Shown here in pieces: positions 1 through 64,000 of a DNA stretch of 64,000 nucleotides. The notes under the pieces are model-generated. The model saw nothing but the letters and a program-made list of their open reading frames with translations. It searched no databases and was not told where the DNA came from. Each line of letters begins with the position of its first letter. Position 1 is the first letter of the stretch. The position numbers and the translations under genes were made by a program. Source of the stretch: Pseudobutyrivibrio sp. (lineage in GTDB: Bacteria > Bacillota > Clostridia > Lachnospirales > Lachnospiraceae); the NCBI GenBank assembly GCA_017557435.1, contig JAFYYR010000019.1:24528-88527 (forward strand). The letters run 5' to 3'.

Positions 1-177
1 AAGGGGAATGTTTCTGAGCAAATGATGTACAACACATACAACATGGGTCTTGGTATGATTGTTGCAGTTGACCCTGCTGATGTTGATAAGACAATGGAAG
101 CTATGCGTTCAGCTGGAGATACACCTTACGTAGTTGGTAAGATCATCGACGGCGAAAAGGGCGTTGACTTAGTTTAA
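1..177 (+). CDS. purM: Phosphoribosylformylglycinamidine cyclo-ligase (AIR synthase), C-terminal fragment
   Basis: The last 58 codons of a gene that begins outside the window. PurM closes the imidazole ring of FGAM with ATP to give AIR, the fifth step of purine synthesis, in the cytosol. The visible part has the C-terminal PurM block MYNTYNMGLGM followed by a valine-rich strand and the PYVVGKI segment near the end. The genes downstream are purN and purD, which supports the call. Only the tail is visible, so nothing can be said about the start or the active site. Confidence 0.9.
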   Translation, partial: KGNVSEQMMYNTYNMGLGMIVAVDPADVDKTMEAMRSAGDTPYVVGKIIDGEKGVDLV

Positions 178-195
178 TTATTAAATGAGCTTCTA

Positions 196-263
196 GCTAA
201 CAATCTCTTAGTGCTCTTTGTAAGGACATTTAGTCCGACAAAGAGTATCTAAGGATTGTTAGC
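196..263 (+). repeat. Long imperfect inverted repeat (hairpin) between purM and purN
   Basis: The arms GCTAACAATC (196-205) and GATTGTTAGC (254-263) are perfect complements. Inside them TGCTCTTTGT pairs with ACAAAGAGTA, and at the tip GGAC pairs with GTCC. The whole 68-nt segment can fold into one long interrupted hairpin. There is no run of T after it, so it is not a standard terminator. It could set relative expression or mRNA stability of purM against purNDs, or be a dispersed palindromic repeat. Confidence 0.6.
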
Positions 264-291
264 GTAAGAAGTTGTGTTATTAGGAGAATAA

Positions 292-915
292 ATGAAAATT
301 GCAGTGTGTGTTTCTGGAGGTGGCACTAATCTCCAGGCGATTATTGATAAGATTAATTCAGGTGAAATCCATAACACTGAGATTGCAGTAGTAATTGCAA
401 ATAACAAAAATGCTTACGCATTGGAGCGAGCTGCAAAGGCTGGCATCGAGGGCGTGTGCATCTCACCAAAGGATTTTGCTAACCGTGAGGCATTCAATAA
501 GGCTTTCCTTGAGAAGCTTGATTCTTACAATGTAGATTTGGTTGTGTTGGCAGGATTCTTAGTGGTTATTCCACCTGAGATGATTCGCAGTTACAGAAAC
601 AGAATCATCAATATCCATCCATCACTTATCCCTAGCTTCTGCGGTACAGGCTACTATGGGCTTAAGGTACACGAGGGCGTACTTTCACGCGGTGTAAAAG
701 TTACTGGTGCAACATGCCACTTTGTGGATGAAGGCACAGATACAGGCCCTATCATTTTACAGAAGGCAGTTGAAGTCCAAGAAGACGACACACCAGAGAC
801 TTTGCAGCGCCGTGTCATGGAGCAGGCCGAGTGGATAATCATGCCTCGCGCTATAGACCTCATCGCTCGCGGTTGCGTAAGCGTGGTGGACGGCAAGGTT
901 CGTATTTCAGAATAG
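292..915 (+). CDS. purN: Phosphoribosylglycinamide formyltransferase
   Basis: GAR transformylase, which moves a formyl group from 10-formyl-THF to GAR in purine synthesis. The 207-residue length is normal for the family. The N-terminal phosphate-binding loop SGGGTNLQAI is present, followed by the catalytic block INIHPSLIPSF (Asn-x-His) and the catalytic aspartate in DEGTDTGPI. The ATG at 292 follows AGGAG by a good distance. It lies 114 nt after purM, across the long hairpin, and 14 nt before purD, so purN-purD are surely co-transcribed. Confidence 0.96.
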   Translation: MKIAVCVSGGGTNLQAIIDKINSGEIHNTEIAVVIANNKNAYALERAAKAGIEGVCISPKDFANREAFNKAFLEKLDSYNVDLVVLAGFLVVIPPEMIRSYRNRIINIHPSLIPSFCGTGYYGLKVHEGVLSRGVKVTGATCHFVDEGTDTGPIILQKAVEVQEDDTPETLQRRVMEQAEWIIMPRAIDLIARGCVSVVDGKVRISE

Positions 916-929
916 AGGAGGATAATTTT

Positions 930-2195
930 ATGAAGGTTTTGATAGTTGGTAGCGGCGGCCGCGAGCATGCGATTGCTCTTGCGGTTTCGAGAAGCCCACA
1001 GGTTGATAAGATTTACTGTGCACCAGGCAACGCTGGTATTGCAGAGCTTGCAGAGTGCGTAGATATTAAGGCTATGGAGTTTGATAAGCTTGTAGCTTTT
1101 GCCAAGGAGAAGGAGATTGACCTTACTGTAATCGGTATGGATGATCCACTTGTTGGCGGCGTAGTAGACAAGTTTGAGGAGGCAGGTCTTCGCTGCTTCG
1201 GTCCTAGAAAGAATGCAGCCATCATCGAGGGCTCAAAGGCATTCTCTAAGGATTTAATGAAGAAATATAATATTCCAACAGCAGGTTATGAGAATTTCAC
1301 AGACCCTGAGGCTGCTCTTAAGTATCTTGAGACAGCTAAGTATCCAATCGTTCTTAAGGCTGATGGTCTTGCACTTGGTAAGGGTGTACTTATCTGTGAG
1401 AATCATGAGCAGGCTGTAGCTGGTGTTGCTGAGATCATGACTGACAAGAAGTTCGGTGATGCAGGTAACACAATGGTTATCGAAGAGTTTATGACAGGCC
1501 GTGAGGTATCTGTTCTTTCATTTGTTGATGGTAACACAGTTAAAATCATGTCATCTGCTCAGGATCACAAGCGTGCAGGTGATGGTGATACAGGACTCAA
1601 CACAGGTGGAATGGGTAATTTCTCACCTTCTCCATTCTTTACAAAGGAGATTGAGGAGTACTGTCAGAAGAACATTTTCCAGGCAACTGTTGATGCCATG
1701 AAGGCAGAGGGCAGAGATTTCAAGGGTGTTATTTTCTTTGGTCTTATGCTTACAGAGGATGGTCCAAAGGTTCTTGAGTACAATGCAAGATTTGGTGATC
1801 CAGAGGCACAGGTTGTACTTCCACGTCTTGAGAATGATATCATCGACGTATTTAACGCTTGTATCGATGGCACACTTGATAAGATTGATTTGAAGTTCTC
1901 TGATGAGGCTTGTGTATGTGTTGTTTTAGCATCTGATGGTTATCCAGTTTCTTATGAGAAGGGATTCCCAATTACAGGCTTTGAGAAGTTTAATAACAAG
2001 GATTACTATTGTTTCCACGCTGGAACAGCTAAAAATGACAAGGGCGAGATAGTTACCAATGGTGGACGTGTTCTCGGTATCACAGCTCTTGGTAAGGATT
2101 TAAAAGAGGCTCGTGCCAAGGCTTACGAGGCTACAGAGTGGATTCAGTTTGAGAATAAGTACATGAGACACGATATAGCTAACGCTATTTTATAG
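930..2195 (+). CDS. purD: Phosphoribosylamine-glycine ligase (GAR synthetase)
   Basis: ATP-grasp enzyme that joins glycine to phosphoribosylamine to give GAR. The 421 residues match the usual length. The N-terminal MKVLIVGSGGREHAIA block, the ATP-grasp loop around KADGLALGKGV and the metal/ATP segment EYNARFGDPEAQ are clear. A longer reading frame opens at 831 inside purN, but the ATG at 930 is preceded by GAGGAGG and begins exactly at the family N-terminus, so it is the start. Last gene of the visible purine operon. Confidence 0.97.
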   Translation: MKVLIVGSGGREHAIALAVSRSPQVDKIYCAPGNAGIAELAECVDIKAMEFDKLVAFAKEKEIDLTVIGMDDPLVGGVVDKFEEAGLRCFGPRKNAAIIEGSKAFSKDLMKKYNIPTAGYENFTDPEAALKYLETAKYPIVLKADGLALGKGVLICENHEQAVAGVAEIMTDKKFGDAGNTMVIEEFMTGREVSVLSFVDGNTVKIMSSAQDHKRAGDGDTGLNTGGMGNFSPSPFFTKEIEEYCQKNIFQATVDAMKAEGRDFKGVIFFGLMLTEDGPKVLEYNARFGDPEAQVVLPRLENDIIDVFNACIDGTLDKIDLKFSDEACVCVVLASDGYPVSYEKGFPITGFEKFNNKDYYCFHAGTAKNDKGEIVTNGGRVLGITALGKDLKEARAKAYEATEWIQFENKYMRHDIANAIL

Positions 2196-2249
2196 CGATA
2201 TACGTGTGAGGGCAACGTAACGTAAACTGGCATAAAAGAGGAGATTGTT

Positions 2250-3227
2250 ATGGAAAGAACAGCAAAACAAACATTTTCAGCTGTGGGGTTAGCTTTTTTT
2301 ACCTATATCGCTGTATCATTTGTAATGCAGATTATTTTTGCTATGGTAATTTATTCAATGGTAGATCTTCATAATCCACCATCATGGGCAATGTGGATTT
2401 CAAGCGTTGTTCCAATGTATTGTATCGCTTTTCCGATTTTTATCATAATGATTAAGCGCGTTCCTACAGAGCCATTTGTTGAGACAAGGACTTTGAGTTT
2501 CGGTGGATGGCTTAAATTCTTTGTACTGACAGAATTTGCAATGGTAGCAGGTTCTATAGTGGCATCATCTGTTGGAAAAATATTTGAAAGAGTCAACGTT
2601 AACACAAATGCGACTATGGAATCCCTGACTTCAACCAATAGTGTGCTTGCACCGATTGTACTGGTGATTCTTGCACCAATTATTGAGGAATTCCTGTATA
2701 GAAAGTTTTTAATTGACCGTTTACATGTTTATGGTGGTAAAGTGGCAGTTGTGACTAGTGCGGCTATGTTTGCATTATTCCATGGTAATTTTTCTCAGGT
2801 ATTCTACACATTTTTAATGGGACTTGTATGGGGCTATGTTTACTACAAAACAGGCAAAGTAATATATACAATTATCATGCATATGTTAGTTAATTTAGGA
2901 GGTAGCGTTGTTTCGGTTTATCTCATTAATAAGCTTAACAGTTTTGATTTGAGCCATATGGATATGGCGGCTTTGATATCCTATCCAGAGGCATTGTTTG
3001 CTATGGTTGGAATTTTGCTATATGCGCTTATAATCTTTGGATTAGCAATAGCTGGTCTTGTATGTTTTATCGTTGGATTTAAAAATAGAAGCTATAGTCA
3101 AGAGAGACTAGAGCTTCCTAAAGAGGGCAGAGTTGCTACAGTATGTTTGAATGTAGGTATGATTCTGTTTTTACTCGGATGCGTAGCACAATTTGTTCTT
3201 AGCATATTTAATGGATTGATTAAATAA
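2250..3227 (+). CDS. CPBP family intramembrane metalloprotease
   Basis: A 325-residue membrane protein of the CPBP (Abi/CAAX prenyl protease 2-like) family. Several hydrophobic segments are visible. The three family motifs are intact: EEFLYR (Glu-Glu-x-x-x-Arg), FALFHG and HMLVNLGG. Members cleave substrates within the membrane, or act in bacteriocin immunity; no substrate can be inferred here. It starts at an ATG behind AGAGGAG, 54 nt after purD, and ends at a strong bidirectional terminator. A C-terminal extension of about 80 residues with two or three more membrane segments follows the conserved core. Confidence 0.85.
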   Translation: MERTAKQTFSAVGLAFFTYIAVSFVMQIIFAMVIYSMVDLHNPPSWAMWISSVVPMYCIAFPIFIIMIKRVPTEPFVETRTLSFGGWLKFFVLTEFAMVAGSIVASSVGKIFERVNVNTNATMESLTSTNSVLAPIVLVILAPIIEEFLYRKFLIDRLHVYGGKVAVVTSAAMFALFHGNFSQVFYTFLMGLVWGYVYYKTGKVIYTIIMHMLVNLGGSVVSVYLINKLNSFDLSHMDMAALISYPEALFAMVGILLYALIIFGLAIAGLVCFIVGFKNRSYSQERLELPKEGRVATVCLNVGMILFLLGCVAQFVLSIFNGLIK

Positions 3228-3239
3228 TTAGAAAAAATA

Positions 3240-3276
3240 AAACTCGAGTTACCAAAAGGTAGCTCGAGTTTTTTAT
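3240..3276. terminator. Bidirectional rho-independent terminator
   Basis: ACTCGAGTTACC pairs with GGTAGCTCGAGT over an AAAA loop, with a T run on the right and an A run on the left. It ends the CPBP gene on the plus strand and the minus-strand operon finishing at 3283. Confidence 0.9.
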
Positions 3277-3282
3277 TGTAAT

Positions 3283-3927
3283 TTATCGTAATTCAGAATA
3301 TCCAAATGAATTTACTATAGCATCGATAGGAACTCCCTGTTTACAAAGTGGACAATCATGAAGTGGATATGACTGATAGTTTGGAATATCCTCTTCGTGG
3401 AAAACTGCGGTAATAGGAATGCCGCCCACTTCTCTAACAGCTGAGAAGATAGCGCATGCGCCACTTATTTTTGCTCCATAGTATTTAACACATTCTGCTA
3501 GGCTTTCAACAGTACGTCCAGTAGAAAGTGAGCCAAACAATAGTAATACATTTTTATCTCTAACAGTAAGTTGCATATTGTCTCGGAAAATGCTCTGTCC
3601 GCTAGAGGTAATCTCTGGTGATGTAACATAAATTGTCTTGTGCTGGTTGTAGTTGGCAACGCCAGCTTTTGTAAGCTCAAGAGCTAAAAATGTACCAACA
3701 ACTTCCATATCATCTGCGCAAACGATGGTATCAACAGGTGTCTGAACTGAGTAGTGCATTGCAAGAAGTTGAGCCACACCCTGGGCCTCGTTGCATCGCG
3801 TTTTCATTGTGCCAATCTCCATGTAATTAGTGATGTGAGAGTGGTTGGTGGCAAAATGACCAGGAATAATTTTAAGTGCTACTTCAGAATTAAGTGGTGC
3901 TGGAATCTTAGTGTACTCTTTTAACAT
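3283..3927 (-). CDS. Phosphoribosyltransferase-like protein (orotate PRTase family, divergent)
   Basis: A 214-residue protein resembling type I phosphoribosyltransferases, often labelled orotate PRTase in clostridia. The segment at about residues 126-160 has the shape of the PRPP loop (hydrophobic strand, then STGRT), but the acidic pair that normally precedes it is Gly-Ser (FGSLSTGRT), so PRPP catalysis is doubtful. A second strand-helix block has ADDMEVVGT. The C-terminus has an unusual CPLC motif in place of the usual end. It starts behind GGGGGG and is the last gene of the trk operon. Role unknown; nucleotide sensing or a dead enzyme is as likely as a classical transferase. Confidence 0.55.
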   Translation of the reverse strand: MLKEYTKIPAPLNSEVALKIIPGHFATNHSHITNYMEIGTMKTRCNEAQGVAQLLAMHYSVQTPVDTIVCADDMEVVGTFLALELTKAGVANYNQHKTIYVTSPEITSSGQSIFRDNMQLTVRDKNVLLLFGSLSTGRTVESLAECVKYYGAKISGACAIFSAVREVGGIPITAVFHEEDIPNYQSYPLHDCPLCKQGVPIDAIVNSFGYSELR

Positions 3928-3982
3928 AAAAAGCCCCCCATGCTATTAATGATTAACGTAACTATTCCAAAACGATATAACT

Positions 3983-4585
3983 TTATTCTGGGTAATTCTC
4001 TGCAAGTTCACAGATTGTCTTAACGCACATACCCTCCCCAAGTGTTCCACTATCGAGGATGACATCGTATTCACGGAAATCTCCCCAATTTTTATCAGTG
4101 TAATACTTGTAGTAGGTCTTACGCTGTTTATCCTTTTTCGCAAGTCTCTTTTCAATGCTGACATTTTCGATGTTCTCATAGCGCTCGAGAACTCTCTTTT
4201 TACGATGCTCCATATCTGCGTGAATCATAACATTCATGCAGCGGATGCCCTCTTTGCGGAGAATGTAGTCAGCGCAGCGACCAACGATTACGCAAGGACC
4301 CTTTTTCGCGCACTCGAGAATGACTTTCTTCTGTGCGATGAAAATCTCGTCCTGTGGACTCTGGAAATACATTGTGCCTGCAGCTGAAATATCAAACCAC
4401 ATGGCGGTTGAGCTGGTATACTCACCTTGTGTCTCTATTAACTCTTTTGCATAACCGCTTTCGATGGCCACGCGGTTAACAATTTCTCCGTCGTAAAATG
4501 GGACGTTCAACTGTTTTGCCACAGCTTCGCCTATGCTATGACCACCGCTGCCAAATTCTCTACTAATGGTAATTACAGGATACAT
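3983..4585 (-). CDS. Cytidylate kinase-like family protein
   Basis: A 200-residue P-loop protein of the cytidylate-kinase-like family common in clostridia. The N-terminus MYPVITISREFGSGG holds a Walker-A-like loop, then YDGEIVNRVA and CVIVGRCADYIL, followed by RVLERYEN and a Lys/Arg-rich lid (KRLAKKDKQRKTYYKYY). The physiological substrate is not established for this family. An upstream TTG at 4600 would add five residues, but GGAGGG lies inside that extension and is well spaced for the ATG at 4585. It sits between the arginase-fold gene and the PRTase-like gene in one operon. Confidence 0.75.
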   Translation of the reverse strand: MYPVITISREFGSGGHSIGEAVAKQLNVPFYDGEIVNRVAIESGYAKELIETQGEYTSSTAMWFDISAAGTMYFQSPQDEIFIAQKKVILECAKKGPCVIVGRCADYILRKEGIRCMNVMIHADMEHRKKRVLERYENIENVSIEKRLAKKDKQRKTYYKYYTDKNWGDFREYDVILDSGTLGEGMCVKTICELAENYPE

Positions 4586-4621
4586 AGTGGTTCCCTCCAA
4601 TACATTTTTCTTACCTATAGT

Positions 4622-5275
4622 TTAAAATTTTTTCGACAAAAAGTCAAAAAGAGTATAATTTGTCTGATTATTGACTTTCCAAGCATTTTCGGCATTTTCT
4701 CCTGAATCCCCACAGATGTCTACACCGATTATTTCATGGCTTGAAAAAAGAATCTCAAGGTCCTCTAAAAGCTCATCCAAGGTCATGTCACCCTGATCCC
4801 AATCAGTGATGGCAAATTCAGTTGAAAGAGCGTCCTTGTCGATTGAGATAAAAATAGGCAAATCAGTTGGGATATCATTTACAGGAATTTCTTCCCCTAC
4901 GCCATAGGTAAATACATTTTTTAGATTAGGAAGTGTTTCTGTTGCTTCAAGTACCCATCCGCCACAGGAAGTAATCTCTCCAAAGCTAGGAGGCTGATTG
5001 TCTGGGTGATGGTCAAATAAAACTAGATTAAAAGGCGTAGTGATTTTCTGAAGCCATAGAAGGCTGAGATAGTGATAGTTTCCAGAATCAATAAAATGAA
5101 TACCCTCTGCAGAGTATTCATTTAATCGATCTACAAGAATTGATTTGGCATAGTCATCTAGATAGCAGCGTGTGCCCTCTAAATCTCTGCAATCAATCAT
5201 AGTACAATTTTCAATTGTCTCATAGAATGACTGATAGTCGTATGCATCAGTCATTTTTATAATAACTGTTTTCAT
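4622..5275 (-). CDS. Arginase/ureohydrolase-fold protein
   Basis: A short (217 residues) member of the arginase-deacetylase fold. The di-metal motifs are recognisable: SGNYH as the first histidine, DHHPD as the DxHxD signature, and SIDKDALS as the second acidic motif. It is shorter than true arginases (~300) and lacks their substrate loops, so the substrate is unknown. Its ATG overlaps the trkH stop (TAATG), so translation is coupled to potassium uptake genes. The link between the two activities is not known. Confidence 0.65.
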   Translation of the reverse strand: MKTVIIKMTDAYDYQSFYETIENCTMIDCRDLEGTRCYLDDYAKSILVDRLNEYSAEGIHFIDSGNYHYLSLLWLQKITTPFNLVLFDHHPDNQPPSFGEITSCGGWVLEATETLPNLKNVFTYGVGEEIPVNDIPTDLPIFISIDKDALSTEFAITDWDQGDMTLDELLEDLEILFSSHEIIGVDICGDSGENAENAWKVNNQTNYTLFDFLSKKF

Positions 5276-6774
5276 TATTCCTTCATTACCTTACCAGCAT
5301 TTTTAGGCTCTTTGGCATGGTATGTTGTGAATAAGTCCTTCCAAATTGTTGGGTGGAAGAGCATAAGTATTGGGAACAGCTCAAGTCGTCCAGCCAACAT
5401 ATCAAAGATAAGTACAATCTTTGAGAAGTTTGAGAAGAACGCAAAGTTTCCAGTAGGTCCTACCAGACTCATACCAGGTCCAATATTGCTCATTGTGGCA
5501 ATTACAGATGTAAATATAGTTGAAAAATCAAGGTTCTCAAATGATAACAAAATAACGCTCACAAAGAATACCAGCATAAATGTGCCGAAGAATACGTTGT
5601 TAGAGCGGATTGTCTCGTGGTTAACTGGCTTGCCATCCATGATTGTCTTGCGGACGCAACGTGGATGGATGTAGCTGATGAGCTCCTTGTGTACTGCCTT
5701 GCCCATAAGTACGAAACGGGAAACTTTGATACCACCACCAGTAGAACCGGCGCAGGCACCGATGAACATGAGAAGTACAAGTACGCATCGGCTAGTCTGT
5801 GGCCATACAGCAAAGTCAGCTGTTGAGAATCCTGTTGATGACTGAATTGAAGTAACCTGGAAGGCTGCTTTTGTCAATGCATCAAAAAGTCCTGAGCTGC
5901 AGCTAAGAGTATTGAAAGTGATGATAACGATAGATGCAACTGTAAGGAATGAATACATTCTCACCTCTTCCATACGGAATGCTGCACGAGCATGACGGAA
6001 GAGTATGTAGTAGTAAAAGTTAAAGTTGATACCGAAAATGAACATGAATACGGCAACAATCCACTGGCAGGCAACATTGAACCCACCGATACTGCTTGAG
6101 TAGATACCAAAACCACCAGTACCAGCAGTAGCGATACTTGTGTTGATTGCCTCGAATGGAGTCATGCCTGCAATGAGAAGAAGAATAATCTCAAGGGCAC
6201 AAAGACCAAGGTAAATCAAGTAAAGCATCTGAGCTGTGTTTTTAAGTTTTGGAACAAGCTTACCAACAGATGGGCCAGGTGACTCAGCTTTCATCAGGTT
6301 GAACTGGGAACCGTCACCACCGGCAAGTGGAATAACTGTAAGGAGGAAAACTAAAACTCCCATACCACCTACTAAGTGAGTGAAGCTTCGCCAGAAAAGT
6401 GAAGCATGAGAAAGAGCCTCAACGTTTGGCAAAATGGAAGCACCAGTTGTAGTAAAACCTGAAACTGCCTCGAATAAAGCATCTACATAGCTTGGAATCT
6501 CTCCAGTAAGCCAAAGCGGAATAGCACCAATAACTGATAGAACTACCCAGGAAGCACCTGTACAGAAGAATCCTTCTTTTAAGAAAAAGAAGAATTTCTT
6601 AGGTCTGAAGTAGCTGTTGATAACACCAAGCACCAGGCAAGGGAAAGCTACGATAGCATATTCAAGCCAAACATCTTCATGATAGATAAAAGCAACAATA
6701 ATAGGAAGCATTAGAAACAGGCCCATGAAGCCTACAACATATCCTAATATGAAGCGAATCACGGAATTATTCAT
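5275..6774 (-). CDS. trkH: Trk-type potassium uptake protein, membrane subunit
   Basis: A 499-residue integral membrane protein of the TrkH/KtrB family, which carries K+ inward together with a TrkA/KtrA gating ring. It has many hydrophobic segments and the four pore-loop signatures of the family: FTTTGAS, GTGGFG, SSTGFST and NIGPG. It lies 6 nt after trkA and overlaps the next gene by one base. Standard length and no visible damage. Confidence 0.94.
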   Translation of the reverse strand: MNNSVIRFILGYVVGFMGLFLMLPIIVAFIYHEDVWLEYAIVAFPCLVLGVINSYFRPKKFFFFLKEGFFCTGASWVVLSVIGAIPLWLTGEIPSYVDALFEAVSGFTTTGASILPNVEALSHASLFWRSFTHLVGGMGVLVFLLTVIPLAGGDGSQFNLMKAESPGPSVGKLVPKLKNTAQMLYLIYLGLCALEIILLLIAGMTPFEAINTSIATAGTGGFGIYSSSIGGFNVACQWIVAVFMFIFGINFNFYYYILFRHARAAFRMEEVRMYSFLTVASIVIITFNTLSCSSGLFDALTKAAFQVTSIQSSTGFSTADFAVWPQTSRCVLVLLMFIGACAGSTGGGIKVSRFVLMGKAVHKELISYIHPRCVRKTIMDGKPVNHETIRSNNVFFGTFMLVFFVSVILLSFENLDFSTIFTSVIATMSNIGPGMSLVGPTGNFAFFSNFSKIVLIFDMLAGRLELFPILMLFHPTIWKDLFTTYHAKEPKNAGKVMKE

Positions 6775-6780
6775 GTCCGA

Positions 6781-8169
6781 TTACCTCAAAGTATCCTTAA
6801 TATTACCGAATCCGGTATGAGTGGTTACAACCATGACGGTGTCACCAACTTCTATTGTGTCAGAACCGCTAGGGATAATGATTGTACCGTTGCGGTTGAT
6901 AAAAGCGATAAGTACATTGTCCTTAAATTTAAGCACAGAGAATGGCACGCCAACAGCAGGTGATTTCTCGCTGATATTGAACTCGATAGCCTCTACTTTC
7001 TGGTCGAAGAGATGGTAAAGTGTGAGAATATCATTGCCATCGCCGGAAGCACTCTTAGCACGTACATATGCGATGATTGACTCGGCTGTAATGTGACGAG
7101 GATATACAACAGAGCCAAGATTAAGCTGTGAAAGTACATTGTCAAAGTTAATACGGTTAACCTTGGTAACAACCTTGGCATTGCTGACCTGGTTAGCATA
7201 GAGAGTGAGGATAATATTCTCCTCGTCAATTCCTGTGAGAGGAACGAAGCTCTCAATATATTCGATGCCTTCTTCTCTAAGAAGGGATTCGTCGCCACCG
7301 TCGCCATTTATAATAGTAGCCTTAGGAAGTGCGATAGAAAGCTCCTCGCAGCGCTCCTTGCTTCTCTCGATGATGCTCACGTCGATGCGGGCCTGAAGTA
7401 GAAGCTTAGCAAGATAATAAGAAGCCTTACCACCACCTACGATAAGACAGTTTTTAACCTGACGTGTCTTGAATCCGATTTCATTAAGGAAGGTACGAGC
7501 GAAACGTCTAGCACCTACGGCACAAACGATATCATTAGTCTGGAGAACAAAATCACCAGTAGGGATTATGACTTCAGAACCACGCTTAACAGCTGTGATA
7601 AGTACCTTACTTGAAATAGTTCTATGTAAGTCCTTGATAGCAAGTCCATCAAGTACATTGCCTTCAGCAATTTTAAACTCAACCATCTCGGCCTGGCCAT
7701 GGGCAAATGATGAAACCTCAAGTGTTGATGGAAGAGAGAGGATAGAAGAAATCTCTCTAGCAGCCTCAAACTCAGGGTTGATGATCATAACAAGACCAAG
7801 CTTCTCCTGTAAGTATGAAATTTCCTTTGAGTAGTCTGGATTTCGTACTCTGGCGATAGAAGCGCAATCACCCATTTGCTTTGCAATTGTACAGCAAAGG
7901 AGGTTAAGCTCGTCAGAGTTAGTAACGGCAATAATGAGATCAGCGTCGTTGATACCCGCTTCAACTTGGGTGCTGTAGCTGGCGCCATTGCCTTGAATTC
8001 CCATTATGTCGTAGAGATTTGTGAGATTATCGATACGGTCCTGGTTCTCATCGATGACCACAATGTCATGACCCTCTTTTGAAAGACGATCAACTAGTGT
8101 ACGACCAACTTTACCGCATCCTACGATAATTATTTTAAGTCCTCTTTTTGAGGAGTTCTTAAAAGCCAT
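6781..8169 (-). CDS. trkA: Trk potassium transporter, NAD-binding regulatory subunit
   Basis: A 462-residue cytoplasmic protein with two RCK units in tandem. Each has a Rossmann NAD-binding loop (IIVGCGKVGRTL near residue 15 and LIVGGGKASYYLA near residue 240), and each is followed by a TrkA-C domain. It forms the gating ring of TrkH, encoded directly downstream. The ATG follows GGAGG at 8176-8180. First gene of a five-gene minus-strand operon ending at 3283. Confidence 0.95.
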   Translation of the reverse strand: MAFKNSSKRGLKIIIVGCGKVGRTLVDRLSKEGHDIVVIDENQDRIDNLTNLYDIMGIQGNGASYSTQVEAGINDADLIIAVTNSDELNLLCCTIAKQMGDCASIARVRNPDYSKEISYLQEKLGLVMIINPEFEAAREISSILSLPSTLEVSSFAHGQAEMVEFKIAEGNVLDGLAIKDLHRTISSKVLITAVKRGSEVIIPTGDFVLQTNDIVCAVGARRFARTFLNEIGFKTRQVKNCLIVGGGKASYYLAKLLLQARIDVSIIERSKERCEELSIALPKATIINGDGGDESLLREEGIEYIESFVPLTGIDEENIILTLYANQVSNAKVVTKVNRINFDNVLSQLNLGSVVYPRHITAESIIAYVRAKSASGDGNDILTLYHLFDQKVEAIEFNISEKSPAVGVPFSVLKFKDNVLIAFINRNGTIIIPSGSDTIEVGDTVMVVTTHTGFGNIKDTLR

Positions 8170-8263
8170 TTAATTGCCTCCAAAATAACTGAAAAATTGG
8201 GATAATTCTTAATTACATAATCATCCATATCATAATGTAGTCTAAAAGAGGCAAAAGTGCAAG

Positions 8264-8764
8264 TTAAATTCTGACATCTACCCTTCGATTAATCTTTTTA
8301 GCCTCTTTATAAAGGGCATTTAGGTATTCAGAATCTTTATCGAAAAAGTCATCAAACTTTGATTTCTTGTAGTTTTTAGCAGCTGATTCATATACGGAAA
8401 CACTGCCATCCTTTTCAACAGTAATTCCTATTTTTTTAAGGTCAGAAGCATACTGGCTGTTGAGGTTTTTAATATTTGAAAGAGCATGTTTTACTGATGA
8501 GCTGTTAGGTGCATATTTTTCTGCTGACTGGAGAGTGTTATTTAGAGTGTCTGCAAAGGCTCTAATTTTCTCCTGAGTCTGTTCATCAGATGATTCCTCA
8601 AAGTTGTAGTCCTGTAGCTTTCGAATAGCATTTTTAAGAGCAGATGTGTCTGCAAATGACAAGGTACCAGTAGGAGTGCTCTGTCTGGTAGCTCCAGTTA
8701 CAACCTTAGAATAGGTGTTGTAGTATATTCTTAAGCTAAGTGAGTTGGAAACGTTCATACTCAT
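8264..8764 (-). CDS. Uncharacterised small protein, possibly flagellin/hook-associated-like
   Basis: A 166-residue soluble protein with no signal peptide. It is rich in Ser, Asn, Lys and predicted helix, with a segment (ASDLKKIGITVEKDGSVSV) of the style seen in flagellar cap/hook-associated proteins. I do not recognise a family with confidence. The ATG at 8764 is preceded by AGGAGGA. The gene is divergent from guaA and separated from trkA by 94 nt, so it probably has its own promoter. The start MSMNVSNSLSLR resembles the opening of flagellin-like proteins, but this is weak evidence. Confidence 0.6.
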   Translation of the reverse strand: MSMNVSNSLSLRIYYNTYSKVVTGATRQSTPTGTLSFADTSALKNAIRKLQDYNFEESSDEQTQEKIRAFADTLNNTLQSAEKYAPNSSSVKHALSNIKNLNSQYASDLKKIGITVEKDGSVSVYESAAKNYKKSKFDDFFDKDSEYLNALYKEAKKINRRVDVRI

Positions 8765-8821
8765 ACTAAAATCCTCCTAGTTCTTATATCGGATGTTCTT
8801 AATTTTTATTTACTTTGATGG

Positions 8822-8850
8822 TTGAAGAATGAGGCAAATTCTCCTATACT
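8822..8850 (+). promoter_or_regulatory. Probable guaA promoter
   Basis: TTGAAG (8822-8827), a 17-bp spacer, then TATACT (8845-8850), about 40 nt before the guaA start. No purine riboswitch core was seen in the short leader. Confidence 0.7.
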
Positions 8851-8890
8851 ATAGGAAATTTAATTTCATATTAATAAGAAGGAGTGTCAG

Positions 8891-10438
8891 ATGAACCAGG
8901 AAAAAGTCATTGTTATCGACTTTGGCGGTCAATATAATCAGTTAGTTGCCCGTCGTGTCAGAGAATGTAACGTCTATTGCGAAATTTATTCTTATCGCAC
9001 CCCAATCGAGCAGATTAAAGAAATGAATCCAAAGGGAATTATCCTTACAGGTGGTCCTAACTCATGTTACGAGGATGGAGCCCCTACATATACTAAGGAG
9101 CTTTTTGAACTTGGTATCCCAGTACTTGGCCTTTGCTATGGTGCACAGCTTATGATGCATTTACTTGGAGGCAAGGTAGAGAAGGCGCCAGTTCGTGAGT
9201 ACGGTAAGACTGAGACTTATGTTGATGGTAGTACAGATTCACTTTTTGCAGGAGTTGAGAAGTCTACAATCGTTTGGATGAGCCATTTTGATTATATTAG
9301 CAAGGTGGCACCTGGTTTTGACATTATTGCCCACACTGCTGATTGCCCAGTTGCAGCAGCAGCTTGCGAGGCTAAGAAGCTTTATGCTATACAGTTCCAC
9401 CCTGAGGTACTTCACACAGTTCAGGGTAAGGAAATCTTATTTAACTTTGTTCGCAATATCTGTAACACAGCCGGAAGCTGGAGAATGGATTCATTTGTTG
9501 AGCAGACAATCGGAGAGATTAGAGAGCGCGTAGGCTCAGGCAAGGTATTACTTGCACTTTCAGGTGGTGTTGATTCATCTGTACTTGCAGCCCTTCTTGC
9601 TAGAGCTATTGGTAAGCAGCTCACATGTGTATTCGTAGATCACGGTCTCCTTCGCAAGAACGAGGGCGACGAGGTAGAGGGCGTATTTGGTCCAGAGGGT
9701 TCCTTCGATATTAATTTTGTACGAGTTAATGCAGCTTCTCGCTATTATGCTAAGCTTGCTGGCGTTGAGGAGCCAGAGCGCAAGCGTAAGATTATCGGTG
9801 AGGAGTTCATCCGTGTATTTGAGGAAGAGGCTAAGAAAATCGGCACAGTTGATTTCTTGGCACAGGGCACTATCTACCCAGACGTTGTTGAGTCTGGACT
9901 TGGCGGTGAGTCAGTAGTTATCAAGTCTCACCACAATGTAGGCGGTCTTCCAGACTATGTTGATTTCAAGGAGATCATCGAGCCACTTCGCAACCTTTTC
10001 AAGGACGAGGTTCGTCAGGTAGGTCTTGAGCTTGGCCTTCCAGAATATCTTGTATTCCGTCAGCCATTCCCAGGCCCAGGTCTTGGTATTCGTATCATCG
10101 GTGAAGTTACAGAGGAAAAGGTTCGCATCGTACAGGATGCTGACTACATTTATAGAACAGAGCTTGCTGAGGCAGGCCTTAAGAAGCTTCCAGATCAGTA
10201 TTTCGCAGCACTTTCTAACATGCGCTCAGTTGGTGTTATGGGCGACGAGCGTACATACGACTACGCCGTAGTTCTCCGTGCTGTAGAGACAATCGACTTC
10301 ATGACAGCCGAGGCATCAGAGATTCCATTCGAGGTACTTCAGCGCGTTATGAGCCGCATCATCAACGAGGTCAAGGGCGTTAACCGCGTAATGTATGACC
10401 TTACATCTAAGCCACCTGGAACAGTGGAGCTTGAATAG
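8891..10438 (+). CDS. guaA: GMP synthase (glutamine-hydrolysing)
   Basis: Converts XMP to GMP with glutamine and ATP. The 515 residues hold an N-terminal class I glutamine amidotransferase domain with nucleophile Cys82 in GLCYGAQ and the FHPEV histidine, then the ATP-pyrophosphatase domain with the P-loop LSGGVDSSV, and the C-terminal dimerisation domain ending in [13 protein letters not shown]. The ATG at 8891 follows AAGGAG. Monocistronic: its own promoter precedes it and a strong terminator follows. Confidence 0.97.
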
Positions 10439-10447
10439 GTTTTTAGA

Positions 10448-10489
10448 CCCTAGGAACATTGAGTGTTCAATGTTCCTAGGGCTTTTTTA
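10448..10489 (+). terminator. guaA terminator
   Basis: A perfect 15-bp stem (CCCTAGGAACATTGA with its complement) around a GTGT loop, followed by six T. Confidence 0.95.
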
Positions 10490-10671
10490 TTTTTTGACAA
10501 TAAAATGACATTATGACATATCTTGGTGTTGACATTTTATCAATAAAAAGTTATATTACTGATCACTATTTAATTATTTGTTTGTTTCTATCACAATCTA
10601 GGCGTATTATTTCATTTCGCCGCTTATCCCAGAGTGAATTTTTTTGATTAATTTGAGGCTGATGCTGCGTC
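10490..10671. other. AT-rich intergenic stretch without a recognised gene
   Basis: This 180-bp stretch between the guaA terminator and the repeat array has no credible reading frame and no clear RNA structure. It leads directly into the 39-bp units. Confidence 0.6.
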
Positions 10672-10972
10672 ATGCATCCTAAAATTGATAATTATATTTT
10701 AGGGCTGCATATTTTTTGGGGCGATGCATCCTGTAGAAGATAATCAATATTTTGGGATGCATAAGTAATTGAAGGAATGCATCCCATACTTGAAATAGTT
10801 GCTAATGGGATGCATGAAGTGATGATAGTAATGAGAAGTTCATGAAAAAGAAGGAAGAATATTGATAAAAATGCATCCCATAATAGCAAAAGGTATCTAA
10901 GGGATGCATAGCTGCATAAATGGATTAATGTTAATGCATCCTAAAATATTTAAATGGCTATTTGGGATGCAT
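10672..10972. repeat. Array of five 39-bp inverted-repeat units (ATGCATCCY-N21-GGGATGCAT)
   Basis: Five units at 10672-10710, 10724-10762, 10777-10815, 10871-10909 and 10934-10972. Each begins with ATGCATCC(T/C), has an interior of exactly 21 bp and ends with GGGATGCAT (GGGCTGCAT in the first). The arms are near-perfect complements; the interiors differ, with only A at interior positions 3 and 10 shared by all and G at position 7 in four. Units start 52, 53, 94 and 63 bp apart. The last unit overlaps the 5' end of the downstream nuclease-like frame. They lack T tails and so are not terminators. Confidence 0.9.
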
Positions 10973-10995
10973 TAATAAAGAAAATGGAGGACAAT

Positions 10996-11793
10996 TTGAG
11001 GAATTACAAAAGAGAATTAGAAGAGCAGTTAAAAGAAATCGATACTTTGATTAGATTAAATAATAAAAATCTTTCCAAACTTAAGAAGTTACCAGATGAT
11101 GGCGTAAAGGCTTCAACAGTTCGTGGCTGTGATCAATACTATTTGGTAGATAAAAAGTCAGGCAAGCGTATATATGCTGGAAAGGAGAAACGTAAACTTA
11201 TTCAGGGAGTTATCCAAAGAGACTATGCATTAGCTGTAGATAAGAAGCTTGCGGATTTAAGGAAGAGACTTGAGCGTTTCATAGCAAAATACGATATTAG
11301 TGAGGTGTCAGCTTTATATGAAAATTTGCCAGTAGCTAGAAAACATATTGTAAATCCAATAATAGAACCAGAGGATATTTATATCGAAAAATGGTTGCTT
11401 GCTTATCCAGGAAATCAAAACTCATACCCCGAAGAAGGTTTATATCAGACAAATAACGGTGAGATGGTACGTTCCAAATCAGAGAAGATTATTGCGGATG
11501 CATTGGAAAAGTACAATGTGCCCTATCAATACGAGCCTATGTTAGAGCTTGGATATAACACAATTTATCCTGATTTTGTGACTCTTAATATAAGGACGCG
11601 AAAGACTATTTATTGGGAGCACCTAGGCATAGTTGCTGATATAGAGTATGCAACAAAGAATTTCAAGAAGATACAAGGCTATGAGAAAAATGGTTACCTG
11701 TTAGGTAGAGATTTGATTATTACTATGGAGTCGGCGGAGGCGCCAATTGATGTGAAGCTTGTTGAGAAAAAAATTAAAGAATTTTTGCTGTAG
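10996..11793 (+). CDS. PD-(D/E)XK nuclease-like protein
   Basis: A soluble protein of about 265 residues with two parts. The N-terminal half is a Lys/Glu-rich coiled coil. The C-terminal half carries a PD-(D/E)XK-like core: RSKSEKIIADAL, then YPDF, then YWEHLG, where the usual E-x-K is Glu-His. The substrate is unknown. The start is uncertain: an ATG at 10954 lies inside the last 39-bp repeat with no ribosome binding site, another ATG is at 10984, and a TTG at 10996 is well spaced behind GGAGG (10986-10990), which I prefer. A terminator overlaps the stop codon. Its position against the repeat array suggests autoregulation or a shared system. Confidence 0.65.
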   Translation: MRNYKRELEEQLKEIDTLIRLNNKNLSKLKKLPDDGVKASTVRGCDQYYLVDKKSGKRIYAGKEKRKLIQGVIQRDYALAVDKKLADLRKRLERFIAKYDISEVSALYENLPVARKHIVNPIIEPEDIYIEKWLLAYPGNQNSYPEEGLYQTNNGEMVRSKSEKIIADALEKYNVPYQYEPMLELGYNTIYPDFVTLNIRTRKTIYWEHLGIVADIEYATKNFKKIQGYEKNGYLLGRDLIITMESAEAPIDVKLVEKKIKEFLL

Positions 11794-11815
11794 TTTTGAT
11801 GCTACAGCTTTTTTA
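11787..11815 (+). terminator. Terminator overlapping the nuclease-like gene stop
   Basis: GCTGTAG and CTACAGC form a 7-bp stem with an 8-nt loop, followed by TTTTTT. The stem includes the stop codon. Confidence 0.75.
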
Positions 11816-11863
11816 TTATAAACTTCAAAGTACCTAATATTAGTAGACAGTATAATACTTTTG

Positions 11864-12400
11864 TTATTTCTTTTTCCCTATAGCTTTTTTAATTCCGAAA
11901 TATATGAGGCTTCCGATTGCTACGCCGGTTGTGTTTAAGATTAAGTCATCCACATCGCTGCAGTGGTCATAGAAGAGCAGTTGAAATATTTCGATAAGAA
12001 GCGAAAAGCATCCGCCTGCCAGAATTGATTTTCCTAAGGTATTAAGCTTTTTAAAGCAAACTGGCCACACGATACCGACAGGAATAAACATGGCGATATT
12101 TCCGATTACGTTTGTCTTCCAACCATCATAAAAATCATTTACAAATGTAAAAGGCTTAAGGTTCATCCAGAAGGGCAAAATCCTTGAAGCATCAAAAACT
12201 ATAGTTCCTAGGTGTCCATTTACAAGATGTAAAGGGAGCAGTACCATTCTTGAAATAACTACAATACAGATATAGACAAGGATGAGCTGTAACTCTCTTA
12301 AGATATTAAATTCTTTTTTCAAAAGGAAGACTGCTAATCTTGTAATAATCCAGCATATCGTAATGAATCCTACAATCATCTGAATGTTTATTTCTAACAT
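11864..12400 (-). CDS. VanZ-like family membrane protein
   Basis: A 178-residue protein with about five hydrophobic segments. The VanZ signatures are visible: NVIGNIAMFIPVG in the middle and SLLIEIFQ followed by DVDDLILNTTGVAIG near the end. VanZ proteins are associated with low-level teicoplanin resistance and membrane functions, but most members, including this one, have no assigned role. It is divergent from a TetR-type regulator, and copies of the same 14-bp sequence lie in the shared region, so it is probably the regulator's target. Confidence 0.85.
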   Translation of the reverse strand: MLEINIQMIVGFITICWIITRLAVFLLKKEFNILRELQLILVYICIVVISRMVLLPLHLVNGHLGTIVFDASRILPFWMNLKPFTFVNDFYDGWKTNVIGNIAMFIPVGIVWPVCFKKLNTLGKSILAGGCFSLLIEIFQLLFYDHCSDVDDLILNTTGVAIGSLIYFGIKKAIGKKK

Positions 12401-12413
12401 GTTTTCACCCCTT

Positions 12414-12497
12414 CTAATGTGTCACACTTGTGTCAAATATGACTATACTATATTATAAAATAATTAGAAGTCAACGGGAATTGCTAATGTGTCACAC
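12414..12497. promoter_or_regulatory. Candidate TetR operators between vanZ-like and tetR-like genes
   Basis: The 14-mer CTAATGTGTCACAC occurs at 12414-12427 and again at 12484-12497, exactly 70 bp apart, with the partial palindrome GTGT-C-ACAC inside. The first copy continues into TTGTGTCA, giving a larger imperfect palindrome. The region between has several TATA-rich -10 candidates for both directions. Binding by the adjacent TetR protein is inferred. Confidence 0.6.
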
Positions 12498-12549
12498 ATT
12501 TTGCAATAGTGTAACGCTTTATACAAATATACTATTGGGAGTGAGATTT

Positions 12550-13101
12550 ATGAACAGAACTAACGGAAAAATCGCAGAGAAATCAAAAGAAGAAATGGGG
12601 AAGGCACTGCTTAAGTGTCTGAATCTATATGATTTTGGAGAAATTACTGTAACGCAGATAGCCCAGGAGGCAAAGTTGTCTCGGCGAACCTTTTACAGGC
12701 TTTTCTCAAACAAGGAAGAACTCCTTGTTTTTCTGTTTGAATCATGGTTTCAGGAATTTTTTTTACAGGTAAAGGAAAGAGACATTCATCATTATTGGGA
12801 TGTGGTTAAATGCTATTTTGAGTTTTGTGAAGAACGCAAATCACTGCTTTTTCTTTTAAAACAACAAAATATCTTAAACTCTTTCTTTGATCATATGTAT
12901 CAAAATTCGCTTCAGGTTATGGAGTATGTTCATACTAAGGAAAAGACACAGAGCATGGAAAAGGCGGTACCTTACCTTTTGGCCTATAGTGTGGGCGGAA
13001 TGTTTTGCATGTTGATTAAGTGGGTTGATAATGACATGGATGAGCCTTCGGACAAATTAATTGAACTGTTAAAGAGAGGTTACACGTCACCGAGGTTTTA
13101 G
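12550..13101 (+). CDS. TetR/AcrR family transcriptional regulator
   Basis: A 183-residue repressor. The N-terminal helix-turn-helix ITVTQIAQEAKLSRRTFYRLF and the following NKEELL are typical TetR; the C-terminal ligand/dimer domain resembles the TetR_C_7 type (YLLAYSVGGMF) and its ligand cannot be predicted. A reading frame opens 40 codons earlier, but the ATG at 12550 follows GGGAGTGAG and fits the family N-terminus. It is divergent from the VanZ-like gene across a region with a repeated GTGTCACAC motif. Confidence 0.85.
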   Translation: MNRTNGKIAEKSKEEMGKALLKCLNLYDFGEITVTQIAQEAKLSRRTFYRLFSNKEELLVFLFESWFQEFFLQVKERDIHHYWDVVKCYFEFCEERKSLLFLLKQQNILNSFFDHMYQNSLQVMEYVHTKEKTQSMEKAVPYLLAYSVGGMFCMLIKWVDNDMDEPSDKLIELLKRGYTSPRF

Positions 13102-13242
13102 AAAGTTGACAGCAGACCGGACAGCGTTTTAGAACCGGCTCCATAGCGAATTAAAAGTTTTTTAACAAACTCGCTATGTGTTAGATGTTATAATTAATCT
13201 GTATCATAAATGTAAAGTGTGTATTTTTACAGAGGATGCAGA

Positions 13243-15705
13243 TTGAAGAAAAGATACATTATTATCATTAATATTTTGATGGTAGGTTTGATTCTTTTCA
13301 TTATTGTAAAGTACGCCAATGATAGGGCGGTGGAATCAAACCTAGCTTCAATTGCGTCTTTTGAGAAAATGACTGCTACAACTGAGCAGATTGTAGCCAA
13401 CTATTTGGAAGACGAGCAGCATCTTTGTGATATTTGGGCTAATTACATCAACAGGTCAGCGGAGGCAGGTACTCCTATGACTGTTGATGAGGCCATTTCA
13501 TATATTAGAAAAGCAAAAATTTCTCCTGAAATCTCAGGTCATCTTATTTATATTGATGACGGCTCTATGACTGGCACTTCCACAACAGCTAGTTCTACCG
13601 ACCCGTCCAACTTTTCTGTAAAATATTCCCATATTAATATTTTTGAAAATCTTGAAATCAGCAACGTAAATGGCGTGGTGAATTTGACAAGGGCCTATAC
13701 CAATCCTTTAAATGGCGTTCAGTCTATTGGTTTTTTGAATAACATAAAGGTGGTAGATGGGGAAACAGGTAATATGCACGATGCACTTATTATTCGCGTG
13801 GTGCCGGTAAGTCGTCTGGAGCAGAAGCTGGTTTTTCTGAAGGGTGAGTATGAGAATGTAGAAATATCCCTTATTGATTGGGATGGTGATTACATGATTC
13901 ATGGTAAGTCCCTTAAAAATAGCAATTTCTTTGAATATTTCAAATCATATAATCCAATGTCAGCCCAAGAATACGAAAAGGCGGTGGATACAATCCGCAC
14001 GGATATCGGTTCCATGCATATCAAAAACTCTAAAAACGAGGACAGTGTGATTGCCTATGCCCCTTTGAGCAATTTGGATTCATGGTTCCTAGTGGCCTAT
14101 ATTCCAGCCTATGAGCTTACTACAAGCAGGTCGATTGACTGGATGCTCTTAGGAATCGTTGCATTTGGACTTATAATTCTTCTTCATTTCAACCTGATGA
14201 TTCTCCTGAAATTCAATCGTAAGCTGGCTGTTGCAGCAGAGGCAGCAAATCAGGCAAATGAAGCAAAATCCTATTTTTTGTCTACCATGTCCCATGATAT
14301 TAGGACCCCAATGAATGCCATAATTGGCATGAACGAAATGATTTTAAGGGATGGCAAGGATGATAATGTACTAATGTATTCGGAAAATATTAGAGCAGCG
14401 GGAAATACTCTCCTTGGCATCATCAATGACATTCTCGATTTTTCCAAGATAGAAGCAGGGAAAATGGAAATCATTGAAGTGGACTACAATTTTGCATCCC
14501 TGTTAAATGACATTGTAAACATGGTGCAGCGGAAGGCAGATGAAAAGCAGCTTACCTTCAAGCTGGATGTGGACAAAAATATACCTAGATGCCTCCGGGG
14601 TGATGAAATAAGAATCAAGCAGGTTATCACCAATATTCTTTCAAACGCAGTGAAATATACAAAAGAAGGCAGTGTTACGTTTTCAATAAATAGCACTAAA
14701 TGTGATGATAGTCCTGATTATGTAAACCTCCATGTCAGCGTGGCTGACACCGGAATAGGAATAAAGGAGGAGGACCTTGATAAGCTGTTTGAAGCCTTTG
14801 AGAGAATCGAGGAAAAGAAGAATCGAAACATAGAAGGTACTGGCCTTGGAATGGCAATTGCCCAGAGCTTTCTTAATATGATGGGCAGCAAAATTCAGGT
14901 GGAAAGCCAGTATGGTGTGGGTTCTGTATTCTCATTTGATCTGAGGCAAAGGGTGGTGAAGTGGGAGCCACTAGGTGAATTTGATGCCGCCTTCAAAAGC
15001 TTTCTCAAGGAGAGGGAGAAATACAAGGTTTCATTTGTGGCTCCTGATGCCAGAATACTTGTGGTTGATGACAACGAGATTAACCTGAAGGTGTTTGTTA
15101 ACCTTCTTAAAGAGACCAGGATGCAAATAGATACTGCGGAAAGTGGAGATGCTTCCATAACATTATTTAAGCGAAATTTTTACGATGTTATTTTCCTGGA
15201 TCACATGATGCCTAACAAGGATGGCATAGAGACCATTAAGGAAATGAAAGCCTGTACAGACACGCCAAACAATAAAACACCTATTATTTGTCTTACCGCA
15301 AATGCGGTATCAGGCATGCGGGAAATGTATATAAATGCTGGTTTTGATGACTATCTTACAAAACCAATTGATACAAAAAAGCTAGAGGGAATGCTGCTTA
15401 CATATTTGTCTGCTGACTTGGTAAAGCAGGTGGATGAAGAGAAAAAATGCATTCTTGTAGTGCATGAGGATATCGCCTTTTTGCGAGGTGTTATGGCAGG
15501 GCTATCAGACCTTTATGAGGTTGCAGTAGCTAAATCCATTGAGCAGGCTCAGACATATTTAAAGACCCATGAAGCAGATTTAATACTTATGGATTATGAG
15601 ATGCCAGAATTGGCGGAGTCCTATGATGGAAAAATCATCAGAGACCATTTCAAAGAAATAAATGTAGATCAGGTGATTTCTCAGGTAAATGATTATTTCG
15701 CTTAG
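13243..15705 (+). CDS. Hybrid sensor histidine kinase with one full and one truncated receiver domain
   Basis: An 820-residue membrane kinase. A signal-anchor helix is followed by an extracytoplasmic sensor of about 280 residues (Cache-like), a second membrane helix, a HisKA domain with phospho-acceptor His351 (TMSHDIRTPMNAIIG), an ATPase domain (DTGIGI, GTGLGMAI), and a receiver with Asp653 (FLDHMMPNKDG). A second receiver-like segment follows with Asp784 (LMDYEMP), but only 36 residues remain, so its second half is missing and its first acidic pair is changed (VVHED). The TTG start at 13243 follows AGAGGA; a GTG at 13219 has no such site. It heads a cluster with a solute-binding lipoprotein, an Hpt protein and an HD-GYP regulator. 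Confidence 0.9.
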   Translation: MKKRYIIIINILMVGLILFIIVKYANDRAVESNLASIASFEKMTATTEQIVANYLEDEQHLCDIWANYINRSAEAGTPMTVDEAISYIRKAKISPEISGHLIYIDDGSMTGTSTTASSTDPSNFSVKYSHINIFENLEISNVNGVVNLTRAYTNPLNGVQSIGFLNNIKVVDGETGNMHDALIIRVVPVSRLEQKLVFLKGEYENVEISLIDWDGDYMIHGKSLKNSNFFEYFKSYNPMSAQEYEKAVDTIRTDIGSMHIKNSKNEDSVIAYAPLSNLDSWFLVAYIPAYELTTSRSIDWMLLGIVAFGLIILLHFNLMILLKFNRKLAVAAEAANQANEAKSYFLSTMSHDIRTPMNAIIGMNEMILRDGKDDNVLMYSENIRAAGNTLLGIINDILDFSKIEAGKMEIIEVDYNFASLLNDIVNMVQRKADEKQLTFKLDVDKNIPRCLRGDEIRIKQVITNILSNAVKYTKEGSVTFSINSTKCDDSPDYVNLHVSVADTGIGIKEEDLDKLFEAFERIEEKKNRNIEGTGLGMAIAQSFLNMMGSKIQVESQYGVGSVFSFDLRQRVVKWEPLGEFDAAFKSFLKEREKYKVSFVAPDARILVVDDNEINLKVFVNLLKETRMQIDTAESGDASITLFKRNFYDVIFLDHMMPNKDGIETIKEMKACTDTPNNKTPIICLTANAVSGMREMYINAGFDDYLTKPIDTKKLEGMLLTYLSADLVKQVDEEKKCILVVHEDIAFLRGVMAGLSDLYEVAVAKSIEQAQTYLKTHEADLILMDYEMPELAESYDGKIIRDHFKEINVDQVISQVNDYFA

Positions 15706-15730
15706 GTCTAAGACGGGGAAAGGAGAGGGC

Positions 15731-17086
15731 ATGAAAAGAGGAATTAAGAATACATTATCTATGACATTTGTGACACTGATGATGTTTAACATGGTGGCCT
15801 GTGGTCAGGATTCTAGTCAAAATCAGGACCAAGACCAAACGGTAGAGGAAAGTGTAGGTCAAGAGGAAGTCACCGAGGGATTTTCTCCAAAATACGCAAC
15901 TGACATGGAGTATAAGCTTTCTGTGGCAGGAACATATTCGAATTTTGAATCCCTAGAGAGCGCCATTGATAGGTTCTATGAATATTATCCAAATGGGGAG
16001 ATTAGCTACACATTTTTGGATGATTATAGAAATACTATAGGCCCTGCACTGGCAGGCACGGAGCCACCAGATATTTATGTGGTGCAGCCATGGATGTATG
16101 GAAATCCCCTGTTCCAGCCACTGTTTGATGATGCGGAGGTTCTCTCTGCACCGGAGCTTGGAATCAATTTAGATTGCATACGTTCCAGTGTTAAATGGGA
16201 AATGGATAATGGGGAAATAGTTGCCCTTCCAGTATTTGCCACATCCTACGGAATCCTTGTTAACATGGATATTTTTGAAAAGGAAGGACTTCAGGTTCCG
16301 CAGACATTTGATGAACTAAAATCAGTATGTGAAAAGCTAAGGGCCGCAGGTTATGAGTCTCCTGTTATGGGGGCAAATACCTCGACGACTCCAGGTATTG
16401 GTTATGCATTTTCATACCCTATGTTTGCTAAAACTGTAAAAGATGACAGAACCATCGAGGATGACCTTAACAATTTGGTGCCATCGGCAGGAGAAGCCAT
16501 GAGAGCTGCGCTTACTAGATTAAATGAGCTAGTGGAGATAGGTTGCATAGATGTCGAAAAATGTACAGCTGAAATTGAAGATGATTACAACGCAGTTATT
16601 ATGAGATTTTTTGAAGGGGATGTTCCTATGATGCTTTGCTCTGGGGATGTTGTTTCGGGAACAAAAAAGCGTGAGAGCAAGTCGGAAGCATTTTCAGCTA
16701 ATCCTTTTAGATACGATTTTTACGTGGCACCTTCTGGAGATGATGGGGGATATTTTATGGATTCCATTTCCATATTATTCTGCGTCAATAAGAATAGTGC
16801 CAGCCTTGATATGACCAATGAATTTATCAGGTTCCTTACCAGTGAAGAGGAGCTTGGACTGATGGCCCAGGAGAAGAGACTTATAACGCCTACCAAGGAC
16901 TATTCTCTTGATGAAGTGTATGCTTCTCTTGCAGATTTCCCTGAGGAGAGAACTGTAAACTTTAGGGACACAGAAATCCTGGATACTGCAGTGAAGCAGT
17001 TTAGGGCTGCCGCCTATGCTGTTGTAAATGGAGAAATGACTGTGGATGAAGCAGTGGCAAACTATGGCTCGATACCTACTGATTAA
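15731..17086 (+). CDS. Extracellular solute-binding lipoprotein (family 1)
   Basis: A 451-residue lipoprotein with signal peptide and lipobox (MVAC, Cys about residue 24), then a Gln/Glu/Asp-rich linker. The body resembles family 1 sugar-binding proteins of ABC transporters (DIYVVQPWM; GILVNMDIFEKEGLQVPQTF). No permease genes are near. It sits 25 nt after a hybrid histidine kinase, so it more likely presents a ligand to that sensor than feeds a transporter; this is inference. The ATG at 15731 follows AAAGGAG. It converges on the Hpt gene with five bases between them. Confidence 0.85.
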   Translation: MKRGIKNTLSMTFVTLMMFNMVACGQDSSQNQDQDQTVEESVGQEEVTEGFSPKYATDMEYKLSVAGTYSNFESLESAIDRFYEYYPNGEISYTFLDDYRNTIGPALAGTEPPDIYVVQPWMYGNPLFQPLFDDAEVLSAPELGINLDCIRSSVKWEMDNGEIVALPVFATSYGILVNMDIFEKEGLQVPQTFDELKSVCEKLRAAGYESPVMGANTSTTPGIGYAFSYPMFAKTVKDDRTIEDDLNNLVPSAGEAMRAALTRLNELVEIGCIDVEKCTAEIEDDYNAVIMRFFEGDVPMMLCSGDVVSGTKKRESKSEAFSANPFRYDFYVAPSGDDGGYFMDSISILFCVNKNSASLDMTNEFIRFLTSEEELGLMAQEKRLITPTKDYSLDEVYASLADFPEERTVNFRDTEILDTAVKQFRAAAYAVVNGEMTVDEAVANYGSIPTD

Positions 17087-17091
17087 TCTGG

Positions 17092-17673
17092 CTAGAGACT
17101 ATTTAGGATTTCCAAGGCGTGCTCTTTTGCCTGGTCGTAATCAAGGTTAGAGACAAGCTTGTCCAAAGCTGTAATATTTGCAGATAGCTCTTCATTGCAG
17201 TCATATGATAAGAGCTGTTTCGTAGCCTCCTCGGCGGCAGCAAGATCAAAGTCATCCACTGCCTTGATGAGGGCGTTTAAGATATTTGAGATGGCATATT
17301 TGTCAAAGTTGCTTTTACCTGCATTGGTATTTGCAGCAAATGGCTCAAGGAAAGGTTTTAGTGCTCTAAAAGATTCTAGAATCTCTGGAGTAAGCCTTTT
17401 CATTTCAGCAACATTGCCTTCCTTGCCAAGTTTTTCAAGGGTGAAGAAATCCTCTCCTAGGTCCATGGCGCCAATCATGCGGCAGGTGGTCTTAAGGGCG
17501 TGGACCTCAACAGTATAGTTTTGGATGTCCCCTTGTGCCAGGTAGGATTCAACCCGATTAATTTTGTCATCCATGAGTTTATATACATCCCCAAGAAGCT
17601 CTGTAAAGAGTTCCTCAGAGCCAGAGTTTTTTATAGCGTTTGCTATATCGATACCAGGAATATTAATGTTCAT
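17092..17673 (-). CDS. Hpt (histidine phosphotransfer) domain protein
   Basis: A 193-residue cytoplasmic protein. Its N-terminal half is an Hpt domain with phospho-acceptor His58 in VHALKTTCRMIGA. The C-terminal half is helical and unassigned. It would shuttle phosphate from the receiver of the hybrid kinase to another response regulator. The ATG at 17673 follows GGAGGGG; a frame opening at 17703 has no such support. Convergent with the solute-binding protein gene and divergent from the HD-GYP regulator. Confidence 0.85.
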   Translation of the reverse strand: MNINIPGIDIANAIKNSGSEELFTELLGDVYKLMDDKINRVESYLAQGDIQNYTVEVHALKTTCRMIGAMDLGEDFFTLEKLGKEGNVAEMKRLTPEILESFRALKPFLEPFAANTNAGKSNFDKYAISNILNALIKAVDDFDLAAAEEATKQLLSYDCNEELSANITALDKLVSNLDYDQAKEHALEILNSL

Positions 17674-17768
17674 AAAAGCCCCTCCATGTTTTGAGTATAC
17701 CACTATTAATTTAGGGTATAAACCATTCAGGATTTCATTACATGAGGGAGTATCACTTGGAGGTAGAA

Positions 17769-18785
17769 ATGATTCCGCAGATTGTAGTTATTGATGATGA
17801 CCCTATAATTTTAAAAAGTGCCTGGAACACCCTTACAAGTGCGGGACTTAAGGTAGTAGCCCTGAAATCAGGAAAAGCACTTTTGGAGTACATTAGTGAA
17901 CATATGGCTCCAGATCTTATTTTGATGGATATTAGTATGCCTGAAATGGATGGATTCGAGACGGTAAGAGCCCTGAAAAAAAGTGAGGCTGGCTGGCGAG
18001 ATACCCCTGTGATTTTTCTTACAGGAAGTGAGGACGAGGATACGGAGACAAAGGGACTATCTCTTGGCGCTATGGATTTTATTAGAAAGCCATTTGTAGC
18101 CAGTGTGCTTGTCCTTAGAGTTAAGCATGCGGTGGAGCTTATAAGACTTCAGAAGAATCTTGAAAGTGTAGTAGACGAGAAGACCAGGGAAAATGAGAAT
18201 CTTTTCCTTCACGTTGTGGAGAGCCTTGCAGATGCCATTGATGCCAAGGATAACTACACTAAGGGCCATTCCGGAAGAGTGGCAGCATATTCAAAGGAGA
18301 TAGCAAAAAGATACGGCTACGAAGAGAAGAGCCAGGAGAAGATTTTCATGATGGGACTTCTTCATGATGTTGGCAAAATCGGCGTTCCAGATGAAGTGAT
18401 TAACAAGCCGGGAAGGCTTACAGATGAGGAGTTTGCAGCCATAAAAAAGCATCCGGGAATTGGAGGCAAGATTCTAGGCAATATAAAGGAAATGCCTGAG
18501 CTTGCAGCAGGAGCTAAATGGCACCATGAGAGGTACGATGGAAAGGGATACCCAGAGGGGATCGCTGGGGAGGAAATCCCAGAGGAAGCTAGAATCATTG
18601 CTGTGGCTGATGCTTATGATGCCATGACCAGCAATAGAAGCTACAGAGGAGCTCTGCCAATAGAAATAGTTCAAGGGGAAATAGAAAAGGGCAAGGGCAA
18701 TCAATTTGACCCGAAGTTTGCTGATATTATGCTTAAAATGATTGAAGATGGCTCTATCTATGAAATTGGTGGAGATGAGTCTTAA
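17769..18785 (+). CDS. Response regulator with HD-GYP domain (c-di-GMP phosphodiesterase)
   Basis: A 338-residue protein. An N-terminal receiver with the acidic cluster IDDDP, phospho-acceptor Asp54 and the conserved Lys of RKPF is joined by a coiled coil to an HD-GYP domain. The metal and catalytic motifs are intact: His199-Asp200 (LLHDVGK), HHERYDG and Gly-Tyr-Pro at 260-262. It likely degrades cyclic di-GMP when phosphorylated. The ATG at 17769 follows GGAGG. It is the expected end point of the His-Asp-His-Asp relay formed with the adjacent hybrid kinase and Hpt protein. Confidence 0.92.
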   Translation: MIPQIVVIDDDPIILKSAWNTLTSAGLKVVALKSGKALLEYISEHMAPDLILMDISMPEMDGFETVRALKKSEAGWRDTPVIFLTGSEDEDTETKGLSLGAMDFIRKPFVASVLVLRVKHAVELIRLQKNLESVVDEKTRENENLFLHVVESLADAIDAKDNYTKGHSGRVAAYSKEIAKRYGYEEKSQEKIFMMGLLHDVGKIGVPDEVINKPGRLTDEEFAAIKKHPGIGGKILGNIKEMPELAAGAKWHHERYDGKGYPEGIAGEEIPEEARIIAVADAYDAMTSNRSYRGALPIEIVQGEIEKGKGNQFDPKFADIMLKMIEDGSIYEIGGDES

Positions 18786-18807
18786 GCTATTTTATATGAC
18801 AAATAAG

Positions 18808-18853
18808 GGGATTTTGTGGAACAATGAACAATTTGTGTAATAGGCAAAATCCC
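18808..18853. repeat. Inverted repeat downstream of the HD-GYP gene
   Basis: GGGATTTTG and CAAAATCCC form a perfect 9-bp inverted repeat with a 28-nt loop. There is no T run, so it is not a clear terminator. It directly precedes a consensus -35 box. Confidence 0.5.
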
Positions 18854-18854
18854 G

Positions 18855-18883
18855 TTGACAAATATATATCAAGGCGTTATATT
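18855..18883 (+). promoter_or_regulatory. Strong sigma-A-type promoter in a gene-free region
   Basis: TTGACA (18855-18860), 17 bp, TATATT (18878-18883). The next gene starts 275 nt later and a terminator-like hairpin intervenes, so the promoter may drive a short RNA. Confidence 0.65.
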
Positions 18884-18889
18884 TATCAC

Positions 18890-19069
18890 CGAGTTATGAA
18901 ATATATCTATTTTTTATCACTTTTTTGTGACATGTCGTCACTACTTTCCAGATTTTTACTAGTTATATGACATGCGGGAGCTTTATGAAAAGTTTGGTTT
19001 TTAAAATAGGTATAGGAGAAGCTTAGCATGGCGATTGAGCTGTGCTAGGTTTGTTCTCCATTTTTTTTT
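18890..19069 (+). ncRNA. Candidate small RNA or terminated leader
   Basis: The stretch from the likely start site of the promoter at 18855 to a hairpin with a T run would give an RNA of about 180 nt. It contains GTGAC-atgtc-GTCAC (18927-18941) and the terminal hairpin. No reading frame of interest is present and I do not match it to a known RNA class (no cyclic di-GMP riboswitch core, no SRP GGAA loop). Confidence 0.3.
19015..19069 (+). terminator. Terminator-like hairpin with T9 tail
   Basis: GGAGAA pairs with TTCTCC and CTTAGCA with TGCTAGG, followed by nine T. It lies 90 nt before nfo and would stop transcription from the promoter at 18855. Confidence 0.65.
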
Positions 19070-19158
19070 GCGTAAAAATAATGCTGTAGTCCCCTGGAAG
19101 ATGAATTATACTATAATACATAAGAGATAATATAAGACAAAAGGACGGAGACATAAGC

Positions 19159-19992
19159 ATGATATACATAGGATGCCACTTATCGGTGACTAATGGCTAC
19201 GAGGCAATGGGACGGCAGATGACTGAATTTGGAGGCAATACATTTGCTTGGTTTACTAGGAATCCAAGAGGTGGTAAGGCCAAGGATATAGATGAGGCGG
19301 ATGTTAAAAAGCTTCAGGCCATTCTCCAGGAGGAGAAGTTTGGCAAACTGGTGGCTCATGCTAGCTATACAATGAATCTATGCTCAGCTAAGGAAGAGAC
19401 CAGAGCTAATGGACTTGATATGCTTAAGCAGGATTTGCAGCGCATGGAGCAGGTTCCAAATCAGCTTTATAATTTCCATCCAGGTTCACACACCGGACAG
19501 GGAGCTGAGGTTGGAATTAAGCAGATTGCAGATGGGCTAAATGAGTCACTATGGCCAGAAATGAAGACCACTGTGCTGCTGGAGACTATGGCAGGCAAGG
19601 GCTCTGAAGTTGGAAAAACATTTGAGGAGCTTAGAGAGATTATCGATAGAACTACCCTAAATGAAAAGCTTGGTGTGTGCTTAGATACATGCCATATTTG
19701 GGATGGTGGATATGATATTGTAAATGATTTGGACGGGGTACTTACAAAGTTTGACAAGATTATAGGCCTTGAGCGATTGAAGGCCATTCATTTTAATGAC
19801 AGTAAAAATGAATGTGGTGCAGCAAAGGACCGCCATGAGAAGCTGGGCCAGGGCTGCATTGGAATGGAGGCAATGAAGAGGATTGCCCTTCATCCTGCAC
19901 TTCAGAATCTTCCATTTATCCTGGAGACTCCTAATGATGATCAGGGATATATTGAGGAGATTGCACTGGTTAATTCATGGATGAATGATTAA
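19159..19992 (+). CDS. nfo: Deoxyribonuclease IV (AP endonuclease)
   Basis: Endonuclease IV, which cuts DNA 5' of abasic sites in base excision repair. The 277 residues carry the tri-zinc ligands in order: VAHASYTMNL, NFHPGSHTG, LLETMAG, CLDTCHIWDGGYD, HFNDSK, DRHEKLGQG and LETPND. Normal length. A TATAAT box about 40 nt upstream and a GGACGGAG site support expression of its own. Confidence 0.95.
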   Translation: MIYIGCHLSVTNGYEAMGRQMTEFGGNTFAWFTRNPRGGKAKDIDEADVKKLQAILQEEKFGKLVAHASYTMNLCSAKEETRANGLDMLKQDLQRMEQVPNQLYNFHPGSHTGQGAEVGIKQIADGLNESLWPEMKTTVLLETMAGKGSEVGKTFEELREIIDRTTLNEKLGVCLDTCHIWDGGYDIVNDLDGVLTKFDKIIGLERLKAIHFNDSKNECGAAKDRHEKLGQGCIGMEAMKRIALHPALQNLPFILETPNDDQGYIEEIALVNSWMND

Positions 19993-20136
19993 TCTAAAAG
20001 TGAGTTTTGTTGCAGTAGATGCAGCAATTGCAATAATTTTAGAGAAATATATCTACAAGACACAATTTTATAAATATATGATGGTAAAATCGAAAGATAA
20101 CAATGGACAATTGTTTTTATTTTAGCGAGGCAGACG

Positions 20137-21276
20137 ATGGTTGAAATACCTAGTTGGGTGGTACTAAACTTTTTCACATCATTCCTTCTGATTCTTCTTT
20201 TGATGTTTCAGAACAAAACTTCCAGGTTGCAGAAAGGCCGTAAATATTCTGCAATTCTTACTTGCACGCTTATTTTACTAATTTCAGAATCAATAGGGCG
20301 AGTTGGAGAGAATAATCCTGACAATCTTTTATTCCTGGCTAGAATTGGGTATTTTTTGATTTTTATTTTGGACCCAGTTGATATTTTATTTGCCGTTAAC
20401 TATGTGGACTGCTGGATGGATGAGGGAAATAGTAAGCCCCGACGTATGTTCAAGGAGGCCTTCAGAGCCTTTGCTATAGCAAATGGAGTACTTGTTACAC
20501 TATCTTCTCTTTTAGGGCTTAGATGGTTTTTCTATTTCGAGAATGGAATATATTATAGAGGCAGTTTCTTCATAGTAAGAGCGTTGCTTGTGATGTTGTT
20601 CATCATATTGCTTTTGGTTTACACAGTGGTGTTCAGAAAAGATTTCCTGAGTGAATACAAGAATATGATTTTGGTGCTGCCATTTTTTGCACTGTTGGGC
20701 GCCATAGGCCAAGTATTCTTTTATAACATGGATACCACTTATGCTGGCATTTCACTGGGATGTCTGGTGCTGTTTTTCTTCTTCCAGAGCAATGACGTCA
20801 ACATTGATTATCTCTCCGGTGTGTTGAATCGACGTGGTATCGATATCAAGCTAGATGATATGATAAAAAATAGTCAGTCCTCTGGGAAAAATTTTGGCGC
20901 CATTATGATGGACTTAGATAATTTCAAAACCATCAATGACACATTGGGCCATGAAGAAGGGGATAGAGCTATAAAATATATGGCTGATATTTTGACCAAT
21001 TCATTTGACAAGGACACAGCTATTGGTCGATTTGGCGGCGACGAATTCTTCGTAATTACGGATAATATATCTAAAGATGATTTGGATAAAATTATCGCTG
21101 AGGTGAGAGAAAAGCTTGCCCACATTAGGGACAAGCGTGGCTGGAATAAAAATGTGGACGTAAGCTGCGGATATTCTATTTATGTTTCAAGCAGCAATAT
21201 GACTAGAGAGCAGTTTGCAGATATCCTTGATTCTCTAATGTACATTGAAAAAGAAGACCATCATAAAGACCAGTGA
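20137..21276 (+). CDS. Membrane-bound diguanylate cyclase (GGDEF)
   Basis: A 379-residue protein. Six hydrophobic segments in the first ~215 residues form a membrane sensor of unknown ligand, followed by a GGDEF domain. The catalytic signature RFGGDEF is intact, as are the substrate segment MDLDNFKTINDTLGHEEGD and the C-terminal CGYSIY. No inhibitory RxxD site is evident. It would make cyclic di-GMP, opposing the HD-GYP regulator 1.4 kb upstream. The ribosome binding site (GCGAGG) is modest. Confidence 0.9.
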   Translation: MVEIPSWVVLNFFTSFLLILLLMFQNKTSRLQKGRKYSAILTCTLILLISESIGRVGENNPDNLLFLARIGYFLIFILDPVDILFAVNYVDCWMDEGNSKPRRMFKEAFRAFAIANGVLVTLSSLLGLRWFFYFENGIYYRGSFFIVRALLVMLFIILLLVYTVVFRKDFLSEYKNMILVLPFFALLGAIGQVFFYNMDTTYAGISLGCLVLFFFFQSNDVNIDYLSGVLNRRGIDIKLDDMIKNSQSSGKNFGAIMMDLDNFKTINDTLGHEEGDRAIKYMADILTNSFDKDTAIGRFGGDEFFVITDNISKDDLDKIIAEVREKLAHIRDKRGWNKNVDVSCGYSIYVSSSNMTREQFADILDSLMYIEKEDHHKDQ

Positions 21277-21329
21277 TTTATTTTCTGGAACTTCCGGAAA
21301 GAACAGGTGACCTATAATTTATAGTTTTC

Positions 21330-21382
21330 AACCTCCCTTGATTCTAGTATAGTTAATCTATGAAACTAGAGGATAGGGAGGT
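21330..21382 (+). promoter_or_regulatory. Hairpin that masks the ribosome binding site of the aldose epimerase gene
   Basis: AACCTCCC (21330-21337) pairs with GGGAGGTT (21376-21383), and TTCTAGT/ACTAGAG and ATAG/CTAT extend the stem inward. The right arm contains the GGGAGG that serves the GTG start at 21389. A four-T run follows, so partial termination is also possible. Confidence 0.6.
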
Positions 21383-21388
21383 TTTCTT

Positions 21389-22264
21389 GTGTTATACACT
21401 ATTGAAAATGAAAAGATAAAATTAACAGTTGCTGACCACGGAGCAGAGATTAAGTCACTTATTAGAAAGTCAGACGGAAGAGAGCTTATGTGGCAGGCAG
21501 ATGGCACATTTTGGGCTCGTACTTCACCAGTACTTTTCCCACTTGTAGGCAATTACTACGGAAAGAAATCAGTGTACGCTGGCAAGACATATGAGATGGG
21601 ACAGCACGGATTTGCAAGAGATATGGACTTTACTCTTGCATCTCAGACGAAAGATGAGCTTGTTTTTACATTAAAAGATAATGAGGAGACTAAAGAAAAA
21701 TATCCATTTTCTTTTATCCTTACACTTAGCTATAAGATTACAGATGGTACTGTAAAGGTAGGCTGGAAGGTGGAAAATCCTAAGGATTCTACAATGTATT
21801 TTTCTATTGGAGGACACCCAGCATTTAACTGCGATTTAGATACATGGACTCTTAGATTTGAAAAAGCAGGAAAGGTAAATGATACAGTTACAGCATTTAT
21901 CATTTCCTCAGATGGAAGTGGTTGCCTAGGAGATGAAAAGGAAAAACTTGCCCTTGATAATGGTATCCTTCATATGTCAGATGAGCTTTTCAGCAGGGAT
22001 GCTCTTATTATCGAGGATCGTCAGTCAGACCAGGTAACTCTTGTCAATCCAGATGATGTGGATGAGTTATCAGTGAAATTTGATGCGCCACTTTTTGGCG
22101 TGTGGTCACCTGTTGGCAAGCATGCGCCATTTGTATGCATCGAGCCATGGTATGGTCGCTGCGACAGAGTTGGATTTAATCAAAAGCTTGAGGAGAGAGA
22201 ATACGGAAATACCCTTGAGGCAGGGGAAGTATTCAAGACTTCCTACGATATTATTTGTAAATAA
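21389..22264 (+). CDS. Aldose 1-epimerase family protein (LacX-like)
   Basis: A 291-residue galactose-mutarotase-fold protein, which interconverts anomers of sugars or sugar phosphates. Family signatures are present: LFPLVGNYYG, the catalytic-type histidines GQHGFARD and GGHPAFNC, and the glutamate in CIEPWYGRCD. The specific sugar is not predictable. The start is GTG at 21389, behind GGGAGG; that site is the right arm of a strong hairpin. Followed by a terminator before the GNAT gene. Confidence 0.88.
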   Translation: MLYTIENEKIKLTVADHGAEIKSLIRKSDGRELMWQADGTFWARTSPVLFPLVGNYYGKKSVYAGKTYEMGQHGFARDMDFTLASQTKDELVFTLKDNEETKEKYPFSFILTLSYKITDGTVKVGWKVENPKDSTMYFSIGGHPAFNCDLDTWTLRFEKAGKVNDTVTAFIISSDGSGCLGDEKEKLALDNGILHMSDELFSRDALIIEDRQSDQVTLVNPDDVDELSVKFDAPLFGVWSPVGKHAPFVCIEPWYGRCDRVGFNQKLEEREYGNTLEAGEVFKTSYDIICK

Positions 22265-22278
22265 ACAGCCTGATAGGC

Positions 22279-22312
22279 CCCCTAAGATGTATAGAATGGC
22301 TTAGGGGTTTTA
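22279..22312 (+). terminator. Terminator after the aldose epimerase gene
   Basis: CCCCTAAG and CTTAGGGG form an 8-bp stem followed by TTTTA. Confidence 0.75.
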
Positions 22313-22344
22313 TAGAATTTTTAAGTAGCTACATGGAGAATAAA

Positions 22345-22827
22345 ATGAGAAAAATAGAGCATGCAACTAGAGCTGACGCAGAAGAGATTCTAGCTCTCTA
22401 TAGGACTCAGCTAGGGCGAGAGTTCTGCCCATGGACGGAGGAATATCCTACCATGGGGGAGATTGATTTTGATCTAGACCGTGACTCACTTTTTATTATG
22501 CGAGATGGCGAGAAGATAATTGCAGCTATCTCTATTGATGATGATGAGTTGGTAAATGATTTGCCACATTGGACTGATGAACTGCAGCCAGGTGGAGAGC
22601 TTTCTAGACTTGCTGTGGACCCTGAGTATCAGAGCCAGGGCATAGCCAAGGAAATGATTACCTATGGGATGAAAACCCTGAAGGAAAGAGATTTCAAGAG
22701 TCTGCATTTTCTTGTGAATCGTCACAACTTAAAGGCGATGAAGAGTTATGCAGCCTTTGGTTTTAACAAGGTGGGAGAATGTGAACTTTACGATCAGCCT
22801 ATGTTTTGCTACGAGACGGAGTTATAG
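22345..22827 (+). CDS. GNAT family N-acetyltransferase
   Basis: A 160-residue acetyltransferase. The acetyl-CoA loop is in LAVDPEYQSQGIAKEM (Q-x-x-G-x-A), followed by FLVNRHNLKAMKSYAAFGF, the usual C-terminal half. Acceptor unknown. The ATG at 22345 follows GGAG with six bases; an ATG at 22333 is itself part of that site. The next gene follows after eight bases, so the two are in one operon. Confidence 0.85.
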   Translation: MRKIEHATRADAEEILALYRTQLGREFCPWTEEYPTMGEIDFDLDRDSLFIMRDGEKIIAAISIDDDELVNDLPHWTDELQPGGELSRLAVDPEYQSQGIAKEMITYGMKTLKERDFKSLHFLVNRHNLKAMKSYAAFGFNKVGECELYDQPMFCYETEL

Positions 22828-22835
22828 GGGGAGCT

Positions 22836-23522
22836 ATGATTACAGAAGAAATCAAGGCGGGATTATTGGCTCGCCAGGACGTGGAGTATAGAGATTTTCA
22901 GTCAAATTTGATTCCAAATGTAAGCAATGATTATTTTGTGGGAGTCAGGACACCTGAGCTTAGAAAATATGCCAAGGAGCTTGGGAAGAGACAGGATGTG
23001 GCTGAGTTTTTAGACCAGTTGCCACATCAGCTATTTGACGAAAATCAGCTTCATGCATTTATCCTTTCCGATATGAAGGATTACGAAAAATGCATGGAGA
23101 GACTTAATGAGTTTTTACCTTATGTAAATAACTGGGCTACATGCGACCAGATGTCTCCAAAGATTTTTAAGAAGCACAAAAAGGAGCTGCTAGAGCAGGT
23201 AAATGTCTGGATAAAATCAGATGAGACCTATACCATTCGATTTGCAATTAAGATGCTTATGGAGCATTTTTTGGACGAGGATTATGATGTTAAATTTCCT
23301 GAGATGGTGGCACAGGTCCGGTCAGAAGAGTACTACGTAAATATGATGATTGCCTGGTATTTTGCTACGGCACTGGCAAAGCAGTATGATAGCATTTTGC
23401 CATTTATTACGGAAAATAAGCTTGAAAAATGGACCCACAATAAGACCATTCAAAAGGCAGTGGAAAGCTATCGTATCACTCCAGAGCAAAAAACGTATTT
23501 ACGAACTTTAAAGATAAAATAA
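22836..23522 (+). CDS. DNA alkylation repair protein (AlkD-like)
   Basis: A 228-residue all-helical HEAT-repeat protein of the AlkD family, DNA glycosylases that remove bulky or charged alkylated bases without base flipping. Recognised by the N-terminal YFVGVRTPELRKYAKEL, the ATCDQMSPK segment, IRFAIKMLMEHFLDEDY and MIAWYFATALAKQY. The ATG at 22836 follows GGGGGAG. Co-transcribed with the GNAT gene. With nfo nearby it adds to a base-repair set. Confidence 0.88.
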   Translation: MITEEIKAGLLARQDVEYRDFQSNLIPNVSNDYFVGVRTPELRKYAKELGKRQDVAEFLDQLPHQLFDENQLHAFILSDMKDYEKCMERLNEFLPYVNNWATCDQMSPKIFKKHKKELLEQVNVWIKSDETYTIRFAIKMLMEHFLDEDYDVKFPEMVAQVRSEEYYVNMMIAWYFATALAKQYDSILPFITENKLEKWTHNKTIQKAVESYRITPEQKTYLRTLKIK

Positions 23523-23536
23523 AATGGACAGAAAGT

Positions 23537-23564
23537 ATCCCCAGCAATTTTACTTGCTGGGGAT
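23537..23564. terminator. Terminator between alkD-like and hsp20
   Basis: A perfect 10-bp stem ATCCCCAGCA/TGCTGGGGAT with an 8-nt loop, between convergent genes. The T run is weak on both sides. Confidence 0.65.
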
Positions 23565-23606
23565 TTGATTTGTAGGAATAATCCTGTATAAAAAAGGGGA
23601 AAATGG

Positions 23607-24047
23607 TTAGCCTTCAATGGCTATATATTTTGTCTCATCTTTCTGAGGGATTGCTTCTTTCTTAGGGATATTCAAGCTAAGTACACCGTCCTTAAAGGCT
23701 GCGTGAATATCTTCCTGAGTAACAGCATCGCCTACGTAGAAGCTACGGCTGCAAGAGCCTGTGTAACGCTCGCGGCGGATATATTTGCCATCGTCATCTT
23801 TTTCATCATTGTTCTGATTGGTCTCAGCCTTGATTGTAAGATAGCCATCCTTAAGCTCTGCCTTAATGTCTTCTTTTGCAAATCCAGGAAGGTTCATGTC
23901 AACTTGGTATCCATTTTCATTTTCTTTTACATCAGTTGTCATCATACGTGAGAAGTTATTGTCATAAGAGTGACCAAAACCTGTTACACGTGGTACTGAG
24001 AAGAAATCATCCATAAAATCATTTGAAAAAATACTAGGCATTAACAT
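23607..24047 (-). CDS. hsp20: Hsp20/alpha-crystallin small heat-shock protein
   Basis: A 146-residue ATP-independent holdase chaperone. The N-terminus (MLMPSIFSNDFMDDFF) is followed by the alpha-crystallin domain with VDMNLPGFAKEDIKAEL and the hallmark AFKDGVLSLNIPKK. The C-terminal I-x-I motif is present in weak form (YIAIEG). The ATG follows GGAGG. Transcription is controlled by a perfect CIRCE operator that contains the -35 box. Confidence 0.93.
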   Translation of the reverse strand: MLMPSIFSNDFMDDFFSVPRVTGFGHSYDNNFSRMMTTDVKENENGYQVDMNLPGFAKEDIKAELKDGYLTIKAETNQNNDEKDDDGKYIRRERYTGSCSRSFYVGDAVTQEDIHAAFKDGVLSLNIPKKEAIPQKDETKYIAIEG

Positions 24048-24160
24048 AATAATTACCTCCTTATATATGTGATATTGTAATAATCCCGTTTGGTGACTGA
24101 TGGGTCAGTCAAGTTGGTTCAGGAACATTTTGTTTTTATTTGTTCCCTTGTTGTACTTAC

Positions 24161-24202
24161 GTTATACACCCTAAATTAGCACTCGTCAATAGAGAGTGCT
24201 AA
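24161..24202 (-). promoter_or_regulatory. CIRCE operator and promoter of hsp20
   Basis: TTAGCACTC-N9-GAGTGCTAA at 24176-24202 is a perfect HrcA operator. Read on the minus strand, TTGACG (24184-24189) lies within the operator and is 17 bp from TATAAC (24161-24166), so HrcA would cover the -35 box. Confidence 0.92.
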
Positions 24203-24320
24203 TAATTTATAATTATTTAAGAATTATTTTATAAATTGTCAGACAATGGAACTGGCGAAACAAATGAAGAAACCAGATAGTAAGCTTAGAATCAGAATGG
24301 GCTTGAGTTCAGATAAGGCA

Positions 24321-24362
24321 AGAGCCAAAAGAAAAATCCCCCTTGGCTAGGCCAAAGGGGAT
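24321..24362 (-). terminator. Terminator of the uncharacterised gene at 24382
   Basis: On the minus strand ATCCCCTTTGG pairs with CCAAGGGGGAT around a five-base loop, followed by TTTTTCTTTT. Confidence 0.85.
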
Positions 24363-24381
24363 AAAGGGGAACACATCCTAA

Positions 24382-25185
24382 TTAGTTTAGGTGGTCATAT
24401 AAAGTTAAGTCGTAGTGCTTTGAATACATATCATCTAGGGTATTTACATCAATAGCACCACCGAACATCAACTTGTCAAAAGTTTGGTTGAAGGTATTTT
24501 TCATGTAGTCCTGATAACTTAGATAAGCGAATGTCTCTATGATAGAAGCATTTGGCTTAAATATGGTATCCAGATTAATGATATCTTCATTTGGCAGATA
24601 AGTGCTAGTGCTAAGAGAGAAGAAGCGGACCAATATAATCGGGCAAACAGGTGTAGAGCTGTCGTGGAAATAAGCTGTTACACGGATTGCCTCATCCATT
24701 CCTCCGCTGATAACATAGCTGCCGATCTCCTCTGAGGTAAGGGCATAGTTAGCATCCTTTATCTCATAATTATCGTAATCCTGGAAGGACAAAACTGGCT
24801 CTGTTTTTTTAGCCACAGTCTGCCTGGACTGATAGGTAAATTTATCTGCAGCAGTGGAAATCTTTTGAAGCTCGCTAAAAAGACCCATGTTTCCAATAGT
24901 GATAGCAGTATGGCGGGCAAATTCAATGAGCTCTATAAAGTTGTATATTTTGTCGTCGGAAAAATCTGCAGGTTTAATGGCATCGATACTAGAGTCGCTA
25001 AAGAGCAGGTCGTTGTTGTTGTCTCGAATGTAAGAAATGGCTTTTTGGAATTCAGTGAAGCGACATCTGTGTAAATCAATGTCCCGAAGGTCATCCATAG
25101 ATAACGGGACATCTTGTTCTTTGTCATTATTCGTTTCGATTTGATAATTCAGTTGCGTCCTGAATAATATGTCATTCATAACCAT
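24382..25185 (-). CDS. Uncharacterised 267-residue protein
   Basis: A soluble, acidic protein with no signal peptide, membrane segment or recognised domain. The N-terminal 130 residues are predicted mostly helical, the rest mixed strand and helix (EEIGSYVISGGMDEAIRV; TPVCPIILVRFFSL). The ATG at 25185 follows GGGAGGG. It has its own terminator, and the upstream gene (ylmH) ends 140 nt away, so it may be transcribed alone. I assign no function. Confidence 0.75.
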   Translation of the reverse strand: MVMNDILFRTQLNYQIETNNDKEQDVPLSMDDLRDIDLHRCRFTEFQKAISYIRDNNNDLLFSDSSIDAIKPADFSDDKIYNFIELIEFARHTAITIGNMGLFSELQKISTAADKFTYQSRQTVAKKTEPVLSFQDYDNYEIKDANYALTSEEIGSYVISGGMDEAIRVTAYFHDSSTPVCPIILVRFFSLSTSTYLPNEDIINLDTIFKPNASIIETFAYLSYQDYMKNTFNQTFDKLMFGGAIDVNTLDDMYSKHYDLTLYDHLN

Positions 25186-25324
25186 ATGACACCCTCCCAC
25201 TTTTTATCATGATACCATATTTTGTGCTGAGAGGGTAGAGTGGCACTATATGTAGGAAAAACTTTGTGTAAATATACTAAATTCCAAGATGAGGAATTAG
25301 TGATATGATATAACGATTTGCCGA

Positions 25325-26095
25325 TTATTTGGCTCCAAATATCTCTACAGTAAGGTTCAGCTTGCCTTTTTTGGAAAGTCCACCTTCGGAAACAATGTTG
25401 AATTTACCGAATCCTCGAACCGAAACCGAGTCCCCGGCAGAGAGAATCTTGTCATTATTTTCCACAATATGACCATTTACCGATACCTTTTTCTCGGTGA
25501 AATATGGCAGTGTATCCTTGCGGCTTAGGTTGTAGACTCTAGCGATGATGGCGTCAGCTCTTGGAGATGCCACCTGGATAGTAGCCTCCTTTAGATTGGC
25601 CTGCTTGTAGGATTCTGGAAGCTCAGAAAATGAGCACTTTACAGAGTTGCGTCCTACAGAGACAAAGTTCTCCAGTAGATAATCTGCGGTAGACTCGTCT
25701 GCATACATGTAGGCATCCATTCCATCTACGAAAATGTCGCCGAACTTTTTCCTGTCTATGCCAAGACTCATAAGGCTGCCCAGGTAGTCTCGGTGAGTGT
25801 AGGCCTTGGCGAATTTCTTGGCAAGTGGCTCAATCTTGATACATTTAATAGGAAAATCCACTTCATAGCCAAAGTCGTTTTCGCTGCCAAAGCGCACCAT
25901 TTTTCTCTCGCAATTTTCATAGCCGCCAAATAAATCATAGGCGATTGGAGCAAATGATTTGTCTCTAGCGGCCTGGAAAAACAGGTCCTGCTGGCTGAGA
26001 CTTAAAAAGTCAGAGAACACGTAAATGTTATTTTTGTAAGCTCTGTTTGAAAGCTCGATTATTCTATTGTAAAGGATTTGATCCTGCTCGTTCAT
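25325..26095 (-). CDS. ylmH: YlmH-type S4-domain RNA-binding protein
   Basis: A 256-residue protein with the YlmH N-terminal domain (AYTHRDYLGSLMSLGIDRKKFGDIFVD) and a C-terminal S4 RNA-binding domain (KKVSVNGHIVENNDKILSAGDSV). YlmH has recently been linked to rescue of stalled 50S-peptidyl-tRNA complexes. In most Firmicutes it sits in the division cluster near divIVA; here it stands apart. Start ATG at 26095, weak GAGGTTACC site just before it. Confidence 0.9.
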   Translation of the reverse strand: MNEQDQILYNRIIELSNRAYKNNIYVFSDFLSLSQQDLFFQAARDKSFAPIAYDLFGGYENCERKMVRFGSENDFGYEVDFPIKCIKIEPLAKKFAKAYTHRDYLGSLMSLGIDRKKFGDIFVDGMDAYMYADESTADYLLENFVSVGRNSVKCSFSELPESYKQANLKEATIQVASPRADAIIARVYNLSRKDTLPYFTEKKVSVNGHIVENNDKILSAGDSVSVRGFGKFNIVSEGGLSKKGKLNLTVEIFGAK

Positions 26096-26286
26096 GGTAA
26101 CCTCGTGAATTCACTTCTTATAATAATTGTAACTTGCCGTTACTGTAGGGATTATATAATATTATTGGCCCTTAATGCAAAATAGGCTTTAAAAAACTAT
26201 TGGAAAATGTCAAAATAATTTTTGATAGAATTTTCTTATAAAGGCTGTCTGAGGGCAGTAGATTAAACAGTAAAGAGGATAATGAA

Positions 26287-26874
26287 ATGATAGAAGATAA
26301 GAACCTAGAGTGGAAAGAAGTTAAATGTGAGCATATCGTTCAGGACGAATATATAGATTTTCGCAGAAGCGATTACCTGCTTCCTGATGGCACAGTTTTC
26401 GGCCCATATTACAGCTACAGCCGCAGGGATTATGTGGTTATCGTGGCAATTGATGAGGATGGTAAATATATCTGCGTTAAGCAGTATCGCCATGGAATCA
26501 AGCGAGTGACTGTTGAGTTTTGCGCTGGAGGACTGGAGCGTGAAGACGGCAAAGAGTACGGCGACCGTGGAGAGGATGGAAAGGCTGAGTCGGCTCTTGA
26601 GGCGGCCAAAAGAGAGCTAATGGAAGAGACTGGATATGAGTCAGACGATTGGAAATTCCTATTATCCATTCCATCTAATCCTACAATTGCAGACAACTAT
26701 GCCAATATTTTCCTGGCAAAAAATTGCCACAAGGTAAGCGGTCAGAACTTAGATGATACAGAGTTTTTAAATGTGGATCTATATACAAAGGAAGAGATTG
26801 ACGCATTGATTCAGGCGGGAGATTTCCCACAGGTATCCCATGTGCTTGCCCTTCTTTTGGCGGAGAAGAATTAA
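26287..26874 (+). CDS. NUDIX hydrolase (ADP-ribose pyrophosphatase-like)
   Basis: A 195-residue NUDIX protein, likely hydrolysing a nucleoside diphosphate derivative such as ADP-ribose. The box is present as a Gly-rich start (FCAGGLE) and ALEAAKRELMEETGYES, but about 20 residues of Asp/Glu/Gly-rich insertion (residues 84-104) separate the usual G and E positions. The stop overlaps the next start as TAATG, so translation is coupled to the DUF1848 protein. Confidence 0.85.
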   Translation: MIEDKNLEWKEVKCEHIVQDEYIDFRRSDYLLPDGTVFGPYYSYSRRDYVVIVAIDEDGKYICVKQYRHGIKRVTVEFCAGGLEREDGKEYGDRGEDGKAESALEAAKRELMEETGYESDDWKFLLSIPSNPTIADNYANIFLAKNCHKVSGQNLDDTEFLNVDLYTKEEIDALIQAGDFPQVSHVLALLLAEKN

Positions 26875-27815
26875 TGATAATAAATACAGGACAGAGGACT
26901 GATATTCCTGCATTTTATCCAGATTGGCTGGCCAACAGATTGCGGGAGGGATTTGTCATGGTGAGAAATCCATACAATCCCCTGCAGGTAAGTCGCTACA
27001 GATTGGATAGAGAAGTGGTGGATGCCATTGGATTTTGCAGTAAGAATCCTGCACCATTTTTTAAATACATGGATTTGCTAGATGGCTATGGACAGTTTTG
27101 GTATGTGACCATCACAGGCTATGGCAAGGACATAGAGCCGGGGGTGCCTGACAAGGGAAAAGTCATGGAGGATTTCAAGTGGCTTTCAAAGAAAGTTGGG
27201 ATTGATTCTGTGGGATGGCGCTACGACCCAATATTTGTAGATGACAAATACACGGTGGATTTTCACCTTAAGAGATTTCAGGAGATGGCGGCCAATCTAG
27301 AGGGCTACACCAATCGAGTGGTTATCAGCTTCATAGATATATATGAAAAGGTAAAGCGTAATTTCCCAGAAGCCAAGGGCGTGACTGCAGAGGAAAAGGT
27401 ATACCTGGGCCAGAAAATGGTGGAGATTGCAGCAGCCCATGGCATGGTGGTAAAGCCATGTGCAGAAGGAGATTTCCTGGCAAAATACGGAGCAGACTGC
27501 GATGGTTGCATGACTATTGCTGACTATGAAAGGGCAATTGGAAAAAGACTTGTAGTTCCAAAATCAAAGAACAAGCCAGCTAGAGAAAATTGCTCCTGCT
27601 ACATCACTGCAGACATAGGTGCCTATGACACCTGCGCCCACTTCTGCAAATATTGCTACGCCAATAATGATATAAATCAAGTCAGAATCAACAGAGGACT
27701 CCACGATGTGAATTCTCCTCTTTTAATAGGAAACATAGGGCCAGATGACATCGTGACCGAGGCTGAGCAGCGCAGCTGGGTGGATAATCAGATGAATATT
27801 TTTCAGTTTATATAG
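26874..27815 (+). CDS. DUF1848 family protein
   Basis: A 313-residue soluble protein of the DUF1848 family. The N-terminal MIINTGQRTDIPAFYPDW and the C-terminal cysteine clusters are diagnostic: CxxC (CDGC) near residue 210 and then CSCY ... CAHFCKYCYAN, where C-x3-C-x2-C looks like the iron-sulfur motif of radical SAM enzymes placed at the C-terminus. The TIM-barrel-like pattern in between fits such an enzyme. Function unknown. Start overlaps the NUDIX stop. Confidence 0.85.
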   Translation: MIINTGQRTDIPAFYPDWLANRLREGFVMVRNPYNPLQVSRYRLDREVVDAIGFCSKNPAPFFKYMDLLDGYGQFWYVTITGYGKDIEPGVPDKGKVMEDFKWLSKKVGIDSVGWRYDPIFVDDKYTVDFHLKRFQEMAANLEGYTNRVVISFIDIYEKVKRNFPEAKGVTAEEKVYLGQKMVEIAAAHGMVVKPCAEGDFLAKYGADCDGCMTIADYERAIGKRLVVPKSKNKPARENCSCYITADIGAYDTCAHFCKYCYANNDINQVRINRGLHDVNSPLLIGNIGPDDIVTEAEQRSWVDNQMNIFQFI

Positions 27816-27851
27816 ATTTCTACTGGGAAATTCTTAAATATTTATAAATTA

Positions 27852-27893
27852 TTAGCACTCTCTCTTGATGAGTGCTAATTTTTATGTTAAAAC
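27852..27893 (+). promoter_or_regulatory. CIRCE operator and promoter of clpB
   Basis: TTAGCACTC-N9-GAGTGCTAA at 27852-27878 is a perfect HrcA operator. TTGATG (27865-27870) inside it, with 17 bp to TAAAAC, gives a promoter laid out as at hsp20. Confidence 0.9.
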
Positions 27894-27956
27894 ATAATTA
27901 GAAAATTTGTGATAGTAATTTACAGGGAGAACACCAAGGGTTTAGGAGGTGAGAAT

Positions 27957-30539
27957 ATGAACATCCAGAAATTTACGCAGAAATCAATTGAGGCAATCAA
28001 TGCCTGTGAAAAGATAGCAATGGATTATGGAAATCAGGAGCTGGAGCAGGAGCATCTTTTGATGGCACTGTTGCGTCAGGAGAATGGACTGATTCCTTCA
28101 TTGATTAGCAAGATGAATATAGATGTGGGCCAGTTTGAAAGCGCTGTTGATGCAGCTCTTCAGGCTAGAGTGAAGGTCCAGGGTGGAGACCTGAGAGTAG
28201 GACAGCACCTTAATTACACACTCACTTACGCTGAGGACGAGGCAAAGGCAATGCGCGATAGCTACGTATCAGTAGAGCATCTTATGCTTGCCATGATTAA
28301 AAAGCCAAGCACTCCAGTGAAAAATATATTCAAGCAGTTTGGAATTAATAGGGATACATTTCTTGCTGTCCTTGCAACAGTCAGAGGAAATCAAACCGTA
28401 AATACGGATAATCCAGAAGCTACATATGATACTCTCGAAAAATATGGTTATGACCTGGTAGAGAGAGCGAGAGAAAATAAGCTTGATCCTGTAATCGGCC
28501 GTGACGAAGAGATTAGAAATGTAATCAGAATTCTAAGCAGAAAGACGAAAAACAACCCAGTACTTATAGGTGAGCCTGGTGTTGGTAAGACAGCAGTAGT
28601 AGAGGGATTGGCTCAGCGAATCGTCAGAGGAGATGTGCCAGATGGCCTTAAAAATAAAAAGGTATTCTCCCTTGAAATCGGCTCTATGATTGCCGGTGCA
28701 AAATATCAGGGTGAGTTCGAAGAGAGACTGAAGGCAGTCCTTGATGAAATCAAAAATTCTGACGGGGAAATTATCCTATTTATAGATGAGCTTCACACCA
28801 TCATCGGCGCAGGTAAAAATGGAAGCGGCGGACTTGATGCAGGCAATATGTTAAAGCCAATGCTTGCCCGCGGTGAGCTTCATTGTATCGGTGCTACCAC
28901 ACTTGATGAGTACAGAGAGTACATTGAAAAGGATGCAGCACTTGAGAGACGTTTCCAGCCAGTAATGGTTGACGAGCCTACAGTTGAGGATACTATTTCC
29001 ATTCTCCGTGGACTTAAGGAAAGATACGAGGTATTCCACGGTGTAAAAATCACAGATGGTGCGCTGGTTTCTGCAGCAACACTTTCTAATAGATATATTT
29101 CAGATAGATTTTTACCTGATAAGGCAATCGACCTGGTGGATGAGGCCTGCGCGCTTATTAAGACAGAGCTTGACTCTATGCCAGCAGAGCTTGATGAGAT
29201 GAATCGTCGAGTTATGCAGCTTGAGATTGAGGAGGCAGCTCTTAAAAAGGAAAAGGACAAGCTTTCTCAGGACAGACTGGCAGATATTCAAAAGGAGCTC
29301 TCAGAGCTTAGAGATGAGTACAACACCAAAAAGGCTGCTTGGGACAATGAGAAAAAGCTGGTTGAGGATGTGGCTAAAGCCAAGGAAGAGCTTGACGATG
29401 TTCAGGGCCAGATAAAGATTGCTCAGCAGAAGTACGACTTAGAGGAGGCTGCCAAGCTTCAGTACGGTAGACTTCCAGAGCTTCAGGCACAGCTGGCAGA
29501 AGCTGAGGAGAAGCTTAAAAGCAGAAATGAAAGCCTTGTTCATGAGAATGTTTCTGAAGAGGAAATTGCTAGAATCATTTCTCGTTGGACAGGTATTCCA
29601 GTAGCCAAATTAAATGAAACTGAGCGAAGCAAGACACTTCATCTTGATGAGGAGCTTCACAAGAGAGTAATGGGTCAGGATGATGCAGTAAAGCTTGTTT
29701 CAGAGGCTATTATCCGTTCAAAGGCAGGCATCAAGGATCCTAGCAAGCCAATTGGTTCATTCCTATTCTTAGGACCTACTGGTGTAGGTAAGACTGAGCT
29801 CGCAAAGACTCTTGCACAGGCACTTTTCGATGATGAGAATGCAATGGTAAGACTTGATATGTCCGAGTACATGGAGAAGTTCAGCGTGAGCCGTCTTATT
29901 GGAGCGCCTCCAGGATATGTAGGATACGACGAGGGAGGTCAGCTTACAGAGGCAGTTCGTCGCAAGCCATATTCGGTAGTGCTTTTCGACGAGGTTGAAA
30001 AGGCACATCCTGATGTATTTAACGTACTGCTTCAGGTTCTTGATGATGGACGAATTACTGATTCTCAGGGTAGAACAGTAGATTTCAAGAATACAATTAT
30101 TATCCTTACAAGTAATATTGGTTCCCAGTATCTTCTCGAGGGAATCGATGGTGTGACAGGTGAGATTACTAAGGAAACAAATGACCTTGTTATGAATGAC
30201 CTTAGAAACTCATTTAGACCAGAATTCTTAAATCGTCTTGATGAGATTATCATGTTCAAGCCACTTACAAAGGATAATATTGGCGGAATCGTGGACCTTA
30301 TTATAGAAGAGCTTAATGGCAGACTTGCAGACAGACAGCTTCGCATTCATCTTACAGATGCAGCTAAGCAGTTTGTTATCGATCAGGGCTATGACCCAGT
30401 TTATGGTGCTAGACCTCTTAGAAGATATATCCAGAAAAATGTGGAGACAATGGCTGCTAAAATCATTCTCGCAGGGGATATTAGCGAGGGCACTGTCATA
30501 ACAATCGACTCTGATGGAACCCAGCTTTTGGCTAAATAA
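27957..30539 (+). CDS. clpB: ATP-dependent disaggregase ClpB
   Basis: An 860-residue Hsp100 unfoldase that, with DnaK, rescues aggregated proteins. The order is Clp N-domain ([14 protein letters not shown]), first AAA+ module (Walker A GEPGVGKT, Walker [10 protein letters not shown]), the long coiled-coil middle domain (about residues 400-520) that marks ClpB rather than ClpC/A, second AAA+ module ([21 protein letters not shown]) and the C-domain. A frame opens at 27909, but the ATG at 27957 follows a perfect AGGAGGTGA. Controlled by CIRCE. Confidence 0.97.
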
Positions 30540-30641
30540 GGGCAAAAAAGCCAGATTGTACACAATAAAAAACTTTCTCAGACGGACAAATGTCCGCTGT
30601 AGGCAAAATAATTGTTGTTTTTAGCATATAATTAGTGTATA

Positions 30642-30697
30642 GTATCAAAGGTAAATGCTTTAGTAAGTTAAAGTACAAGCCTTTGATACTTTTTTTT
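30642..30697 (+). terminator. Terminator downstream of clpB
   Basis: GTATCAAAGG pairs with CCTTTGATAC, with an inner CTTTA/TAAAG stem, followed by eight T. It lies 100 nt after the clpB stop. A TATAAT just before it (30628-30633) means a short RNA could also start here. Confidence 0.85.
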
Positions 30698-30752
30698 ACG
30701 TTATGATATAATTAAATTGCGAAAAAATGAGTATTCAAAAGGAAGGATATAA

Positions 30753-32078
30753 ATGGATTTATTCGATTACATGAGGCAGGAAGCTAAGAAAAAGGAGTCA
30801 CCACTTGCAGCTCGCCTTAGACCTACCACTTTGGATGAGGTAGTAGGACAGCAGCACATCATTGGCAAGGACAAGCTCCTCTACAGAGCCATCAAGGCCG
30901 ACAAGCTTTCTTCCATTATATTTTATGGTCCACCAGGTACCGGCAAGACCACTCTTGCCCAGGTTATAGCCCATACTACTTCAGCAGAGTTTACCTCTAT
31001 TAATGCCACCACTTCTGGTAAGAAGGACATGGAGGCAGTTGTTGAGGGGGCTAAGCAGACACTTGGTGCTTATGGTAAAAAAACAATCCTATTTATAGAC
31101 GAGATTCATAGATTCAATAAGGGACAGCAGGATTATCTACTTCCATTTGTGGAGGATGGCACCATTATTTTAATAGGAGCCACCACAGAGAATCCTTATT
31201 TCGAGGTCAACGGAGCGCTTCTTTCTCGCTCAATCATCTTTGAACTGAAGCCACTTGATACAGAGGACATTAAGACTCTTATTAACAGGGCTCTCACAGA
31301 TGAGGAGAAGGGCTTGGGCAGCTATGGAGCTGTTATCGATGATGACGCTCTAGAGTTTTTGGCAGACATTGCCAATGGTGATGCCAGAGCAGCACTTACA
31401 GCAATAGAGCTTGGTGTGTTGACCACAGACAGGGATGAATCAGATGGCAAAATCCATATTACAATAGATGTTGCCAGCGAATGCATCCAGCGCCGTGTTA
31501 TTAAATACGACAAGGATGGCGATAATCATTATGACACCATTTCTGCTTTTATTAAGAGTATGAGAGGTTCTGACCCAGATGCGGCAGTTTATTACCTGGC
31601 TAGGATGTTATATGCAGGCGAGGACCCTAAGTTCATTGCAAGACGTATTTGCATCTGCGCATCAGAGGATGTGGGCAATGCTGATCCACAGGCTTTAGTT
31701 GTTGCTACTTCAGCATTTTTAGCTGTTGAGCGAATTGGAATGCCTGAATCTAGAATTATTTTATCTCATGCAGCTACTTATGTAGCATGTGCGCCAAAGT
31801 CAAATTCAGCCTACGGAGCTATCGATTTGGCCATGCAGGAGGTACGAAATAATACCACGCGACAGATTCCAACACACCTGCAGGATGCCCACTATAAATC
31901 AGCAAGTAAGTTGGGCCATGGCATAGGTTACGAATATGCCCACGATTTCCCAAATCATTTTTCTCATCAGAGATACTTACCTGATGGGCTGGAGAGAGGA
32001 GATTTCTATCGACCAGGAGAATTGGGATATGAAAAAGTTATCAATGAGTATCTTAATAAGATACGCTCAGATAAATAA
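30753..32078 (+). CDS. rarA: Replication-associated recombination protein A (RarA/MgsA AAA+ ATPase)
   Basis: A 441-residue clamp-loader-like ATPase that acts at stalled replication forks. Walker A GPPGTGKTT, Walker B LFIDEIHRFNKGQQDYLLPFV (a RarA signature), sensor 1 GATTENP, and the C-terminal tetramerisation domain with SEDVGNADPQA. Start ATG after AAGGAAGG. The aminotransferase gene follows after 23 nt. Confidence 0.95.
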   Translation: MDLFDYMRQEAKKKESPLAARLRPTTLDEVVGQQHIIGKDKLLYRAIKADKLSSIIFYGPPGTGKTTLAQVIAHTTSAEFTSINATTSGKKDMEAVVEGAKQTLGAYGKKTILFIDEIHRFNKGQQDYLLPFVEDGTIILIGATTENPYFEVNGALLSRSIIFELKPLDTEDIKTLINRALTDEEKGLGSYGAVIDDDALEFLADIANGDARAALTAIELGVLTTDRDESDGKIHITIDVASECIQRRVIKYDKDGDNHYDTISAFIKSMRGSDPDAAVYYLARMLYAGEDPKFIARRICICASEDVGNADPQALVVATSAFLAVERIGMPESRIILSHAATYVACAPKSNSAYGAIDLAMQEVRNNTTRQIPTHLQDAHYKSASKLGHGIGYEYAHDFPNHFSHQRYLPDGLERGDFYRPGELGYEKVINEYLNKIRSDK

Positions 32079-32101
32079 GCAATAAGGAAGGAAACCCCAA
32101 A

Positions 32102-33391
32102 ATGAAAAAGTACAGTGAAATGTCACTAGAGGAACTAAATTCAGAGAAGGAGCAGCTCACTGCCCAGTACAAAACATGGCAGTCAAAAGGCCTTAAGCTT
32201 GATATGAGCCGCGGTAAGCCATCAGTTGAGCAGCTTGATCTTTCTATGCCACTTTTCGATATTCTCGATGGTAAGTCACTTATGAAGTGCATGAACGGAG
32301 TGGAGACTAGAAACTACGGACAGTTAGAGGGTATCGTAGAGGCTCAGCATCTTTTTGCAGAGATTATGGATTGCCAGCCAGAGCAGGTTATCGTAGGCGG
32401 CAACTCTTCACTTAACATGATGTTTGATGCAGTATCACGTGGCTACATGTTTGGTTTCGATGGTTGCACACCATGGTGCAAGCTTGACCGTGTGAAGTGG
32501 CTTTGCCCAGTTCCTGGTTATGACAGACATTTTGCTATTACACAGCATTTTGGTTTTGAAATGATTAACATCCCTATGAATGAGGATGGTCCAGACATGG
32601 ACGTTGTAGAGGGACTTGTTGCAGCAGATGATACAATCAAGGGTATGTGGTGTGTGCCTAAGTACTCTAACCCACAGGGTATTGTATATTCTGATGAGGT
32701 TGTTCGCAGAATTGCTAACCTTAAGCCAGCAGCTAAGGACTTTAGAGTATTCTGGGATAACGCATATGCGGTACATCATTTATACAAGGAAAAGAGCAAG
32801 ATCTTAAACATTCTCCACGAGTGTGAGGAAGCAGACAATCCAAATCTTGTATTTGAGTTTGCTTCTACATCAAAGATTACATTCGCAGGTGGCGGTATTG
32901 CTGCAATCGCATGTAACCACAAGAATCGTGAGGAGATTAAGAAGACACTTACAGTTCAGACAATCGGCTTCGACAAAATCAACATGCTTCGTCATGCTAG
33001 ATATTTTGCAGATGTTGAGTCAGTTTCAAAGCACATGGAAAAGCATGCTAAAATCTTACGTCCTAAGTTTGAGCTTGTTATCAAGACAATGGAGAGAGAC
33101 CTTGCAGAGGCAGGATGTGGTTCATGGATTTCACCAAAGGGTGGTTACTTCATCACATTTGATGCTCCAAGAGGCACAGCTACACGTATCGTAGATTTGG
33201 CAGCAGAGGCAGGTGTTAAGCTTACACCAGCAGGCGCTCCATTCCCATATCACATGGACCCTAACGATTCAGTTATCCGTTTTGCTCCATCTCTTCCACC
33301 AATCGAAGAGCTTGAGCAGGCAGCTGAGGTATTTACAGTATGTGCACGTATTGCATATCTTGAGAAGCTTATTCACGCTAAGTCAGAATAG
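32102..33391 (+). CDS. PLP-dependent aminotransferase, probable aspartate aminotransferase (subgroup I-gamma type)
   Basis: A 429-residue fold-type I aminotransferase. The N-terminal LDMSRGKPSVEQLDL, VFWDNAYAVHH (PLP-ring aspartate) and FASTSKITFAGGG with the PLP lysine are visible; the sequence style matches the family typified by the Corynebacterium aspartate aminotransferase (PF12897). Aspartate/glutamate specificity is inferred. It follows rarA closely and ends at a clear terminator. Confidence 0.85.
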   Translation: MKKYSEMSLEELNSEKEQLTAQYKTWQSKGLKLDMSRGKPSVEQLDLSMPLFDILDGKSLMKCMNGVETRNYGQLEGIVEAQHLFAEIMDCQPEQVIVGGNSSLNMMFDAVSRGYMFGFDGCTPWCKLDRVKWLCPVPGYDRHFAITQHFGFEMINIPMNEDGPDMDVVEGLVAADDTIKGMWCVPKYSNPQGIVYSDEVVRRIANLKPAAKDFRVFWDNAYAVHHLYKEKSKILNILHECEEADNPNLVFEFASTSKITFAGGGIAAIACNHKNREEIKKTLTVQTIGFDKINMLRHARYFADVESVSKHMEKHAKILRPKFELVIKTMERDLAEAGCGSWISPKGGYFITFDAPRGTATRIVDLAAEAGVKLTPAGAPFPYHMDPNDSVIRFAPSLPPIEELEQAAEVFTVCARIAYLEKLIHAKSE

Positions 33392-33462
33392 GATGATAAT
33401 CTGCTAGCAGGACAATTAATTAAAATATTATTAAAAATGCACCTTAGGGGTGAGCATATTAT

Positions 33463-33497
33463 AAAGAGCCATGACAGCTGTCGTGGCTCTTTATTTG
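33463..33497 (+). terminator. Terminator of the aminotransferase gene
   Basis: AAAGAGCC and GGCTCTTT close a long stem with the self-complementary GACAGCTGTC in the middle, followed by a T-rich stretch. Confidence 0.85.
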
Positions 33498-33672
33498 TTT
33501 GTTTGAAAGCAATATTGTTAAAAATATTTATGTAAAAATATTTTAATAAACTATTAATAAAGTCTTAACTATATTGCAAAAAGATGCGTAGTATGGGACA
33601 ATAACCACGTCGCGACAAAAGTGTGTATAATATGGTTCTTATGACAAACAATAAGAAAGAGAGGATTTTTAC

Positions 33673-34542
33673 ATGAATAGAAGAAAAGTTATTGCATTGT
33701 CGCTTACAATGGCATTTTCTGCGGGATTATTACTTACATCTCATACAACAGTAGAGGCCAGAGGTCATAGACATTGCCATCATCGTCATAATACAACTGT
33801 TGAGCAGAATGTTGATGAGCAGACAGATGCATCTTCAGATGAGACAACCGCTTCGATTTTGGAAAAACTCAAGGGATATACAGCATTTGAAGAAGTTACT
33901 AATGTGGATGATCAGCAATTCTTATTGCTAGTTGAGACCAAGACTGGTGGTATTAACTTATACCAGGAAAAAGATATAATCGAGACAGAAAAGATTGATG
34001 CCAAGGAATTAGCTGATGGTGACACATATTATGATACTAGAATCAAAAATCCTGAAGATATGGAATTGATTTATTCTTCTGATGGAAACGAAGATATCAG
34101 CGCGGTTCACATGGGCGGTGAGTTTGGTGCTTTCCAGTGTGTAGGTGATAGATTAAAGGATGCTAGATATGAGGGGCTTTCTTTTGATGAGTCTATTACT
34201 CAGGGACCTGAGCTCGACCAGAATAAGCAGTATGTAAACTTCTTATATACTGATTTCATCAATGGTGCCTTAAGAGGAAACATAGAAAGCACAACTTCTG
34301 CAACTGAAGTATTCTATGAGACAGGCGATATGTTCCAGGGCGGTGGATATGACTACTATGCAGAGTACGGTGAAAATGATGGTACTGATGCTGAGTATAC
34401 ACTTGTTTATGACATTGTAATCAACGATGATAAGACTATCAATTTTACAATTGGAGCATATAACGAAGAGAATGATTTTGCAGCTGATGTAACATATCAT
34501 TTGATAGCTGAGGATGGAGGAGCGTATTCTGTCCTTAACTAA
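33673..34542 (+). CDS. Secreted protein of unknown function with a histidine-rich N-terminus
   Basis: A 289-residue protein with a Sec signal peptide (residues 1-29; cleavage probably after VEA). A short His-rich stretch follows (RGHRHCHHRHN), which could bind metal, then an acidic Glu/Asp/Thr linker and a globular domain of about 220 residues rich in Asp, Glu, Tyr and predicted beta strand. No family recognised. A TATAAT box at 33626-33631 and AAAGAGAGG before the ATG support expression. Confidence 0.75.
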   Translation: MNRRKVIALSLTMAFSAGLLLTSHTTVEARGHRHCHHRHNTTVEQNVDEQTDASSDETTASILEKLKGYTAFEEVTNVDDQQFLLLVETKTGGINLYQEKDIIETEKIDAKELADGDTYYDTRIKNPEDMELIYSSDGNEDISAVHMGGEFGAFQCVGDRLKDARYEGLSFDESITQGPELDQNKQYVNFLYTDFINGALRGNIESTTSATEVFYETGDMFQGGGYDYYAEYGENDGTDAEYTLVYDIVINDDKTINFTIGAYNEENDFAADVTYHLIAEDGGAYSVLN

Positions 34543-34582
34543 GCACTAAAGTTTAACATATCTAAAAAAGCATATAAAAAGT

Positions 34583-34612
34583 AAGAGCTACGTCTTTTGA
34601 CGTAGCTCTTTT
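34583..34612. terminator. Bidirectional terminator before the encapsulin operon end
   Basis: AAGAGCTACGTC, TTTT loop, GACGTAGCTCTT: a perfect 12-bp stem with T-rich flanks on both strands. It ends the secreted-protein gene and the minus-strand encapsulin operon. Confidence 0.9.
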
Positions 34613-34624
34613 ATTTGCAATATA

Positions 34625-34652
34625 TTTTGGACCACTAACCCCGTCCCCTAGG
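34625..34652. repeat. 28-bp repeat, copy 1 (left of the encapsulin operon)
   Basis: A TTTTGGACCACTAACCCCG core continuing to CCTAGG. It matches the copy at 40385-40412 in 27 of 28 positions. GGAC and GTCC inside it can pair. Confidence 0.9.
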
Positions 34653-34662
34653 ACCATTTTTG

Positions 34663-35622
34663 CTAGATTATGTAGTACCATTCATCGCTTTGAACAACTT
34701 CTTCTGTTTTTAGCTCATTGTTGTTGGTACGGTATTCCATTTCTAGGTTCTTCATGCTGACAACAGTGTTTGCCCCAATTGATCTAGTAATAAATGTGTT
34801 GCCGCCTATTACGGTGTTTTCACCGATAATAGTATCTCCGCCTAGAATAGAAGCACCTGCGTAGATTGTTACGTTGTCGCAGATGGTAGGGTGTCTCTTT
34901 TTGCCCGAAAGCTTCTGGCCACCTCTTGTGGAGAGGGCACCGATTGTGACGCCCTGATATACCTTGACATTTTTACCAATCACAGCAGTCTCACCGATAA
35001 CGATTCCTGTTCCATGGTCAATGAAAAAGAACTTGTCGATGGTAGCTCCTGGATGAATATCTATACCTGTCTGGGAATGGGCATATTCTGTCATCAAACG
35101 AGGTAGAACGGGAACCTGAAGCTTGTATAGCTCATGGGCAATTCTGTAGACTGTAGTCGCAAATAGACCTGGATAGGCCAGGATGATTTCCTCAAAACAG
35201 CCTGCAGCAGGATCTCCGTCGAAAGCAGCTAAGACATCAGTCTCAATATATTCTCTGATTTTAGGAACCTGACTGAAGAATTCCTTACAGATTCGATAGC
35301 TTTCCTCAGCACGACTTTCCTCAGTAAGAGTGCCTCGTTTTTTACAGAAATCAAGAGCAAGTGTAACCTGCTTATTAAGGTGATAAAAGATATCCTCAAT
35401 TGTAATTGCAAAACTATTATTGGGATTGTATATCTTGTAAGTGCGGTCTCTAAAGTATCCTGGATATATAATCCTCAACAAATTTTCTACCAAAATCGTG
35501 ACCTCGGCCTTGTCAGGCTTGTTGAAGATATTAACTGCGTCGATAGTTTTATCTCCATTAAAGTCTGAAATGACTGTATCAACAATATTTTCGATTTCAG
35601 CTTCTACTATAATCCCGTTCAT
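34663..35622 (-). CDS. Serine O-acetyltransferase (EpsC/CysE type)
   Basis: A 319-residue enzyme that makes O-acetylserine from serine and acetyl-CoA, the acceptor for sulfide in cysteine synthesis. The N-terminal ~190 residues are helical; the C-terminal part is a left-handed beta helix of hexapeptide repeats starting at IDIHPGATI, with the catalytic His-Gly in FIDHGTGIVIGE and the TRGGQKLSGKKRHP loop. This long form is the one found in family 2A encapsulin operons. Last gene of the operon, 14 nt after the cysteine desulfurase stop. Confidence 0.93.
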   Translation of the reverse strand: MNGIIVEAEIENIVDTVISDFNGDKTIDAVNIFNKPDKAEVTILVENLLRIIYPGYFRDRTYKIYNPNNSFAITIEDIFYHLNKQVTLALDFCKKRGTLTEESRAEESYRICKEFFSQVPKIREYIETDVLAAFDGDPAAGCFEEIILAYPGLFATTVYRIAHELYKLQVPVLPRLMTEYAHSQTGIDIHPGATIDKFFFIDHGTGIVIGETAVIGKNVKVYQGVTIGALSTRGGQKLSGKKRHPTICDNVTIYAGASILGGDTIIGENTVIGGNTFITRSIGANTVVSMKNLEMEYRTNNNELKTEEVVQSDEWYYII

Positions 35623-35636
35623 GTTAACCTCACTTG

Positions 35637-37358
35637 TTATGCAAATGTTTTAAGTGCTTTAACCAGTGCATCAATATCGTCTGGCGAATTATAAATCGCA
35701 AGAGTAGGTCTGACTACACTTTCATAACCAAAGTGTCTCAAAACTGGCTGAGCACAGTGGTGTCCAGTTCTAACAGCGATGCCGTAAGCGTCAAGGCGTT
35801 TTCCAACTTCCTCATCTGAATATCCATCCAGCTTGAAAGCTAGGGCAGAAGCCTTGTTTAAAGCTGTACCAACTAGGGTAATGCCTTTTACAGACTTCAT
35901 TTCTTTGAGGGCATACTGAAGTAATTCATGCTCCCATCTAAATACGCATGGCATGCCGATTTCTGAAAGGTATTGAAGAGCTGCGCCTAAGCCAACAGCA
36001 TCCGCGATACTTCCTGTTCCCGCTTCAAATTTGTTTGGAATAGCATTGTATATAGTACGTTCAAAAGTAACGTCAGCAATCATATTTCCGCCGCCGTGAT
36101 AAGGTCTTGCACTTTCAAGGAGTTCTTTTTTACCATATACTACGCCGATTCCTGTTGGAGCAAAAATCTTGTGGCCTGAGAATACAAAAAAGTCAGTATC
36201 TAAGGCTGTAACATTTACAGGAATGTGAGCTATAGACTGAGCGCCGTCCACAAGGATTCTAACACCGTGACGGTGAGCGATAGCTACAAGTTCCTCAACA
36301 GGAGTAACAGTTCCAAGTACGTTAGAAACGTGGGTAACTGATACGAATTTTGTTCTCTTAGTAAACAGTTTTTCATATTCATGCAAAATCAGCTGGCCTG
36401 TTTCATCACAAGGAATTACCTTGATTACAGCACCTGTTTCCTGGGCAATAAGCTGCCAAGGAACGATGTTAGCATGATGCTCTAGGATAGAGACGATAAT
36501 CTCATCACCAGGCTCTAAGGTAGGCTTAACATAGGCATTGGCAACTAAGTTGATAGCCTCTGTTGTACCTCTTACAAATACAATCTCTTCGGAGCTTGAT
36601 GCGCCAATGAAATCGCGAACGATATTTCTGGCATTTTCATAAGCGTCAGTAGAGCGTGCAGCCAAAGTGTGGGCGCCTCTATGAACATTAGAATTCTCAT
36701 GCTCATAGTAATAAGACAGTCTGTCAATTACTGCCTTTGGTCGCTGTGTTGTTGCACCGTTATCAAGCCAAACTAGAGGATTTCCATTAACCTTTTCAGA
36801 AAGAATAGGGAAATCGCTTCTAATCTGTGCAAGTGTTTTTGAGCCAATTCGAATAGACTCATCTCTAGATGAGTAAGGCAACTCAATATTGCTCTGGCTT
36901 GTGACTCTATCCCCGCCAAGTGATGTAGGTGCATCGATTTTTCTCTCATTTTCCTGAGCCTGTGTCTTAGACAAAACTACAGGAGAGTATGAAACTGATG
37001 CTGGCTGCTCATTTGGCAAATCCTTTTCATCAGGTAAAAATTCAGAGTATGGATTTTCCGCAATTTGAACAGAGTTTAGCCAAGGCTCAGAAGAGGCTCC
37101 ACCGTAAGCAAAAGGATGCTCCCAGTCAAACTCTGTAGAACCGTAGTTAATATTGTCACCCTGTGGAATGCTGCTTACAACTTCACTGCCAGAGGCTGCA
37201 TTTGTTATAGCATCTGGAGTATCAAGTGTTGATGGTACAGCAGGAACAGCTGCAGTTGCTGCAGTTGTGTCTCCAACTAAGTCTGGAAATAGCTCATTAG
37301 CTAAAAGGGTAAGCTCCTTAGCGCTGGGAATTCCAGCCAAATTCTCAATCGTAGTCAT
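35637..37358 (-). CDS. SufS-type cysteine desulfurase with N-terminal encapsulin-targeting extension
   Basis: A 573-residue PLP enzyme that removes sulfur from cysteine. Residues ~170-573 are a complete SufS-type domain: FPILSEKVNGNPLVWLDNGATT, EHHANIVPW, the PLP lysine in FSGHKIFAPTG, and the catalytic cysteine in RTGHHCAQP. The first ~165 residues are Ala/Ser/Thr/Pro-rich and predicted disordered, with a helical start. Such extensions direct cysteine desulfurase cargo into family 2A encapsulins (established for the family). The ATG at 37358 follows AGGTGA; a GTG at 37367 lies inside that site. The gene overlaps the encapsulin stop by 14 bp. Confidence 0.95.
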   Translation of the reverse strand: MTTIENLAGIPSAKELTLLANELFPDLVGDTTAATAAVPAVPSTLDTPDAITNAASGSEVVSSIPQGDNINYGSTEFDWEHPFAYGGASSEPWLNSVQIAENPYSEFLPDEKDLPNEQPASVSYSPVVLSKTQAQENERKIDAPTSLGGDRVTSQSNIELPYSSRDESIRIGSKTLAQIRSDFPILSEKVNGNPLVWLDNGATTQRPKAVIDRLSYYYEHENSNVHRGAHTLAARSTDAYENARNIVRDFIGASSSEEIVFVRGTTEAINLVANAYVKPTLEPGDEIIVSILEHHANIVPWQLIAQETGAVIKVIPCDETGQLILHEYEKLFTKRTKFVSVTHVSNVLGTVTPVEELVAIAHRHGVRILVDGAQSIAHIPVNVTALDTDFFVFSGHKIFAPTGIGVVYGKKELLESARPYHGGGNMIADVTFERTIYNAIPNKFEAGTGSIADAVGLGAALQYLSEIGMPCVFRWEHELLQYALKEMKSVKGITLVGTALNKASALAFKLDGYSDEEVGKRLDAYGIAVRTGHHCAQPVLRHFGYESVVRPTLAIYNSPDDIDALVKALKTFA

Positions 37359-38304
37359 AGTACTCACCTACCTCTACATCCTCTAAAACAGCAATAGCAT
37401 CATCAGCTAAAATTGCAGCAGAGCAGTATAGAGAGAGAAGATAAGAAGCAACTCCTTTATCATCAATTCCTCTAAATCTTACAGAAAGACCTCTTGAGTG
37501 CTCGTTCTTTAAACCAGCCTGGAAGAGGCCGATTACACCGCGCTTTGCCTCGCCAGTTCTAAGAAGCAAGATATTTGTCTTTCCACCTTCAGACTGTGGA
37601 TTCTTTAATCCGTCTACAAGCAACTTGTCTGTAGGAATGATAGGGATTCCTCTCCAAGCTAAGAAAGTGCCCCCTGCAATGTTAACAGTAACAGGTGGAA
37701 CGCCTCTCTTTGTACACTCTCTCTCGAATGCAGCGATTGCACGAGGGTGAGCTAAGAAGAATGAAGGCTCTTTCCAAACCTTTGTGATGAGTTCATCTAA
37801 ATCGTCTGGTGTAGGTGCGCCATTTCTTGTCTGGATTCTCTGTGAATCAGGGACGTTCTTGAGAAGACCATAGTCATCGTTGTTGATGAGCTGGCTTTCC
37901 TGTCTCTCACGAAGTGACTCGATTGCAAGTCCAAGCTGTTCCTGAACCTGATCGTAAGGAGCGCTGTAAACATCCTCGATTGCAGTGTTGACATTGATGA
38001 TTGTAGAAATTGAGTTGAGTCTGTACTCTCTTGGCTCAGTCTCATACTCTACATATCCATCAGGGATGATGTCAGACTTCTTAGTCTGGCTGCAGAGTAC
38101 ATCGAGAGGAGTCTCGCCCTCTACGACCTTGTTTACTCTAAAGATACCAGTCTCAAGTCCCTTGAACTCAAGAAGCTTTGTGAGCCACTTTGGTGTGAGT
38201 GCACCGTACTGTGGCTTTGTTTTGGTGACATTGGCAAGGTTATATGCAGCCTGTGCGCCAAGTGCATTAATGCCTTCCTTTGTCTCAACATTTTCCTTTG
38301 ACAT
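37345..38304 (-). CDS. Family 2A encapsulin shell protein (SrpI-like)
   Basis: A 319-residue HK97-fold protein that self-assembles into a protein nanocompartment. Family 2A features are clear: the N-terminal arm (ALGAQAAYNLANVTKTKPQ), RLNSISTIINVNTAIEDVYS, FFLAHPRAIAAFERECTKRG, and the C-terminal GLFQAGLKNEHSRGLSVRF and YLLSLYCSAAILADDA that match SrpI-type shells. There is no cyclic-nucleotide-binding insertion, so it is 2A and not 2B. The ATG follows AAAGGAGG. The cargo desulfurase is encoded immediately downstream with overlap, fixing their ratio. Confidence 0.95.
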   Translation of the reverse strand: MSKENVETKEGINALGAQAAYNLANVTKTKPQYGALTPKWLTKLLEFKGLETGIFRVNKVVEGETPLDVLCSQTKKSDIIPDGYVEYETEPREYRLNSISTIINVNTAIEDVYSAPYDQVQEQLGLAIESLRERQESQLINNDDYGLLKNVPDSQRIQTRNGAPTPDDLDELITKVWKEPSFFLAHPRAIAAFERECTKRGVPPVTVNIAGGTFLAWRGIPIIPTDKLLVDGLKNPQSEGGKTNILLLRTGEAKRGVIGLFQAGLKNEHSRGLSVRFRGIDDKGVASYLLSLYCSAAILADDAIAVLEDVEVGEYYDYD

Positions 38305-38362
38305 TTTGTTATCCTCCTTTGATTATTCTGCATATATAAAGTCTATTGACTATATGCCATTT

Positions 38363-39820
38363 CTACAGCCATGCGCCTTCGTGAGAGAACATGATATCTT
38401 TAAGTGAATCAATGCCGCCTTTTAGGTTGTACATTGGCCCGTCGTAGCCTGCCTCTCGTAGTGTGTTAATGGCCAAAATACTGCGTTTGCCTTCCTTGCA
38501 TAAGAAGACAGTTGGAATTTCAGGGTTAAGCTCACCCTTTCTGCGAGCAAGCTGTCCGATTGGAATAACCACCGCATTTGGGAATCGAAGTATTGCTCGC
38601 TCATGAGGCTCTCTTACATCTACGATGGTAAGAGGCTCGGCGTTTTCTATTTTCTCCGCAAATTCTTCTGCGGTGAAACCTTCTACAGGAATCTCTTCCT
38701 CAGCTTCTTTTAAGCCGCAGAAATCGTCATAGTCAAAATTTTCCACCTTGATAATTGATGGATTCTCCCCGCAAATAGGGCACTTGTGATTCTTGTTAAC
38801 AGTGAGAATGTTGGAGCGCAAGTAAAGGCTATCCACTGTTAAAAGCTTGCCTGATAGGTTCTCACCGATGCCGATAATTAGCTTAAGTGCTTCATTGGCC
38901 TGGATGCTTCCTACGATTCCTGGAAGTGGGCTAATGGCGCCGCCCTCAGAGCATGTAGGAACAAGTCCTGCTGGTGGTGGAGCTGGAAAAACACATCTGT
39001 AGCATGGTCCACCATTTAAATTGAATATGCCAATCTGGCCCTCGTACTGGTAAATAGCGCCGAATACCAGTGGAATGCCAATAAGTGCGCAGGCATCATT
39101 TATCAAATATCTAGCCTTGTAATTATCAGTACAATCGATTACAAGGTCGTAACCGTCAATTATTTCTACTACATTGTCCGCATCAAGCTTTACATTTTCT
39201 GGCTCGAAGACAATTGTTTTATTAATGTTTTTAACCTTATCTCTGGCAGATGCCACCTTTGGTCGCTTCAAATCTCTAGAAGAGTGGAGTACCTGATTCT
39301 GTAGATTGTCTAGAGCAACCACATCGAAATCCACTACCTTGATAGTGCCTACACCTGCGGCAGCAAGGTACTGAATAACAGGAGAGCCTAAAGCTCCTGC
39401 ACCGATAACCACAACCTTTGCAGCCTTGATTCTCTTTTGTCCCTTAACACCGATATCTCTAAGCATCAGGTGCTTGCCGAAACGCTCTACCTCAGAATCG
39501 TCAAACGAAACTGCTTTGGCACGCTCATCGGAAATGATGCTATTTTTAGGGCTTCCGCCGGCAATGGCTGGAAGCAAATAAACATCCCGGCCAGGGATTA
39601 AAGCATCGCTCCATGTAGACTCCTCTGATTTATTTATGTCCCCTACATATATTTGAATAAAGCTGCGCAGATGCTTATCCTCATCAAAAAGAATCTCTTT
39701 TGAATCAGGATATTCATCTGTAAGCCAGTCTAGAATTCCCCGGATATTTTCTGCTGGAATATCAAATTTATGATTTTTTCCAAAGAACCCCCTTAAGGTT
39801 GCTGATATATATACGTTCAT
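38363..39820 (-). CDS. Fusion: ubiquitin-like sulfur carrier (MoaD/ThiS) - E1-like adenylyltransferase (MoeB/ThiF) - rhodanese
   Basis: A 485-residue three-part protein. Residues 1-90 are a MoaD/ThiS-like beta-grasp domain ending in an internal Gly88-Gly89 (AIAGGS). Residues ~105-360 are an E1-like domain: ATP loop GAGALGS (140-146), VIDCTDNYKARYL, zinc pairs CYRC (273-276) and CPIC (347-350), and Cys290 in TCSEGG. Residues ~380-485 are a rhodanese domain with active-site loop CKEGKRS (Cys441). It would adenylate a carrier C-terminus and load it with sulfur as a thiocarboxylate. The di-glycine is not at a free C-terminus, so the carrier must act in trans, or be released, for example by the JAMM protein encoded 11 nt upstream. 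Confidence 0.93.
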   Translation of the reverse strand: MNVYISATLRGFFGKNHKFDIPAENIRGILDWLTDEYPDSKEILFDEDKHLRSFIQIYVGDINKSEESTWSDALIPGRDVYLLPAIAGGSPKNSIISDERAKAVSFDDSEVERFGKHLMLRDIGVKGQKRIKAAKVVVIGAGALGSPVIQYLAAAGVGTIKVVDFDVVALDNLQNQVLHSSRDLKRPKVASARDKVKNINKTIVFEPENVKLDADNVVEIIDGYDLVIDCTDNYKARYLINDACALIGIPLVFGAIYQYEGQIGIFNLNGGPCYRCVFPAPPPAGLVPTCSEGGAISPLPGIVGSIQANEALKLIIGIGENLSGKLLTVDSLYLRSNILTVNKNHKCPICGENPSIIKVENFDYDDFCGLKEAEEEIPVEGFTAEEFAEKIENAEPLTIVDVREPHERAILRFPNAVVIPIGQLARRKGELNPEIPTVFLCKEGKRSILAINTLREAGYDGPMYNLKGGIDSLKDIMFSHEGAWL

Positions 39821-39831
39821 TTCTCCACTCC

Positions 39832-40239
39832 TTATTTCACGTCTAATTCAAGTTCCTCTATGCCCTCCCAGACATTTTGTCTGAAAAATACCTTTACCTG
39901 GTTGGTGCCTTTCCTATCTACGGAGGCGATACAGTAGTTAAGCTTGGGAATCATGTATATTTCATCCTCCTCAGATAAAATGGCAGCTGCATCAGGATGA
40001 GAGTGGAAGAATCCAATAACGTCCAGATGGTGATGCTGGGCCCATTTTTCTATCATGAGAAAATCCAATGAGTCGATCCTAAAACTGTCAGTTTCTCCTA
40101 GCAAATTTGGCAGGTTACATACTTCATACACTTGATTTAAGTCACTGTTGCCAAGCAATACGCCGCAGGCCTCCTTGGGATATTCGGCCTCGGATATGGA
40201 TGTCAACTTAAAGAATGCTTCTTTATTTATCTGCAACAT
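39832..40239 (-). CDS. JAMM/MPN+ metallopeptidase (Mec+/M67-like)
   Basis: A 135-residue zinc isopeptidase of the JAMM class. The full motif is present: Glu23 (PKEACGVLLG) and HSHP with His79, His81, Ser89 and Asp92. In Mycobacterium the homologue Mec+ frees cysteine from the carrier CysO; other members trim ThiS/MoaD-like precursors after Gly-Gly. It is the first gene of the encapsulin operon, behind GGGGAGG, directly before the carrier-E1-rhodanese fusion, so the carrier is its likely substrate. Confidence 0.93.
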   Translation of the reverse strand: MLQINKEAFFKLTSISEAEYPKEACGVLLGNSDLNQVYEVCNLPNLLGETDSFRIDSLDFLMIEKWAQHHHLDVIGFFHSHPDAAAILSEEDEIYMIPKLNYCIASVDRKGTNQVKVFFRQNVWEGIEELELDVK

Positions 40240-40265
40240 AAACCACCTCCCCGAATTAATATTGA

Positions 40266-40318
40266 CTACTAAACCAGTAGGTTAGTAGGATAATAACAAA
40301 AACCACCATATTTCACAA
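40266..40318 (-). promoter_or_regulatory. Promoter and operator of the encapsulin operon
   Basis: On the minus strand TTGTGA (40313-40318), 17 bp, TATTAT (40290-40295). Directly downstream, across the expected start site, CTACTAA (40266-40272) and TTAGTAG (40282-40288) form a perfect inverted repeat with a 9-bp spacer. The regulator is unknown; a CymR/Rrf2-type cysteine regulator is one possibility only. Confidence 0.65.
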
Positions 40319-40384
40319 TATGTCTAGTTCCACAGAAATCCTATAGCTAACTATCAAATTAATTGATAACAGATAATAGTTCAT

Positions 40385-40412
40385 TTTTGGACCACTAACC
40401 CCGTCCTCTAGG
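40385..40412. repeat. 28-bp repeat, copy 2 (right of the encapsulin operon)
   Basis: Same sequence and orientation as 34625-34652 with one difference (T for C at 40407). It lies between the encapsulin promoter and proC, so the two copies bracket the whole operon. Confidence 0.9.
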
Positions 40413-40485
40413 TTCACAAAGAAGTCTTAAAATGGTACACTAATTATGTTGTTTTTTAGGCTAGTTTTTATGTGGAGGAAATGAA

Positions 40486-41280
40486 ATGAAAATCGGTTTT
40501 ATCGGAACTGGAAATATGGGTAGTGCAATGATGGGCGGAATGGTTTCGTCAGGAATCGTGGATGCTTCTAATGTTATGGCTAGCGATATTTTTCAGGCTG
40601 CACTTGATAGGATTAGCGACGAGTTAAATATTGCAACAAGCACTAATAATCGTGATGTTGTTGATTTTGCAGATATTGTATTCTTGGCTGTTAAGCCTCA
40701 GTACCTTGCAGGCGCTATTGATGGTATCAAGGATATGGATTTTTCAAATAAGATTGTTGTCAGCATTGCAGCAGGTCAGTCAATTGAGAAGCTTACAGAG
40801 CTTTTTGGCAAGGAGCTTAAGCTCATCCGTGTTATGCCTAACACACCAGCACTTGTTGGTGAGGCTATGAGCGCACTTAGCCCTAACGAGCTTGTTTCTG
40901 AGGATGAGGCAGCTATCGTTCTTCATTTATTTGAATCATTTGGTAAGGCCGAGATCGTTCCTGAGAAATTACAGGATGCTGTAGTTGGTATCAGCGGTTC
41001 ATCTCCAGCTTATGTATATATGTTTATTGAGGCTCTTGCTGATGGAGCAGTTGCAGAGGGCATGCCACGTGCACAGGCTTACAAGTTCGCAGCCCAGGCA
41101 GTGCTTGGCTCAGCTAAGATGGTTCTCGAGACAGGGGAGCACCCTGGTGTGCTTAAGGATGCTGTCTGCTCACCAGGTGGCACTACAATCGAGGCCGTAG
41201 CTACACTTGAGGCTCTCGGATTTAGAAATGCAGTTATTGAAGCAGAGAGAGTGTGTGTCGAGAAGTCTAGAGAGTTGTAG
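40486..41280 (+). CDS. proC: Pyrroline-5-carboxylate reductase
   Basis: A 264-residue NAD(P)H-dependent enzyme, last step of proline synthesis. The N-terminal Rossmann loop is IGFIGTGNMGSAMMGG; RVMPNTPALVG and the C-terminal signature region DAVCSPGGTTIEAVATLE are typical. The ATG follows GGAGGAA. Monocistronic, ending at a strong terminator. Confidence 0.96.
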   Translation: MKIGFIGTGNMGSAMMGGMVSSGIVDASNVMASDIFQAALDRISDELNIATSTNNRDVVDFADIVFLAVKPQYLAGAIDGIKDMDFSNKIVVSIAAGQSIEKLTELFGKELKLIRVMPNTPALVGEAMSALSPNELVSEDEAAIVLHLFESFGKAEIVPEKLQDAVVGISGSSPAYVYMFIEALADGAVAEGMPRAQAYKFAAQAVLGSAKMVLETGEHPGVLKDAVCSPGGTTIEAVATLEALGFRNAVIEAERVCVEKSREL

Positions 41281-41339
41281 GATTTGTAGGCTTTGCGGTC
41301 TTGGCGGTTTGATAGGCTGAAATATTGATAAATAATTTG

Positions 41340-41388
41340 ATCTCTCCATATGGGAAAGGAAACTTATCCCATATGGGGAGATTTTTTT
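41340..41388 (+). terminator. proC terminator
   Basis: ATCTCTCCATATGGGA pairs with TCCCATATGGGGAGAT (one wobble), followed by seven T. Confidence 0.92.
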
Positions 41389-41414
41389 GTTTTGCAGGCT
41401 TTTTTTCGTCCAGC

Positions 41415-41503
41415 CTACTGCCTAGATGAAAAAAATGGAAATAAGCAGTAGCAAATCCCAAAAAGGCTACTGCCTGAAATGGAAAATGAAATATAGGCAG
41501 TAA
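41415..41503. repeat. Two 37-bp inverted-repeat units (CTACTGC-N23-GCAGTAR)
   Basis: Units at 41415-41451 and 41467-41503. Both start CTACTGCCT, have an interior of exactly 23 bp counted between the 7-bp arms, and end GCAGTAG or GCAGTAA. Their starts are 52 bp apart. Interiors are A-rich and share AAATGGAAA. They sit between the proC terminator and the promoter of the CPBP/PAP2 cluster. Confidence 0.8.
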
Positions 41504-41521
41504 AAAATTTGAAAATGGGTG

Positions 41522-41585
41522 TTGACATACTTCAGCTGTCGTAGTATAGTACTTTGACAGATGGAGTACTACGGCAGACGTAGTA
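41522..41585 (+). promoter_or_regulatory. Promoter and triple operator of the CPBP/PAP2 cluster
   Basis: TTGACA (41522-41527), 17 bp, TATAGT (41545-41550) is near consensus. CGTAGTA at 41540-41546 overlaps the -10 box; TACTACG (41567-41573) and CGTAGTA (41579-41585) form a perfect 7-bp inverted repeat with 5-bp spacer just downstream. The TACTAC/GTAGTA core resembles BlaI/MecI/CopY-family operators. No such regulator gene is in the window. Confidence 0.75.
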
Positions 41586-41632
41586 CGACACTAATAGTAT
41601 GATAGGCATAGTAAATTAATGGAGGAAATAGT

Positions 41633-42553
41633 ATGGATACAACAGTAACTAAGTGCAATAGTGGAAAAGTAAAAAAGCCAATATGGCAGAAGATATTAGA
41701 TTTTCCACTAGTACCACTTATTGAGATTGCCATTATTGGAATAATAGGTAATTTTCTAGGCAGAGGTGTTTCTAATTTATTTAGACCATTTGCAAATGAG
41801 CAAAATATTGATTCTATTAGCTTTTTAGCTGCCTATTTTTCAACAGCTGGAACTGTTATAGCTCAGCTGATTTATATGTGGGTTGTAAAGCCTCACCGTC
41901 CAATGCTTAAGACAATGGGAACTAGTATCTCCGGCAACAATATAAAGATGGCATTTATAGGTCTTGTTGTTGGTTTGGTTATGAATGGTTCTGCAATTTT
42001 GGCGGCAGCCTTACATAAGGATGTGAAGCTGCATTTTGCTGGAGGCAGCCTGCTTTTATTTATTCTGTTTTTCATAGCTGTACTTTTCCAGGCTGGCAAT
42101 GAAGAGATTCTCTGCAGATGCTTCTTATATCATCGATTTAACAAGATATTTAAAAGACCAGCCGTTGCTATGTTTATTGCCTCAACACTTTTTGGATTTC
42201 TACATTTATTAAATCCGGGAGTATCACCACTTGCAATTATTAATGTAATTCTTGCTGGACTTTGGCTTGGACTTTTGATGTATTGCTTTGACAGTATTTG
42301 GATGGCAATAGCTGCACACCTTGGCTGGAATTATTCTCAAAGCATTATCTTTGGTCTACCAAATAGTGGAAATGCATCAGCTTTCTCATTATTAAAGTAT
42401 GACATGGCATCGGCAACAAATAGCTTTGCATACAATGTAGACTTTGGTGTGGAAGGAACAGTGTTTGTATGCATCATGCTGTTAGTAATAGATTGTGCAC
42501 TTATCGTATATGCGATACAGAAGAAAAAGCAGCCTACAGATGTATATCTTTAA
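41633..42553 (+). CDS. CPBP family intramembrane metalloprotease
   Basis: A 306-residue protein with about eight membrane segments. Motifs: NEEILCR (Glu-Glu-x-x-x-Arg), FGFLHLL and HLGWN. Substrate unknown. First gene of a five-gene cluster with two more CPBP proteins and a PAP2 phosphatase, behind a consensus promoter with repeated CGTAGTA elements, so it is likely part of an inducible response. ATG after GGAGGAA. Confidence 0.85.
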   Translation: MDTTVTKCNSGKVKKPIWQKILDFPLVPLIEIAIIGIIGNFLGRGVSNLFRPFANEQNIDSISFLAAYFSTAGTVIAQLIYMWVVKPHRPMLKTMGTSISGNNIKMAFIGLVVGLVMNGSAILAAALHKDVKLHFAGGSLLLFILFFIAVLFQAGNEEILCRCFLYHRFNKIFKRPAVAMFIASTLFGFLHLLNPGVSPLAIINVILAGLWLGLLMYCFDSIWMAIAAHLGWNYSQSIIFGLPNSGNASAFSLLKYDMASATNSFAYNVDFGVEGTVFVCIMLLVIDCALIVYAIQKKKQPTDVYL

Positions 42554-42615
42554 AGATTCTTTAAGAATTTATTTGGTATTATGTCATGAAAATTGGAAAT
42601 GAAAGGAATAGGAAA

Positions 42616-43380
42616 ATGAGTAAGAAAAAATGTGTGATAGGAATAATTTTAGCAATGATTTTTTCATTTGGAGTATCCATGTCAGCATATATATTTTTCT
42701 CAGAGAATATGATTGCTCAAGTGATACTGGAAGCTATTGATGTTGCTGGTCTGATTGGAATAATAATTGCATTTGGTCAAAAGAGAGAATTAGGTTTTAC
42801 TTTAGGTAGTTGCATAGAGGGTATTAAATTAAATTTTTATGTGCTTGTCACTGCGGTTCCATTTTTTATCTATCATCTTGTGGATTGGTTATTAGGAAAT
42901 GGAGGTCCTGATTTTTATACAAATTCCGTTCTTTCCGCGTTAATTCTTTTGCTTACAGCAGGAATGCGTGAGGAATTATTATTTAGAGGAGTTGCGTTTA
43001 ATTTTATTAAAGCTACAGGCGAGTCTAGTCGTCAAATGGTTATTAAGGCTTCAGTTATTTCAGCACTTCTTTTTGGAATAATACATTTTAGCAATTATTT
43101 CTTTGGGCAGGATTTGCTTTCAACTTTATGCCAAGTGGGATATGCAACTGCCATTGGAATATTCTTTGCAGCAGTATATTTTAGATCAAAAAATCTGTGG
43201 GTCAATATGGCAGTACACTTTTTCTTTGATTTCGCGCATGTAAATATAGAGGAAGTCATGGGAATAAAAGGTGATGTATTGGGTGAATCAATGTATGCAT
43301 TAGTTTATTCAATTATAACCATTGCAATAGGACTTTTCTTAATGAGAGAAAAGAAACTCAAGCCATTGCTTCAAGAATAA
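42616..43380 (+). CDS. CPBP family intramembrane metalloprotease
   Basis: A 254-residue membrane protein, second CPBP protein of the cluster. Motifs: REELLFRG, FGIIHFSN and a final HFFFDF in which the usual Asn is Asp. The start is taken at 42616 behind AAAGGAAT; an ATG at 42586 has no ribosome binding site. It is only moderately similar to its neighbours at 41633 and 44019, so recent tandem duplication is unlikely. Confidence 0.82.
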   Translation: MSKKKCVIGIILAMIFSFGVSMSAYIFFSENMIAQVILEAIDVAGLIGIIIAFGQKRELGFTLGSCIEGIKLNFYVLVTAVPFFIYHLVDWLLGNGGPDFYTNSVLSALILLLTAGMREELLFRGVAFNFIKATGESSRQMVIKASVISALLFGIIHFSNYFFGQDLLSTLCQVGYATAIGIFFAAVYFRSKNLWVNMAVHFFFDFAHVNIEEVMGIKGDVLGESMYALVYSIITIAIGLFLMREKKLKPLLQE

Positions 43381-43438
43381 TTAGCAATATCAATAATATT
43401 AAAATATAGAAGTTTAGCGATCGGGAGGAAAATTTTAA

Positions 43439-44044
43439 ATGATAAATGAATTGGGCGATATATTTTATTTTAATTGGGAACTAGATTTTCTACATATGTT
43501 GCAAGGTATCCATACTCCAATACTAGATAAGTTAATGGTTACTGCAACAAATCTGGGAGAAAATGCACTGATACTACTTATAGGTTTTTTGATTCTAGCA
43601 ATTTTTCCCAGGACCAGAAAATTAGGCGGGACCTTGTTATTAGCAACAATTGTTTCTTTATTAATAGTAAATGTTGGATTGAAACCATTTATAACAAGGT
43701 GCAGACCATGTTGGCTTGAACCAAGCATAAAATTGTTGGTGGATGCTCCTAGTAGTTATTCTTTCCCATCAGGACATACAAATGGCTTTTTTGCTATGGC
43801 TACAGCTGTATTTTTACGCAATAAGAAAATCGGAATCCCATGTCTTGGAATAGCATCTCTTGTTGCATTCAGCCGATTATACTTGTTTGTTCACTGGCCA
43901 ACAGATATTTTAGGTGGAATGGCTACAGGAATTATTAGTGCATTAATTGGGTATGTGACTGTCGAAGCTATAAGTAAGATTGTTGGAAAAATAAAGATGA
44001 GAGTAAAGGAGAAAAAATATGAAAACAAGTTTGAGATTAATTAA
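43439..44044 (+). CDS. PAP2 superfamily phosphatase (possibly undecaprenyl pyrophosphatase, BcrC-like)
   Basis: A 201-residue membrane phosphatase with about five or six membrane segments. The three acid-phosphatase motifs are intact: KPFITRCRP, SFPSGHT and SRLYLFVHWPTD. Such enzymes dephosphorylate lipid pyrophosphates, including undecaprenyl-PP, which gives bacitracin tolerance; PgpB-like activity is equally possible. GGGAGG precedes the ATG. Its end overlaps the next CPBP gene by 26 bp. Confidence 0.88.
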   Translation: MINELGDIFYFNWELDFLHMLQGIHTPILDKLMVTATNLGENALILLIGFLILAIFPRTRKLGGTLLLATIVSLLIVNVGLKPFITRCRPCWLEPSIKLLVDAPSSYSFPSGHTNGFFAMATAVFLRNKKIGIPCLGIASLVAFSRLYLFVHWPTDILGGMATGIISALIGYVTVEAISKIVGKIKMRVKEKKYENKFEIN

Positions 44045-44834
44045 ATATTTAGGAGCGATAGTTATATCATTTATATTAATGACGATAATACCTTCTCAGA
44101 TTGTGCAACATTTAAATTATAGTAATCCTTATATAATTCAATGTGTATATTTGTTAGCAATTATAGTTATTCTTACGGCTACAATAGTTATATTTGGGGA
44201 GAAAAAGGTATTTGCCTTTTCACTTAAAAGTTTCAAAGATACATTTGTAATTGGTGGTGTCATGACCGCTATTACAGTATTTTATTTTGTGACAGGTATC
44301 TATAAGTCAATTAATGAGTATGGCACACCACTTATGGACGGTAAGACTATAGTGCTGTTTTTAGTTGGAACATTCCTTGGCGCTGGTATCAGAGAGGAGT
44401 TACTTACTAGGGGAGTGTGGCTGACATTTTTTAGAAAAGCCTTTGGTAATAGCAAGGCTTCATATATAGTTGCTATGTCATTATCATCAATTGCTTTTGG
44501 AGCTCTTCATATTTCAAATCTGAATGGCACTATTGATCCAACACCTATTTATGCACAGATAATTTATGCTATTGGCATCGGATTTTTCCTTGCAGCTCTT
44601 TATTTAAGAACAGGAAATCTCTGGGGGAATATGGTACTTCATTATCTTTTCGATATTAGCCTTATGATTAAGCCTATGATTTATGAAAATAGAAGTGATC
44701 TTGGTGTACTCATTGGAGAGTGGCTTGGCTCAGGAATAATCCTCAAGTCAATTCTTATTTCGGTGGTGTCAGTTGTTATTGGTCTTTACCTTATTAGAGG
44801 TGACAAATTCAAGGAAATCGCGGAGGCAGAATAG
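44019..44834 (+). CDS. CPBP family intramembrane metalloprotease
   Basis: A 271-residue membrane protein, third CPBP member of the cluster. Motifs: REELLTRG, FGALHISN and HYLFDI (Asp in place of the final Asn, as in the gene at 42616). The start lies inside the PAP2 gene, behind AAGGAG, so the two are translationally linked. The hydrolase gene follows after three bases. Confidence 0.85.
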   Translation: MKTSLRLIKYLGAIVISFILMTIIPSQIVQHLNYSNPYIIQCVYLLAIIVILTATIVIFGEKKVFAFSLKSFKDTFVIGGVMTAITVFYFVTGIYKSINEYGTPLMDGKTIVLFLVGTFLGAGIREELLTRGVWLTFFRKAFGNSKASYIVAMSLSSIAFGALHISNLNGTIDPTPIYAQIIYAIGIGFFLAALYLRTGNLWGNMVLHYLFDISLMIKPMIYENRSDLGVLIGEWLGSGIILKSILISVVSVVIGLYLIRGDKFKEIAEAE

Positions 44835-44837
44835 AGT

Positions 44838-45803
44838 ATGAAAAAATTTTTAAAATACACCCGCAGATTTTTTATGGTTGCCCTTAGCTTGCTAGTTGTT
44901 CTTTTGATATTTACATCGATTTTTTATAGAGTAAAACTTCATAAGATAATGAACACTTTGGAGCCATGTAGATGTTTAGTTTCCGCAGGTGATTATGATT
45001 TAAATGTTAGTGTAGTTGGCAATAAAAATGGAAAGCATACAATCGTGTGTTGCGCTGGTCTAAATGATGGCACCATGAATTTTTCCTGGAGGAAAATGAC
45101 TAAATATATTGAGAAGGATAATAAGCTATTATTTATTGACCGTGCTGGCTATGGCCTTAGTGAGGACACCAAGGAAGATAGAACCGTAGATCAGATAGTA
45201 GAGGATTATCGAACTGTTCTCAAAAATCTAGGTGAGGAAGGTCCTTATATTTTGATGGGGCACTCTATTGGAGGAATGTACACATCTTACTGGCAGAGCA
45301 AGTATCCAGAGGAAGTGGAAGGGCTGATAATCATGGATGGAACCCTTTGCAATTTGGTTGATGAAGAGGAAAAAACAGCGATTGGAAAACAGTATAGATT
45401 TCTTTCTATAGCTGAAAAAGTTGGACTTGAACCCTTTGTAATGAAAAAATTCTACTATAATAATCTTCTTGATAATGTATCAGATAGAGAGGCAGACTTT
45501 CATTTGTATTTGTTTTCAAAGACTACAGGGAGTCATGCAACTATATCAGAGGTCAATCTAATTTACGATAATGCTCAGACAGTATGGAATAGTCTAGAGC
45601 CTAATGATGTGCCAAAGGTTTTTATCGATGCCAGCTATCAGGTGGCAAATGACCAGAGTTTTGAAAAAGATTATTGGATACCATATGCTGAGAAAATGGG
45701 CAATTGCGAAATTGTTCCTTTATATGGTAATCATTCTATTTACTTTGAAAAACCCAAAGAGTGTGCAAACATTGTTATGAATTTTATTTCTGGGCTAGAG
45801 TAG
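44838..45803 (+). CDS. Membrane-anchored alpha/beta hydrolase
   Basis: A 321-residue protein with an N-terminal membrane anchor (residues ~10-30) and an outward-facing alpha/beta-hydrolase domain. The nucleophile elbow is GHSIGG, the oxyanion region follows DRAGYGLSEDT, the acid is likely in VFIDASYQ and the histidine in YGNHSIYF. Ester or amide substrate unknown. Last gene of the CPBP/PAP2 cluster. Confidence 0.85.
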   Translation: MKKFLKYTRRFFMVALSLLVVLLIFTSIFYRVKLHKIMNTLEPCRCLVSAGDYDLNVSVVGNKNGKHTIVCCAGLNDGTMNFSWRKMTKYIEKDNKLLFIDRAGYGLSEDTKEDRTVDQIVEDYRTVLKNLGEEGPYILMGHSIGGMYTSYWQSKYPEEVEGLIIMDGTLCNLVDEEEKTAIGKQYRFLSIAEKVGLEPFVMKKFYYNNLLDNVSDREADFHLYLFSKTTGSHATISEVNLIYDNAQTVWNSLEPNDVPKVFIDASYQVANDQSFEKDYWIPYAEKMGNCEIVPLYGNHSIYFEKPKECANIVMNFISGLE

Positions 45804-45883
45804 GATTTTCAACAATTTATTGAAAAGTGTTATGCATCTGACTATAATGAATTCAGCAAAAAGAGGATGAATGAATATAGGTT

Positions 45884-46999
45884 ATGGATGCAGTAAAAAG
45901 ATTTATTAGAAATGAAATAGTACTTTGTGTAGCTTTTGTTTTGGCGGTGATATCAGCACTTGTGATTCACCCTGACAAAAGCTATTTTGCTTACATTGAT
46001 TATAGAACACTGAGCATTTTGCTGGCTCTTATGATTACAATGGCAGGGCTCCAGAGGCTTCATGTGTTTAGACAGATAGGAGAGCTACTTGTTTCAAAAA
46101 TGAGCTCAATTAGAGGGGTGGCCCTTATTTTGATTGCCCTTTGTTTTTTCTCGGCCATGTTTATTACAAATGATGTGGCGCTGCTTACATTTGTGCCATT
46201 TTCCATTGTTACCCTTTCCATTTCTGGGAGAAAGGATCTCTACATTATTGTAATTGTACTGGAGACTATTGCTGCAAATCTCGGCAGTATGCTGACTCCA
46301 CTTGGCAATCCACAGAATCTCTACCTATATTCTATTGCAGAAATGAGCCTTGGGGCATTTGTAAAATTAATGCTTCCATATAGTGTGGTGGCATTTGTCA
46401 TGCTTGCAGCAGCTACTATTATAAAGGTGAAAAAGGCCCCAGTAGTACTTCAGGAGAAAAGTGTATATGAGCGCAAAAGTCGCGACAAGAAGATGATAGG
46501 AATGTACGTATTTACGTTTTTGGTTTCTATTTTAGTTGTGGCAAGAGTACTTGATTACAGAATTGGACTATTGGTGGTTGTGGCCCTTACTTTTATTTTT
46601 GACAGAAGAGTACTTAAGAAGCCAGACTACTCACTATTATTTACATTTATCTTTTTATTTATATTTATAGGAAACATCAAGCGAATCCCAGAGCTTAGCG
46701 ATGCACTTAGCCAGCTTGTTAAGGTAAATGAAGTGGGAGTATCTATTGGACTTAGCCAGGTGATTAGCAATGTACCTGCAGCTATTTTATGCTCAGGATT
46801 TACAGACCAGATTGATAAGCTTATCATTGGAACCAATCTTGGAGGTCTGGGAACACTTATAGCCTCAATGGCAAGTCTTATTTCATTCAAACAGTACAGC
46901 TATATTGATGGTTCAGATTCTAAAAAATATATGATAGTGTTTACTGCTTTTAATATTATCTTTTTAGTAGTAATGTGTGTGCTGTATTTATTTTTATAA
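45884..46999 (+). CDS. Ion transporter superfamily membrane protein (SLC13/ArsB/CitMHS-like)
   Basis: A 371-residue protein with about ten membrane segments. The two re-entrant signature regions are visible: FITNDVALLTFVP and LTPLGNPQNLYLY in the first half, and SNVPAAILCSGF and LGGLGTLIASMASLISF in the second. This fits the CitMHS/ArsB superfamily; the transported ion (dicarboxylate, arsenite, Na+/H+) cannot be told. It has weak upstream ribosome-binding AAAGAGGATG and may be separate from the cluster before it. Confidence 0.8.
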   Translation: MDAVKRFIRNEIVLCVAFVLAVISALVIHPDKSYFAYIDYRTLSILLALMITMAGLQRLHVFRQIGELLVSKMSSIRGVALILIALCFFSAMFITNDVALLTFVPFSIVTLSISGRKDLYIIVIVLETIAANLGSMLTPLGNPQNLYLYSIAEMSLGAFVKLMLPYSVVAFVMLAAATIIKVKKAPVVLQEKSVYERKSRDKKMIGMYVFTFLVSILVVARVLDYRIGLLVVVALTFIFDRRVLKKPDYSLLFTFIFLFIFIGNIKRIPELSDALSQLVKVNEVGVSIGLSQVISNVPAAILCSGFTDQIDKLIIGTNLGGLGTLIASMASLISFKQYSYIDGSDSKKYMIVFTAFNIIFLVVMCVLYLFL

Positions 47000-47058
47000 A
47001 AGAATAAAGACAATTTATGACTAATAAATTGGTGGCAGTAGAAATGTTAAGTATTGAC

Positions 47059-47087
47059 TTGATTTTTTCTTGCCGAGGGAGTATTAT
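47059..47087 (+). promoter_or_regulatory. Promoter of the queuosine precursor operon
   Basis: TTGATT (47059-47064), 17 bp, TATTAT (47082-47087). It gives a leader of about 230 nt before queD. Confidence 0.6.
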
Positions 47088-47112
47088 AGTCAAGCAATTT
47101 AAAAGAGAAATT

Positions 47113-47168
47113 CGCCTGCGGGCGAGGGACAGTTCATTTGTACCATCCTGTCCATAAACAAAACTAGG
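47113..47168 (+). promoter_or_regulatory. Candidate preQ1-I riboswitch aptamer in the queD leader
   Basis: A small hairpin CGCC-tgcg-GGCG is followed by stem GGACAG (47127-47132)/CTGTCC (47148-47153). The loop has TTTGT (47137-47141), which can pair with ACAAA (47158-47162) of the A-rich tail, giving an H-type pseudoknot. A cytidine precedes the 3' strand of the stem, as at the ligand site of preQ1-I. The position before preQ1 genes and a terminator fits, but the sequence is not a clean consensus and could be a dispersed GGACAG-type hairpin. Confidence 0.4.
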
Positions 47169-47231
47169 ACTTAAGAGTAATTTAGATGACTCAGTTTTTT
47201 GAGTTATTTAATTCGATTATGATTAGTTGGA

Positions 47232-47258
47232 AAGAAGGGGTGCACTCTTCTTTTTTTA
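47232..47258 (+). terminator. Leader terminator/attenuator before queD
   Basis: AAGAAG and CTTCTT form a short stem over a GC-rich loop, followed by seven T. It lies about 70 nt before queD and after the candidate aptamer. Confidence 0.65.
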
Positions 47259-47326
47259 TTGGCTATCTCTAGCCTTTCTTAATCAAATTCAGTTATGTTC
47301 TTAGTCCTGTTTCAAGGAGATTTTCA

Positions 47327-47749
47327 ATGTACTATTTAACTGCAGAAGCTTCATTTGATGGAGCACATTTTTTAGCAGGCTATGAGGGCAAATGCTCTAA
47401 TTTGCATGGCCATCGCTGGAGAGTCATTTTAAATATTAAGGCCAGTCAGTTGCAGGCAGAGGGCCAGCAGCGAGGAATGGTTGTAGATTTTGGCGATGTA
47501 AAAAGCGCTCTAAAAAAAGAGACAGATTTTTTTGATCACACATTTATATATGAGGAAGGCACTTTAAAGGAGACTACTGTAGCGGCTTTGGCTGAGGAGA
47601 ATTTCCTTATGAGAACAGTGCCATTTAGACCTACTGCTGAGAATTTTTCAAAGTACTTTTTTGAAAAGTTCGAATCATATGGCTTTGATGTGGCAGAGGT
47701 AACTGTCTATGAGACTCCAAATAACTGTGCAAGTTACAGGGAGGATTAA
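47327..47749 (+). CDS. queD: 6-carboxytetrahydropterin synthase
   Basis: A 140-residue enzyme converting 7,8-dihydroneopterin triphosphate to 6-carboxytetrahydropterin on the route to preQ0. The zinc histidines and catalytic cysteine are in FDGAHFLAGYEGKCSNLHGHRW, and the second catalytic histidine in FFDHTF. Start ATG behind AAGGAG. First gene of queD-queE-folE-queC-queF; queE starts two bases after its stop. Confidence 0.95.
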   Translation: MYYLTAEASFDGAHFLAGYEGKCSNLHGHRWRVILNIKASQLQAEGQQRGMVVDFGDVKSALKKETDFFDHTFIYEEGTLKETTVAALAEENFLMRTVPFRPTAENFSKYFFEKFESYGFDVAEVTVYETPNNCASYRED

Positions 47750-47751
47750 TC

Positions 47752-48420
47752 GTGGCAGTATTTCATGTGGTAGAAAAGTTCGTAAGTATCAATGGCGAAG
47801 GTCAGCATGCCGGAGAGCTTGCGGTATTTATAAGACTTAGAGGATGCAATCTATCATGCAGCTACTGTGACACCAGATGGGCATGCACAGATGAAGCAGA
47901 GTCTAAAGATATGACAGAGGATGAAATCGTGGCCTACGTTAAAGAAACTGGTGTGAGACGAGTGACACTAACAGGCGGCGAACCCCTACTGGCAAAGGAC
48001 ATTAGCCTGCTTTTAGAGGCATTTTCAAGGGAGAAAAACATCCTAGTTGAAATAGAAACCAACGGCAGTGTTTTTATAGGAGATTTTGCAAAAATAGATA
48101 ATCCGCCAGCATTTACTTTGGACTACAAACTTGCTGGTTCTGGCATGGAAGATAAGATGGAGCTTTCGAATTTCAAGTTTTTGCAGAAGAAAGACACAGT
48201 AAAATTTGTATGCTCTGATGTGACAGAGCTAGATAGGGTCTGTGAGATCGTAGATAAGTATTGTCTTTCAGAAAAATGCACAGTATTAATCAGCCCTGTG
48301 TTTGGCAGAATTGAGCCGGCGGATATGGTGGACTATTTAATAGAACACAAACGTAACGATATAAGATTACAGCTTCAGCTTCATAAGTTTATTTGGGATC
48401 CAAATAAGCGCGGAGTATAG
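47752..48420 (+). CDS. queE: 7-carboxy-7-deazaguanine synthase
   Basis: A 222-residue radical SAM enzyme that contracts 6-carboxytetrahydropterin to 7-carboxy-7-deazaguanine. The 4Fe-4S motif is CNLSCSYC, followed by DTRWAC, and TGGEPLL is the SAM-binding GGE segment. The start is GTG behind GGGAGG, which lies in the end of queD. Followed by folE after 11 nt. Confidence 0.95.
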
Positions 48421-48431
48421 GAAGGGTAGAT

Positions 48432-49004
48432 ATGGCAATTAATAAAGAATTAATAAAGGAAAGCATTAGAAATATAATAATCGCTCTGGGGGATGACCCG
48501 GACAGAGCAGGACTTTTGGAGACTCCAGACCGTGTGGCTCGCATGTATGAGGAAGTCTTTGAGGGAATGAATTATAGCAATGCTGAAATAGCAGATATGT
48601 TTAACAAGACATTTGACGAGGACTACTATGACGAGAATAGTCAGGACCTTGTGTTTGTTAAGGATATTGAGGTGTTCAGCTACTGCGAGCATCATCTTGC
48701 ACTTATGTATGATATGAAGGTGAGCGTTGCATACATTCCAAATGGCAAGGTAATAGGACTTAGCAAAATCGCAAGAATTGCAGACATGGCTGCAAAGCGC
48801 CTTCAGCTTCAGGAGCGTATCGGCAATGATATAGCTGAGATTTTACAAATGGTGACAGGCTCTGATGATGTGGCTGTATTTATAGAAGCAAGTCATTCAT
48901 GTATGACAGCAAGAGGCATTAAAAATGCTGGAGCCCGTACTCATACCCAGACTCTAAGAGGTCGATTTAAGACAGATAGCGACTTGCTTGCTAGATTACA
49001 TTAA
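48432..49004 (+). CDS. folE: GTP cyclohydrolase I
   Basis: A 190-residue enzyme making 7,8-dihydroneopterin triphosphate from GTP, the first step toward both folate and preQ1. Zinc ligands and active site are in SYCEHHLAL and SCMTARGI; the core [16 protein letters not shown] and the C-terminal TQTLRG are standard. Inside the que operon it supplies QueD. Start ATG after AAGGGTAG. Confidence 0.96.
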
Positions 49005-49013
49005 TTAGGAGAT

Positions 49014-49709
49014 ATGAATAATATGAAAGCATTAGTTTTAATAAGTGGCGGAGTGGATAGCACTACTTGTCTTGGAATGGCGGTAAAAGAGTATGGCCAT
49101 GAAAATGTAGTGGGCTTATCTATTTTTTATGGACAGCGCCATGACAAGGAGATAAAGGCAGCAGATGCTGTATGCGATTTTTACAAGGTGGAGCATATAA
49201 CACTTGATTTATCTACAATGTTTCAGTTTAGTGATTGCTCATTGCTTCAGCATTCTGATGAGGAGATTCCAGAAGAGTCTTATGCTGAGCAGCTAACCAA
49301 AACAGATGGCAAGCCAGTAAGCACTTACGTGCCTTTTAGAAATGGACTTTTCCTTTCAAGTGCCAGCGCAATTGCACTTTCAAAGGGATGTTCAAAAATC
49401 TATTACGGGGCCCACAGCGATGATGCAGCTGGAAATGCTTACCCAGATTGCTCAGAGGCATTTAACAAGGCAATGAACACTGCAATCTATGAGGGCAGTG
49501 GCAAGCAGCTTGAAATCGTGGCACCATTTATCAGTTTAAATAAGTCTCAGGTAGTTAAAAAGGGACTTGAGATTGGTGTACCTTATGAGCTTACATGGAG
49601 CTGCTACGAGGGACATGAGAAGGCCTGCGGAAAATGCGGTACTTGCATCGATAGAAGAGCAGCCTTTGAATTAAATGGTGTGACAGACCCTATCGAATAT
49701 GAAAACTAA
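49014..49709 (+). CDS. queC: 7-cyano-7-deazaguanine (preQ0) synthase
   Basis: A 231-residue ATP-dependent nitrile-forming enzyme turning 7-carboxy-7-deazaguanine into preQ0. The PP-loop is LISGGVDSTT; the zinc cluster CYEGHEKACGKCGTC is near the end. Two ATGs compete: 49014 is only two bases after AGGAG and 49023 is eleven bases after it; the family N-terminus (MKALVLISGG) favours 49023 slightly. Fourth gene of the operon. Confidence 0.95.
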   Translation: MNNMKALVLISGGVDSTTCLGMAVKEYGHENVVGLSIFYGQRHDKEIKAADAVCDFYKVEHITLDLSTMFQFSDCSLLQHSDEEIPEESYAEQLTKTDGKPVSTYVPFRNGLFLSSASAIALSKGCSKIYYGAHSDDAAGNAYPDCSEAFNKAMNTAIYEGSGKQLEIVAPFISLNKSQVVKKGLEIGVPYELTWSCYEGHEKACGKCGTCIDRRAAFELNGVTDPIEYEN

Positions 49710-49752
49710 TTTATATAGAAGAAATAGATTGTAATTGAAAAGGAGATTACTA

Positions 49753-50244
49753 ATGTCAGATAGAAAAGATGAAGGCACATTAACATTACTTGGAAATAAA
49801 AATAATACATATCCAGACAACTACGCACCTGAGATGCTTCAGACATTTTTAAATAAGCATCCAGAGAATGATTACTTTGTAAAATTCAATTGCCCAGAAT
49901 TTACATCACTTTGTCCTATTACTGGACAGCCTGATTTTGCAAATATTATCATTTCTTATGTACCAGGAGAGAAGATGGTAGAGAGCAAGTCACTTAAGCT
50001 TTATCTATTCAGCTTCAGAAATCACGGCGATTTCCATGAGGACTGCGTAAATATAATAATGAAGGATTTGATTAAATTGATGGATCCAAAGTATATCGAA
50101 GTTTGGGGAAAATTCACTCCAAGAGGAGGCATTTCAATTGACCCATATTGTAACTATGGTAAGCCAGGTACTAAGTGGGAAGATGTAGCGTTTAACCGCA
50201 TGGCAAATCACGATATGTATCCAGAAAAAGTAGATAATAGATAA
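49753..50244 (+). CDS. queF: NADPH-dependent 7-cyano-7-deazaguanine reductase
   Basis: A 163-residue tunnelling-fold enzyme reducing preQ0 to preQ1, the base put into tRNA by Tgt. The catalytic cysteine is Cys54 in [11 protein letters not shown], and the QueF signature [15 protein letters not shown] with HEDC follows. Start ATG at 49753 behind AAGGAG; a frame opening 18 nt earlier is unsupported. Last gene of the que operon. Confidence 0.96.
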
Positions 50245-50252
50245 ATTATAAA

Positions 50253-50291
50253 ACCCCTTATTGTCCAGCAGGTCAATAAGGGGTAATTTTT
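50253..50291. terminator. Bidirectional terminator between queF and pflA
   Basis: ACCCCTTATTG and CAATAAGGGGT form an 11-bp stem over a 10-nt loop, followed by AATTTTT on the plus strand and TTTTATAATTT on the minus. Confidence 0.9.
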
Positions 50292-50296
50292 AACTA

Positions 50297-51031
50297 TTAA
50301 AATGCTCCAAGGATTTCCTTAGCATTGGCGATTCTCTCAGGAGTAGGAGACTCAACGCCCTCGAGACGGTAAGGAATACCAAGCTCAGCGTATTTAGGAA
50401 CGCCAAGGCTGTGATAAGGAAGAACCTCAACACGCTCTACAGACTTAAGAGTATCGATAAACTCGCGAGTGCGATGTAAGAGCTCATCATTGTCACTGCC
50501 ACCTGGCACAAGTACGTGACGAATCCAAATACGAATACCCATATCTGAAATCTCACGAGCCATCTGAAGGATATTGGCATTGTCAACACCAGTAAGCTTC
50601 TTGTGCTCCTCAGGATCAATATTTTTAATATCAAGCATTACAGTATCAGTAACGCTCATAAGCTCTTTCCATTTGCTATAAAATGGCTCCTCGTGAGTGA
50701 AAGGCTGGCCTGCAGTATCGATGCAGGTAGAGATTCCCTTTGCTTTAGCTTTCTTAAACAAATCCAATACAAAATCAATCTGAAGAAGTGGCTCACCACC
50801 GCTGACAGTGATTCCGCCGTCCTTTTTCCAGTATGGCTTAAAGCGCATAGCCTTCTCAAGTACCTGATCAGCAGTGTACTGCTCACCCTGGTGCTCAGCC
50901 CATGTCTCTGGATTGTGGCAAAAAGCACATCTCATTTTGCAGCCATTTAAGAAAATCAAATATCTAACGCCTGGGCCATCAACTGCACCAAAGCTCTCGA
51001 ACTTATTAATGTATCCTATAATTTCACTCAT
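50297..51031 (-). CDS. pflA: Pyruvate formate-lyase activating enzyme
   Basis: A 244-residue radical SAM enzyme that creates the glycyl radical of PFL. The 4Fe-4S motif is CKMRCAFC after FLNGCK; HNPETW, TVSGGEPLLQ and DTAGQP are typical. It lies downstream of pflB on the minus strand, separated by a highly structured 430-nt region. Start ATG at 51031 with a modest CGAGGTAA site. Confidence 0.96.
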   Translation of the reverse strand: MSEIIGYINKFESFGAVDGPGVRYLIFLNGCKMRCAFCHNPETWAEHQGEQYTADQVLEKAMRFKPYWKKDGGITVSGGEPLLQIDFVLDLFKKAKAKGISTCIDTAGQPFTHEEPFYSKWKELMSVTDTVMLDIKNIDPEEHKKLTGVDNANILQMAREISDMGIRIWIRHVLVPGGSDNDELLHRTREFIDTLKSVERVEVLPYHSLGVPKYAELGIPYRLEGVESPTPERIANAKEILGAF

Positions 51032-51057
51032 TTAATTTACCTCGTTCTAAATTCCAC

Positions 51058-51275
51058 GACTCTTCGTGAGTAAATATATAAGCACTATAGACACGCTTGC
51101 GCTCTTATTCGCTTTTTTTGTAAGCTACGCATACTAGACCACACAATTATGTTTGCTAAAGCAATCATAATTGTGGATCATTTATTACGTTACATAAGAT
51201 GCTGCTTGCGCACCATCTAAGTAACGAGGGCTCATCAAGGTCTTATAGTTGCTTATATATTTATTCACTTGAGTC
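51058..51275 (-). ncRNA. Predicted multi-branched RNA structure A in the pflB-pflA spacer
   Basis: An outer helix of about 30 pairs closes the region: GACTC (51058-51062) with GAGTC (51271-51275), an 18-bp helix built on GTGAGTAAATATATAAGC with one wobble, and CTATA-GAC with GTC-TATAG. Inside are the hairpins 51138-51176 (CCACACAATTATG/CATAATTGTGG) and 51188-51226 (CGTTACATAAGATG/CATCTAAGTAACG). It precedes pflA by about 30 nt on the coding strand. It does not show the ZTP (pfl) riboswitch core. The class is unknown. Confidence 0.5.
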
Positions 51276-51299
51276 TTGATTAAAATAAAAGCCTAGGTG

Positions 51300-51424
51300 G
51301 ATAAGGATACATATTAAGCTGACCTTAAAGCACCGTCCCTACTTAGAGGGCATCATAGATGGCCTCTTATGTAGGGCAACGAGTGCGTCAAGAGCGAAAG
51401 CGCGTCAGCGAATATGTATCTTAT
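51300..51424 (-). ncRNA. Predicted multi-branched RNA structure B in the pflB-pflA spacer
   Basis: The outer helix pairs GATAAGGATACATATT (51300-51315) with AATATGTATCTTAT (51411-51424), continued by GCTGAC/GTCAGC. It encloses the hairpin CCCTAC-AGAGG-CATC/GATG-CCTCT-GTAGGG (51337-51376) and a small GCG-AAA-GCG hairpin. It lies 40 nt after the pflB stop. Confidence 0.5.
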
Positions 51425-51463
51425 GCACCGTAGGCTGTAGGCTAGCCAAAGACTAGCGGTTTA

Positions 51464-53722
51464 TTAAAGTGCCTCGTGGCATGTACGTGCGATAACGTCA
51501 AGCTGCTGAGTCTTTGTTAAGTCGATGAACTTAACAGCGTATCCTGATACACGGATTGTGAAGTTAGCGTACTCAGGCTTCTCAGGATGCTCCATAGCAT
51601 CGATGAGCTTCTCCTTACCAAATACGTTAACGTTAAGGTGATGAGCACCCTGATCGAAGTAACCATCAAGAACGTTAACAAGGTTGTTTACGCGCTCTTC
51701 CTCAGAGTGACCAAGTGCACCTGGGTTGATTGTCTGTGTATTAGAGATACCATCAAGTGCCTCTTCGTATGGAAGCTTAGCAACAGAGTTAAGAGAAGCG
51801 ATAAGACCGCTCTTCTCAGCACCGTATGCTGGGTTAGCACCTGGTGAAAGTGGCTCGCCTGCTGGTCTTCCGTCTGGAAGAGCACCTGTAGCCTTACCGT
51901 ATACAACGTTTGAAGTAATTGTAAGGATAGATGTTGTAGGCTCTGAATCTCTGTATGTGTGGATGTGACGAAGCTTGCTCATGAATGTGCGGAGAAGCCA
52001 TACAGCGATCTCATCAGCTCTGTCATCATCGTTACCGTAACGTGGGAAGTCACCTTCGATCTCGAAATCTGTAGTAACACCATTCTCGCCACGGATAGCC
52101 TTAACCTTTGCGTACTTGATAGCTGAAAGTGAATCTACACAGTGTGAGAATCCAGCGATACCTGTAGCAAATGAACGGCGTACGTGTGTATCAATAAGTG
52201 CCATCTGGCATACTTCATAGTAATACTTATCATGCATGTAGTGGATCATGTTAAGTGCTCCAACATACATGTGAGCTAACCAATCCATCATCTGATCGAA
52301 CTTGTGCATAACCTCATCATAGTCAAGGTACTCAGATGTGATAGGTGTGTACTCTGGTCCAACCTGATCGCCAGACTTCTCATCGATACCACCATTGATA
52401 GCGTAAAGAAGACACTTAGCAAGGTTAGCACGAGCACCGAAGAACTGAAGCTCCTTACCTGTCTCTGTAGCAGATACACAGCAGCAGATTGAGTAATCAT
52501 CGCCCCATGTAACTCTCATAACATCATCGTTCTCGTACTGGATAGAAGATGTGTTAACAGAGATCTTAGCAGCGTACTTCTTGAATGACTCAGGAAGACG
52601 GCTAGAGTACATAACTGTAAGGTTTGGCTCTGGTGAAGGTCCCATGTTCTCAAGTGTGTGAAGGAATCTATAACATGTCTTTGTAACCTGGTGACGACCA
52701 TCAAGACCGATACCACCAACCTCAAGAGTAGCCCATACTGGGTCACCTGAGAATAACTGGTTGTAAGACTCGATACGAGCAAACTTAACCATACGGCACT
52801 TCATTGTGAAGTGATCGATGATCTCCTGTGCCTCTGCCTCTGTGATAACACCGTTAGCAAGGTCACGTGTGAAGTAGATATCAAGGAATGTAGAAACACG
52901 ACCTACTGACATAGCAGCACCGTTCTGTGTCTTGATAGCTGCAAGGTAACCGAAGTATAACCACTGAGCAGCTTCCTTAGCGTTAGCAGCTGGCTTAGAA
53001 ATATCGAAGCCGTAAGAAGCAGCCATTTCCTTCATGCCCTTAAGAGCGTTGATCTGGTCTGTGATCTCCTCACGAAGCTGGAAGTCATAACGTCTCATAC
53101 CCTGACGGTTTGTGTTAGCGAAGTCGATCTGCTTCTTCTCGATAAGGTAATCAATACCGTAAAGAGCAACTCTTCTGTAATCGCCGACGATACGTCCACG
53201 ACCGTATGTATCTGGAAGACCTGTAAGGATCTTGTTGTGACGTGCCTTCATGATCTCAGGAGTGTAGATATCGAATACACCCTGGTTATGTGTCTTATGA
53301 TATACTGTAAAGATTTCGTGAAGCTTCTCGCTTGGCTCATAGCCATACATCTTGCAAGACTGCTCAGCCATCTTGATACCACCGTAAGGCATGAATGCTC
53401 TCTTAAGTGGCTTATCTGTCTGAAGACCAACGATCTGCTCGAGATCCTTTGTCTCCTCTGCGATGTAACCTGGGCCATAAGAAGTAAGAGATGAAACAAT
53501 CTCTGTCTCCATGTCAAGTACGCCGCCCTTAGCACGCTCAGCTGCCTGAAGCTCCTGAAGCTTGCCCCAAAGAGTGTTAGTAGCCTCTGTTGGATCTGCT
53601 AAGAATGACTCGTCTCCATCATATGGAGTGTAGTTGTTCTGGATGAAATCACGTACGTCTACGTTATCTTTCCAAACGCGACCTACGAATCCGTTCCATT
53701 GTGCGAAATCGTGATTTGCCAT
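51464..53722 (-). CDS. pflB: Formate C-acetyltransferase (pyruvate formate-lyase)
   Basis: A 752-residue glycyl-radical enzyme that converts pyruvate and CoA to acetyl-CoA and formate in anaerobic fermentation. The two active-site cysteines are in [13 protein letters not shown], and the radical glycine is in [12 protein letters not shown] near the C-terminus. Normal length. ATG behind AAAGGAAAA. The promoter region holds a candidate Rex site. Its codon choice is biased as expected for a highly expressed gene. Confidence 0.98.
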
Positions 53723-54119
53723 TTTATTTTCCTTTCATTGTTTAAGGTTTATAGTTGTGAGCTAGTGGGGTTGTGTTAAAAAATTGTCAAACAAGTTAGA
53801 CAAGACTAACACCTTAGCTCATTTACACTATAACATAACTCTGATAAAAATTTCACAATGTATTCGAATAAATACATAATAATAATGTTTTTATCTAAAT
53901 ACAAAAAATACAATAGAGAATATGCTTATACTCGGTATAAACCTGGGGAGAATAAGGAAGAGAGTGTTCGATATTTTAATTTCTTATTTTAGTAGGTGAA
54001 ATACAGAATAGATAAAGTATGAAAATAATACTTTACGAAAGTGGAAATTTGTGATACATTATCTCTGTGCTAAAAAGATATTACTTATACAAATTTTTTT
54101 AATTTAAGGAGTAAAAAAT
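53723..54119. other. pflB / lipoprotein divergent intergenic region
   Basis: A 397-bp AT-rich region holding the promoters of two divergent genes. TATAGT at 53831-53836 (minus strand) is a possible pflB -10 box, giving a leader of about 100 nt. TGTATT/AATACA (53859-53876) is an inverted repeat. No credible reading frame is present. Confidence 0.5.
53773..53790 (-). promoter_or_regulatory. Candidate Rex operator at pflB
   Basis: GTGTTAA-AAAA-TTGTCAA matches the Rex consensus TTGTTAA-N4-TTAACAA at 11 of 14 fixed positions. Rex senses NADH/NAD+ and represses fermentation genes in clostridia. The site lies in the pflB leader. No rex gene is in the window. Confidence 0.45.
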
Positions 54120-54779
54120 ATGAAAAAGAAATTAGCTTTAATGCTAGCAACACTCACAACTGTTGCAAGCCTTTTCACAGGTTGTGGAGAGAAGGATGTA
54201 ACTGGTAACTATGTAGCTACTTTGCGCTTCGCAGATTTAACTGATTTTGAAGACTCTGATGTAGAAGCTATGGAGGAGGTGGGAATTGATCCAAATACTC
54301 TTTCTTTTGATGTAAAACTTAATATGACAGACGATAAGAAATTTGATATGTCATTTGATACTACAGAGTTTAAGAAAGAATTCCAGAATGGATATACAAC
54401 ATATTTAAATGATCACATTGATGAGATTATTGATATTGCTCTTGCTGAATATGGTATGACAGTCGATGATGTAACAGATGAGGTGGCTATTGCAAATAAT
54501 TATGAGTCTGCGGATGCTTTCCTCGAAGACATGAAGTCTCAGACTATTGAACAGACACAGCAGGTTATGGATGAGTACCTTGACGGAATCATTGAAGAAA
54601 TGGAATCAGAAACGGTCTCAGGTACATACAAAGTATCTAAGAATACTGTTGTTTTTGTTGTTGAAGATGGTGATGAGTTAAGCCTTGATAAGGGAACAAT
54701 CAATGATGATGGCTCTATCAAAGTTGTTTCAGAAGCAGACGGTAAGGAAGTTACATTTGATTTCCAGCTTCAGAAATAG
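54120..54779 (+). CDS. Lipoprotein of unknown function
   Basis: A 219-residue acidic lipoprotein. The signal peptide ends in the lipobox LFTGC (Cys22). The mature part starts with GEKDVTGNYVA and has repeated beta strands separated by a long acidic helical middle (residues ~95-155), then VSGTYKVSKNTVVF. The paired GNYVA/GTYKV motifs resemble lipocalin-like beta segments found in uncharacterised Firmicute lipoproteins. No function assigned. ATG behind AAGGAG. Confidence 0.8.
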   Translation: MKKKLALMLATLTTVASLFTGCGEKDVTGNYVATLRFADLTDFEDSDVEAMEEVGIDPNTLSFDVKLNMTDDKKFDMSFDTTEFKKEFQNGYTTYLNDHIDEIIDIALAEYGMTVDDVTDEVAIANNYESADAFLEDMKSQTIEQTQQVMDEYLDGIIEEMESETVSGTYKVSKNTVVFVVEDGDELSLDKGTINDDGSIKVVSEADGKEVTFDFQLQK

Positions 54780-54800
54780 TTAATAGATGAACAATATTTA

Positions 54801-54830
54801 AGGGATTGCTTAGGCAATCCCTTTTTTATT
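54801..54830 (+). terminator. Terminator of the lipoprotein gene
   Basis: AAGGGATTGC, TTAG loop, GCAATCCCTT with a T run: a perfect 10-bp stem. Confidence 0.92.
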
Positions 54831-55737
54831 ACTTATTTTCTTCTTCAATTTTCTCGGAGAAGGTACCCATATATACATTTCCCTTTCCAAGTAAAAATTC
54901 CAGGTCATCCATAAAGGCTTTTGTCTTTGGATCGTCAGCAAATCCCTTTGATTTCAGCTCCTTTAAGAACTGCTCTCCAAGCTTTGACTTTATGATGTAG
55001 TCCTTGTCTTCGATTTCATCGTCGAAGCTTCTATTTTTAACGTATTCTCCACGGAAACGCTTATATTCAGCAGCGGCAACACCATCGTAGACCATCTTGT
55101 CCTGCTCGATGATGCGGATGCACTCTAGCATGTCCTCGGCATCAGAAAGAGCGTTGTGCTCCACATGTCCACCAAGTCCGCAGATTGTCTTCATATCTGC
55201 AAGTGAAAGATTGGCATCCAGGCCACCTGTAATATCCAGGCTGACCTCCTTTTGGATGTTGTCAAAGGTGCTGATGAACTTGGCCACACCTCTTTTAAGA
55301 GGCTTCTCAAGAACTCGAGATTCGAAATCTCGCTGGAAGCTATTTTTATCGCCACCCCAAACGCAGATTTTACCAACCTGGTATGCCTTGATGCGACCGA
55401 TGAGCTCAGTCATTACTTCCTCATAAGTAGGAGCAAATTCAAGCTCCTCATTGGTAAGTCCTGTAAGCTCGGTGATAAGTGGTGGCAGCTTATGACCAGG
55501 TCTTAGTTGTACTGTGGAATAGAATCTATCAAGCTCCTTGTGCTCTGGATTAGTGATGATGACACCGATTGAAATTACGTCTTCGATAGAACTTTTCTTA
55601 TATCGGGCGCTAAGATACTCAGCGTCCAAAAAGGCCTGATTCTTGCCCTTGAAACCTGCAGGCGCAGTCTGGCTAGGACCTTTTACTTTTTTTGATTGTG
55701 ATTTTTTCGAGTTTTGCTTGTCCAAAATGATCTCCAT
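54829..55737 (-). CDS. DnaQ-like 3'-5' exonuclease (RNase T/DNA polymerase III epsilon family)
   Basis: A 302-residue protein with a Lys/Ser-rich N-terminal tail of ~30 residues, then a DEDDh exonuclease domain: Exo I FLDAEYL, Exo II region with VWGGDKNSF, and Exo III HNALSDAEDM (His...Asp). The C-terminal ~90 residues are charged and unassigned. Substrate (DNA or RNA) unknown. The ATG at 55737 has no ribosome binding site; a TTG four codons later follows GGAG, so the true start may be 55725. Confidence 0.85.
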   Translation of the reverse strand: MEIILDKQNSKKSQSKKVKGPSQTAPAGFKGKNQAFLDAEYLSARYKKSSIEDVISIGVIITNPEHKELDRFYSTVQLRPGHKLPPLITELTGLTNEELEFAPTYEEVMTELIGRIKAYQVGKICVWGGDKNSFQRDFESRVLEKPLKRGVAKFISTFDNIQKEVSLDITGGLDANLSLADMKTICGLGGHVEHNALSDAEDMLECIRIIEQDKMVYDGVAAAEYKRFRGEYVKNRSFDDEIEDKDYIIKSKLGEQFLKELKSKGFADDPKTKAFMDDLEFLLGKGNVYMGTFSEKIEEENK

Positions 55738-55861
55738 TTATAAAACGTATTTAGATGATTCATTGTACCATGTAAACCTCTTAAATGTAAAATGAACACC
55801 CTATGATTTATAGAAGATTTAAGGTATAGTAAAAGGCGTAGGAAATTAACGGGAGGTCAGT

Positions 55862-56437
55862 ATGGCTAAGGAAAAATGGAAAGCGGGAAATATGATTTAT
55901 CCTCTTCCAGCAGTGCTTGTTACCTGCAGGAGTAAATCAGGTGAGGATAATGTTTTTACAGTGGCTTGGACTGGCACAGTCTGCACCAATCCGCCTATGG
56001 CATATATTTCCGTACGACCTAGCAGATATTCTTATAACATGATAAAAGAGACAGGTGAGTTTGTGATTAATCTGACTACTGAAGAAATGGCAAAAGCCAC
56101 TGATTACTGTGGGGTCACCAGTGGAAGAGATGTGGACAAGTTTGCACGCTGCGGCCTTCACAAGGAAGAGGCAGATGAGATAAATGTCCCAATGATTGTT
56201 GAATCACCTGTAAACATAGAGTGCAGAGTCCGTGAAGCCCATGAATATGGCAGTCATACCATGTTTGTGGCTGATGTAATTTGCGTACATGCAGATGAAA
56301 AATACATGAATGAGACAGGTAGATTTCAGCTTGAAAAATCAAATCCTCTTGCATATTCTCATGGCACTTATTTTGGATTGACTAGTCCGAAGGGGACTTT
56401 TGGATATTCTGTAAAGAAAGGAAAAAAGAAAAAATGA
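55862..56437 (+). CDS. Flavin reductase family protein (FMN-binding split barrel)
   Basis: A 191-residue protein of the flavin-reductase-like family. NVFTVAWTGTVCTNPPMAYISVRPSRYSYNMI is the FMN-binding region, then GEFVINL and AHEYGSHTMFVADV. It may reduce flavin or act as a ferredoxin-like oxidoreductase partner. ATG behind GGGAGG. It overlaps the next gene by four bases (ATGA), so both are translated together. Confidence 0.88.
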   Translation: MAKEKWKAGNMIYPLPAVLVTCRSKSGEDNVFTVAWTGTVCTNPPMAYISVRPSRYSYNMIKETGEFVINLTTEEMAKATDYCGVTSGRDVDKFARCGLHKEEADEINVPMIVESPVNIECRVREAHEYGSHTMFVADVICVHADEKYMNETGRFQLEKSNPLAYSHGTYFGLTSPKGTFGYSVKKGKKKK

Positions 56438-57738
56438 ATAAGACAATAAAGGGGTTATTTGAATTTATAGGAAGCTCTCCATCACAGTTTCATGTTGTTG
56501 AGGCTGAGAGACAGGCCTTTTTAGCTGCTGGTTTTGAGGAGCTTTTAGAGTCAAAATCATGGAAGCTTAAGGCTGGCAAAAATTATTTTGTCACAAGAAA
56601 TGGTTCTTCAATAATTGCATTTAGAATGCCTAAAAAAGATTATAAAAGCTTTATGATTATGGCATCTCACAGTGATTCTCCTACATTTAGAATCAAGGAA
56701 ATGCCTGAGATGAAAGAGGGCCACTATGTGAAGCTTAACACTGAAAAATATGGTGGAATGTTGATGGCTCCATGGTTTGATAGACCACTTTCTATTGCAG
56801 GAAGAGTTCTTGTAAAGGGAAAGGATGAGCTTGAGATAAAGCTTGTGGATTTGGACAAGGACATTTGCATGCTTCCATCTCTTGCAATTCACATGAATAG
56901 AGAGGCTAATGACGGCTACAAATACAATGCCCAAAAGGATATGCTTCCACTTATTTCCATGAATGAAAAGTTCAATCTTAAGGAGACAGTGGCAAAGCAT
57001 TTAGGGGTTAAGGCGGATGACATTATTGGCTCAGACCTGTTTCTATATAATAGAGAAAAGGGAAAGGTCTGGGGCGCAGAGGATGAGTTTATTTCCTGCA
57101 GAAGACTTGATGATTTGCAGTGCTCTTACAGCTCTATGGAAGGAATTCTTGCTGCGAAAAATTCAGAAACTGTAATTCAGCTCCATGCTACATTTGACAA
57201 TGAAGAGGTGGGAAGCGGCACAAAGCAGGGTGCAGATTCTACATTTTTATATGACACTTTAGTACGTATAAACGAAGCAGTAGGTGGCAACAACTCTAAG
57301 CTTTTAGCTGCTATTGCAGATTCATTTATGGTATCTGCTGACAATGCTCACGCCCTTCATCCAAATTATTCAGAGAAGAGCGACCCTACCAATAAGGTAT
57401 ATATGAACGAGGGTGTGGTTGTTAAATTTAACGCCAATCAAAAATACATGACAGACGGTTTGGCGTTTGGAATTTTTAGTGAGATTTGTAAAAAGGCTAA
57501 GGTGCCATTCCAGACGTTTGTTAACCGCTCGGATGTGGCTGGAGGCTCTACTCTTGGCAACATTTCCAATGCTCATGTTTCCATCAATGGAGTGGATATT
57601 GGGCTAGCTCAGTTGGCCATGCATTCACCCTACGAAACAGCGGGTGCAAAAGATACAGAATATTTAGTAAAATTAGCGAAAACTTTTTACGAAACTGTTA
57701 TTGAAAATAAATCGGGCCTTGCTTATACTGTGAAGTGA
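56434..57738 (+). CDS. M18 family aminopeptidase
   Basis: A 434-residue di-zinc aminopeptidase of the M18 (aspartyl aminopeptidase-like) family. Metal ligands and catalytic residues are in ASHSDSPTFRIKE, FDNEEVGSGTKQGADS and DNAHALHPNY; SCRRLDDLQCSYSS is also characteristic. Removes N-terminal residues from peptides in the cytosol. Starts inside the end of the flavin reductase gene. Confidence 0.93.
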   Translation: MNKTIKGLFEFIGSSPSQFHVVEAERQAFLAAGFEELLESKSWKLKAGKNYFVTRNGSSIIAFRMPKKDYKSFMIMASHSDSPTFRIKEMPEMKEGHYVKLNTEKYGGMLMAPWFDRPLSIAGRVLVKGKDELEIKLVDLDKDICMLPSLAIHMNREANDGYKYNAQKDMLPLISMNEKFNLKETVAKHLGVKADDIIGSDLFLYNREKGKVWGAEDEFISCRRLDDLQCSYSSMEGILAAKNSETVIQLHATFDNEEVGSGTKQGADSTFLYDTLVRINEAVGGNNSKLLAAIADSFMVSADNAHALHPNYSEKSDPTNKVYMNEGVVVKFNANQKYMTDGLAFGIFSEICKKAKVPFQTFVNRSDVAGGSTLGNISNAHVSINGVDIGLAQLAMHSPYETAGAKDTEYLVKLAKTFYETVIENKSGLAYTVK

Positions 57739-57783
57739 TTTTTATAAAAAGTACGATTAAATAGGCAAAAATGGGGGCTTGAG

Positions 57784-58575
57784 ATGTTATTTAGACCATG
57801 CATCGACATTCACAATGGTAAGGTAAAACAGATTGTTGGTTCTACATTATCGGATCTTGGAAAGGAAAATGGACATCCACAGGAGAATTTCGTAGCGGAT
57901 AAGGATGCCGCTTTTTATGCAAATCTGTATAAAAAAGATGGACTTCGGGGTGGACACATTATCAATCTTAATAAGAAAAACACACCAGAGTATGAGGCTT
58001 CAAAAGATGAGGCTATGAAGGCTCTTGCTACATTTCCAGGTGGCATCCAATATGGTGGTGGAGTTGATGATTCCAATGCGAAGGAATTTATCGATGCAGG
58101 CGCAAGTCATGTCATAGTTACTTCATACGTTTTCAATAATGGAAGAGTTGATTTTGACGCTCTTAAAAAGCTTTCTGGCATTGTTGGTAGAGAGCATTTA
58201 GTTCTTGATTTGTCATGCACTAGAGTTGATGACAAATACTACATTGTCACCGACAGATGGCAGAAGATTTCAAAAGAGATTATCACATACAATTTCTTAG
58301 ATAAACTGGCATTTTACTGCGATGAGTTTTTAGTTCATGCAGCGGATGTTGAGGGGAGAGGAAGCGGTATAGATAGGGATTTAGTGGGATTTTTATCTGG
58401 CTACAAAAAAGTGCCTATAACATATGCTGGCGGAGTTCATGATTATAGCGATATAGAGACTATCAGCTATTTATCAGATAACAATATGGATTTCACTGTA
58501 GGTTCATGTCTTGATTTGTTCGGCGGAAAGCTTTCCTACGAGAGAATAATTAAGCAGATTTCTACTAGAGAATAA
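57784..58575 (+). CDS. Eukaryotic-type HisA: ProFAR isomerase-like protein
   Basis: A 263-residue TIM-barrel protein matching the eukaryotic (yeast His6-like) branch of HisA rather than the usual bacterial one. Evidence: the start FRPCIDIHNGKVKQIVGSTL, HIINLNKKN, GGIQYGGGVDD, the long DLSCTRVDDKYYIVTDRWQK insert, AADVEGRGSGID and ITYAGGVHDYSDI. The reaction would be the Amadori isomerisation of ProFAR in histidine synthesis. No other his gene is in the window. It is between pepM18 and dapL, with GGGG-rich spacing before the ATG. Confidence 0.85.
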   Translation: MLFRPCIDIHNGKVKQIVGSTLSDLGKENGHPQENFVADKDAAFYANLYKKDGLRGGHIINLNKKNTPEYEASKDEAMKALATFPGGIQYGGGVDDSNAKEFIDAGASHVIVTSYVFNNGRVDFDALKKLSGIVGREHLVLDLSCTRVDDKYYIVTDRWQKISKEIITYNFLDKLAFYCDEFLVHAADVEGRGSGIDRDLVGFLSGYKKVPITYAGGVHDYSDIETISYLSDNNMDFTVGSCLDLFGGKLSYERIIKQISTRE

Positions 58576-58609
58576 ACACATAGCAATTATTAAGGAATAG
58601 GAGGCAAAT

Positions 58610-59824
58610 ATGTTTAAGGTAAACACTAATTTCCAAAAGCTACCTGGTAGCTATCTTTTCTCAACAATAGCCAAAAAAGTGGCTGCTTACAGCGAGGCTA
58701 ATCCAAACGCCGACATTATCAGACTTGGTATTGGCGATGTTACTCAGCCAATCGCACCAGCTGTTATTTCTGCTCTCCACAGCGCAGTAGACGAGATGGG
58801 CGATGCTAAGACTTTCCACGGATATGCACCTGATTTAGGATATCCATTCCTTCGCGAGACAATCGCTAAGAATGATTATCAGTTAAGAGGTTGCGATATT
58901 TCTGCAGATGAGATTTTTGTTTCTGACGGAGCAAAGTCTGATTCAGCAGATATTCAGGAGCTTTTCTCTGCAGATGCTCGCATTGCAGTTTGTGATCCTG
59001 TTTACCCTGTTTATGTTGATTCTAATGTAATGGCTGGTCGCTGCGGTACATACGATGATAAGACTGGCAAGTGGTCAGATATTATTTATATGCCTACTAC
59101 AGCTGAGAATCATTTCGTGCCAGAGTTCCCTAAGGAGACTCCAGACGTTATTTATCTTTGCCTTCCAAACAATCCTACTGGAACTACTCTTACAAAGAGC
59201 CAGCTTCAGCTTTGGGTTGATTACGCAAATAAAAATGGCAGCCTTATTATTTTCGATGCTGCTTATGAGGCTTATATTTCAGAGGATGATGTTCCACATT
59301 CAATTTACGAGTGCGCAGGGGCTAAGACATGTGCAATCGAGATTCACTCATTCTCTAAGAATGCTGGATTTACAGGCGTTCGTCTTGGTTACACTGTAGT
59401 TCCTAAGGAATTGGTATTTGACGGTGTGGCTCTTCATGGTATGTGGGCTCGTCGCCACGGCACTAAGTTCAACGGTGCTCCATACATTATCCAGAAGGCA
59501 GGTGAGGCTGTTTACTCTGAGGAGGGTAAGGCACAGCTTCGTCAGCAGGTTGGTTACTACATGAACAATGCTAAGACAATTTACACAGGTCTTAAGGACG
59601 CTGGATTTGAAGTATACGGTGGTGTAAATGCACCTTACATTTGGCTCAAGACTCCTGATAAGATGACATCATGGGAATTCTTTGATTTCTTATTAGAGAA
59701 GGTTCAGATTGTTGGTACACCAGGTGCTGGATTCGGTCCTTCAGGTGAGGGGTACTTTAGACTTACAGCTTTTGGCTCAGCTGAGAATACTGTTAGAGCT
59801 ATAGAGAGAATTAAAAACATTTAA
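58610..59824 (+). CDS. dapL: LL-diaminopimelate aminotransferase
   Basis: A 404-residue PLP enzyme converting tetrahydrodipicolinate directly to LL-diaminopimelate, the short lysine/cell-wall route used by many clostridia. Family blocks: the N-terminal NFQKLPGSYLF, IRLGIGDVTQPI, YLCLPNNPTGT, and the PLP lysine in EIHSFSKNAGFTGVR. ATG behind AGGAGG. The SGNH gene follows after 18 nt. Confidence 0.95.
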   Translation: MFKVNTNFQKLPGSYLFSTIAKKVAAYSEANPNADIIRLGIGDVTQPIAPAVISALHSAVDEMGDAKTFHGYAPDLGYPFLRETIAKNDYQLRGCDISADEIFVSDGAKSDSADIQELFSADARIAVCDPVYPVYVDSNVMAGRCGTYDDKTGKWSDIIYMPTTAENHFVPEFPKETPDVIYLCLPNNPTGTTLTKSQLQLWVDYANKNGSLIIFDAAYEAYISEDDVPHSIYECAGAKTCAIEIHSFSKNAGFTGVRLGYTVVPKELVFDGVALHGMWARRHGTKFNGAPYIIQKAGEAVYSEEGKAQLRQQVGYYMNNAKTIYTGLKDAGFEVYGGVNAPYIWLKTPDKMTSWEFFDFLLEKVQIVGTPGAGFGPSGEGYFRLTAFGSAENTVRAIERIKNI

Positions 59825-59842
59825 TAAGTGAGGCATCGATAG

Positions 59843-60556
59843 ATGTTTTGGGAAAAATACGCTAAGGGTTTTTTCAAAAGAAAAGCTGTTGTGGTAATAT
59901 TTGCAATTTTGTTTGTGGCAGGATTGCTGTATCACTCTGGCTTTTTGGGCGGAGAAGACAAGAGAATACGAGTTACCTGTGTAGGTGACAGTTTGACATA
60001 CGGAAGTGGTGTGCTTAAAACTCGAGAGATTGATAGCTATCCATCGAAATTACAGACCAAGCTGGGACCTTCTTATTTAGTATCCAATTTCGGACTTCGA
60101 AATGGTACAGCTTCTGAGACAGGCAACTTACCTTATATTAATTCGGGAGAGTATGCTGATTCTCTCAAGTCAAAGCCAGACATTGTGGTTATTATGCTTG
60201 GTACCAATGACACCAAGGATATTAATTGGGATGCTGATGAATATAAGAAGGGACTTTCAGATATTGTAGCTTCTTATTTAGATTTGAAGACAAAGCCTAC
60301 AGTTTACCTTGTGCGCAGTCCATATTGCTTTTCCGTAGCAGGGCAGGAGCTGGCAGAGTATGGCATTCAGCCAGCTGTTGTGGCAGATGAACTTGGGAAG
60401 ATAGCCCAGGAAGTGGCCCAGGAATACTCCCTTGAGTATGTTGATATGTACCAGGTCACAGAGGGGCAAAATGACCTTTATACATCAGATGGCATCCATT
60501 TTAATAAGGAGGGCTATGAGCTTATTTCCGATACAATCTATGATGCAATTAAATAA
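59843..60556 (+). CDS. Membrane-anchored SGNH/GDSL hydrolase
   Basis: A 237-residue protein with an N-terminal membrane anchor (residues ~14-32) and an exported SGNH esterase domain. Blocks: CVGDSLTYGSG (Ser), FGLRNGTA (Gly), MLGTNDTKD (Asn) and SDGIHFN (Asp, His). Likely an esterase or lipase acting on cell-surface glycans or lipids. Weak ribosome binding site (AGTGAGG). Ends before a terminator. Confidence 0.88.
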   Translation: MFWEKYAKGFFKRKAVVVIFAILFVAGLLYHSGFLGGEDKRIRVTCVGDSLTYGSGVLKTREIDSYPSKLQTKLGPSYLVSNFGLRNGTASETGNLPYINSGEYADSLKSKPDIVVIMLGTNDTKDINWDADEYKKGLSDIVASYLDLKTKPTVYLVRSPYCFSVAGQELAEYGIQPAVVADELGKIAQEVAQEYSLEYVDMYQVTEGQNDLYTSDGIHFNKEGYELISDTIYDAIK

Positions 60557-60573
60557 AATGTAAAATAATTGTG

Positions 60574-60610
60574 AAACCCGTTGACAGATTATGTTAACGG
60601 GTTTATATTT
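60574..60610 (+). terminator. Terminator of the dapL-SGNH genes
   Basis: AAACCCGTTGACA pairs with TGTTAACGGGTTT (one wobble) over a GATTA loop. The T tail is interrupted. Confidence 0.7.
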
Positions 60611-60620
60611 ATATCAACAC

Positions 60621-60636
60621 ATGAACAATTATTCAT
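60621..60636. promoter_or_regulatory. ArsR/SmtB-type operator
   Basis: ATGAACAATTATTCAT is a near-perfect palindrome of the TGAA-N6-TTCA form bound by SmtB/CadC repressors. It lies 35 nt before the HMA gene. The ArsR gene at 62877 is the probable binder. Confidence 0.7.
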
Positions 60637-60670
60637 ACGTTCAAATAAAAAGATATTGGAGGAAGTAAAA

Positions 60671-60889
60671 ATGAAGAAGACTTACAAAATCGATGTGGAT
60701 TGCGCAAACTGCGCTAATAAGATGGAGGAGGCTGCTAATAATACAGCAGGTGTTGCTAATGCAGTTGTTAATTTTATGGCTTTAAAGATGTCTGTTGAGT
60801 TTGAAGAAGGTGCAGACACAAAGTCAGTTATGGAAGAAGTTCTTAAGAACTGCAAAAAGGTAGAGGATGATTGCGAAATTTTCCTTTAA
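60671..60889 (+). CDS. Heavy-metal-associated (HMA) domain protein
   Basis: A 72-residue metal-binding protein with the ferredoxin-like HMA fold. The CxxC site is DCANC (Cys11, Cys14), where Asp replaces the usual MxC context, a form favoured by zinc/cadmium systems; further cysteines lie in the tail (NCKK, DDCEIF). It acts as a separate N-terminal domain for the P-type ATPase, which starts 25 nt downstream and lacks one. ATG at 60671 behind GGAGG. Confidence 0.9.
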   Translation: MKKTYKIDVDCANCANKMEEAANNTAGVANAVVNFMALKMSVEFEEGADTKSVMEEVLKNCKKVEDDCEIFL

Positions 60890-60914
60890 TTAGTTATTTT
60901 GATTGGAGTTAGCT

Positions 60915-62789
60915 ATGAACAAGAAGCAAAAAAAGGTTTTAACTAGAATAATAATTGCATCGGTGCTGATGGTGGTTTTGGTTTTATTACCACTTGATAA
61001 TTACCCATTGGTACGTTTCCTATTATTTATGATTCCATATTTTACAGTGGGATATGATATTTTGCTTAAGGCATTTAAGGGAATCAAAAATAAGCAGGTA
61101 TTCGATGAGAATTTCCTTATGGCAATCGCCACAGTGGGTGCTATTGCACTTGGCGAGTACACTGAGGGTGTTGCAGTTATGCTTTTCTACCAGATTGGAG
61201 AGCTTTTCCAGTCTTACGCAGTAGGAAAGAGCCGCAGGAATATTTCCCAGCTTATGGATATAAGACCTGATTTTGCAAATGTGATGGTTGACGGCGCTTT
61301 AGAGCAGGTTGACCCAGATGATGTTGAAATCGGCAGCGAGATAGTGGTTCAGCCAGGTGAGAAGATACCTATTGACGGTATTGTAATCGATGGTAATGCT
61401 ACACTTGATACAGCCGCCCTCACTGGAGAGAGCGTGCCACGTACAGCTAAGGTAGGAGATGAGGTTATCTCTGGATGTATCAATATGTCAGGTGTTTTGA
61501 CAATTCAGACTACCAAGGAATTTGGCGAGTCTACAGCATCTAAGATTCTAGACCTTGTTGAGAATGCATCATCTAAGAAGTCTAAGCCTGAAAACTTTAT
61601 TTCAAAATTTGCCAGAATTTATACACCAGTGGTTTGTTATTCAGCCCTTGCGCTGGCTGTCATTCCACCAGTTGTCAGATTGATAATGGGCATGGATCCA
61701 CTTTGGACACAGTGGGTATACAGAGCTCTTACATTCCTTGTAATCAGCTGCCCATGTGCACTTGTTATCAGTATTCCACTTACATTTTTTGCAGGAATTG
61801 GCGGCGCCAGCCGAGCAGGTGTATTAGTTAAGGGCTCCAACTATTTAGATGCCCTTTCTCGTTCAAAAATCGTAGTAATGGACAAGACTGGTACACTTAC
61901 AAAGGGTGTGTTTGAGGTTACAAAGGTAGAGGCCATAGATATTTCTAATGAAGAACTCCTTGAGAAGACAGCTATGGCTGAGGCCTTTTCTAACCACCCT
62001 ATTTCTCGCAGCTTGAAGGAGGCTTATGGAAAGCCTATTGATACTTCATTGGTAAGTGATGTGGAGGAAATTTCAGGTCACGGAGTGAAGGCTAATGTAG
62101 CAGGAAAATTGGTTCAGGTTGGCAATGAAAAGCTTATGAATTCTATTGGAATTCAGGTGAAGGAAGTCATCGAGCCAGGCACTGTAATTCATGTGGCAAT
62201 CGAGGGTAAATACCATGGCTATATCCTGATTTCAGATATGCTGAAGGAAAACTCTAAAGAGGCGATTGTAGGCCTTAAAAAGGCAGGAATCAAAAAGACT
62301 GTTATGCTTACAGGTGATAGCAAAAAGGTAGCTGATTTAGTGGCTGCAGATTTGGGCTTGGACGAAGTTTGTGCTGAGCTTTTACCTGGAGATAAGGTGT
62401 CAAAAGTAGAGGACCTTTTAGAGACAAAATCAGAAAGCGAGCAGCTTTTATTTGTAGGTGATGGAATTAATGACGCACCTGTACTTTCTAGAGCTGATAT
62501 TGGTGTTGCAATGGGTGCTTTGGGAAGTGATGCAGCCATTGAGGCGGCAGATGTAGTTTTAATGGATGACGACCCAAGTAGCATTGTTAAGGCTATTGGA
62601 ATCTCTAAGAAGTGCATGAGAATAGTATATGAGAATATTTATTTTGCAATTGGCGTAAAGGTTGGCTGTCTTATTTTAGGAGCAGTTGGTATTGCCAATA
62701 TGTGGATTGCAATCTTTGCTGACGTAGGAGTAATGGTTCTTGCAGTACTGAATGCTATCAGAGCATTATCTGTAAAGAAGTATAAATAG
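60915..62789 (+). CDS. Heavy-metal P1B-type ATPase (Zn/Cd/Pb efflux)
   Basis: A 624-residue efflux pump. No N-terminal HMA domain. Signatures: ion-binding SCPCALVIS, actuator TGES, phosphorylation DKTGTLTKG, the HP locus SNHPISRS and hinge GDGINDAPVL. The CPC motif and the late membrane segments (KVGCLILGA, ADVGVMVLAVLNA with Lys and Asp) fit the ZntA/CadA group, so Zn2+, Cd2+ or Pb2+. ATG at 60915 behind TTGGAG. Middle gene of a metal-responsive operon. Confidence 0.93.
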   Translation: MNKKQKKVLTRIIIASVLMVVLVLLPLDNYPLVRFLLFMIPYFTVGYDILLKAFKGIKNKQVFDENFLMAIATVGAIALGEYTEGVAVMLFYQIGELFQSYAVGKSRRNISQLMDIRPDFANVMVDGALEQVDPDDVEIGSEIVVQPGEKIPIDGIVIDGNATLDTAALTGESVPRTAKVGDEVISGCINMSGVLTIQTTKEFGESTASKILDLVENASSKKSKPENFISKFARIYTPVVCYSALALAVIPPVVRLIMGMDPLWTQWVYRALTFLVISCPCALVISIPLTFFAGIGGASRAGVLVKGSNYLDALSRSKIVVMDKTGTLTKGVFEVTKVEAIDISNEELLEKTAMAEAFSNHPISRSLKEAYGKPIDTSLVSDVEEISGHGVKANVAGKLVQVGNEKLMNSIGIQVKEVIEPGTVIHVAIEGKYHGYILISDMLKENSKEAIVGLKKAGIKKTVMLTGDSKKVADLVAADLGLDEVCAELLPGDKVSKVEDLLETKSESEQLLFVGDGINDAPVLSRADIGVAMGALGSDAAIEAADVVLMDDDPSSIVKAIGISKKCMRIVYENIYFAIGVKVGCLILGAVGIANMWIAIFADVGVMVLAVLNAIRALSVKKYK

Positions 62790-62802
62790 ATAACTGCCTA
62801 AT

Positions 62803-62828
62803 GCTACGCTTTGTTGAAAAAGCGTAGC
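62803..62828 (+). repeat. Intercistronic hairpin between the ATPase and arsR
   Basis: GCTACGCTTT and AAAGCGTAGC form a perfect 10-bp stem with a six-base loop, flanked by complementary CTGCC/GGCAG. No T run, so more likely an mRNA-stability or processing element. Confidence 0.65.
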
Positions 62829-62876
62829 GGCAGGTGTAAAGTATTAGCAGTTGTTAATTTGAAAGGAAGATGAAAT

Positions 62877-63233
62877 ATGGGAAAGCATGCAGAGTGCTGT
62901 GAGGAGCATTGTGTTCATACTGATTTAGTTAATAAGGTTTTAAAGGATCTTCCTGACGAAGATGCTTTATACGATCTTGCAGAGTTATTTAAGGTATTTG
63001 GCGATAGCACACGTGTGAGGATTCTATTTGCATTGTTTGAATCTGAGCTTTGTGTATGCGATATTTCAGAGAGTCTTGATATGACCCAGTCTGCGGTTTC
63101 TCATCAGCTTCAGATACTTCGTACTAATAAGCTTGTAAAGAGTCGTAGAGAGGGCAAGCAGATGTACTACAGCCTAGCTGATAATCACGTAGTTACAATC
63201 ATTGCACAGGGTTTGAGCCACATATTAGAGTAG
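62877..63233 (+). CDS. ArsR/SmtB family metal-sensing repressor
   Basis: A 118-residue winged-helix repressor. HTH: DISESLDMTQSAVSHQLQIL. Two metal sites are visible: an N-terminal Cys cluster (ECCEEHC) with ELCVC in helix 3, the CadC-type Cd/Pb site, and in the last helix Asp102, His104, His115 and Glu118, spaced exactly as the SmtB zinc site. It likely represses the HMA-ATPase operon through the operator at 60621. ATG behind GAAAGGAAG. Confidence 0.93.
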   Translation: MGKHAECCEEHCVHTDLVNKVLKDLPDEDALYDLAELFKVFGDSTRVRILFALFESELCVCDISESLDMTQSAVSHQLQILRTNKLVKSRREGKQMYYSLADNHVVTIIAQGLSHILE

Positions 63234-63302
63234 GCGTTTATAAATTGTCGGAATATCAGAAACTTCATGCTAAATTCTAACAATTAAATTTTAAAAAAAG
63301 CG

Positions 63303-63331
63303 TTGACAAAGCCATGGTTCTCATATATACT
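63303..63331 (+). promoter_or_regulatory. Promoter of the tRNA-Pro/tRNA-Arg transcript
   Basis: TTGACA, 17 bp, TATACT, about 50 nt before tRNA-Pro. The leader forms TTGTTCGC/GCGAACAA (63337-63372). Confidence 0.8.
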
Positions 63332-63379
63332 CCTTATTGTTCGCGAGAGAGATACGAAAGAAAAGCGAACAACAAATAT

Positions 63380-63454
63380 CGGGGTGTGGCTCAGTTTGGC
63401 TAGAGCACCTGGTTTGGGACCAGGGGGTCGCAGGTTCGAATCCTGTCACCCCGA
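63380..63454 (+). tRNA. tRNA-Pro (TGG anticodon)
   Basis: Acceptor stem CGGGGTG/CACCCCG, D-arm, anticodon stem CCTGG/CCAGG around TTTGGGA (anticodon TGG), five-base variable region and GTTCGAATC T-loop. The CCA end is not encoded. Confidence 0.96.
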
Positions 63455-63457
63455 TAA

Positions 63458-63528
63458 TGTCCTAAGCTGTCGCCGAAGGCGACTGATTGCTTGGGACACG
63501 GCGACGTTTTCTCGAAGAGAAAATGTTG
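63458..63528 (+). repeat. Two hairpins in the spacer between the tRNA genes
   Basis: GTCCTAAGC/GCTTGGGAC with inner GTCGCC-gaa-GGCGAC (about 63458-63498), then ACGTTTTCTC-gaa-GAGAAAATGT (63507-63529). Probably processing signals in the tRNA precursor; neither has a T run. Confidence 0.6.
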
Positions 63529-63543
63529 GTATTTATTCTTTGT

Positions 63544-63617
<74 letters not shown>

Positions 63618-63742
63618 CTTTTTTATGCCTTCATGAAACGTCGCAAAGCCGCATAAAATTTATTCTTTCGAAAGGAGCGGCTCAGCAAATCCATAGAGGT
63701 TTTTTGAAGAGTACAAACAAGAGTACAAACTTTAAAGGAAGA

Positions 63743-63776
63743 AGCAACTTACCGTTTTGGAAAGTTGCTTTTTTAT
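63743..63776 (+). terminator. Terminator downstream of tRNA-Arg
   Basis: AGCAACTT and AAGTTGCT form an 8-bp stem over an 11-nt loop, followed by TTTTTTA. Confidence 0.8.
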
Positions 63777-63950
63777 TTCTATATGGTCATTGAACGAACA
63801 AGAAATATCCGAGGCATTGAAGAAACGATCTTCATCCTGATGGAACAGCTTGCCTTGTTTAAAATAATTTGCGGACATTCGTCTGTTGTCCACTATTGAA
63901 CTTGCGTTTCAATAATTGCAAAATACTATCAGAAAACCAGAAAAAATTTG

Positions 63951-63980
63951 TTGACGAATCAGACGGGGGGGGTGTACAAT
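63951..63980 (+). promoter_or_regulatory. Promoter at the window edge
   Basis: TTGACG, an 18-bp spacer containing a G8 run, then TACAAT. It drives a gene that begins at or beyond the window end. The ATG at 63987 would be almost leaderless and is not called as a start. Confidence 0.6.
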
Positions 63981-64000
63981 AGTATTATGTTGAAAAATGA

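Follow-up and report, generated by a model that had tools for sequence, protein, structure and literature searches.

The SrpI/CyD locus of pANL in Synechococcus elongatus encodes a shell, a desulfurase cargo with an N-terminal extension, a serine acetyltransferase (SAT) and a rhodanese, and even cysK is found there. In Wolinella, the HcyS/HcyD/HcyF-MetY thiocarboxylate pathway to methionine combines a capped carrier, a JAMM protease, an E1 enzyme and MetY. The mycobacterial CysO/CysM/Mec+/MoeZR pathway (PMC3227635, in part) has a CysO-fold carrier, an E1-rhodanese, a JAMM protease and a cysteine synthase, and the operon classes 4b/4c, described in 2006, join an E1-rhodanese and a JAB protein with cysteine synthase (PMC1779556, in part). 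Shell, desulfurase, SAT and rhodanese are thus already known together, and so is a CysO-type relay; what is new in the locus described here is the stable union of the two.

The locus lies in a 64,000-nucleotide stretch of DNA, which as a whole we call the window, from Pseudobutyrivibrio sp., a bacterium of the rumen type. Five intact minus-strand open reading frames (34663-40239) encode, in transcription order, a JAMM protease, a carrier-E1-rhodanese fusion, an encapsulin shell, a desulfurase and a SAT-like protein (Table 1). An earlier note on this DNA had read the same five same-strand genes in this order, and most of the families are borne out by profile matches. The intergenic gaps are 11, 58, -23 and 14 bp. 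Promoter-like sites in the region numbered 18, against 12.4 expected in shuffles, and a search of 34400-41000 for riboswitches and leader RNAs gave three matches, every one far below the gathering score. In our own scan, a palindrome before the JAMM gene was present in the window and at one other locus, L018, only.

Table 1. Positions in the window of the cassette genes, their domains and flanking signals.
Feature	Position	Strand	Basis
Terminator-like stem-loop	34583..34610	-	12-pair stem 3' of SAT; consensus match only
Serine O-acetyltransferase-like protein, 319 aa	34663..35622	-	TIGR01172 5.6e-47; NF041874 5.5e-43
SufS-type cysteine desulfurase, 576 aa, GTG start	35637..37367	-	TIGR01979; N-terminal extension of ~175 aa
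Cargo-loading-like motif LTLLANELF	37287..37313	-	in desulfurase extension; resembles LARLANEFFS (PMC8049743, in part)
Family 2A encapsulin shell protein, 319 aa	37345..38304	-	NF041162; PDB 8t6r, SrpI 6x8m
Carrier-E1-rhodanese fusion, 485 aa	38363..39820	-	PF00899 2e-74; PF00581 5e-12
Rhodanese domain, residues 383-473, Cys441	38402..38674	-	PF00581 5e-12
E1 (ThiF/MoeB) domain, residues 116-348	38777..39475	-	Cys290; two CxxC motifs starting at 273 and 347
Predicted JAMM cut site, Gly88-Gly89/Ser90 junction	39551..39559	-	Gly-Gly kept in relatives; low pLDDT
CysO/MoaD-like carrier domain, residues 1-89 of fusion	39554..39820	-	predicted model; best PDB match CysO
JAMM/desampylase-like metalloprotease, 135 aa	39832..40239	-	PF14464 8.8e-17; E23, H79, H81, S89, D92
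Promoter-like site	40290..40318	-	upstream of JAMM; TTGTGA-17-TATTAT, TG before second hexamer; consensus match only

The shell protein scored 491 bits against the family 2A model NF041162 (cut-off 380) and 380 bits against the family 2B model, below its cut-off of 400. Its sole Pfam match was PF19307, with no cNMP domain, and no other protein of the genome matched PF19307. Together with the PDB matches, these scores agree with the SrpI-like family 2A encapsulin proposed earlier. The shell is 54.8% identical to that of S. elongatus pANL, a locus that, unlike the cassette, has no carrier, E1 or JAMM; in Pseudobutyrivibrio xylanivorans MZ8, which also has the cassette, the shell is 98% identical to that of the window. 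The neighbouring desulfurase reached 543 bits against TIGR01979 (cut-off 475), carries the motifs SGHK and RTGHHCAQ, and fell just short of the cut-off of the cargo model NF041166 (775 against 800 bits). With the loading-like motif in its N-terminal extension, it appears to be the SufS-type enzyme with a cargo extension that had been claimed; however, only 42 of 107 complete desulfurases conform to a strict form of the cargo-motif pattern. The EpsC-type SAT of the earlier note stood as to homology and not as to type: by sequence the product is a homologue of SATs, which we name SAT-like only, and it stayed below the cut-offs of both TIGR01172 (160 bits, cut-off 211) and the EpsC model NF041874 (147 bits, cut-off 150).

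The JAMM/MPN+ motif E...HxHx7SxxD is present in the window protein (HSHPDAAAILSEED), and in an alignment of 73 cassette JAMMs the active-site positions are kept in 72-73. By sequence the carrier is recognized weakly (SAMP1, E 9e-7; MoaD, E 1e-5; both below cut-off). Its predicted model (pLDDT 92.7) found CysO as the best PDB match (3dwg_C, of complex 3dwg, E 5.9e-6), with the MoaD chains of molybdopterin synthase at rank 20 and below, pointing to a beta-grasp carrier with Gly-Gly, as in a CysO-type relay, and lending support to the CysO/Mec+ analogy drawn earlier. The Gly-Gly, however, is not an encoded free C terminus; it is internal to the fusion, so that cleavage is required, and pLDDT is below 50 at residues 86-91, across the junction. 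In relatives, the internal Gly-Gly is preserved in 65 of 67 fused carriers, and 21 of 22 free carriers extend past it; among all 87 carriers with Gly-Gly, then, 86 have further sequence behind it, as a fusion or a cap. The two fusions without Gly-Gly have lost the E1 cysteine as well, and come from planctomycete MAGs, the only two genomes without a JAMM match among nine searched.

Since a fused carrier would have to be cut after Gly-Gly before it could be charged, these sequence patterns make it most likely that JAMM is also the carrier maturase, besides any Mec+-like role, a point overlooked in the earlier interpretation. Capped carriers require a protease such as QbsD (PMC6006322), MoaX is cleaved at Gly82/Ser83 (PMC4326299), and DRJAMM cleaves MoaD-MoaE (PMC8832034). 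The cut predicted here resembles the last two in freeing a carrier from a fusion at Gly-Gly (Gly/Ser in MoaX); in MoaX and the Deinococcus radiodurans fusion the partner is MoaE, whereas in the cassette it is the activating enzyme itself. In Mantel comparisons JAMM tracks E1 (r 0.71), whereas its correlation with the shell (r 0.14) is inside the permutation range, which counts against the reading that we favour below. The same genome has a second carrier-E1-JAMM set on contig C11, a unit separate from the shell cassette, so JAMM function could be shared.

The best PDB fold match of the fusion was Uba4, followed by MoeB. The E1 cysteine is kept in 86 of 87 relatives, the zinc-site residues in 85-87 and the rhodanese cysteine in all 87, in line with a CysO-type relay. 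The earlier claim of a carrier and E1 capable of forming a thiocarboxylate is therefore consistent with the near invariance of the needed residues, Gly-Gly and the E1 cysteine. The E1 departs from the MoeZR type, a point against the reading favoured below: both CxxC motifs are typical of MoeBR, whereas MoeZR, which charges CysO, is mostly without them (PMC3227635, in part). A plasmid search with the fusion returned 358 records, two of which had at least 80% query coverage, at 34.8% and 33.9% identity.

Of 29 genomes of the genus, 11 have the shell, and the fusion was found in these 11 and in no other, while the window's flanking genes are common to only one of eight congeners with a full neighbourhood; the cassette is thus linked beyond chance. 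A shell tree has one well-supported clade that spans several phyla; of its 100 scorable members, 92 carry the E1 relay and eight lack the E1, and of 11 scorable shells outside the clade none has the relay E1. The conserved linkage in relatives on which the earlier note had staked its reading in advance is therefore present. The order JAMM-carrier-E1-rhodanese-shell-desulfurase-SAT recurs, with losses, in loci labelled Lachnospiraceae, Fibrobacter, Planctomycetes, Spirochaetes, Synergistaceae, Desulfovibrio, Enterobacter and others; a search of E. coli genomes with the shell DNA of Enterobacter gave no hit. Where at least 4 kb of upstream sequence is available, JAMM lies there in 62 of 69 E1-rhodanese loci; where at least 3.5 kb of downstream sequence is available, all 64 loci have a desulfurase there and 50 have SAT on one or the other side. 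Shell relatives were sampled as the best 80 of 563 confirmed, which leans towards close relatives, with more distant shells added from further searches and eight of 32 plasmid records fetched; most sampled genomes are MAGs, whose contigs are incomplete and whose names rest on the binning. Recognized duplicates (L030, L031, L116, L128) were removed before counting, and identical shells from different records (L079/L137 and L020/L021/L022) were kept. The neighbour labels CYSN, CYSD, APRA, SIR and TUSA were given to seed proteins on visual inspection, and the labels CYSK and METY were NCBIfam-checked for some members only.

No cysteine synthase is present in the window's own cassette, as the earlier note had seen in leaving the final transfer step unassigned, and candidates for that step have now been found in relatives' operons. 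Directly upstream of 74 relay loci lies a cysteine synthase in 23 and a MetY-type sulfhydrylase (METY) in 16, that is, one or the other in 39; 59 have one somewhere in the fetched locus, and the fetched stretch of 15 has neither. Four cassette cysteine synthases matched the cysM model best (339-351 bits, below the cut-off of 394), and one compared with the PDB was nearest to OASS-B/cysteine synthase B entries, with no 3dwg chain among the 60 matches listed. The window genome has CysK and an OAH/OAS sulfhydrylase on another contig.

The CysO-fold carrier, the E1-rhodanese and JAMM are common to the cassette and the mycobacterial pathway, and in relatives so is a CysM-like synthase. The cassette differs in that the carrier is fused to, or capped before, an E1 with CxxC motifs, that a shell and a desulfurase are coupled to the relay, and that SAT suggests O-acetylserine rather than O-phosphoserine as acceptor. 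Classes 4b/4c have the relay gene set of the cassette; unlike it, encapsulin, desulfurase and SAT are not named for them in the parts of PMC1779556 used here, and 'desulfurase', 'SrpI' and 'serine acetyl' are absent from its main text. The second set on C11 resembles the Wolinella genes and the class 4e sulfate-assimilation operons, a likeness shared by the cassette where it follows CysN (L017, L020, L022, L023; labelled by eye). In contrast to the cassette, the Hcy-type set has an E1 without rhodanese and a TusA-like protein instead (labels by eye).

We think that the cassette probably encodes a desulfurase encapsulin that comes with a sulfur relay of its own, built on a ubiquitin-like carrier, as a system for banking sulfane sulfur that is later rebuilt into cysteine. 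By analogy with homologues, the desulfurase would be loaded into the shell via its N-terminal extension and convert cysteine to alanine and sulfane sulfur. JAMM would cut the precursor after Gly89, for which comparative support is strong, leaving a CysO-like carrier that ends in Gly-Gly; judging from the conserved residues, the E1 domain would adenylate it, and the rhodanese would pass sulfane sulfur from the desulfurase or the shell to form the carrier thiocarboxylate. The sulfur would then be moved to O-acetylserine (from SAT) or to O-acetylhomoserine by a PLP enzyme, for which relatives offer a CysM-like or a MetY-like protein and the window genome probably its chromosomal CysK or its OAH/OAS sulfhydrylase. 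JAMM might in addition split the carrier-cysteine adduct by hydrolysis, in the manner of Mec+. The net effect would be to park sulfur as sulfane sulfur and afterwards rebuild it into cysteine.

Elemental sulfur has reportedly been found in another family 2A shell, which counts against an alternative that we regard as rather unlikely, namely that persulfide passes straight from the encapsulated desulfurase to the relay as a general thiocarboxylate supply, with the shell only stabilizing or insulating the enzyme and no elemental sulfur banked. In S. elongatus, the desulfurase does become about seven times more active on encapsulation alone (PMC8049743, in part), in favour of such a role; however, the linkage to SAT and to an adjacent cysteine synthase or METY suggests that the sulfur goes to cysteine or homocysteine and not to a general sink. 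MOCS3/Uba4-type E1-rhodanese proteins act in molybdopterin synthesis and tRNA thiolation, and the Uba4 fold match would fit a carrier serving either process. We give this very little credence, as CysO ranked ahead of the MoaD chains and the relay is linked to SAT and cysteine synthase; for molybdopterin in particular, a role is unlikely, the 96.2% complete genome having no MoaE match.

Sets of JAMM, E1 and Ubl include predicted conjugation systems (PMC1779556, in part), and the three could by that token tag the shell or its cargo with a ubiquitin-like protein, with no sulfur relay at all. This is highly improbable given the invariant rhodanese cysteine and the sulfur-acceptor enzymes that adjoin the relay in relatives; moreover, none of the five window genes matched an E2 family, and E1s of E2-type neighbourhoods never occur with a rhodanese domain (PMC1779556, in part). 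Rhodanese and SAT are usual accessories of family 2A operons (PMC8346489), and the fusion might thus be an ordinary rhodanese accessory with its E1 and carrier domains carried along unused, a state that the two planctomycete MAGs seem to have reached. Elsewhere, the near invariance of Gly-Gly, the E1 cysteine and the JAMM residues indicates purifying selection on the carrier chemistry, which makes disuse very unlikely.

If the cassette does bank sulfur, then in the filling direction SAT, a sulfhydrylase and the desulfurase would sum to Ser + H2S -> Ala + S(0) + H2O, with acetyl-CoA spent, and serine could therefore accept electrons for O2-free sulfide oxidation. More tentatively, and with less likelihood than not, the cassette may be a mobile, self-contained anaerobic sulfur bank that takes sulfide through cysteine to stored S(0) with serine as electron acceptor, carrier-mediated withdrawal being gated by the JAMM cut from the E1 fusion. 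One operon that both breaks and makes cysteine could run as a futile cycle in the absence of regulation. The recurrence of the cassette in distantly related bacteria suggests self-contained sulfur banking and return to cysteine. The cassette is also an unambiguous example of a ubiquitin-like carrier that is synthesized in one chain with its E1, and in one natural instance the carrier tail, the E1 cysteine and the protease have gone together. It further supplies candidate parts for the exit route of sulfur from the desulfurase compartment, kept with the shell across many lineages.

The five minus-strand genes that the earlier note had placed in one operon were all found intact in the window. 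From the JAMM gene (a JAMM/desampylase-like metalloprotease, PF14464) to the SAT-like gene they are spaced by 11, 58, -23 and 14 bp, with a promoter-like site 5′ of JAMM and a terminator-like stem 3′ of the last gene.

Cassette genes in the window, in transcription order
Feature	Position	Strand	Remark
JAMM	40239-39832	-	first gene
Carrier-E1-rhodanese fusion, 485 residues	39820-38363	-	profile matches
Fusion domains	residues 1-89, beta-grasp carrier; 116-348, ThiF/MoeB-type E1; 383-473, rhodanese	-	
Family 2A encapsulin	38304-37345	-	profile match
SufS-type desulfurase, long N-terminal extension	37367-35637	-	profile match
SAT-like protein	35622-34663	-	last gene; profile matches below cut-offs

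Immediately 3′ of the promoter-like site, ~49 nt 5′ of the JAMM start, lies the palindrome CTACTAA-N9-TTAGTAG (window 40266-40288), a possible operator; it recurs in locus L018 of a relative and was found upstream of JAMM in none of the other loci scanned. The desulfurase carries SGHK and RTGHHCAQ motifs, and its extension contains LTLLANELF, resembling the published loading-domain motif LARLANEFFS (PMC8049743). The last gene had been described as an EpsC-type serine acetyltransferase (SAT); the homology stands, but the scores fall under the cut-offs of the curated SAT models, and we therefore call it SAT-like. Convergent with the operon is a 289-aa ORF (window 33673-34542), conserved in L018 and without a match in Pfam or NCBIfam.

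Shell and fusion occur together in the genus; a lack of conserved linkage in relatives would have refuted the earlier note. Of 29 genomes searched, 11 (the window's included) encode the shell, and exactly those 11 carry the fusion at at least 57% identity (the fusion in G024 and the shell in G026 being divided between two contigs). The remaining 18 genomes lack the fusion, giving E1-only or rhodanese-only matches at no more than 43% identity, or, for G001, no match at all. The nearest named relative, Pseudobutyrivibrio xylanivorans MZ8, has a 98% identical shell (among the best 80 of 563 matches). Full 18-kb neighbourhoods were available for eight further congeners: the genes flanking the cassette are those of the window in only one (L018), and in four (L017, L020, L022, L023) CysN and further genes of sulfate assimilation precede it. 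The cassette thus stays intact in differing genomic positions. The shell family was present in 20 of 392 genomes of an order-wide sample, and the family 2A model matched in 7 of 398 genomes of a phylum sample.

We scored the neighbourhoods of 105 shell loci after removing recognised duplicates. With at least 1.6 kb upstream of the shell required, E1-rhodanese lay directly upstream of 57/57 shells at ≥85% identity, 30/36 at 70-85% and 0/2 below 70%. In a quick tree of 117 shells without bootstrap, which included phylum-level and plasmid loci, the relay (carrier and E1-rhodanese) was confined to one clade (SH-aLRT of its branch, 100%). E1 was upstream in 92 of its 100 scorable members, counting an Aliarcobacter locus with an interrupted E1-rhodanese region, versus none of 11 scorable shells outside; 35 of 110 inner branches were weakly supported, and E1 state changed six times. 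By record label, the clade comprises Bacillota, Fibrobacterota, Planctomycetota, Spirochaetota, Synergistota, Pseudomonadota, Lentisphaerota, Desulfovibrio and others. The labels are intermingled on the tree, which suggests that the block has been transferred, a pattern to which MAG binning errors may contribute. Across 64 loci (Mantel), shell distance tracked that of the desulfurase (r 0.91) and E1 (r 0.69), and JAMM tracked E1 (r 0.71); JAMM did not track the shell (r 0.14, within the range of 1000 permutations). The family 2A loci that fall outside this clade are divergent; they have SAT and rhodanese where found, plus cysK in S. elongatus pANL (cysK-epsC-srpI-cyd-rhodanese), and our scan found no carrier, E1 or JAMM in them.

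On an Aliarcobacter cibarius plasmid (L142:3001-13515) the cassette has a cysteine synthase upstream and cysK downstream, and insertion sequences separate JAMM from the carrier and the E1 part from the rhodanese part. In Enterobacter sp. 10-1 (L109:5072-11410) SAT-like and CysM-like genes precede it; the shell DNA had no match in E. coli genomes. In a Clostridia MAG (L078:7500-9945) carrier, E1, rhodanese and shell share a single reading frame, which would fuse rhodanese to the shell protein N-terminally; a single in-frame stop interrupts the carrier part, and the frame could be a genuine fusion or an assembly error.

The carrier domain was modelled at pLDDT 92.7, and its top PDB matches were CysO (3dwg_C), SAMP1, a Thermus MoaD-related protein and the BexX/CysO complex; CysO reappeared at rank 6, molybdopterin-synthase MoaD chains followed from rank 20 and ThiS at 32. 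MoaE had no match in the window's genome. The E1, however, has both CxxC motifs, a MoeB/MoeBR trait described as mostly missing in MoeZ/MoeZR (PMC3227635), which counts against strict CysO identity of the carrier.

E1 enzymes adenylate a C-terminal carboxylate, and an internal Gly-Gly is therefore not chargeable. Relatives retain the internal Gly-Gly in 65 of 67 fusions. Free carriers, among which L097 and L104 are long-tailed, have at least one residue after Gly-Gly in 21 of 22 cases; L094 stops exactly there. Within the window's genome, the carrier adjoining JAMM on contig C11 ends GGGR, and that of a thiamine-type cluster (named by eye), whose 3.2-kb locus has no JAMM, ends GGG. An alignment of 73 JAMMs from cassettes shows Ser, Asp and the two His as invariant and Glu in 72, with one gap. 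We searched nine whole genomes with PF14464: seven with at least 4 kb upstream, an E1 and no same-strand upstream JAMM (L039, L064, L066, L069, L088, L099, L105), and two (L074, L070) whose contigs have little or nothing upstream. JAMM matched elsewhere in all seven genomes whose fusion keeps Gly-Gly (in that of L099 as fragments on short stretches only). The planctomycete MAGs L069 and L070 have Gly-Glu instead, and their genomes, possibly incomplete, gave no JAMM match; the E1 cysteine is replaced too and the rhodanese cysteine kept. As adjacent sister rows on the tree, they represent one co-loss event. In both, a Cys-rich linker joins the carrier to the E1 (L069:7141-8778, L070:3-1562). The window's fusion junction is Gly89|Ser90, and its AlphaFold model (pLDDT <50 at residues 86-91) is consistent with flexibility there. 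MoaX is cleaved, as it requires, at Gly82|Ser83 (PMC4326299), DRJAMM cuts MoaD-MoaE (PMC8832034), and carriers with a capped tail typically depend on a protease, QbsD being one example (PMC6006322). That JAB proteins might cleave fused carriers was proposed in general terms in 2006 (PMC1779556).

Of 93 relay loci, 19 lacked upstream room. Immediately upstream of the relay in the other 74 were cysteine synthase (23), a MetY-type enzyme (16), CysN (5), TusA-like (4), SAT (3), sulfite-reductase-like (1) and other or nothing (22; in four of these, L097, L106, L110 and L142, a cysteine synthase overlaps or lies nearby). Anywhere in the fetched locus, 59/74 have a cysteine synthase or MetY-type enzyme and 15/74 neither. 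Relay loci not scored as fused (≥4 kb upstream; L078 is a broken fusion) have a cysteine synthase in 15 of 16 cases. Four cassette synthases matched cysM best, at 339-351 bits (cut-off 394), and one MetY-type neighbour (L044) scored 412 bits with TIGR01326 (cut-off 495). For the one synthase compared with the PDB, OASS-B/cysteine synthase B structures (2jc3, 2bht) were the closest, with the CysO-complex entry 3dwg absent among the 60 PDB matches listed. Contig C11 of the window's genome encodes CysK and an OAH/OAS sulfhydrylase, both above model cut-off. It also holds a second, separate relay of carrier, E1 and JAMM (L119:17640-19700 and L120), in which the E1 lacks rhodanese. Thioredoxin-like and TusA-like proteins accompany it, and sulfite reductase-like, MetY-like, CysN/CysD-like and AprA-like genes come next (labels by eye).

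SAT and rhodanese are known partners of family 2A desulfurase shells (PMC8346489); operons of E1-rhodanese, JAB and cysteine synthase (PMC1779556) and CysO-type cysteine synthesis (PMC3227635) have been described too. We found no literature joining encapsulin and MoaD, and broader searches had no encapsulin paper among the matches listed. The available main text of the two main family 2A papers does not mention ThiF, JAMM, JAB, MoeB, ubiquitin or a sulfur carrier. Elemental sulfur was reportedly found in a family 2A shell in 2024. We rate the parts as known separately and their union as probably new, with earlier mention possible in supplements or in that 2024 study.

Gene order, conserved residues, co-occurrence and one co-loss are observed in the sequences; we propose the following route, in which every biochemical step is inferred. 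The encapsulated desulfurase would yield sulfane sulfur, JAMM would free the carrier from the fusion, and E1 and rhodanese would charge it. Either CysM/CysK or a MetY enzyme would then combine the thiocarboxylate with O-acetylserine from SAT (or O-acetylhomoserine), and JAMM may also release the product. Eight shells inside the clade are relay-less; in two of them, L087 and L107, a cysteine synthase remains upstream, as if free sulfide could take the place of the carrier, and the other six have none in the fetched stretch. The weak point is the direction of flux, as cysteine breakdown and synthesis from one operon would be futile unless separated in time. If a sulfur store were filled from sulfide, the net reaction would be Ser + H2S -> Ala + S(0) + H2O, which is redox-balanced and needs no oxygen.
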